From: Actinomycetota bacterium | GTDB taxonomy: Bacteria > Actinomycetota > Actinomycetes > S36-B12 > UBA5976 | DNA: 34,757 nt | Reading direction: 5' to 3' | Assembly: GCA_009918005.1 (NCBI GenBank) | Contig: RGDC01000006.1 | Location: 1 to 34,757, forward strand | In this document: positions 1-34,757 of the stretch, piece by piece | Numbering within the stretch: the first letter of the stretch is position 1 | Layout of the letters: each line of letters begins with the position of its first letter | The notes under the pieces: model-generated | Told to the model about the DNA's origin: nothing | What the model saw: only the letters and a program-made list of their open reading frames with translations | Database searches by the model: none | Position numbers and translations under genes: made by a program

Positions 1-186
1 CGGCCTTGGCAAGTGTTCTCTCGTGAGGTTTTGTTAGCGGATGTATGGGAATACCAGCATGCTGCGGATACCAGGCTTGTCAACGTTCACGTACAAAGGC
101 TTCGGGCAAAAATCGAAATCGACCCAGAACAACCTGAGATTGTCGTGACTGTGCGAGGCGTTGGCTACAAAGCTGGGCAACCTTAA
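1..186 (+). CDS. mtrA: Response regulator MtrA, C-terminal end (partial, 5' truncated by window)
   Basis: An open frame runs from base 1 to a TAA at 184-186 and is too short for the ORF track. It encodes the end of an OmpR/PhoB-type winged-helix DNA-binding domain: the recognition helix region (DTRLVNVHVQRLRAKIE) is followed by the wing hairpin (VVTVRGVGYKAG), the usual C-terminus of this family. The stop lies 3 nt before the GTG of a MtrB-type histidine kinase, and lpqB follows. This is the conserved actinobacterial mtrA-mtrB-lpqB operon, so MtrA is a better call than a generic OmpR regulator. MtrA controls cell-wall and division genes in mycobacteria. The receiver domain lies outside the window. 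Confidence 0.9.
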   Translation, partial: RPWQVFSREVLLADVWEYQHAADTRLVNVHVQRLRAKIEIDPEQPEIVVTVRGVGYKAGQP

Positions 187-189
187 GCC

Positions 190-1743
190 GTGAGCACCTT
201 GGCTCAAGAAAAGATTTCCATTAGAAGTCGTTGGCGAAGAAACCTGCAGCTACGATTGCTCACATTAACTTTCGTGATCTCTGCATCCGTATTAAGTATT
301 GTTGGTGTGCTCTTGGTAAATCAGGTCGCGTCCGGACTGCTTGAAGCAAAGCAACAAAGCGCATTGACTGAGTCGACAGCAGCGCGCCTAGAGGTTCAAC
401 GGCTACTCGATGCAGCAGATGTTGGACTAGTCGCGCCAAACAACACTCGACTTGTTGACTCTGTGATTACGGCCCTCGCAGTTCGTGCAGGCTCCCCAGG
501 TATTTACGATGCCTTATTCTTAAGCGACCCAGATTTAGTGGGAGTGCCTGAGCGCGGAACCAAATTGATTTCCCAAGCATCAATTCCCGAGGATCTGAGA
601 ACTGCAATTCGAGAACGAGATCGACAAGCTTGGGCTTACTCAAATTTGATTTATGAAGACGGCAAAACTACCCAGGGACTCGTTGTGGGATCTCCAGTTT
701 CAATTCCTCGAGTCGGGGCATATGAACTTTATTTGCTGTTTCCTCTTGATAGTGAGCAACGAACTATCGATCTTGTTCAACAAGGAGTTGCAGCAACAGG
801 AATCATTTTGTTGGTGAGTTTAATGGTGCTGGCCTGGTTTGCGACGGCTCGAGTCACTGACCCAGTAAGAGAAGCTGCAGAAATCGCAGTCCAAATCGCG
901 TCAGGTGATTTGGATCGAAGGATGCAGGTAAATGGTGAAGATGACATTGCAAGACTTGCAGGATCATTTAACGAAATGGCTACTAGCCTTCAAAGCCAAA
1001 TCATCCGCCTTGAATCTTTGTCGCAAATTCAGCAACAGTTCGTATCTGATGTCTCACATGAATTACGCACACCACTAACTACGGTGCGCATGGCAAGTGA
1101 AATGATCTATAACGCACGAGCTGATTTCGATCCTGATATGGCGAGGTCAGCTGAGTTACTGAGAAATCAGGTGGATCGATTTGATTTACTACTGAGTGAC
1201 TTGCTTGAGATGAGCAAGATTGATGCTGGGGCAGCTCCACTCGAAAGTGCACCTGTTGATTTAGCGGATCTCACTGAGGCAATTCTGCGGGACAATAGTG
1301 AAATTGCTGCTGAGCACTCGACCAACTTTAAATTCGAAAGTTTTGGCGATTCTACGGTTATGGCAGACATGCGTCGTGTCTCCAGAATCATTAGAAACTT
1401 AATCGTTAATGCGATTGAACATTGTGATGGCACTGACGTTGAGGTAAAGATTGCAGGTAATGAAACTTGCGTGTCGATTTCAGTTCGAGATTATGGTCAA
1501 GGAATTGCCAGCGAAGATCTCTCAAGAGTTTTTGGTCGCTTTTGGCGAGCAGATCCCGCGCGCCAACGCACCCTTGGAGGAACTGGACTCGGACTTTCAA
1601 TATCGGCTGAGGATGCAGCACTCCACGGCGGCATCATTGAGGTTTGGGGTGCTCCAAATAAAGGTGCACAGTTTGTCTTAACTTTGCCTCGGCTTGAGTT
1701 AGGTGCCATTACTAATGTGGCAATTTCAGTAGGTGCACCGTGA
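190..1743 (+). CDS. mtrB: Sensor histidine kinase MtrB
   Basis: The 517-residue membrane kinase is the partner of MtrA. TM1 is at about residues 22-45, an extracellular sensor region spans about 46-198, TM2 is at about 199-220, and a HAMP linker covers about 221-272. The HisKA dimerisation domain has the phospho-acceptor in DVSHELRTPL (His290). The HATPase_c domain shows the N box (RNLIVNAIEH), G1 (DYGQGI) and G2 (GLGLSI). Length and architecture fit the family. The GTG start at 190 lies 3 nt after the mtrA stop, and the gene's own stop overlaps the GTG of lpqB, so the three genes are almost certainly co-transcribed and translationally coupled. The signal sensed cannot be read from the sequence. 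Confidence 0.95.
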   Translation: MSTLAQEKISIRSRWRRNLQLRLLTLTFVISASVLSIVGVLLVNQVASGLLEAKQQSALTESTAARLEVQRLLDAADVGLVAPNNTRLVDSVITALAVRAGSPGIYDALFLSDPDLVGVPERGTKLISQASIPEDLRTAIRERDRQAWAYSNLIYEDGKTTQGLVVGSPVSIPRVGAYELYLLFPLDSEQRTIDLVQQGVAATGIILLVSLMVLAWFATARVTDPVREAAEIAVQIASGDLDRRMQVNGEDDIARLAGSFNEMATSLQSQIIRLESLSQIQQQFVSDVSHELRTPLTTVRMASEMIYNARADFDPDMARSAELLRNQVDRFDLLLSDLLEMSKIDAGAAPLESAPVDLADLTEAILRDNSEIAAEHSTNFKFESFGDSTVMADMRRVSRIIRNLIVNAIEHCDGTDVEVKIAGNETCVSISVRDYGQGIASEDLSRVFGRFWRADPARQRTLGGTGLGLSISAEDAALHGGIIEVWGAPNKGAQFVLTLPRLELGAITNVAISVGAP

Positions 1744-3437
1744 GATTGAAACTTATCGGCGGAATCTTAATTGGAGTCCTAGCGTTGTCAGGCTGCACTG
1801 GAATCCCTACTTCTAGCAAAGTGCATTACGGCGACGAAATCTCTGAAGATACGTCAACACAGTTCGTGAGAGTCATTGCTCGACCACCAAGCCTTGGCAT
1901 GAGTCCAGCTGAGATAGTTCGGGGATTTTTAGATGCTTGCGCAGACCCATCGGAAAATTATGGAATTGCGCGACAGTACCTTGCGATTGAATCCGCCGGT
2001 GACTGGAATCCATTAACGGGTATCGAGATATATGAGGCATCTACTGTTGAGGTGGCAGAAAGTGCGGCAAGCGTTACTGTCGCCGCAGAAAAACTAGGTG
2101 CAATTTCAGATTTGGGAAGATTTCAAATTGCCGATCCTGGTACTCAAGTTTCTAAATCTTTTGAGCTTCAAGAAGATGCAGCTGGGCAATGGAGAATCTC
2201 AAAGGCGAGCGATGGCATCTTGCTTTCGAGCGGAGACGTTGACCGATCCTTCCGAAGTTTCCCAATCTATTTTTTCAACACCGATTTGACTTCTTTGGTG
2301 ACTGACAACTTATTGGTTCCGGTTAGCAATTCTGGGGCAGCGACCTCGCTAGTTCGCGCTCTTCTTGACGGACCTTCACCTTATCTGTCACCAGTTGCCA
2401 CTAGCGCTTTTCCTGTGGGCACAACTTTGACTTATGGTTCCGTTCCAGTAACTAACGGGATTGCACAAGTAGATTTTTCAAATGAGATTTTGGGTGCTGA
2501 TGAATTGACCCGACGTGCACTTTCAGCCCAGTTGGTTTGGACTCTGAGTAAGCTTGCAAACGTTTCTGCCGTTCAAATTTCAGTCTCAGGTCAACCGTTT
2601 GTGCTGTCCAAAATTGGTCCACTGCAAACCGTCAAGGACTGGCAGAATTTTTCACCCGTACCAAACGCTAGTGAAATTACATTAAACGTGATCAGGAACG
2701 AAAAAATAGTGTCTTTCAGCAACGATGTGGAAAATTTAAGGTACGTCGCGCCAACTCCATTAGCTTTTGCAGTACCAAATATAAATAACTCTCAGATAGC
2801 AACGGTGTCGGCAGATCGTAAGTCGGTTTTAGTCACAGATTCCGCAAAATCTAACTTTAGAGTTGTCGCACAGGGTGATCAGATCTCTAAGCCAACTTGG
2901 GATCGAGACGGAAGAATTTACTTCTCAGATTTCGGACAGGGAGTACGAGAAGTATTGAGCGATAGCTCACTTCGAATAGTTCCTGTTGACGCATCAGCAC
3001 TCGGCACGAGTGACCAAGTCAAACAGGTTTCAATTTCAAGTGATGGCGTTCGAGTTGCCGTCGTTTTATCAAACGGAATCCAAGATGTCATTGCAGTCGG
3101 TGCAATTTTTAGGACTGATGCCGAGACCAGAATCATCGGACTACATCGAATTGAACGTAGTATTACTTCTGTTCGGGAAATAGTTTGGAGTTCACCTACT
3201 TCGATCGCCGCGTTAGGGACAGATGAATCAAATAGTGACTTGCTTTTTGACATCTCATTACTAGATGGAAAATCTAAGATGTTTAGCGCGCCAATTGGCG
3301 CACAGCAGCTTTCGGTGGACGGTACTGGAAGGCTTCACGTCTCAGCCGTAGATGGCGCAGATCAACTTGTCTACCAACAGAATTTTGGATCGTGGACTCA
3401 AGTCACATCGGGAATTGGCGGATTTTTCACCAACTAA
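1740..3437 (+). CDS. lpqB: Lipoprotein LpqB
   Basis: The 565-residue predicted lipoprotein has a signal peptide ending in the lipobox LALSGC with the lipidated Cys at residue 19, so it should be anchored on the outer face of the membrane. A GerMN-type domain lies at about residues 190-310 and a C-terminal beta-propeller-like region at about 320-565. Both are standard for LpqB, which modulates MtrB in mycobacteria. The GTG start at 1740 overlaps the mtrB stop (GTGA), which fixes the start and implies coupling. The track ORF starting inside its 3' end at 3352 is only the upstream extension of the comF frame. Confidence 0.93.
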   Translation: MRLKLIGGILIGVLALSGCTGIPTSSKVHYGDEISEDTSTQFVRVIARPPSLGMSPAEIVRGFLDACADPSENYGIARQYLAIESAGDWNPLTGIEIYEASTVEVAESAASVTVAAEKLGAISDLGRFQIADPGTQVSKSFELQEDAAGQWRISKASDGILLSSGDVDRSFRSFPIYFFNTDLTSLVTDNLLVPVSNSGAATSLVRALLDGPSPYLSPVATSAFPVGTTLTYGSVPVTNGIAQVDFSNEILGADELTRRALSAQLVWTLSKLANVSAVQISVSGQPFVLSKIGPLQTVKDWQNFSPVPNASEITLNVIRNEKIVSFSNDVENLRYVAPTPLAFAVPNINNSQIATVSADRKSVLVTDSAKSNFRVVAQGDQISKPTWDRDGRIYFSDFGQGVREVLSDSSLRIVPVDASALGTSDQVKQVSISSDGVRVAVVLSNGIQDVIAVGAIFRTDAETRIIGLHRIERSITSVREIVWSSPTSIAALGTDESNSDLLFDISLLDGKSKMFSAPIGAQQLSVDGTGRLHVSAVDGADQLVYQQNFGSWTQVTSGIGGFFTN

Positions 3438-3510
3438 ATCAACAAGCTGGGATTATAAACAGCACCTAAATTATTGGAGTACTCGATCAAATTTCGTTAC
3501 ATACTTTCCT

Positions 3511-4131
3511 ATGTCAATTTTGAAAGAGTTAGTGTTTACCCCGAAATGTTTAGGCTGTAAAAGGCTTGGTGTTGCGTATTGCAACACATGTATTGAAAAG
3601 ATTCAACCGTTTAGAGCTAGGGATTTGCTTGAATTGGATTCCTGCTTTTGTGCTAGCGAATACTCCGGCTGGATTAGAGATTCGATAATTCGCTACAAGA
3701 ATGGCGATGCGAAGTATGCTGAACCGCTCTCAAAGCTTTTGCGAAAAACTTTAGAAGAACTTGATGTGTCTGGAAATCTGATCGTAGTTCCAATCCCTAG
3801 TTCGCAACTAAAGATCCGAGAGCGTGGGTTTAATACAATTGCAAACTTGTGCACACACTTGACTCATGAGTGTGACTCATTAAAGCTCGACACCTCAAAT
3901 TTATTTCTACGTAGACCAGTGATTGATCAAGTTGGATTATCTGCGGCCCAAAGGTTGGCAAACCTAGACGGTGTATTTGGGGTGCACAGAGTTATAAATG
4001 GAACTGTAGTAATTGTTGATGATGTCGTAACAACAGGTGCAACTCTAAACAGCGCCGCCAGAATCCTTAGATATGCCGGTGCACAACGAGTCTTTGGATT
4101 GGCTTTGTGTGGCACTCCAAAAACCAGATAG
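3511..4131 (+). CDS. comF: ComF family protein (phosphoribosyltransferase fold)
   Basis: Starting at ATG 3511 gives 206 residues, and the start is chosen because the family begins just before its zinc ribbon, here CLGC...CNTC (Cys13, 16, 24, 27). The track start at 3352 would overlap lpqB by 86 bp with unrelated residues. The type I phosphoribosyltransferase PRPP loop is VVIVDDVVTTGAT near the C-terminus, preceded by the typical ComF stretch VPIPSSQLKIRERGFN. ComF proteins are linked to DNA uptake and recombination, but the actinobacterial role is unproven. Position after lpqB is conserved in actinobacteria, where hpf and secA usually follow. Here a non-coding structured region follows. No Shine-Dalgarno is visible before ATG 3511. 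Confidence 0.88.
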   Translation: MSILKELVFTPKCLGCKRLGVAYCNTCIEKIQPFRARDLLELDSCFCASEYSGWIRDSIIRYKNGDAKYAEPLSKLLRKTLEELDVSGNLIVVPIPSSQLKIRERGFNTIANLCTHLTHECDSLKLDTSNLFLRRPVIDQVGLSAAQRLANLDGVFGVHRVINGTVVIVDDVVTTGATLNSAARILRYAGAQRVFGLALCGTPKTR

Positions 4132-4142
4132 CCTTAACATCG

Positions 4143-4401
4143 GCACCCACCCGGGTCCGTGATTGCGCGGCAAAGCAGTTCTTCGAAGTTGTTTTGCAGC
4201 AAGCCGATGCCAGCCGCAGGCAAAGCGGTCCACGTAAGACGACTTTTGGTCGTTGAGCACGGTGCGGTTTAGAAGTAAGTCCTGCCTGTTCTTTGATCCA
4301 GATGGTCAAAACCAACAGTGAGGGTTAGTAGTGGCGATTGACGCTGCAAACGCTCCTGCAGGCGAATGTGGGGTCGAAAATCAGGTCGGACGGGTGGGTG
4401 C
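4143..4401 (+). ncRNA. Putative structured non-coding RNA of unknown family
   Basis: The ends pair over a long distance. GCACCCACCCG (4143-4153) is the exact reverse complement of 4391-4401. The helix continues with TCCG/CGGA (4156-4159 with 4387-4390) and TGATT/AATCA (4160-4164 with 4379-4383), giving 20 base pairs in three blocks separated by small bulges. Inside are local hairpins at about 4170-4197, 4214-4228 (CCGC/GCGG), 4239-4253 (ACGAC/GTCGT), 4286-4318 (a compound stem including TTTGA/TCAAA) and 4342-4364 (CGC-TGCA/TGCA-G-GCG). The octamer GGCAAAGC occurs twice (4169, 4219). By eye it is more GC-rich than its flanks. I see no RNase P, tmRNA or SRP signature motifs. A possible -10 (TAACAT, 4135-4140) lies just upstream, which favours the + strand, but the strand is uncertain. 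The closed multi-hairpin shape resembles 6S/Ms1-like RNAs only in outline. Confidence 0.6.
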
Positions 4402-4472
4402 TTTCATAAATCCCAAAATTATTCGAATCATTGAGACCCACTAGGCTTAACGCAGCAGTAAAGGGAGTTTTG

Positions 4473-5684
4473 GTGTCGGATTCAGCCGTTAAGTCCCAGC
4501 AAAAATTTATCTTAAGAGCTATGCCACTCTTCTTTGTAGGCATGACCTTGCGCCCACTAACTACCTCTGTTGGTCCGGTACTTCCCGAAATTCGTGCCGA
4601 ATTCGGACTCAGTGCTACCGCCGCTTCGCTACTGAGCACTCTGCCAATCCTCATGTTTGGATTTGGCGCGATGCTAGTTCCTAGATTGCTCCACCGGGTA
4701 ACACCGAATCGAGCAGTTTCCGTTGCCTTGATAGCTCTTGCAATAGGTGGAACTTTGCGACTTGTACCATCTGTAATTGTTCTCTATTTAGGAACTATAG
4801 TTATCGGCCTTGGCGTAGCCGTTGGAAACGTAGTTCCGTCAATAATTACCCGCAGAGATTTCCCTAAAAATATTGGTGGAGTCATGGGGATGATCGCGGG
4901 CGCCATCTCAATCTCGGCAGCCGTTGCTGCGCTAATCACATATCCGCTAACCGAAACTTTTGGGTCCTGGCGTGGAGCGTTAGAAGTTTGGGCGATTTTG
5001 CCATTAATTGCCTGGACCGTTTGGCGCTTTTATCGCCATGCAGGAACTGTTGATGAAACCCTGACTACACCTCGCGATATGCGTGCGTTATTCCATAGCA
5101 AGTTGGCTTGGGCATTAGTTCTTTACTTTGGCTTCCAGTCTATGAATTATCATTCAATGAACGCATGGTTGCCATCTATTTTGCGAGATTCAGGAATCGA
5201 TCCAACGATGGCTGGAAACCAACTAGCACTCCTAGTTCTACTCGGCTTTCCAGCTGGACTTTTTGTTCCGCCGCTGGCAGCAAAGTTCAAATCCCAGGTA
5301 ACACTTTGCGTGATCTTTGTAGTTATTTTTTCGATAGGCCTAGTTGGAATTTATCTCTTTTCAACGACTGGATGGTGGCTAAATGGAACTTGGCTCTGGG
5401 TTTCGTTGCTTGGGATTGGATTAGGCTCATCATTTCCGCTGGCTTTAACTTTAGTGTTGCTTCGCTCTGATAGTCACCAAACAGCTCGAGACCTAGGCTC
5501 GTTTATGCAAGGTGGTGGTTACATCATCTCAGCGCTTGGGCCACTAACTTTGGGATTACTCAAAGACTTAACACACACGTGGGGTGCTTCATTTATTGCT
5601 TTGGGTGTAGCGCTGATCATTCAATTATTTTCCGGCATCATTATTTCCCGACCTGGAATCATTAGCGGCACATCAAAAGGGTAA
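4473..5684 (+). CDS. MFS transporter, CynX/NimT-like
   Basis: Starting at GTG 4473 gives about 403 residues with around twelve hydrophobic segments. The first transmembrane region carries RPLTTSVGPVLPEI, typical of the cyanate/nitroimidazole (CynX/NimT) branch of the major facilitator superfamily, and the inter-helix MFS signature has decayed as is common there. The start is set by AAGGGAG (4461-4467), 5 nt before GTG. The track start (TTG 4431) would add residues upstream of this ribosome site. It should act as a cytoplasmic-membrane secondary transporter. The substrate cannot be assigned, and cyanate specificity should not be assumed because no cyanase is nearby. Confidence 0.82.
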   Translation: MSDSAVKSQQKFILRAMPLFFVGMTLRPLTTSVGPVLPEIRAEFGLSATAASLLSTLPILMFGFGAMLVPRLLHRVTPNRAVSVALIALAIGGTLRLVPSVIVLYLGTIVIGLGVAVGNVVPSIITRRDFPKNIGGVMGMIAGAISISAAVAALITYPLTETFGSWRGALEVWAILPLIAWTVWRFYRHAGTVDETLTTPRDMRALFHSKLAWALVLYFGFQSMNYHSMNAWLPSILRDSGIDPTMAGNQLALLVLLGFPAGLFVPPLAAKFKSQVTLCVIFVVIFSIGLVGIYLFSTTGWWLNGTWLWVSLLGIGLGSSFPLALTLVLLRSDSHQTARDLGSFMQGGGYIISALGPLTLGLLKDLTHTWGASFIALGVALIIQLFSGIIISRPGIISGTSKG

Positions 5685-5742
5685 ATCACAAAAATCAGCA
5701 CATGAGTATCAGTCCAGTCTTAACAAAGTGCAAGAATAGGGT

Positions 5743-7806
5743 GTGCCTAACCGACTCGTAGATTCAACATCGCCGTACTTGTTGCAGCACGCCGAAAATC
5801 CTGTTGATTGGTATCCGTGGTCTGAAGAGGCGTTTGAACTAGCTCGTAGTCGAGATGTACCGATTTTCTTAAGTGTTGGATACAGCGCTTGCCATTGGTG
5901 TCACGTTATGGCACATGAAAGCTTTGAAAACCCTTCCGTTGCAGCCTTGATGAATGAGTACTTTGTGAACATAAAGGTAGATCGTGAAGAGTTGCCTGCC
6001 GTTGATTCGTTGTACATGGAGGCAACTCAGGCAATGACTGGACAAGGTGGTTGGCCAAATTCAGTTTGGCTTGACCATGATCGAAGGCCTTGGTACGCGG
6101 GAACTTATTTTCCTCCCCGCCCATCACATGGAATGCCCTCGTTCACCCAAGTCCTCCTAGCATTAAATGACACTTGGACCAACGAGCGAGAGCGAGTTAG
6201 TGAATCGTCGACTCGAATCATGGAGCACATCGGATCACGAAATGAACTAATTGTTAAATCTAAATCAGAATTTACTCGAGATGAAATTTCATTTGCAGTA
6301 ACTTCAGGCATAGATTCTCTCGCTTTAGGTTTTGATTCGGTAAATGGCGGATTTGGTGATGCTCCCAAATTCCCACCCTCTCTGGCATTGGAATTCCTAC
6401 TTAGATGTGAAGCATTAAATAAAATTGAAGGCAGCGAATCAGACTTTCGCATTATGCAAATGGTCGAGCAAACCTGTGATGCCATGGCACGAGGTGGAAT
6501 TTACGACCAACTAGGTGGAGGTTTTGCTCGGTATAGTGTGGATGCAACCTGGACCGTTCCACACTTTGAAAAAATGCTCTACGACAATGCGCAACTTCTT
6601 TCCATATATGCACATCTATATCGCCTGACCGGGGATACGCAAGCGCTACGGATTACAACTGAAACTGCGGAGTTCCTAATTCGTGAAATGCAAACCCCAG
6701 AAGGTGGCTTCGCAGCAGCGCTTGATGCCGATAGCAACGATCTGGAAACTGGGCATACCGAAGAAGGCGCTTTCTATGCCTGGACGCCGAAGCAAATAAC
6801 CGAAGTGCTCGGTGCGGCTGATGCAGATTGGGTGATACGCCTTTGCAATGTAACCGTAGATGGAACTTTCGAACTCGGTAAATCGGTTCTAACTCTTCAC
6901 CAGGATCCAGATGACTGGGGTAGATGGTTTAACTTGCGAGAAAAGCTTTTGCTATCCAGAGAAACTAGACCTCGCCCCGGTAGAGACGACAAGATAGTCG
7001 CAAGTTGGAATGGACTCACAATCCGTGCCTTAGTTGATGCTGGCAGTATCTGCAGTAGGCAAGACTGGATTGACTGCGCCACACGTGCTGGAGACCTGTT
7101 GGTGAGCACACATCTGGGGGCTGACGCAGAACACTCGAGCAGATTGGTAAGAGTTTCACGCGATGGCAAACCGGGACTTCATGCACTTGGTGTCCTAGAG
7201 GATCAAGCACTGGTGGCAAGTGCGTTTCTGGCTTTGGCGCAGGTCAATGGCGACGACGCTTGGCGCGAATTAGCTGGGACTTTGCTTGCTGACATTAAAG
7301 ATCATTTTCAGCAAGGTTCTGGATTAACAGATACTGCAAACGATGTTGAACCAGTTGCTAAAGATGTTACTTCGAGACAAGTAGATCCAACGGACAACGT
7401 AACTCCATCGGGCTGGGCCGCGACGATTGATGCAGCTTTAACGTACTCAGCATTATCGGGAGATACCGAGATGCGAAGCTGGGCCGAATCCTTTATGCCA
7501 GCGCTAATCCCATTGGTTGCATCTCATACTCGGTTTGCGGGATGGGGAAGTGCCACATTCGTTACCTGGCTAGATGGTCCTCGCGAAGTAGCGATTGTTG
7601 GTCCAAGTGATTCTGAGCTCCAAAACGTATTGGCTCAAGGAACTGCGCCAGGTTTGGTTTACGCTTGGGATGCCGAACAGCCATTACTTCAGAATCGAAA
7701 AGTGCTTAAAGAAACGGCGACTGCGTATGTATGTCGCGGATTTGTTTGCGATGCCCCAACTAATGATTTACAAACATTAAAAAAATCAATTGGAGTTTTC
7801 AACTAA
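5743..7806 (+). CDS. Thioredoxin domain-containing protein, YyaL/DUF255 (SSP411) family
   Basis: The 687-residue protein has the family's two parts: an N-terminal thioredoxin-like domain, beginning with [22 protein letters not shown] and the CxxC-type motif SACHWCHVM (Cys50, Cys53), and a long alpha/alpha-toroid (six-hairpin glycosidase-like) C-terminal region. The highly conserved GGWPNSVWL and [17 protein letters not shown] blocks are present. Length is normal for bacterial members. The biochemical role of the family is unsettled. The GTG start directly precedes the conserved opening. AAGAAT lies 5 nt upstream, a weak version of the leaderless-promoter pattern seen elsewhere in the window. 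Its stop codon overlaps the stop of uppS on the other strand (CTAA). Confidence 0.88.
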
Positions 7807-8579
7807 ACACCAAAACGTCGATTTCTTGCAGTGTATGAGCGCACAGCCCGCAAGAAATCAATTTTGCGAAAGTTAGGCCAGTAGGCTTCGCAAAAATAAA
7901 ACTCAGAATGCGCACTTTGCCAGAGTAAAAAACCGCTTAGTCTTTGTTCACCAGAAGTTCGGATCACTAAATCGGGGTCAGGTTGCCCTTTAGTGTAAAG
8001 ATGTGAAGCAATGTGCTCGATATCGATTTCGGATGCAATTTCTGCTAGAGATTTGCCGATGGCCGCTTCCGCAATAAGCAATGATCTAACTGCATCCACA
8101 ACTTCTTGCCGACCACCGTATCCAATTGCAACATTGACCAAAAGCCCTGGGACATGTTCGGTCGCAACTTTAGTTCTATTAAGTAGATCTCTAGTTTTCA
8201 CGGGAAGTAGTTCAAGTGCGCCAACTGGATGGATCTGCCATCTTCCGGTGTTACCCAAAGAGGTCACAGTCTCTTCAATGATTTCTAGTAATGCGTCTAA
8301 CTCAGAAGGTTCACGAAGTAGATTGTCCGTAGAAAGTAGCCAGAGAGTTACAACCTCAACACCCAGTTCCTCACACCACCCAAGGAACTCAGCAATCTTT
8401 TCACCACCGGCCCGATGACCGTAGGCACTTGATGAACCCATCTCGGCAGCCCAGCGACGATTCCCATCCAAGATCACGCCAACATGAGCAGGAAGCTGAT
8501 CTTTGGGGAGTGAAGAAGTTAGCCGATGTCCATACAAGTCGTATGCGACATCACCCACAAGAGTGCGAATTCTTCCCAT
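7803..8579 (-). CDS. uppS: Isoprenyl (cis-prenyl) transferase, Z-FPP/UPP synthase family
   Basis: From ATG 8579 the product is 258 residues. It condenses isopentenyl diphosphate in the cis configuration to make polyprenyl diphosphates for cell-wall lipid carrier. The catalytic-Asp motif is VILDGNRRW (Asp38), and the family signatures [21 protein letters not shown] and [27 protein letters not shown] are complete. Similarity in motif wording to the mycobacterial short-chain Z-FPP synthase Rv1086, and the neighbouring phoH2, suggest that subgroup, so chain length is uncertain. The ATG is preferred over TTG 8612 in the track because TAATCT lies exactly 7 nt upstream of it. It is convergent with the YyaL-like gene, with stops overlapping by 3 bp. 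Confidence 0.9.
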
Positions 8580-8586
8580 GCGCCCA

Positions 8587-8592
8587 AGATTA
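8587..8592 (-). promoter_or_regulatory. Putative -10 box of uppS (leaderless)
   Basis: TAATCT on the minus strand is followed by 7 nt and then ATG 8579. No Shine-Dalgarno lies between, so transcription would begin at or next to the start codon. This position decides the uppS start. Confidence 0.5.
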
Positions 8593-8764
8593 GTAGATCG
8601 CCAAAGATGCAACTACATCCCTGTAATTGTTCAGAAATTCACCAACGCGCAACTCTTTGTCTCGGCGTGTCTGACCTAGCAAAATGCAGTGCAGGAATAC
8701 GGTCATTTGTATCGGGCAATTCCGAGCCTTCCCAAGGATAAATCTGAAAATCTGGGGTGAGCTC

Positions 8765-10072
8765 GTGGCCGAATCGAACACTCAAAAGCGCACGTATGTT
8801 TTGGATACTAGCGTCTTGCTTTCTGATCCGAGTGCCCTGTTTCGATTTGATGAACATGAAGTAGTTATTCCGGTAGTTGTAATTACGGAATTGGAAACAA
8901 AGCGCACTCATCCCGAACTTGGTTACTTTGCACGTTCAGCACTCCGCAGCCTTGATGATCTGCGAATTAAGCATGGGCGACTTGATGCCCCACTTCCACT
9001 TGGCGATAAAGGTGGAGTCCTAAGAGTTGAACTTAATCATACGAACTCAGAAATTTTGCCTGCCGGTTTTCGTTTAGGTGATAACGACACCAGAATTCTT
9101 TCCGTCGCCAAAAATCTTTCTTCTGAGGGCTGTGACGTAGTTCTAGTAAGCAAAGATTTACCACTTCGAGTCAAGGCTTCAGCCGTGGGATTAGAGGCGC
9201 AGGAATATCGCGCTGAGATTGTGCCATCAAGTGGCTGGACCGGCATGGCAGAAGCGTCCGTAAGTTCTTCTGAGATTGATTCTCTCTACAGCGATGACAT
9301 CATCGATCATGAAAGCGCACGGGAAAATCCATGTCACACCGGAATTGTTCTTTCCAGTGAAAGAGGAAGCGCATTAGCTAGAGTGACACCAGATAAGCGC
9401 CTACAACTTATTCGAGGTGATCGGGAAGCATTTGGCTTACATGGCAGAAGTGCAGAGCAGCGAATCGCATTGGATTTACTGCTTGATCCTGAGATCGGAA
9501 TTGTTTCACTTGGTGGGCGAGCTGGAACGGGTAAGAGTGCCTTAGCACTTTGTGCTGGCCTTGAGGCTGTCATGGAGCGCCAACAGCACCGCAAAGTAGT
9601 CATTTTTCGGCCACTTTATGCAGTAGGTGGCCAGGAACTTGGCTACTTACCGGGTAGTGAAAACGAAAAAATGTCTCCATGGGCCCAAGCAGTATTTGAT
9701 ACCTTGTCAGCCGTCACTTCTGGTGATGTGATCGATGAGATTTTGGAACGAGGAATGCTCGAAGTCCTGCCTTTAACTCACATTCGGGGTCGTTCATTGC
9801 ACGACACTTTTGTCATTGTGGATGAAGCGCAATCACTGGAGCGAAATGTTTTACTGACAGTACTTTCGCGCATTGGAAAAGATAGTCGAGTTGTTTTAAC
9901 ACACGACGTTGCGCAGCGAGATAACTTACGCGTTGGTAGACATGACGGTGTTGTTGCAGTTGTAGAAAAACTCAAAGGTCATCCATTGTTTGCACACGTA
10001 ACTCTTAATCGATCAGAGCGGTCTCCAATTGCTGCATTGGTAACAGACTTATTGGAAGACCTGCCTGCCTAA
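8765..10072 (+). CDS. phoH2: PhoH family protein with N-terminal PIN domain (PhoH2)
   Basis: From GTG 8765 the product is 435 residues. It has an N-terminal PIN ribonuclease domain opening with [10 protein letters not shown] (acidic residue Asp14), then a PhoH P-loop ATPase. The Walker A is [12 protein letters not shown] at about residue 250, the PhoH-specific block is [16 protein letters not shown], and the Walker B is [12 protein letters not shown] at about 350. PhoH2 proteins are described as RNA helicase/ribonucleases. The start is chosen by GGGGTGAG a few nt upstream and by the PIN opening. The track start (8684) adds 27 unrelated residues. It is divergent from uppS, separated by about 185 bp. 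Confidence 0.92.
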
Positions 10073-10089
10073 TTCAAAAAATGGTTCGT

Positions 10090-10095
10090 TAGAAT
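10090..10095 (+). promoter_or_regulatory. Putative -10 box of the transglycosylase-like gene (leaderless)
   Basis: TAGAAT is followed by 7 nt (TAAGCCC) and then GTG 10103. There is no Shine-Dalgarno in between, which fits a leaderless transcript. Confidence 0.55.
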
Positions 10096-10102
10096 TAAGC
10101 CC

Positions 10103-10516
10103 GTGATAAGAAATCGTGTTTGGATATCTACGGCATTTATTTTTTGTGCGTTGCAGTCGGTCCAATCAACAGTAAATGTGACGAATGCTGCAGTCATTCA
10201 CGTGGCCGATGACCCAACTCGAAACTTGTCCAAAGCAGAGCGCAAAAAGATTTCGTTTGAAGTTTGGGTAAATTCACCAACCGCAAAATATGTGAAAAAA
10301 GTTGAGTCTCACAACAATTGCAAGTCAACTGGCGGCAAGGGAAAGTATCAAGGAACTTGGCAAGTTAGCGCAGGATTTTGGCAATCGTACGGAGGACTGA
10401 AGTATGCCTCAAAAGCAAGTAAGGCAACTTGTAATGAACAAGATCTAGTTGCATATAAGGGCTGGCTAGCTAGGGGCTGGAGCCCGTGGCCACCAGCAAA
10501 AAACTTCAAACCTTAA
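10103..10516 (+). CDS. Small secreted transglycosylase-like (Rpf/SLT-fold) protein
   Basis: The 137-residue protein starts with a hydrophobic signal-like stretch (residues 5-23, possible cleavage near 29). A compact domain follows with a probable catalytic Glu in KKVESHNNC (Glu68), then GKYQGTWQVSAGFWQSYGG, an NEQD block and a closing GWSPWP. This order matches resuscitation-promoting-factor/transglycosylase-like domains (ESGG..., G.Y.G..Q....W, EQ, WP). Cys73 and Cys110 could form a disulfide. A role in peptidoglycan cleavage outside the membrane is inferred. No LysM or SH3 wall-binding domain is present, so this is a minimal version. The end is 1 bp from the end of convergent fumarase. Confidence 0.68.
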   Translation: MIRNRVWISTAFIFCALQSVQSTVNVTNAAVIHVADDPTRNLSKAERKKISFEVWVNSPTAKYVKKVESHNNCKSTGGKGKYQGTWQVSAGFWQSYGGLKYASKASKATCNEQDLVAYKGWLARGWSPWPPAKNFKP

Positions 10517-10517
10517 A

Positions 10518-12182
10518 TTATTTCGGTGGACCAATTGGGATATTCAAGGCAATTGGGCGAAGCGTTTCGGCAAAGAAGTCATTTCCTTTGTCGTCCACCA
10601 CAACAAAAGCTGGGAAATTTTCAACCTCAATTTTCCAAACTGCTTCCATACCCATCTCAGGGAAATCAAGGACTTCAACTTTTTTAATGTTGTCCTTAGC
10701 TAATCGTGCTGCTGGACCTCCAATTGAGCCTAAGTAGAACCCACCGTTTTCCCGACAAGCCTTTGTTACTGCATCGCTGCGATTTCCTTTTGCCAGCATT
10801 ACAAACGAACCACCAGCTTTTTGAAACCGGTCAACATAAGCGTCCATGCGACCTGCAGTAGTTGGTCCAAAGGATCCTGATGCGTAACCAGCTGGAGTTT
10901 TAGCCGGGCCGGCATAGTAAACGGCGTGATCTTTGAAGTACTGCGGCATCTCTTCGCCACGTTCAATCATTTCCAAGATCTTTGCATGCGCTAAGTCGCG
11001 TGCAACTATCAGCGGTCCAGTAAGTGACACTCGAGTTCTGACAGAAAGTTTTGAAAGCGTTTCACGAATCTCTGACATTGGACGCGTTAGGTCAATGCTG
11101 ACAACATTGTCTTCAAGATGCTCATCTGTGATTTCTGGCAAAAAGCGAGCTGGATCAGTTTCAAGCTTTTCAATGTAAGCACCAGTTGCATCTATCTTCA
11201 CAAGTGCTTGTCGATCTGCTGAGCAGGAAACTGCGATTGCGATCGGGCAAGAAGCACCATGTCGTGGCAATCGAATCACTCGAACGTCGTGACAGAAATA
11301 TTTGCCACCAAATTGTGCACCAATTCCGAAGTTTTGGGTGAGCTTAAGAATTTCAGTTTCCATTTCAAGATCGCGATAGCCGTTACCCTCGGGACCACCT
11401 TCAGTTGGCAACGAGTCAAGATACTTTGTGCTAGCAAGCTTTGATACCTTCAGGGCGTACTCCGCGCTGGTTCCACCTACAACAATTGCTAAGTGATACG
11501 GAGGGCAGGCTGAAGTTCCAATAAGTCGTAATTTTTCATCCATAAACCGCAGGAAGCTCTCTTGATTTAGGACTGCTTTGGTTTCTTGATACAAGTAACT
11601 CTTATTTGCGCTACCGCCGCCCTTGGCAATAAATAGCATTTCGTATGAGTTCTCATGACCTGGCTTGGTGTCGGAATAGATCTCAATCTGGGCCGGTAAA
11701 TTATCACCGGTATTTTTCTCATCCCACATGTTTAATGGGGAAAGCTGTGAGTAACGCAGGTTTAATTTTTGATAGGCGTCATATATTCCACGACTAATCG
11801 CAACTTCATCGGGGCCGTCAGTCAAAATCTGAGAACCGCGTTTAGCTGAAACAATTGCAGTTCCGGTGTCCTGACACATCGGCAAAATACCACCGGCAGC
11901 AATGTTGGCATTCTTCATCAAATCGATTGCAACGAATCTGTCATTTGGTGAGGCTTCGGTATCATCGATGATTTTCTTCAGTTGTTCAAGATGGCTCGTT
12001 CTCAAATAGTGCGAAATATCGTGAATTGCCTCGTAAGCTACTTTTTCTAACACGCTGGATTCAACATTTAGAAAGGTTCGCTCGCCAATTTTTGTAGTCG
12101 TGATTCCCTCAGTGGTTACCAGGCGGTACTCCGGGGCATTTTCTGCAATTGGAAGAATTTCGGTGTAGTTAAACGAGCTCAT
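10518..12182 (-). CDS. fumA: Class I fumarate hydratase (iron-sulfur)
   Basis: The 554-residue protein contains both class I fumarase domains. Candidate [4Fe-4S] cysteines lie in [26 protein letters not shown] and [10 protein letters not shown]. The C-terminal domain carries [17 protein letters not shown] and MLAKGNRS. It interconverts fumarate and malate in the TCA cycle, and citrate synthase lies elsewhere in the window. The length is normal. ATG 12182 is preceded on its strand by TAGGCT and 6 nt, so the transcript is probably leaderless. In other actinobacteria glpX normally lies between this gene and the DUF4245 gene but is missing here. Symbol fumA/fumB usage varies. Confidence 0.94.
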
Positions 12183-12188
12183 GTTATT

Positions 12189-12194
12189 AGCCTA
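12189..12194 (-). promoter_or_regulatory. Putative -10 box of fumarase gene (leaderless)
   Basis: TAGGCT on the minus strand is followed by AATAAC (6 nt) and ATG 12182, with no ribosome-binding site. Confidence 0.5.
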
Positions 12195-12267
12195 ATGCCG
12201 TTGCAAGTAGTACCACGGACCTGACGACTCGAGAGCAGACTTTGCGGAAAGCAGGCAAAATAGAGGT

Positions 12268-12813
12268 ATGGCCAACAAAAAACCAAGAGGGCGGGAAACT
12301 GCTTGGGACATGATTCTGTCCATGAGTGCAGTAATCGCAACAGTTGGCGTAATTATGTTGATCGCCTGGCGACCACAACAAGAGGTAAAACAGCAAGTGG
12401 ATTACGAAAGTGCAGTTGCCAGCGCAGTGTTGGCGCAAACTTGGCCAATTTCGATTCCAAAAGCTTTACCAACTGGATATCAAGCAACGAGTGCTCGGCT
12501 TGAGGCAGAGTCTTACGGCGAGGATGGTGACATTCGGTGGATTTTAGGTTTTCAAACTAGTGCAAATGAGTATGTCTCGCTCTGGCAAAGTGATGGCCCA
12601 GTTAAATCGGTCGTTTCGGCAGCGACAAATAGTGCTACCTGCGCATCGACGTTAACTATCAATGAAGTGCTCTGGCAAAAGTGTGAAATTGATAAGCCAC
12701 TAACTAGGGCATACGTAAAGTCGGAAGGTGATGTAACTTCCATAGTTTCTGGCACCGCTTCGTGGGAAGAGTTACTGCGTTTTACCGAATCTTTGGTGCT
12801 AGCAAAACCGTAG
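12268..12813 (+). CDS. DUF4245 family membrane-anchored protein
   Basis: The 181-residue protein has a short basic N-terminus, one transmembrane segment at about residues 11-30 (MILSMSAVIATVGVIMLIAW), and a predicted extracytoplasmic domain. The region WPISIPKALPTGYQATSARLE and the WILGFQT...YVSLWQS segment fit DUF4245. Position between fumarase/glpX and xseB is conserved for this family (Rv1100 in M. tuberculosis). Function is unknown. CAAAAT lies 6 nt before ATG, a near match to the leaderless pattern, and AGAGGT could alternatively serve as a weak ribosome site. The TAG stop forms the first half of the putative -10 of xseB. Confidence 0.8.
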   Translation: MANKKPRGRETAWDMILSMSAVIATVGVIMLIAWRPQQEVKQQVDYESAVASAVLAQTWPISIPKALPTGYQATSARLEAESYGEDGDIRWILGFQTSANEYVSLWQSDGPVKSVVSAATNSATCASTLTINEVLWQKCEIDKPLTRAYVKSEGDVTSIVSGTASWEELLRFTESLVLAKP

Positions 12814-12816
12814 AAT
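12811..12816 (+). promoter_or_regulatory. Putative -10 box of xseB, overlapping the upstream stop codon
   Basis: TAGAAT is followed by CTAGAC (6 nt) and ATG 12823. Its first three bases are the TAG stop of the DUF4245 gene. Confidence 0.55.
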
Positions 12817-12822
12817 CTAGAC

Positions 12823-13038
12823 ATGGCTAAAGATCAATCATCGGAAATGACTTACGAGGCAGCAAAGTCTGCGTTAGACGATGTTGTAGCGCGGCTCGAA
12901 AACAAGGATCTGCCACTTGATGACATGGTCACTTTGTGGGAGCAAGGGGAAAAACTCGCAGCAATCTGCGAAGAGCGCCTTGCGGGAGCCAAAGCCAGAC
13001 TCGAAGCGCTGCGCCCGAACCAATCAGATGAGGATTAA
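12823..13038 (+). CDS. xseB: Exodeoxyribonuclease VII small subunit
   Basis: The 71-residue protein has the XseB pattern: MTYEAAKSALDDVVARLENKDLPLDDMVTLWEQGEKLAAICEERLAGAKARLE. This forms the two-helix hairpin that binds the large subunit XseA. Together they degrade single-stranded DNA. xseA sits immediately next door but on the opposite strand and convergent, with the two stop codons sharing bases (TTAA at 13035-13038). The two subunits are therefore transcribed toward each other rather than as an operon. Confidence 0.93.
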   Translation: MAKDQSSEMTYEAAKSALDDVVARLENKDLPLDDMVTLWEQGEKLAAICEERLAGAKARLEALRPNQSDED

Positions 13039-14258
13039 CTCTCTTCAACTCGAGTTACGATTTCGCCTTCAGCAAATTTGATTCGTAACTCGTCACCAGG
13101 TTTAGCATTCGATGCACTCTTAACTATTTGGTTCCTTGCATTTCGAACAATCGAAAATCCTCGTTCGAGAGTCCCTTGCGGAGAAAGTGCACGCAACGTT
13201 GCGTTAGTGCCATTTAGGTGCGCGCCCTCTAGTTCTATAAAGTTCCTGACTTTGATATGCATAGCTGAACGCAATCCATTGTTTTCATTAATGCGCTGAG
13301 TAATGAGTGTTGCAGGGGAGGCCAAAGCCGGACGACTTCTCGTAAGGGCAAGTTGTTGTTCCAGTTTTGTTATGCCAGCTGAGATAAGTGCTTGGATTCT
13401 GGAGCGAGCATTCCTTAGGTCAGAAATTTCCTGCAAGACATCAGGCACTATTTTGCGAGCGGCATCGGTTGGAGTTGAAGCCCGATAATCAGCTACGTAG
13501 TCAATTAGCGGGCGATCTTCTTCATGACCAATAGCAGCTACGACTGGGGTATCAACACTGGCAACAACTCGAATTAAAGATTCGTCGCTGAATGGCAAAA
13601 GATCTTCGAATGCGCCACCACCGCGGGCAATCACGATCACATCAATGTCAGAAATGGCATCGAGTTCCGTAAGAGCACTACTGACTTGTCTTACGCAATT
13701 GACACCTTGCACTGCGACTTCGCGCACTTCAAACTGCACATCAGGCCAACGACGCTTGGCGTTTTCAATTACATCGTGCATAGCATCACTACTTTGACCA
13801 CAAATCAAGCCAATTCGTCTTGGCAAGAATGGCAAAGGTTTTTTACGATCTTCATTAAACAAACCCTCGGCAGCCAAGAGATTTCTTAAAGCTTCTAGCC
13901 TGGCCATTAGTTCGCCAATACCGACGGCACGCATTTGCAAAACTTTGAATTGCAAAGATCCGCGCTTAGCCCACCAGTCTGCTTTCACTTGAACCAATAC
14001 ACGACTACCTTGCTCAACGGTGGTTGCGAGAGATTCCATCACACCGGACGCTACATAAAGTGACAATGAAACATCACGATCGGTATCGCGTAGTGAAATG
14101 TAAGTCAACCCTTTTCTAGGGTTAACTTCAGCAAGTTGACCTTCAACCCAGATAGTTCCAAGCCGACCAATATATTCACCAATCATGGTGCTCACCGAGT
14201 GGACTGCTAGGGGTGCTTCGGGGTCTAGTCCAGGCTTGGCTGGGTCGCTCTGATCCAT
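13035..14258 (-). CDS. xseA: Exodeoxyribonuclease VII large subunit
   Basis: Starting at ATG 14258 gives 407 residues. The N-terminal OB-fold (VSTMIGEYIGRLGTIWVEGQLAEVNPRKG) is followed by the catalytic domain with RIGLICGQSSDAMHDV, DVIVIARGGGAFEDLLPF and AAIGHEEDRPLIDYVADYRASTPTDAAR, then a coiled coil and a C-terminal segment with TLERGFSIVRN. The track start (14351) adds 31 residues that run into the ispH promoter on the other strand, so the internal ATG is preferred. CACAAT lies 6 nt upstream of this ATG, close to the leaderless pattern. XseA binds XseB for single-stranded DNA degradation. Confidence 0.93.
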   Translation of the reverse strand: MDQSDPAKPGLDPEAPLAVHSVSTMIGEYIGRLGTIWVEGQLAEVNPRKGLTYISLRDTDRDVSLSLYVASGVMESLATTVEQGSRVLVQVKADWWAKRGSLQFKVLQMRAVGIGELMARLEALRNLLAAEGLFNEDRKKPLPFLPRRIGLICGQSSDAMHDVIENAKRRWPDVQFEVREVAVQGVNCVRQVSSALTELDAISDIDVIVIARGGGAFEDLLPFSDESLIRVVASVDTPVVAAIGHEEDRPLIDYVADYRASTPTDAARKIVPDVLQEISDLRNARSRIQALISAGITKLEQQLALTRSRPALASPATLITQRINENNGLRSAMHIKVRNFIELEGAHLNGTNATLRALSPQGTLERGFSIVRNARNQIVKSASNAKPGDELRIKFAEGEIVTRVEES

Positions 14259-14305
14259 GGATCTATTGTGCCTAATGTCGGAAAGCGGCAGGGGAGGCGC
14301 GGGCT

Positions 14306-14311
14306 TACGAT
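14306..14311 (+). promoter_or_regulatory. Putative -10 box of ispH (leaderless)
   Basis: TACGAT is followed by AGGAGA (6 nt) and GTG 14318. The AGGAGA looks like a Shine-Dalgarno but abuts the GTG with no spacer, so a leaderless start is the better reading. Confidence 0.5.
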
Positions 14312-14317
14312 AGGAGA

Positions 14318-15283
14318 GTGAGCGAAACAAAGAAAAAAGTCCTGTTAGCAAAGCCGCGTGGTTACTGCGCTGGCGTCGACCGAGCTGTTGTCACTGTTGA
14401 AAAGGCTTTGGCAGTTCATGGCGCACCAATTTATGTTCGTAAGGAAATCGTTCACAATAAGTATGTAGTCACGGAACTTGAAGCCAAGGGTGCAATTTTT
14501 GTGGATCAAACCGATGAAGTTCCTGAGGGTGCCACCGTTGTATTTAGCGCTCATGGAGTGTCACCGGCAGTTCATGAAGAAGCTGAGCAGCGAAATCTAA
14601 AGACGATTGATGCCACCTGCCCATTGGTTACAAAAGTTCACTCAGAGGCGCGACGCTTTGCCTCTGACGATTATCAGATTCTCTTTATTGGTCATGAAGG
14701 ACATGAAGAGGTCGAAGGCACCATGGGTGAAGCGCCAGAGAATATGACTTTGGTTGATGGACCAGATCACGTCCAAGAAATCGAAATTGACCCGACTCGG
14801 CCTGTCGCTTGGCTTTCCCAAACCACACTTTCAGTTGACGAGACTTTGGAAACCGTTGACAAGCTGCGGGTTAAGTTTCCAAACTTAATTGATCCACCAA
14901 GTGACGACATTTGTTATGCAACTCAAAACCGTCAAAAAGCTGTAAAAGAAATTTCCCAAGCCTGCGATGTAATGCTCGTAGTGGGCTCCGCTAATTCCTC
15001 CAACACAGTCCGCTTGGTTGATGTGGCATTAGAAGCAGGTGCTAGAGCTGCATATCGCGTTGATTTTGCTGGCGAAATTGACGAAGCTTGGGTCAAAGAT
15101 GCCCAGACTATTGGATTAACGAGTGGCGCATCAGTTCCTGAGATTTTAGTAAGTAGCGTACTGGCTTGGTTAGCCGAACGCGGCTATACCGATGTCGAAG
15201 AAGTGGAAACTATCGAAGAGCACTTAATTTTTGCTTTGCCACCCGAGTTGCGACGAGATATTAAGTCCGCCGGCCACGCCTAA
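14318..15283 (+). CDS. ispH: 4-hydroxy-3-methylbut-2-enyl diphosphate reductase
   Basis: The 321-residue enzyme carries out the last step of the MEP pathway, making isopentenyl and dimethylallyl diphosphate. The three [4Fe-4S] cysteines are in [13 protein letters not shown] (Cys17), [11 protein letters not shown] (Cys101) and [11 protein letters not shown] (Cys199). The catalytic region [11 protein letters not shown] and SANSSNT are intact. It supplies the substrate used by the cis-prenyl transferase encoded earlier in the window. The ispH-DUF6542-ychF order is conserved in actinobacteria. Its 3' end overlaps the 3' end of the convergent DUF6542 gene by 23 bp. Confidence 0.96.
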
Positions 15284-15671
15284 ATATCGCAATGCTTGCA
15301 CTTAGAGCAGTTGCTCCAAATATCCACCACGCGTGCATAGCAAGACCATAAGCAAGATGTAAAACTTGTTCGCGTAAAAATGACCCACCACGCATTGGAG
15401 CGAGTTGGCCAGTTGTCAATAATGAAATCATCCAGGCAATCGGAACTACCCAAATTGCAGCCTGGTAATCTGCGGGACGCACTTTAAGTGCTCCAATGAC
15501 ACCAAGAAAAACCAAGCCAATATTCGATATGACGCCGATGTCACCAGAAACAAAGATGTCAAGAGCCATCACAACCATCATGGCGACACTCGTCAATATG
15601 ATGACGCCTGGATAGGTCCAACCAGTTAGAGCAGGCTCACTGGCAGGTGGCTCACTTGTTGTAATTGCCAT
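15261..15671 (-). CDS. DUF6542-type small membrane protein
   Basis: The 136-residue protein has about four hydrophobic segments after a short Pro/Ser/Glu-rich N-terminus. No catalytic motif is visible. Position between ispH and ychF, on the opposite strand, matches the uncharacterised Rv1111c-type membrane protein, which is the basis of the call. ATG 15671 is preceded by TACGTT and 6 nt on its strand, fitting a leaderless transcript. The last 23 bp overlap ispH antisense. Confidence 0.65.
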
Positions 15672-15677
15672 GGATTA

Positions 15678-15683
15678 AACGTA
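15678..15683 (-). promoter_or_regulatory. Putative -10 box of the DUF6542 gene (leaderless)
   Basis: TACGTT on the minus strand is followed by TAATCC (6 nt) and ATG 15671. Confidence 0.45.
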
Positions 15684-15737
15684 TCGGGTCAAGGCCGAGT
15701 CTGTTGAAAGGTTGAAATACGGCTACGCTTATGTGCC

Positions 15738-16811
15738 GTGGCCCTAACTATCGGAATCGTCGGATTACCCAATGTCGGAAAGTCGACTTTATTCAACGCA
15801 TTGACAAAAAATAATGTACTTGCGGCGAATTACCCGTTCGCCACTATTGAACCGAATACTGGTGTTGTTGAGGTGCCAGATGTGCGACTTCCCGTGTTGG
15901 CACAGATTTTTAGCTCAGAACGAATATTGCCCGCGACTGTAACATTTGTGGATATTGCAGGCATCGTTCGCGGTGCGAGCGAAGGTGAAGGACTAGGAAA
16001 TAAATTTCTAGCAAACATTCGAGAGTCAGAAGCTATTTGCCAAGTTATTCGGGCGTTCAAAGATCCTGATGTAGTTCATGTTGATGGAGCAATTTCACCA
16101 AAAGATGATATTGAAACTATCAACACAGAATTGATTTTGGCTGATATGCAAACGCTTGAGAAAGCCATGCCTCGATTGCTGAAAGAATCGCGTTTAGATA
16201 AATCAAAAGCTGAATCCTTGGCAACTGCGGAAAAAGCCGTTGAAATTTTAAATTCGGGAAAAACCATTTTTGAGTCGGGATTGGATTATGAACCAATTCG
16301 TGAGTTGTTTTTATTAACGGCAAAACCGTTTCTTTATGTTTTCAACTTGGATGAAGAAGAATTGACTGACGAGAATTTGAAAAAAGAGTTGAGCGCGTTG
16401 GTTGCGCCAGTTGAAGCTGTCTTTATGAATGCAAAACTTGAAGCAGAGCTTGGCGAACTTCCAGAAGATGAAGCATTAGAACTTTTGCAATCTGTTGGTC
16501 AGCAAGAAAGTGGTATTGCAATTTTGTCTCGAGTCGGATTCAAGACTCTAGGGTTGCAAACGTACTTAACTGCTGGTCCAAAAGAATCTCGGGCTTGGAC
16601 TATTCCAGTTGGCGCAACTGCGCCGGAAGCTGCCGGTGTAATTCATACCGATTTTCAAAAAGGATTTATCAAGGCCGAGATTGTTGCATTTGATGATTTA
16701 GTTTCTGCTGGATCAGTAGCTGAAGCAAAGTCAAAAGGAAAAGTCCGCATGGAGGGCAAAGAGTACGTAATGTCTGATGGGGATGTTGTTGAATTCAGGT
16801 TCAACGTCTAG
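15738..16811 (+). CDS. ychF: Redox-regulated ATPase/GTPase YchF (OLA1 family)
   Basis: The 357-residue protein has the P-loop [15 protein letters not shown] (residues 9-23), the switch/G3 region [22 protein letters not shown], a coiled-coil insertion, a NxxE-type specificity region (VFNLDEEEL) and a C-terminal TGS domain ([25 protein letters not shown]). Length matches the family. YchF binds ribosomes and hydrolyses ATP, with links to stress response. The start is GTG immediately before [21 protein letters not shown] lies 8 nt upstream, slightly long for the local leaderless pattern. Confidence 0.95.
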
Positions 16812-16882
16812 TTGAATCTGAATTCAACAATCAACAAGGCTGAATTTCATTGGGAGCAACGTTTAGTTGAATCTAAATTCAA
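16802..16882 (+). repeat. Pair of 26-bp direct repeats, each containing a GTTGAAT/ATTCAA palindrome
   Basis: Copies at 16802-16827 and 16857-16882 differ at only 2 of 26 positions and lie 55 bp apart. Each contains an inverted repeat (GTTGAAT, 4 nt, ATTCAA). A looser related element (GTTGAA, 6 nt, TTCAAC) lies just upstream within the end of ychF. They sit between ychF and typA and could be operator sites or RNA hairpins controlling typA. A short palindrome GCCCTAAAGGGC follows at 16884-16895. Confidence 0.6.
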
Positions 16883-16932
16883 TGCCCTAAAGGGCCCGTG
16901 TTACGTGGTTCTAAACAGCGAGATATCTCAAC

Positions 16933-16938
16933 TAGAAT
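16933..16938 (+). promoter_or_regulatory. Putative -10 box of typA
   Basis: TAGAAT is followed by AAGGACA (7 nt) and GTG 16946. AAGGA is too close to the start for a usual ribosome site, so a leaderless or nearly leaderless mRNA is likely. Confidence 0.55.
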
Positions 16939-16945
16939 AAGGACA

Positions 16946-18817
<1,872 letters not shown>

Positions 18818-18826
18818 GTACGTACG

Positions 18827-20605
18827 GTGAAGTCAAATCGCTGGATTAAGTTCGCAACACTCGCAGGAATCGCCTTTGTAAGTGTTGCACTTTTGAGTGG
18901 ATCAATAATTGTTAGTAATTCACCAGGCGGATTTAATGCAGGTCTAACTCGTGCTGTCGGAAATGGCGATACTCCCGGTGGTTTACTTCGACTAGGGTCG
19001 TCGGCACCGTGTGACTCGCTAGATCCAGCGCAAACTTTCGATCCTTGGTGCGCTGTAGTTCACCGTGCGTTTTCCCGAAACTTAATGGCATTTGCAGGCA
19101 AGCCAGGTGAAGAAGGACTAATTGTGGTTCCTGATTTAGTTACTGACCTACCAGTTTCAAATTCGGACAAGACTACCTGGACTTTTAGACTTCGGACCGA
19201 TGTGTTTTGGAGCGATGGTTCTCCGGTGACAACTACCGATGTTAAGTATTCGATACAACGTTTATTTGATGACTCACTGCAAAGTCCGGTTGCGCTGGAC
19301 ACATTATGTCTCTTAAGCACTTGTAGCGGTGGTGTGCCCGATTACAAAGGCCCGTATGTAGCTCCAAAAGAAGATTTAGTTTCAATCGTTACACCAGATG
19401 AAAAAACCATTGTTTTTAATTTAAATAGACCCTTCAATGAATTCCCGCGTTTGCTCGCTACCCCACAATATGCACCTATTCAGAAGGCGCGCGATTTGTC
19501 ATTACTTGCTGCTGGCTCGAATTATGCAGCTAATCCAGCATCAAATGGACCGTTCGTTCTAACTATTGACCAAGCGGGTTTGCAGTATTCGTTTACAAGA
19601 AATGCACTTTGGACTCAGGAATCAGACGGAATCCGAATTCCAAAGGTTGACGCCATGTCTTGGAAAGTTTTTCCAGATGTAGACTCCACAGATCAAGCGT
19701 TACTCGCTGGCGAGATTGATGTGAAGTTAAATTATGGGCTAGCCCCCACCGCACGCGATGCAACTTTAGCTGATAAATCTCAACGTGCACTTATCGATAA
19801 TCCAGAAATGAGTTTTGTTAATTTTCTTGTAGTTAACCCGACCGTTCCTCCGCTAGATCGAGCCCCTTGTCGAGATGCAATCTTTTTTGCGTTAGACAAA
19901 TTTGATCTCCAAAATATTCGCGGGGGGAGTGCGACTACAGCGGTTGCGCACTCGCTAAGCCCGCCAACGATTTTAGGGTTCGATAGTTCATACAATCCTT
20001 ATCCAAGTGGTAGGGACGAAACTGGAAACTTGCGCAAGGCAAAGCAAAGTCTGGCTCAGTGCGGTTACCCAGACGGTTTCCAAATCAATATGGCTTACGT
20101 TGCAATTGGTATTGGAAAAGACATATTTCTTTCAGTGCAAAAGAGTTTGGCACGAGTTGGAATAGTTGTAGATCCAGTCGAGTTTGCGAATTTTGCGGAG
20201 TACTTCACAACAGGTATCGGCTCTCCAGAAACGATGAGCGCTCAAGCAATAGGGCTGGCATCTTCTGGTTGGGGACCAGATTATTCATCTGCATACTCTT
20301 ACTGGGCACCGCTTGTCGATGGGCGAAAAATTAAACCTTCGTCAAATCAGAACTTTGCGGAACTCAACCTTGATGAGATTAACTCTCTTCTTGATTTGTT
20401 GGATGCATCTGATTCGGCAGTAGAAACCGCACGACTAAATCGCGAAATCGAAAAGTTGGTTATGCAGGAATCTGTTTACCTTCCGTATGCCGTAGATCGC
20501 ATCGTGCTGTATCGGCCTGACTCACTCACAAACGTCTACGCTCAGATCGCACTTGGTAATCAATATGACCTGGTAAATATCGGAAAGCGCGAAATTTTGC
20601 CATAA
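18827..20605 (+). CDS. Family 5 extracellular solute-binding protein (LpqW-like position)
   Basis: The 592-residue protein is a peptide/nickel-type (SBP_bac_5) periplasmic-type binding protein. The opening GGLLRLGSSAPCDSLDPAQTFDPWC, the TWTFRLRTDVFWSDGSPVTTTDVKYSIQRL block and the C-terminal WGPDYSSAYSYW fit that fold. The N-terminus has one hydrophobic segment (about residues 8-30). Unlike the second binding protein, it has no lipobox Cys: the sequence reads LLSGS where LSGC would be expected. It lies directly after typA, as lpqW does in mycobacteria. It may be a second binding subunit for the downstream ABC importer or have an envelope role like LpqW. TAGGTA lies 6 nt before the GTG, overlapping the typA stop. 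Confidence 0.85.
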   Translation: MKSNRWIKFATLAGIAFVSVALLSGSIIVSNSPGGFNAGLTRAVGNGDTPGGLLRLGSSAPCDSLDPAQTFDPWCAVVHRAFSRNLMAFAGKPGEEGLIVVPDLVTDLPVSNSDKTTWTFRLRTDVFWSDGSPVTTTDVKYSIQRLFDDSLQSPVALDTLCLLSTCSGGVPDYKGPYVAPKEDLVSIVTPDEKTIVFNLNRPFNEFPRLLATPQYAPIQKARDLSLLAAGSNYAANPASNGPFVLTIDQAGLQYSFTRNALWTQESDGIRIPKVDAMSWKVFPDVDSTDQALLAGEIDVKLNYGLAPTARDATLADKSQRALIDNPEMSFVNFLVVNPTVPPLDRAPCRDAIFFALDKFDLQNIRGGSATTAVAHSLSPPTILGFDSSYNPYPSGRDETGNLRKAKQSLAQCGYPDGFQINMAYVAIGIGKDIFLSVQKSLARVGIVVDPVEFANFAEYFTTGIGSPETMSAQAIGLASSGWGPDYSSAYSYWAPLVDGRKIKPSSNQNFAELNLDEINSLLDLLDASDSAVETARLNREIEKLVMQESVYLPYAVDRIVLYRPDSLTNVYAQIALGNQYDLVNIGKREILP

Positions 20606-20727
20606 AAATAGGCCTTTTCTCTCGCAATACTTATGGTTATTCCCCTATTCGAGTACTCGTAGCCCACAGTATCCAAATAGACTTCAAAAGGTGAATTAAA
20701 GGTGAACAACTGGAAGGCAAATCGAAA

Positions 20728-21693
20728 ATGTCGTTAGTCGAAGCCACTGAAACACAGGCTGTCGTTGGGCGAACCCTGCGACAGCTGGCGTGGGCTCGGC
20801 TGCGCAAAGATCGGGTTGCAGTTGTCAGCATTTTTGTTCTGGTATTTATCCTGTTCATTGCTGCCTTTGGGCCATTGATTTCTAAGTGGATTGGCGTTAA
20901 TCCTTACGATTTCAACACTGATTTGCTAAGTGATGCCGGAAGTTTGCCGCTTGGTCCATTTGGCGGGGTTTCTTTAGAGCATCCGCTTGGAGTTGAGCCA
21001 CTAACAGCTCGTGACATTTCGGCTCGACTGTTATTCGGCACGCGCATCTCATTGTTTATCGCACTATCTGCAACGCTAATTACCGTTGTGGTTGGAACAG
21101 TAGTTGGAATCGTTTCTGGTTATTCTCGTGGCAGAACCGATACTTTATTAAGCCGGTTCATGGACATCACACTTGCATTCCCGTTACTCCTCGTAATTAT
21201 TGCCATGTCGCCAGTTTTGGAACAGCGCCTACAGGCTTGGGGATTACCGGAAGGAAATCCCTCACGTATTACAACTTTGATTTTGGTACTGAGCATCTTT
21301 GGCTGGCCTTACCTAGCGAGGTTAATTCGTGGCCAGGTACTTTCGTTGCGCGAACGAGAATTCGTCGAGGCAGCCGTTTCCATTGGTTCGAGTAATCGAA
21401 GGATTTTGTTTCGCGAGCTATTGCCAAATCTTTGGGCACCTATTTTGGTTTATGCAACTATCGCAATGCCGGGACTAATTGGTGCTGAGGCCGCCCTTGC
21501 TTACCTTGGAATCTCAGTGGTGCCTCCAACCCCTACTTGGGGTTCCATGCTTGAAGAATCAGTTGGCTACTTTACCGTTGACCCGTTCTACTTCTTTGTG
21601 CCACTTTCGATGCTTCTAGCTGCTGTGCTTTCGTTTAATTTGCTTGGAGATTCCTTGCGAGATGCACTGGATCCGAAAGCGGACAGAAACTAA
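20728..21693 (+). CDS. Oligopeptide ABC transporter permease, DppC/OppC type
   Basis: The 321-residue inner-membrane permease has about six transmembrane segments. An N-terminal first helix (VAVVSIFVLVFILFIAAFGPLI) is followed by a soluble loop and the transport core. The EAA loop is EFVEAAVSIGSSNRRILFRELLPN, which contacts the ATPases, and the family end reads LGDSLRDALDPK. It pairs with the DppB-type permease encoded after the second binding protein. The ATG has a GGAAGG about 10 nt upstream, a loosely spaced ribosome site. An 11-codon GTG mini-ORF overlaps the start in another frame. Confidence 0.9.
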   Translation: MSLVEATETQAVVGRTLRQLAWARLRKDRVAVVSIFVLVFILFIAAFGPLISKWIGVNPYDFNTDLLSDAGSLPLGPFGGVSLEHPLGVEPLTARDISARLLFGTRISLFIALSATLITVVVGTVVGIVSGYSRGRTDTLLSRFMDITLAFPLLLVIIAMSPVLEQRLQAWGLPEGNPSRITTLILVLSIFGWPYLARLIRGQVLSLREREFVEAAVSIGSSNRRILFRELLPNLWAPILVYATIAMPGLIGAEAALAYLGISVVPPTPTWGSMLEESVGYFTVDPFYFFVPLSMLLAAVLSFNLLGDSLRDALDPKADRN

Positions 21694-21694
21694 G

Positions 21695-21721
21695 TTTTTC
21701 AGTTTCTCGAGAACTGAAAAA
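21695..21721 (+). other. Perfect 10-bp inverted repeat between dppC-type permease and binding-protein genes
   Basis: TTTTTCAGTT and AACTGAAAAA flank a 7-nt spacer containing CTCGAG, beginning just after the permease stop. On the plus strand no T-run follows the hairpin, so it is not a standard intrinsic terminator in the direction of the operon. It may act as an mRNA processing or stability element for the downstream binding-protein message. Confidence 0.5.
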
Positions 21722-21807
21722 AATCACAACCTCAACCGGGGAAGTGAAAATGTGATTCATCCGAATCACGACCTAAAGATGCGAACCCGCATCTCAATGG
21801 AGGAAAT

Positions 21808-23499
21808 ATGAAGAAGTCGACAGGCATCCGCTTCGGCGTTGGTGCAGTGTCGCTGGCTCTTTTGCTCACCGCGTGCGGTGGCGGAAGTGACTCAGCGAAC
21901 GGAAGTGGAACGAAAGGTGGAACGCTAACAATCCTTACGGAAGCAGAGCAGATTCTTCACTTAGATCCACAGCGTAATTACACGGGTGAAGACCTAGCTT
22001 TTGCTAGCGCTTACCTAAACCGCACCCTTACTCAGTACACACTGAGCAAGGACAACAATGAAGCCAGCCAGCTAGTTGCAGATGCAGCTACTGACACCGG
22101 CACCACACCAGATGGTGGTCTAACTTGGGAGTTCACTCTTAAGGACGGCATGAAGTGGGAAGACGGCAAGGATGTAACTTGTGAAGATTTCAAGTATGGA
22201 ATCTCTCGCACATTTGCAACTGACATCATCACTGATGGTCCGGCTTACGCAATGACCATGCTCAATGTCACTGATTACAAGGGACCATATGTAGATGATG
22301 CTGCGGGTCAGGCATCCTATGACGCAGCTGTTGTTTGTGAAGGCAACAAGATTACATTCAATCTTGCAAAGCCAGCATCTGACTTCAACTACGCAGTTAC
22401 CTTGAGTGCATTTGCGGCAGTCCGTAAAGACGCCGACACTGGTGAAACTTATGATGACAAACCACTGTCAAACGGTCCATACAAGATTGAGTCCTACGTA
22501 AAGAAGGACAAGCTAGTTTTGGTTCGTAATGAGAATTGGGATCCAGCCACAGACACTTTCCGTGGTGCTTTCCCAGATCGCATCGAATATGTATTCGCCC
22601 AACCAGCAGCAGTTATCACTGAACGTTTGATGGCAGATGCTGGCGACGATCAGACTGCGATTTCGCCAGATAGCGTTGATTCAGCGAAACTTGCTGTTGT
22701 CTTTACTGATGCCAAGTATGAAAAGCGTCGTTATGACGAACTAGATCCATATGTTCGTTACTACGCAATCAACACCAAGAAAGTTCCAAACGTTAAGCAC
22801 CGCCAAGCTATTCTTGCCGCTGTAAACCGTGCCGAACTTCGCACAATTGCTGGTGGCGAGTATGCCGGTGATTATGCAGACGGTGTCGTGAAGCCAAACA
22901 TCGGCGCTGACTATGCACCGACTGGCTTGTGGGATGGCCTATTAGGCGAAGCAGTTCCAGCCGAAGGTAATCCAGATCTAGCTAAGAAGTTAATTGCGGA
23001 TTCGGGAGAACCATTCCCACAACCATTCGTAATTGACTATGGCCAAAGTGAAACAGCGGATAAAGCTGCTGCATCTCTTGTTGCGTCATTAGCTAAGGCT
23101 GGCATTGTTGCCAAGCTAAATCCACTAGAGCCAGGCGCTTACTACGGCGTGGTTTTGGATCCAGCAAAGCAGGGCTCCATGTCAGCATCTGGCTGGGCTC
23201 CGGACTGGTCAAATGCATCTACAGTTATTCCTGAACTGTTTGCTGCAAACGGTGGATTCAACCTTTCGCAGTGGGATGATGCAGCTTTCTTGGCTGAATC
23301 AGATGCTGCAAAGGTGATCACAGATCGCGCAGAACAAGCTAAGGCTTGGCAGGCACTAAGCAAGAAGTCGATGGAATTGGCGCTTGCTTTACCTACCCGC
23401 TTTGGTAAAGAACAGCGCATTCATGGCTCAAAGGTTAATGGTGCCTACATTTGGGGACCATACGGCTCATGGCCATATGCATCACTATCAGTTAAGTAA
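21808..23499 (+). CDS. Oligopeptide-binding lipoprotein (SBP family 5)
   Basis: The 563-residue protein has a lipoprotein signal (LALLLTACGGGSDS, Cys about residue 23) followed by a Gly/Ser-rich tether. The mature part is an SBP_bac_5 domain: GGTLTILTEAEQILHLDPQRNY, LTWEFTLKDGMKWEDGKDVTCEDFKYGISRTF and a C-terminal SGWAPDWSNASTVIPELF. It captures peptides outside the membrane for the surrounding permeases. ATGGAGGAAAT gives a strong Shine-Dalgarno, one of the best in the window, which suggests high expression. Hairpins bound the gene on both sides. Confidence 0.92.
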   Translation: MKKSTGIRFGVGAVSLALLLTACGGGSDSANGSGTKGGTLTILTEAEQILHLDPQRNYTGEDLAFASAYLNRTLTQYTLSKDNNEASQLVADAATDTGTTPDGGLTWEFTLKDGMKWEDGKDVTCEDFKYGISRTFATDIITDGPAYAMTMLNVTDYKGPYVDDAAGQASYDAAVVCEGNKITFNLAKPASDFNYAVTLSAFAAVRKDADTGETYDDKPLSNGPYKIESYVKKDKLVLVRNENWDPATDTFRGAFPDRIEYVFAQPAAVITERLMADAGDDQTAISPDSVDSAKLAVVFTDAKYEKRRYDELDPYVRYYAINTKKVPNVKHRQAILAAVNRAELRTIAGGEYAGDYADGVVKPNIGADYAPTGLWDGLLGEAVPAEGNPDLAKKLIADSGEPFPQPFVIDYGQSETADKAAASLVASLAKAGIVAKLNPLEPGAYYGVVLDPAKQGSMSASGWAPDWSNASTVIPELFAANGGFNLSQWDDAAFLAESDAAKVITDRAEQAKAWQALSKKSMELALALPTRFGKEQRIHGSKVNGAYIWGPYGSWPYASLSVK

Positions 23500-23514
23500 T
23501 TAATTGACGTTGGC

Positions 23515-23546
23515 GTCTGTGAGCGGACTTAGGTTCGCTCACAGAC
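23515..23546 (+). other. Perfect 11-bp hairpin after the binding-protein gene
   Basis: GTCTGTGAGCG pairs exactly with CGCTCACAGAC around a 10-nt loop. It starts 16 nt after the binding-protein stop, and only a weak T-rich stretch follows (CTCGTTTCT). It could be a partial terminator or a 3' stabiliser that raises the level of the binding-protein message relative to downstream permease and ATPase genes. Confidence 0.6.
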
Positions 23547-23599
23547 TGCCCTCGTTTCTGGTCACTTTAAATGAAGTAAAACTTCAATCAGAAAGGTAA

Positions 23600-24592
23600 A
23601 TGATGTTTCCTTACATAGTGCGACGTATTTTTGTCATGATTCTTATGTTGACAATCCTGAGCATCATTACTTTCTTGTTGTTTAACGCAGTTCCTACTGA
23701 CCCGGCCAAGTTGACTTGTGGCAAAACTTGCACGCCAGAAATCGTCGCAGCAAATCGGATCAGACTGGGTCTGGATCAACCCCTATATGTTCAATACATC
23801 GAGTGGATAAAAGGTATTTTCGTCGGACGTACCTACGGCAGCGGTACTGCCACATTTGATTGTTCAGCTCCTTGTCTTGGTTACTCCTTCCGTAATGGCG
23901 AAGAAGTTACAACCATGATTGTTGATGCTCTTCCAGTAACCCTTTACTTAGCGATTGGTGCTTTCGTTCTTTGGATGCTCATTGGCATCTCATCGGGTAT
24001 TGTCGCGGCAAAGAATCATGGTAATTGGAAAGATCGAACCATCATGGGGATTTCCTTAATTGGTTACTCACTCCCAGTTTTCTTTGTTGGACTTTTACTT
24101 TTGATATTCGTAATTGTTCGATGGAATTTGTTACCTTATCCCGATTACGCTTCTCCATTTGAAGACCCAGTAGCTTTCTTCCAAACCATGCTCCTGCCTT
24201 GGTTGACTCTCGCGATTCTTTACGCGGCTTACTACACCCGCCTGACACGTTCCCAGATGTTAGAAACAATGGGCGAGGATTACATTCGCACCGCTCGCGC
24301 CAAAGGCCTTTCTGAACGTGTGGTTTTCCGTAAGCATGCGTTCCGTGCCGGCCTAACTCCAATTGTCACCTCGGCGGGACTTGATCTTGCGGGACTATTG
24401 GGCGGTGCAGTAATCACTGAATACATTTTTAGTTTGCCAGGACTTGGGCGCTTAGCAATTGGTGCAGTAACTGAATATGACTTGCCAACTATCACAGCAA
24501 CTGTGCTAGTTGCAGCAGTATTTGTCATTGTCGCCAATTTAATAGTCGACATTCTTTATGCCGCGATTGATCCAAGGGTGCGCTTGTCATGA
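23600..24592 (+). CDS. Oligopeptide ABC transporter permease, DppB/OppB type
   Basis: The 330-residue membrane protein starts with the typical DppB N-terminus (MFPYIVRRIFVMILMLTILSIITFLLF), has about six transmembrane segments, and carries the EAA loop DYIRTARAKGLSERVVFRKHAFRAGLTPIVT. The family end [15 protein letters not shown] is intact. Two tandem ATG codons (23600, 23603) follow AGAAAGGTAA, and either may be used. It is coupled to the ATPase gene by an ATGA overlap. Confidence 0.92.
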   Translation: MMFPYIVRRIFVMILMLTILSIITFLLFNAVPTDPAKLTCGKTCTPEIVAANRIRLGLDQPLYVQYIEWIKGIFVGRTYGSGTATFDCSAPCLGYSFRNGEEVTTMIVDALPVTLYLAIGAFVLWMLIGISSGIVAAKNHGNWKDRTIMGISLIGYSLPVFFVGLLLLIFVIVRWNLLPYPDYASPFEDPVAFFQTMLLPWLTLAILYAAYYTRLTRSQMLETMGEDYIRTARAKGLSERVVFRKHAFRAGLTPIVTSAGLDLAGLLGGAVITEYIFSLPGLGRLAIGAVTEYDLPTITATVLVAAVFVIVANLIVDILYAAIDPRVRLS

Positions 24593-25620
24593 CAATTGAT
24601 TCAAATTTGATTTTAGAAGTTAAGAACTTAAATGTTGAGTTCACAACGGATGATGGAATCGTCCATGCTGTTAACAACGTTTCCTACAAAGTTGAGCGCG
24701 GTAAGACCCTAGCAATTGTTGGTGAATCAGGTTCTGGCAAGAGCGTATCCAGCCTTGCGGTTATGGGTTTGTTGACCGCTTCAAACTCAAAGATTACAGG
24801 CGAAGTATTTTTCAACGGAAAAGAATTAGTTGGCGCGGATCCCGAAGAAGTTCGCAAACTTCGTGGCGATGAAATGGCAATGATCTTCCAGGATCCATTA
24901 AGCGCCTTGCATCCTTATTACACAATCGGCGATCAATTAATTGAAGCAGTACTCGTTCATAACAAAGTAAAAGATTCTGAGGCACGTTCTAGAGCTGCTG
25001 AGATGTTAACGAGAGTTGGGATTCCATCAGTTGAGCAGCGTATGAATGAGTACCCGCATCAACTATCGGGCGGTATGCGCCAGCGCGTAATGATTGCAAT
25101 GGCTTTGATCAATGGACCCGAACTTTTGATTGCAGATGAACCAACAACAGCTTTAGATGTAACGGTCCAAGCGCAAATTTTGGATTTGTTGCGAGAGTTG
25201 CAGAAAGAATTCGGCACCGCGATTGTGTTGATCACACATGACTTAGGGGTAGTTGCAGATTTAGCTGATGAAGTTTTAGTTATGTACGGTGGCAGTGCAG
25301 TGGAACATGCGCCAGTTCGCGAGATTTTTTACGAGCCGCAAATGCCGTATACCTGGGGTTTGCTGGCATCGATCCCACAGATTTCCGCAAAGAAGGAACA
25401 ACTTGATCCGATTCCTGGTTCACCGCCATCATTGCTGAACCTGCCCATGGGATGTGTGTTCGCACCTCGTTGCACCTTTAAGGCTCAAGTTTCTGATGAT
25501 GCTTGTGCCAACAAGTTTCCTGACTTGCTTGCAGTATCAGTGGATCACGAAGCGCGTTGCCATCTAACTGAGTCCCAACGTACTGCGATTCGGTCTGAAC
25601 GCAAGATTGGCAAGGTATAA
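24589..25620 (+). CDS. Oligopeptide ABC transporter ATP-binding protein, DppD/OppD type
   Basis: The 343-residue ATPase has Walker A GESGSGKS, signature LSGGMRQR, Walker [13 protein letters not shown] and switch His in LITHDLG. The C-terminal oligopeptide-specific extension includes the cysteine motif [10 protein letters not shown]...[11 protein letters not shown]...ARCH, a likely [4Fe-4S] site common in Opp/Dpp ATPases. The ATG overlaps the permease stop, so translation is coupled. It forms the heterodimeric motor with the next gene product at the cytoplasmic face. Confidence 0.95.
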
Positions 25621-25622
25621 CC

Positions 25623-26645
25623 ATGCCGGAACCAATCCTAAAAGTTAAAGAATTACAGAAGTATTTTCCAATCCAAGGTGGGGGGTTGTTCAATCGAGTT
25701 GTTGGAAATGTTCAGGCTGTTGATGGACTAAGTCTGGAAGTTTTCCCTGGTGAAACTCTTGGTCTAGTTGGTGAAAGCGGTTGTGGTAAATCAACAGCTG
25801 GCCGTGCCATGTTGCGACTGATTGAACCAACTGCTGGCTCGATCGAATTTGATGGTCAAGACATCACAAAAATCAAGAAAAAAGAACTCGTACCACTTCG
25901 TCGCGAAATGCAGATGATTTTTCAGGATCCATTTTCATCTCTAAATCCTCGACACACGATTGGTGACATCATTGGGGCCCCATTTAGAGTTCAGGGCGTT
26001 AAGCCCGAGGGTGGCATCATGAAAGCCGTTCAAGGTCTAATGGATCGCGTTGGATTAAATCCTGAACATTACAACCGCTACCCAAATGAATTTTCTGGCG
26101 GCCAACGTCAGCGGATTGGAATTGCTCGAGCTATTGCGCTAAAACCGAAGTTAATTGTTTGTGATGAACCGGTATCAGCACTTGACGTCTCGATTCAAGC
26201 TCAAGTTCTCAATCTACTGGATGATATCCAGCAAGAGTTTGGCCTTGCCTACATATTCATCGCGCACGATTTATCGGTAGTTCGACATATTTCTGACCGT
26301 GTTGCAGTTATGTATCTTGGCAAAATTATGGAACAGGCACCGCAAGAGGTTTTGTATCAGGCACCGTTGCACCCATACACACATGCATTGCTTTCAGCAG
26401 TTCCAATTGCAGACCCAGATCTTGAGCGCTCCCGAGAGCGAATCATCTTGTCTGGTGATTTGCCAAGCCCAAGCAACCCACCAAGCGGTTGTGTCTTTAG
26501 AACCCGTTGCTTTAAGGCGCAGGCCCGGTGTGAATCTGAAGTTCCAGAATTACGCGAGTTAGCATCTGGTCACAAAGTGGCCTGCCATTTCCCAATGGAT
26601 ATCTCAGGCAGTTCTTCGGCCTCTGGAACAGACTTCCTGAAGTAA
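25623..26645 (+). CDS. Oligopeptide ABC transporter ATP-binding protein, DppF/OppF type
   Basis: The 340-residue ATPase has Walker A GESGCGKS, signature FSGGQRQR, Walker [13 protein letters not shown] and switch His in IAHDLSV. The C-terminal motif [25 protein letters not shown] supplies the conserved cysteines. It begins 2 nt after the DppD-type gene ends. The typA-to-dppF block has the permease, binding protein, permease, ATPase, ATPase order known from other actinobacteria. The end of the operon meets the S9 peptidase gene head-on, with only 18 bp between. Confidence 0.95.
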
Positions 26646-26663
26646 TCCCAGCGTCAGGTTTAA

Positions 26664-28796
26664 TTACTCGACGCCAAGTTGTTCTTTCAAGTACTCAACA
26701 GTTAACAACATCAAATTTTCTGAAATTATTTCTTGCGGTGTCATGTGAGTTACTCCAGAAAGCGGAAGCACAGTGTGTGGCTTTTTATTTGCCAAGAGTG
26801 ATCCGCTTAACGAAAGCGAATGAGCTGCAACCACATTGTCATCTGCTAGTCCGTGAACCAACATCAGAGGTCTTTCCAGCTGATTGGCCATAGAGATTAG
26901 CGAGTGATCCTCGTAGATTTCAGGAAATTTTTCAGGATGACCCAAGTAGCGCTCGGTGTAAGCGGTGTCATACCAAAGCCATTCAGTTACTGGGGCACCC
27001 GCTACCGCAGCGTGAAATACATCGGGTCGTTTCATTACTGCTAACGCAGACAAGTAGCCACCAAATGACCACCCAGTAATTCCAACTCGAGTTGCATCAA
27101 TGTCATCTGGGAAATGGTTGGCAACATCTGCAATTGCAGTTACTTGGTCATCGATTACTGGCACTACGAAATCTTGATAAATCGAATGATCCCAAGCAGG
27201 TCCACGGCCACCGGTGCCACGATTGTCGGCAATAACAACAACAAATCCTTGATCAGCAAACCACTGATCTATTGCGTAACTGAGGGCGCCATTTTGGACC
27301 TGGGGACCATGCGGGCCGCCATATGGACGCATCAGGACGGGAAGCTTCTTGCTCCCGTGAACATGGTCCTGAGGAAATATCACAGCAGTATTGACTTTGT
27401 GAGGACCAGTTTGCAGGACGTGAACCTGAGAAGTGAAGTTTGGTGTTTCCGCCAATGAATCAAAGTAATGTTCGGTTTTAACTCCTCGTCGAAGTTGGTA
27501 ACTGCGAGTGTTGGTATCAAGCCGAGATTCAACTACTACCTGGAGCTCAGTAGTTGTTGCAGTTGCACTTGCCAAACCGCCTTGGGAAATCTCAGTGATT
27601 GATCCATCGAACCCAATTCGCAATAAGTCGCGGGATAGCGCATCCTGGGTGGCAATCACATCTATGTATTCATCTTTGATGTCGACAATAGACATGACCT
27701 GAAGTCCTGCAGGGGAAATTGTATTTCCAGCGACCTGAAGTTCTCTAGTATCAGATTGTCGATTGTCGACGACTGAAACAATCTGATTGTTAAGCCAACG
27801 CGGTTGACTAGGGATTACTTCAACAAATTCATGGTCGGATACTTCATGAACATTTTCAAGACCTAAAGGATTTGCCGAGTAAGTTACAAATTGTTGTTGA
27901 GCCCGATCAGCCACAGTAATGAGCGCATTGCAATCTTTTTGCCAGGAAACTGATATCAGATATTCAAAGGAATCGTTATCCCATCGAAGAGGTTCTCGCT
28001 CACCAGTTATTGAAATTCTTTCGAGGCCAACTGTTGCATTTGTAGTACCAGCGGCTGGGTATTTGATTTCTTGCGGAGCTTTTGCAGGAGTTGCTGGATC
28101 CGAGATCCACCAACTCTGAACATCTGCATCAGTGACGGATTCAATAATTAAGCTATCGCTATCTGGTGACCACCAGTAGCCGTGCATGCGCCCAAATTCT
28201 TCAGAGGCAATGAAATCTGCTAAACCCCATGCGGTGTTAACTGATCTCTCGTTAGTTAAGTTACGTACCTCTTTACCCGAAAAGTCGGTAATGAATAGAT
28301 CTTTTCCATTGGACCAAGCAATGAAGTTTCCGTCAGGTGATAACCGCGGATCTATAACGGGACCTTCGACGTTTAGATTATTTAGTTCTCGCGTGGTGGA
28401 GTTTCCTGCAAACAACTGCCCAGAAAGTGCAAAAGTAACGTTAACTCCGATGGCGTCAGTTGAATAAGAGGTAATTCCTGAAGTAGTTTCCCGCATTCGC
28501 TCACGACGGGCTCGTTCAGCTGCTGGAACTTCAGCATCGTCAGCAAGAATCACTCTAGGGTCGGCAAACTTGGTTTCGACTCGATTTACTACGTCGTAGA
28601 TCCAGAGTGAATTAACCGAATCTCGGCCACTTTCACTTCGCAAGAACAATACTTGCTCACCAGATTCGCAAATGGTGAAGCTGCGCGGTGCACCTAGTTG
28701 AAAATTACGAGTAGCGGCACTTTGGCGTGGAAATGATTCGGTCACACCTTGATCCTGCCACGTTTGTCTATCAAGTGTCTCGTACAGTTGGTACAT
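26664..28796 (-). CDS. S9 family serine peptidase, dipeptidyl peptidase IV type
   Basis: From ATG 28796 the product is about 710 residues, and a GTG at 28808 would add 4. The N-terminal two thirds is a beta-propeller domain (DPPIV_N), including LSPDGNFIAWSNGKDLFI and EEFGRMHGYWWSPDS, which carries the Glu-Glu-type substrate N-terminus pocket. The C-terminal alpha/beta hydrolase has the nucleophile in GWSFGGYLS (near residue 575), Asp in HGLADDNVV and His in SGVTHMT. No signal peptide is evident, so it is likely cytoplasmic. It should remove N-terminal dipeptides, and its position facing the peptide importer suggests it processes imported peptides. Confidence 0.9.
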   Translation of the reverse strand: MYQLYETLDRQTWQDQGVTESFPRQSAATRNFQLGAPRSFTICESGEQVLFLRSESGRDSVNSLWIYDVVNRVETKFADPRVILADDAEVPAAERARRERMRETTSGITSYSTDAIGVNVTFALSGQLFAGNSTTRELNNLNVEGPVIDPRLSPDGNFIAWSNGKDLFITDFSGKEVRNLTNERSVNTAWGLADFIASEEFGRMHGYWWSPDSDSLIIESVTDADVQSWWISDPATPAKAPQEIKYPAAGTTNATVGLERISITGEREPLRWDNDSFEYLISVSWQKDCNALITVADRAQQQFVTYSANPLGLENVHEVSDHEFVEVIPSQPRWLNNQIVSVVDNRQSDTRELQVAGNTISPAGLQVMSIVDIKDEYIDVIATQDALSRDLLRIGFDGSITEISQGGLASATATTTELQVVVESRLDTNTRSYQLRRGVKTEHYFDSLAETPNFTSQVHVLQTGPHKVNTAVIFPQDHVHGSKKLPVLMRPYGGPHGPQVQNGALSYAIDQWFADQGFVVVIADNRGTGGRGPAWDHSIYQDFVVPVIDDQVTAIADVANHFPDDIDATRVGITGWSFGGYLSALAVMKRPDVFHAAVAGAPVTEWLWYDTAYTERYLGHPEKFPEIYEDHSLISMANQLERPLMLVHGLADDNVVAAHSLSLSGSLLANKKPHTVLPLSGVTHMTPQEIISENLMLLTVEYLKEQLGVE
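28783..28788 (+). promoter_or_regulatory. Putative -10 box of mshB inside the S9 peptidase gene (leaderless)
   Basis: TACAGT is followed by TGGTAC (6 nt) and ATG 28795. The box lies inside the antisense coding sequence of the divergent peptidase. Confidence 0.5.
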
Positions 28797-29709
28797 GACA
28801 TCTAGCACGACTAGCCTGCCAAATCAGCGGTTACTTTTGGTTCACGCTCACCCAGACGATGAAACCATCGGTAGTGGCGCAACTATGGCGAAGTATGTTG
28901 CCGCTGGAGCACAAGTAACTTTAGTCACTTGCACTTTGGGCGAAGAAGGCGAAATTTTAGTTCCTGAACTGGCACATTTAGCAGCTGATAAAACTGACGA
29001 ATTGGGAAAACATCGAATTACTGAATTAGCCGCAGCCATGTCGGAACTCGGTGTCTCTGACTGGCGCCTCTTGGGAGGGGCACACACCTATCGCGATAGT
29101 GGAATGGTGGGCACGCCGCCAAACGAGCGAGCAGATTGTTTTTGGCGCAGCGACCTCTTGGAAGCCGCAAAACATTTAGTGAAGATTATTCGGGAAACCT
29201 GCCCACGAGTATTGATTACGTATGACGACTTCGGGGGATACGGACATCCTGATCACATCCAGGCTCATCGCGTGGCAACCTATGCCCGAGAGCTAGCAGC
29301 CGCACCAAGTTTTGCTCCCGAGCTTGGTGAACCTTGGCTAATCGAAAAGGTTTATTGGACCGCGTTTCCAGTAAGTGTGATGCGAGCTGGTATCGAAATG
29401 CTTAAGGCTGCCGGCGAAGATACTGGGTTTGCAGCACAGGACCCCGATGAAATTCCGTTTGCCTGTCCAGACGAATTGGTTACTACCGCAATTGATGGTG
29501 GGGAATTTGCTGATCAGAAAATGCGCGCACTTAGGGCACATGCGACTCAAATCAGTACTGAAGAAGGATTCTTTGCGCTCTCCAATAACTTAGGTTCACA
29601 AGTTATGGGGACCGAGTACTACAGATTAGTTGCCGGAAATGCTTCTGGACCTTTTGACGATTTAGGCCGCGAGACAGATCTGTTCAATGGCCTAGAAAGC
29701 GTCAACTAG
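28795..29709 (+). CDS. mshB: N-acetyl-GlcNAc-inositol deacetylase, mycothiol biosynthesis
   Basis: The 304-residue metal-dependent deacetylase belongs to the LmbE/PIG-L fold. Zinc-binding residues are in HAHPDDETIGSG (His19, Asp22) and YGHPDHIQAHR (second His). The actinobacterial MshB length and the ANERADCFWRSDLLEAA-like region support MshB over the amidase Mca. It deacetylates GlcNAc-Ins to give the amine that receives cysteine in mycothiol synthesis, so the organism probably uses mycothiol as its thiol buffer. The ATG overlaps the ATG of the divergent peptidase in CATG. The next gene starts 9 nt after the stop, as in M. tuberculosis Rv1170-Rv1171. Confidence 0.9.
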   Translation: MTSSTTSLPNQRLLLVHAHPDDETIGSGATMAKYVAAGAQVTLVTCTLGEEGEILVPELAHLAADKTDELGKHRITELAAAMSELGVSDWRLLGGAHTYRDSGMVGTPPNERADCFWRSDLLEAAKHLVKIIRETCPRVLITYDDFGGYGHPDHIQAHRVATYARELAAAPSFAPELGEPWLIEKVYWTAFPVSVMRAGIEMLKAAGEDTGFAAQDPDEIPFACPDELVTTAIDGGEFADQKMRALRAHATQISTEEGFFALSNNLGSQVMGTEYYRLVAGNASGPFDDLGRETDLFNGLESVN

Positions 29710-29712
29710 GTT
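29707..29712 (+). promoter_or_regulatory. Putative -10 box of the small membrane protein gene, overlapping the mshB stop
   Basis: TAGGTT is followed by AGTTAA (6 nt) and ATG 29719. Its first three bases are the mshB stop codon TAG. Confidence 0.5.
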
Positions 29713-29718
29713 AGTTAA

Positions 29719-30117
29719 ATGACAAAACTTAGAATCGTCCTGATCAGTGCGTTAGTCAGTTTGTTTGTCAGCGTTGTCGCAGGATTTGCGCATGCTGATC
29801 GCGTTGTGATTCAAGGAGTTCGGATCCCATACGGCTTGGTTTTAGCCTTGAGTATTTGTGTGTTAGCAATGCTTTGGCTGAATCGACAGTTTCAAACCCG
29901 ATTGGGCGGCACAGTTTTTTTGGTGATCTGGGTTTTGGTTACCCTTCGAATGGCAATCGAATCTAATAATGGGGACTTAGTTTTCACAGTCACCTGGTAT
30001 TCGACTTCCTATATCCTGGCCGGCGCGATACTGCTTTCAATGTCTGCCGTCCTGCCAGTTATGCGCCAGCCCAGTGAAAAATGGGCCAGCCCAATAAGTA
30101 ATGCACCAACTCAATAG
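29719..30117 (+). CDS. Small four-helix membrane protein (Rv1171/DUF6113-like)
   Basis: The 132-residue protein has four hydrophobic segments (about residues 5-25, 38-56, 62-80 and 90-112) and no recognisable catalytic residues. A conserved small membrane protein of unknown function lies directly downstream of mshB in many actinobacteria, and this is the basis of the call. The ATG lies 9 nt after the mshB stop with no Shine-Dalgarno. Confidence 0.65.
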   Translation: MTKLRIVLISALVSLFVSVVAGFAHADRVVIQGVRIPYGLVLALSICVLAMLWLNRQFQTRLGGTVFLVIWVLVTLRMAIESNNGDLVFTVTWYSTSYILAGAILLSMSAVLPVMRQPSEKWASPISNAPTQ

Positions 30118-30232
30118 ATCTCGACAGTTAGCTCAGGAATCACAAGCCTGATGCGACAAAAAACTCAATAGACAGGTAAGTTTGGAGTGCTGAGAAAGTT
30201 ACTTTTCTCGCAGGATTTGTATGGAGGTCGAA

Positions 30233-30553
30233 ATGACTTATGTGATCGCACTGCCTTGTGTGGACGTTAAAGATAAGGCTTGCATCGAAGAATGCCCAGT
30301 AGATTGCATCTACGAAGGCGATCGCATGATGTACATCCAGGCCGATGAATGCGTTGACTGTGGCGCATGTGAACCAGTTTGCCCAACAGAGGCTATCTAC
30401 TACGAAGATGATGTCCCAGAAAAGTGGGATAACTTCAAGGGAGTCAACACCGCATTTTTTGAAACCCTTGGCTCTCCAGGTGGCGCATCAAAAACTGGAA
30501 AGACCAGCAATGATCCAGAAGAAATCAAGTCACTTCCGACCCAGGTGAGTTAA
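30233..30553 (+). CDS. fdxA: 7Fe-8S ferredoxin FdxA
   Basis: The 106-residue protein starts at ATG 30233, set by GGAGG 5 nt upstream, while the track start at 30221 covers that site. The sequence matches actinobacterial seven-iron ferredoxins. Cluster cysteines lie in PCVDVKDKACIEECPVDC (Cys9, 17, 21, 25) and ECVDCGACEPVCP (Cys40, 43, 46, 50), followed by AIYYEDDVPEKW. It is a cytoplasmic low-potential electron carrier. The TAA stop directly abuts the CTG start of dapC in the same reading frame, and fdxA-dapC is a conserved pair (Rv1177-Rv1178). A small GAGAAA/TTTCTC hairpin lies in the 5' leader. Confidence 0.96.
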   Translation: MTYVIALPCVDVKDKACIEECPVDCIYEGDRMMYIQADECVDCGACEPVCPTEAIYYEDDVPEKWDNFKGVNTAFFETLGSPGGASKTGKTSNDPEEIKSLPTQVS

Positions 30554-31620
30554 CTGATTTCACCACTTGCAAACGGCTTACCAGATTTTCCTTGGGACCG
30601 GATTGCAGCAGCCGGCGAAGTTGCAAAAAAGCATCCAGATGGAATTATTGATCTGTCCATTGGGACACCGGTTGATGACACTCCAGAAGTTATTACTTCT
30701 GCGCTGGCCGCCGCCGCTAATGCACCTGGCTACCCAACTGCAGCTGGACTAATCGAACTCCGACAAGCATGGGTCTCTTGGGCTTCGCGCATCTTGTCGG
30801 CTGAATTAAACGTCGATCAAGTTGTGCCATCAATTGGATCTAAAGAAATTGTTGCTTGGCTCCCGGTTGTTTTTGGATTAAATGCCAGCAGTACAGTTGC
30901 CATTCCAGAACTTGCTTATCCAACGTATGCAGTTGGCGCATTGATGGCTCATGCAAAATACGTAACCTACAAACAAGCCTCTGATATTCCAGATAACGCT
31001 GACTTGATTTGGGTGAACTCCCCAAGCAATCCAACAGGGGAAGTTTTAACCGCAGATCAACTAAAAGAAATTGTTGCCCGCGGCCGGGAACTATCTGCAC
31101 CAGTTGTAAGCGATAGCCAATTTCAATTTTGGATCCACGAGTTTGCGGAACAGACTTCACTGGAATTTTGGCAGTCCACTCGTTGTCAAAGCGTTCAAAT
31201 CTTGCTGGCTATCGTTCTGGCGCTGTGCTAGGTGACACCAAATTGATTGCAGACATAGTCTCTCTGCGAAAGCACGCTGGAATGCTCGTCTCAACTCCGG
31301 TGCAGTTGGCGACGGTTGCAGCACTTGGCGATGACGCACACGTTGCAGCGCAAAAAGCGCGTTACGCCAAACGACGTGACGTACTTCACACCGCACTCAT
31401 TTCAGCCGGTTTCAAAATCGAACATTCTCAGGCAGGCCTATATCTGTGGGCAACAAATGGGACAGACTGCCTTGAAACGGTTAACTGGCTTGCCAGCAAG
31501 GGTATTTTGGCAGCTCCGGGAGATTTCTACGGGCCCGCAGGTCAGAATCACGTGCGTTTGGCGCTAACTGCGACTGACGAGCGGATTGCTAGCGCAGTTT
31601 CGCGGTTAACGGTTAATTAA
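30554..31620 (+). pseudogene. dapC: Succinyldiaminopimelate transaminase, frameshifted by an internal deletion
   Basis: The N-terminal part is in the frame of 30554-31114, with LPDFPWDRIAAA, GTPVDDTPEV, GSKEIVAWLPVVFGL, ELAYPTYAVGA, NSPSNPTGEVL and VVSD. The C-terminal part is one frame away, from about 31117, with PISILDPRVCGTDFTG, the PLP-lysine motif HSLSKRSNLAGYR and LYLWATNG. Family members read VVSDECYLGLGWDAEPVS at the junction, and here D and P are separated by only 2 nt. About 31 nt are missing, including the Tyr that contacts PLP. The likely start is CTG 30554, with AGGTGAG 4 nt before it and no ATG, GTG or TTG nearby. Both halves are well conserved, so the lesion is recent or a data error. 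Confidence 0.85.
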
Positions 31621-31681
31621 CACTTGCCCGTTTTTTGCAAATAATCAAAATCCTGATTAGTGCTAATGACATGACAAATAG

Positions 31682-31687
31682 TAAGTT
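31682..31687 (+). promoter_or_regulatory. Putative -10 box of gltA (leaderless)
   Basis: TAAGTT is followed by TGGGTT (6 nt) and ATG 31694, with no Shine-Dalgarno. Confidence 0.45.
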
Positions 31688-31693
31688 TGGGTT

Positions 31694-32977
31694 ATGTCCC
31701 AAGCAAAACTGGTCCACCCAAATGGCGAATTACTTCTTGGCGAAGTTCCAGCAACGGTCGGTGCCTCCGGATATGACGTTTCTTCGTTATTGAAAGAAAC
31801 TGGCCACATAACGCTTGACCATGGCTTCATGAACACTGCTTCTTGCGAATCTGCAATTACATACATCGATGGCGACAACGGTATTTTGCGTTACCGCGGA
31901 TATCCAATCGAAGAGCTTGCAGAAAAAAGTACTTTCATTGAAACTTCTTTCCTTTTGATCTACGGACACCTGCCGAGTGCAAGTGAGCTAAGTAAATTTA
32001 CGCAAGACATCACTATGCACACCATGGTGCACGATGACCTTCGTCGATTCTTTGATGGTTTCCCACGGGATGCGCATCCAATGCCGGTATTGAGTAGTGC
32101 AGTTAGCGCGCTTTCAACTTTCTACCAAGACTCATTAGACCCATTTGATGAGCGTCAGGTTGAGATATCAACAATCCGCTTGCTTGCAAAGATCCCAACA
32201 CTTGCTGCATATGCATACAAAAAAACCATTGGTCAACCATCCCGTTACCCAGACAATTCACTTGATTATGTCTCTAACTTCATGAATATGACATTTGGTG
32301 TTCCTGCAGAACCATATCAAGTAAATCCTGCAATTGTTAAGGCGCTGGACATGCTTTTCATATTGCACGCAGATCACGAACAGAATTGTTCAACTTCAAC
32401 GGTTCGCATGGTTGGCTCGTCGCATGCAAACTTGTTTGCATCAGTTTCAGCTGGTATTAATGCGCTGTTTGGACCGCTTCATGGTGGTGCCAATCAAGCA
32501 GTCCTAGAAATGCTGGAAGAAATTCAAAGTTCTGGCGATACGGTTCAGCAGTTCATTCAGCGCGTTAAGAATCGCGAAGAGGGCGTGAAGCTCATGGGCT
32601 TTGGTCACCGGGTTTACAAGAGCTACGATCCACGTGCCGCGATTGTGCGCAAGTACGCTCACGATATTTTGACCATGCTAGGCGTGCAGGATCCGCTGTT
32701 CGACATTGCGCGCGAACTTGAGGAAGCGGCTCTAAATGATGAATTCTTCATCGAGCGCAAACTTTACCCAAATGTTGATTTCTACACTGGATTGATTTAT
32801 CGCGCCATTGGTTTCCCAACACGAATGTTTACCGTGCTCTTTGCAATTGGTCGAGTACCAGGATGGATTGCACAGTGGCAGGAAATGATTACCGACCCGG
32901 ACACCAAGATCGGCCGACCACGGCAGGTTTACATTGGTGAAGCTGAACGCGGTTACGTCGATTTAGCTAAGCGATAG
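31694..32977 (+). CDS. gltA: Citrate synthase (type II, hexameric form)
   Basis: The 427-residue enzyme condenses acetyl-CoA with oxaloacetate at the entry to the TCA cycle. Catalytic His and substrate regions are HADHEQNCSTSTVRMVGSSHANLF, LFGPLHGGANQAVLEML and GFGHRVYKSYDPRA, and the catalytic Asp lies in the NVDFYTGLIYRA region. The N-terminal extension with ITYIDGDNGILRYRGYPIEELAE and the length of about 430 fit the large type II group. It has its own putative leaderless promoter and is convergent with dapD, 7 bp apart. Gene placement beside dapC and dapD is conserved in some actinobacterial lineages but not in mycobacteria. Confidence 0.96.
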   Translation: MSQAKLVHPNGELLLGEVPATVGASGYDVSSLLKETGHITLDHGFMNTASCESAITYIDGDNGILRYRGYPIEELAEKSTFIETSFLLIYGHLPSASELSKFTQDITMHTMVHDDLRRFFDGFPRDAHPMPVLSSAVSALSTFYQDSLDPFDERQVEISTIRLLAKIPTLAAYAYKKTIGQPSRYPDNSLDYVSNFMNMTFGVPAEPYQVNPAIVKALDMLFILHADHEQNCSTSTVRMVGSSHANLFASVSAGINALFGPLHGGANQAVLEMLEEIQSSGDTVQQFIQRVKNREEGVKLMGFGHRVYKSYDPRAAIVRKYAHDILTMLGVQDPLFDIARELEEAALNDEFFIERKLYPNVDFYTGLIYRAIGFPTRMFTVLFAIGRVPGWIAQWQEMITDPDTKIGRPRQVYIGEAERGYVDLAKR

Positions 32978-32984
32978 TTAGTAC

Positions 32985-33905
32985 TTAGTTTTTGTGCAGG
33001 GCTTCGTTTAGCCCACCCCAAGTACCTTCTCTAGTTACGGCCTCGAGTGCGCCTGAAACTGAATTGCGGCGGAATAGCAAACCATTAGCTCCTGACAACT
33101 CCTTGGCTTTAACAACGGTGTTGTCTGGCAGCGTGATTTTTGATCCGCCGGTTATGTAGCAGCCAGCTTCAACGACGCAACTGTCACCAAGTGAAATGCC
33201 AACTCCGGCATTAGCTCCAACCAGGCAATTCTCACCGATCGTGATTACTTCCTTGCCGCCACCCGAGAGTGTTCCCATAATGCTGGCGCCACCACCGATA
33301 TCAGAGCCATTGCCGACTACAACTCCAGCTGAGATACGTCCTTCAACCATGCTGGCTCCCAAAGTTCCGGCATTGAAGTTAACAAAACCTTCATGCATGA
33401 CAGTTGTGCCAGCTGCGAGGTGAGCACCCAATCGAACTCGATCAGCATCGGCAATTCGCACCCCGCTTGGAACCACGTAGTCCAGCATTCGCGGAAACTT
33501 ATCTAGACCGAAAACGTTCAGGTAGATGCCCTTGGCTCGGGCTTTGATTGCCACTTCAGAAACGTTTTCAACGGCAACCGGACCAAGGGAAGTCCAGGCG
33601 ACATTTGTAAGCAAGCCAAATAACCCATCCAGATTGATAGTTCTCGGTGCCATCAAGCGGTGGGAAAGTAAATGTAAGCGCAAGTACGCATCCGCAGCAT
33701 CTGTAGGCGCAGCACTCAAATCTGAAGTGGTTGTAATTACCTCAACGCGAACTCCACGCAGGGCATCAGTATCTATTCCACGTTCTAGTCCGGTAACGTG
33801 CGCTGGATTATCGCCAAGCACAGGCTGTGGATACCAAACATCAAGCAGCACATCAGCCGAGTAAGTGGCTAATCCGGTTGCAGTTGCGATCTGACTCTGG
33901 CTCAT
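32985..33905 (-). CDS. dapD: 2,3,4,5-tetrahydropyridine-2,6-dicarboxylate N-succinyltransferase
   Basis: The 306-residue enzyme succinylates tetrahydrodipicolinate in lysine/diaminopimelate synthesis. It has the actinobacterial DapD form: an N-terminal alpha/beta region, then a left-handed beta-helix of hexapeptide repeats ([69 protein letters not shown]). Unlike most genes here, it has a Shine-Dalgarno (AAGGA, 5 nt before ATG). It is divergent from dapE. DapC acts on its product. Confidence 0.95.
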
Positions 33906-33956
33906 GTCATTCCTTGAATTTAGGGGTCATAAGTAGTGAAAAAAGCATTACAGGAC

Positions 33957-33962
33957 TACCGT
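33957..33962 (+). promoter_or_regulatory. Putative -10 box of dapE (leaderless)
   Basis: TACCGT is followed by AGTCGT (6 nt) and GTG 33969. This supports GTG 33969 over the in-frame GTG at 33936. Confidence 0.45.
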
Positions 33963-33968
33963 AGTCGT

Positions 33969-34757
33969 GTGGACATAGTTGCGTTAAACCCGCACGCCGA
34001 CATAGTTGCGCTGACTGCAGATCTAGTCAATATTCCTAGCGTTTCAGGTAATGAAGCGGCTTTGGCAGACGCCATTTTCCAAGAGTTAAGCAAATGTAAC
34101 TGGCTAGAAGTTCATCGCTTCAAGAACTCGGTGGTAGCAAAAACCAACTTAGGTAAAGCCTCGCGAGTGATTGTTGCGGGTCACATAGATACCGTTCCTG
34201 TAGCCGACAATGAAAAAGCAGTCTTTGTAACAAGCGGTCAAGGCCTGCCAAGTGATGGCACCCAAGTACCTGAAGATGTAGTTTTTGGAATTGGCTCCTG
34301 CGACATGAAGGGTGGGGTGGCCGTAGCCCTTCGAGCTGCGGTTTCAATTGAGAACCCTCAGTTTGACGTGACCTATATTTTTTACGAATGCGAAGAAGTC
34401 GACAGCGAGCGAAATGGCCTAACCCTGATTGCTGCGGAACATCCAGAATGGCTTGTCGCCGACATTGCCGTTTTGTTAGAGCCATCAAATGCAAACATTG
34501 AAGCCGGCTGCCAAGGAACCCTGCGGGCAAAAGTCTCAACGGTAGGCACTCGCGCTCATAGCGCACGATCGTGGCTAGGGAATAACGCAATCCATAATCT
34601 TGGTGACATCTTGGCCAGACTCAATTCCTACGAGCCAGCAAAAGTAATGATCGATGGACTTGAATATCGGGAAGGCTTGAACGCGGTACAAGTAACTGGT
34701 GGAATTGCTGGAAATGTTATTCCGGATTCGGCAACTGTTGAAGTTAATTACCGATAC
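33969..34757 (+). CDS. dapE: Succinyl-diaminopimelate desuccinylase (partial, 3' end beyond window)
   Basis: The frame from GTG 33969 stays open to the window end (263 codons) and is absent from the track because it has no stop. It is an M20 metallopeptidase-family enzyme. Zinc ligands are in AGHIDTVPVADN (His), GSCDMKGGVAVA (bridging Asp), YECEEVDSERNG (catalytic Glu pair) and LLEPSN. The NIPSVSGNEAALADAI opening and GCQGTLRAKVSTVGTRAHSARSWLGNNAI dimerisation region are typical of actinobacterial DapE. It releases succinate to give LL-diaminopimelate. The first 15 codons include a near-duplicate DIVAL segment, encoded by a repeated GACATAGTTGCG. An in-frame GTG at 33936 is the alternative start. 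Confidence 0.9.
   Translation, partial: MDIVALNPHADIVALTADLVNIPSVSGNEAALADAIFQELSKCNWLEVHRFKNSVVAKTNLGKASRVIVAGHIDTVPVADNEKAVFVTSGQGLPSDGTQVPEDVVFGIGSCDMKGGVAVALRAAVSIENPQFDVTYIFYECEEVDSERNGLTLIAAEHPEWLVADIAVLLEPSNANIEAGCQGTLRAKVSTVGTRAHSARSWLGNNAIHNLGDILARLNSYEPAKVMIDGLEYREGLNAVQVTGGIAGNVIPDSATVEVNYRY

Follow-up and report, generated by a model that had tools for sequence, protein, structure and literature searches.

Results

The dapC locus and its neighbourhood

The window, i.e., the whole 34,757-nt stretch of DNA that was analysed, is contig C164 of the draft genome G000 (1.52 Mb in 218 contigs, 84% complete, 4.5% contamination), the relatives of which are freshwater actinobacterial metagenome-assembled genomes, several of them titled Candidatus Nanopelagicales. 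Positions 30554-31620 hold dapC, an actinobacterial-type succinyldiaminopimelate transaminase gene, which is split across two reading frames of the forward strand: the upstream part (30554..31114; 187 codons in frame 2) corresponds to positions 1-181 of the NCBIfam profile TIGR03539 (DapC_actino) and closes with ...PVVSD, and the downstream part (31117..31620; 167 codons and a stop in frame 1) picks up at 31117 with PISILDPRVCGTD, corresponds to profile positions 193-357 and contains the PLP lysine motif. Left unshifted, frame 2 reads through to a TAG at 31229-31231. Downstream of dapC there is a citrate-synthase-like gene, followed on the opposite strand by an apparently intact dapD of the actinobacterial type (tetrahydrodipicolinate N-succinyltransferase; 32985..33905, reverse strand), which scores above the cut-off of TIGR03535.

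Directly upstream, sharing its strand and frame with dapC, lies a ferredoxin gene (30221..30553; called fdxA-like from its translated sequence rather than from a profile search), and dapC opens immediately behind its in-frame TAA. No in-frame ATG, GTG or TTG was found upstream of the conserved LPDFPWD of dapC (30545-30580). Since there is no such standard start, and since TAACTGATTTCACCACTTGCA in this stretch is identical in six relatives (the CTG at 30554 being likewise invariant in six), the sequence suggests that dapC may be initiated at a CTG or ATT codon, or else be translated by stop-codon read-through out of the ferredoxin gene.

A 31-nt gap in an otherwise conserved gene

Both parts of the window’s dapC are collinear with the actinobacterial DapC family, from which the gene differs by its broken frame and by 11 absent profile positions, with 2 nt found between the pieces. 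The initial annotation, made without any database searches, had proposed just such a loss of 31 nt and about 11 residues, and the comparison of the locus in sister genomes that it called for bears this out: blastn against all nine closest relatives (L003-L011, i.e., G009, G012, G014, G013, G021, G015, G018, G005 and G006) gives a clean 31-nt gap after 31113/31114, placing the junction at 31113..31117, where frame 2 passes into frame 1; in some of the more distant relatives, the gap is split or displaced in the alignment. It had also been considered that close relatives might naturally lack the segment in one frame, which is not so, as all nine carry the 31 nt and dapC in the relatives is one open frame of ~365 aa. 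The gene is kept in place in 18/18 of the same-genus relatives having a DapC match, and the break is not a chance feature. Taken singly, the two pieces score 223.4 and 258.7 bits, each below the family cut-off of 355.65 bits, with full-length matches in intact relatives reaching about 520-527 bits.

The DxxY tyrosine contacts PLP in fold-type-I aminotransferases. When the motif is aligned to the solved fold-type-I aminotransferase 2x5d, the D is seen to be retained and the tyrosine to fall within the 31-nt gap, so the initial annotation was right about the loss of this active-site residue. It was also right that the rest of the gene looks unchanged: the SxSK motif of the PLP lysine and the following arginine are intact in frame 1 (SLSKRSNLAGYR, aligned to 2x5d via a relative).

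Both halves of dapC are under strong purifying selection, with dN/dS against six relatives of 0.03-0.07, as between intact relatives. No relaxed selection was thus seen on the remnants, which speaks against a pseudogene of long standing; a very recent loss would look alike.

Two side observations concern dapC in other assemblies. One TAA lies within the matched dapC stretch of the relative G022 (L013/L041, contig C81). Three public metagenome-assembled genomes titled Bifidobacterium breve (L039, L051 and L052) have a dapC grouping with freshwater Nanopelagicales-type genomes, and these titles look wrong.

Block deletions across the draft genome

The draft was set against ~1.5 Mb of the sister genome G015, in a comparison taking in 629 kb, or ~40%, of the draft (559 kb in the deletion count). 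Within these 559 kb, and with a permissive X-drop, there are 16 isolated deletions of 30-93 nt inside G015 open reading frames, roughly one in-gene block deletion per 35 kb, as opposed to a single insertion of at least 20 nt within an open reading frame. The control comparison of G013 with G015 (295 kb; 78.9% mean identity, against 78.8% for the draft) yielded no in-ORF deletions of this kind where ~8.4 would be expected at the draft’s rate (Poisson P about 2e-4). The draft hence shows a recurrent, one-sided class of defect that its matched control lacks. Six of the 16 deletions shift the frame and ten are in frame, a share exceeding the third expected under random joins (P = 0.017), which leaves room for a natural origin of some.

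The genes hit include rplA (L1; site L150:575, contig C11), rplR (L18; L201:7519, C153), tgt (L208:18368, C36), sdhB (L212:4350, C80) and a FabG-like reductase of the SDR type (L204:2711, C186), the block deletions at these five sites measuring 40-53 nt, as well as a FabD-like gene; menC and a class III aminotransferase join them under a less strict filter. The rplA and rplR deletions are at the gene start, that of tgt is at the DSGGFQ motif and that of the reductase at the SYTASK motif. One copy each of the L1 and L18 genes was found in the draft, and true deletions in all of the affected genes within one lineage are not credible. A one-by-one check against several relatives covered dapC, tgt, sdhB and the reductase out of the 16: judging by flank spacing, no close relative covering the respective site (up to nine each) has any of the latter three deletions, the dapC deletion is absent from all covered relatives, and those of tgt and dapC were additionally confirmed against G013.

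Several intergenic deletions, two of which are gaps in G013 too, were set aside as natural, and so was one of 30 nt at L208:16384, in a gene of lysine-rich repeats, attributed to natural repeat variation. An apparent size ceiling of ~51 nt proved to be a BLAST X-drop effect that was gone at a higher setting. The loss of a fixed k-mer-sized piece was rejected, as no single k explains lengths spread from 30 to 93 nt. A 9-nt perfect inverted repeat (31111-31119/31206-31214), rarer than in 99% of random positions, has one arm exactly over the dapC junction; a comparable repeat occurs at just 1/20 other deletions (an intergenic site that is not draft-specific), so the repeat is no general cause, and its presence at dapC is probably due to chance.

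Change of the nearest relative at the junctions

Over ~7 kb, the largest switch of affinity between G009 and G013 occurs at 31090, 24 nt from the dapC junction. From ~30700 to 31110, most 100-nt steps of dapC show 92-94% identity to G013/G021, and for the downstream part of the gene and most of the surrounding region the nearest relative is G009. The synonymous distances agree, dS being 0.50 to G013 and 1.01 to G009 upstream, and 1.74 and 0.68, respectively, downstream. At tgt, the left flank is nearest to G009 (87% vs 82% for G013) and the right flank to G013/G021 (90% vs 84% for G009). At both dapC and tgt, the nearest relative thus changes at the junction; at the sdhB and reductase junctions, the switch is weak.

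The lysine pathway in the draft and its relatives

A search of the assembly for a second transaminase, as had been proposed, found no second DapC (dapC occurs once) and several class III ArgD-type aminotransferases, none of which passes the TIGR00707 cut-off. In the draft, lysA, present in all relatives searched, was not found, probably owing to incompleteness.

In the sister genus g6, no DapC_actino match exceeds about 92 bits in six of seven genomes (G027, G033, G039, G040, G041 and G042), nor does any meso-DAP dehydrogenase pass the cut-off there; all six keep dapD and lysA, with a dapA match in all but G027; the seventh, G038, has a divergent DapC_actino match (344 aa, 273 bits). With a good match wanting in 6/7 genomes, the transamination step would apparently be performed by some other enzyme in this family. 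Within the window’s own genus, G001 and G017 have lysA and dapA, and no dapC or dapD match; as the two latter genes adjoin, both genomes may share a missing region or may truly have lost the succinylase branch.

Discussion

The initial annotation had left it at either a very recent inactivation or an assembly or consensus error, and it is the error side that the one-sided deletions and the haplotype switch favour. Because similar small, one-sided deletions are seen in many conserved genes of the draft, the 31-nt deletion in dapC is most likely a metagenome assembly mistake (a probability of roughly 0.86), and dapC is most likely intact in the living organism. On the simplest reading, the assembler or a gap-closing step put together two pieces that did not overlap and that probably came from different co-occurring strains, whereby the short stretch between them would have been dropped; we infer such a chimeric join from the dapC and tgt junctions falling at switches of the nearest relative, with which it fits. 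The errors most often discussed as giving rise to false pseudogenes are single-base or stop errors. False pseudogenes arising from assembly errors have been documented (PMC11017572), and the present case resembles them in that a conserved gene is broken in one draft alone and in that the same draft has many further broken conserved genes, while the errors in G000 are blocks of ~30-90 nt. Chimeric contigs from strain mixtures are likewise a documented concern (PMC5607848).

It is unlikely, by comparison, that the lineage has undergone a real and very recent deletion, with an ArgD- or SerC-type aminotransferase performing the succinyl-DAP transamination. The junction is clean, the draft encodes ArgD-type class III enzymes, the activity comes from argD and serC in E. 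coli (PMC5764234), and most of the g6 genomes keep dapA and/or dapD together with lysA despite having no good DapC_actino match, all of which such a loss would accommodate. It would, however, account neither for the switch of haplotype nor for like deletions throughout the draft, the affected genes being ones that could not all be dispensed with, and it sits poorly with the intact adjoining dapD, the remnants showing no relaxed selection and the retention of the gene in place by every same-genus relative that has a DapC match. Of the suggestion that ArgD covers the step, then, what stands is that ArgD-type enzymes are present, which makes a back-up possible, even though none is above the family cut-off; it is not needed for explaining the data. 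Decidedly improbable is also the variant in which the deletion is real and fixed and an otherwise normal DAP pathway runs without DapC by means of another transaminase, in parallel to g6.

The patch of ~410 nt with G013-like affinity could come from ordinary recombination, a point against the artefact. That co-existing strains recombined in vivo, homologously or illegitimately, so that in some cells this patch (~30700-31110) was brought in and 31 nt were lost at its right edge, would agree with the mosaic affinity and the switch peak at 31090; a deletion at the edge is unusual for homologous recombination, though, and the surplus of deletions in the rest of the draft would stay unexplained, so we consider this very improbable. 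Expression of the split gene by frameshifting or other recoding hardly merits credence at all, as, despite the collinearity of both parts with DapC and the protein-level selection on them, the absent residues, the DxxY tyrosine included, are encoded nowhere in dapC, which means, as the initial annotation had argued, that simple recoding could not restore a normal active site, and no relative uses a split form.

One-sided deletions relative to a matched control, together with a change of the nearest relative at the junction, offer a way of recognizing such errors that is free of reads. Draft G000 holds a class of block deletions that mimics gene loss, and any claims of gene loss or lysine auxotrophy made from this draft would be unsafe.
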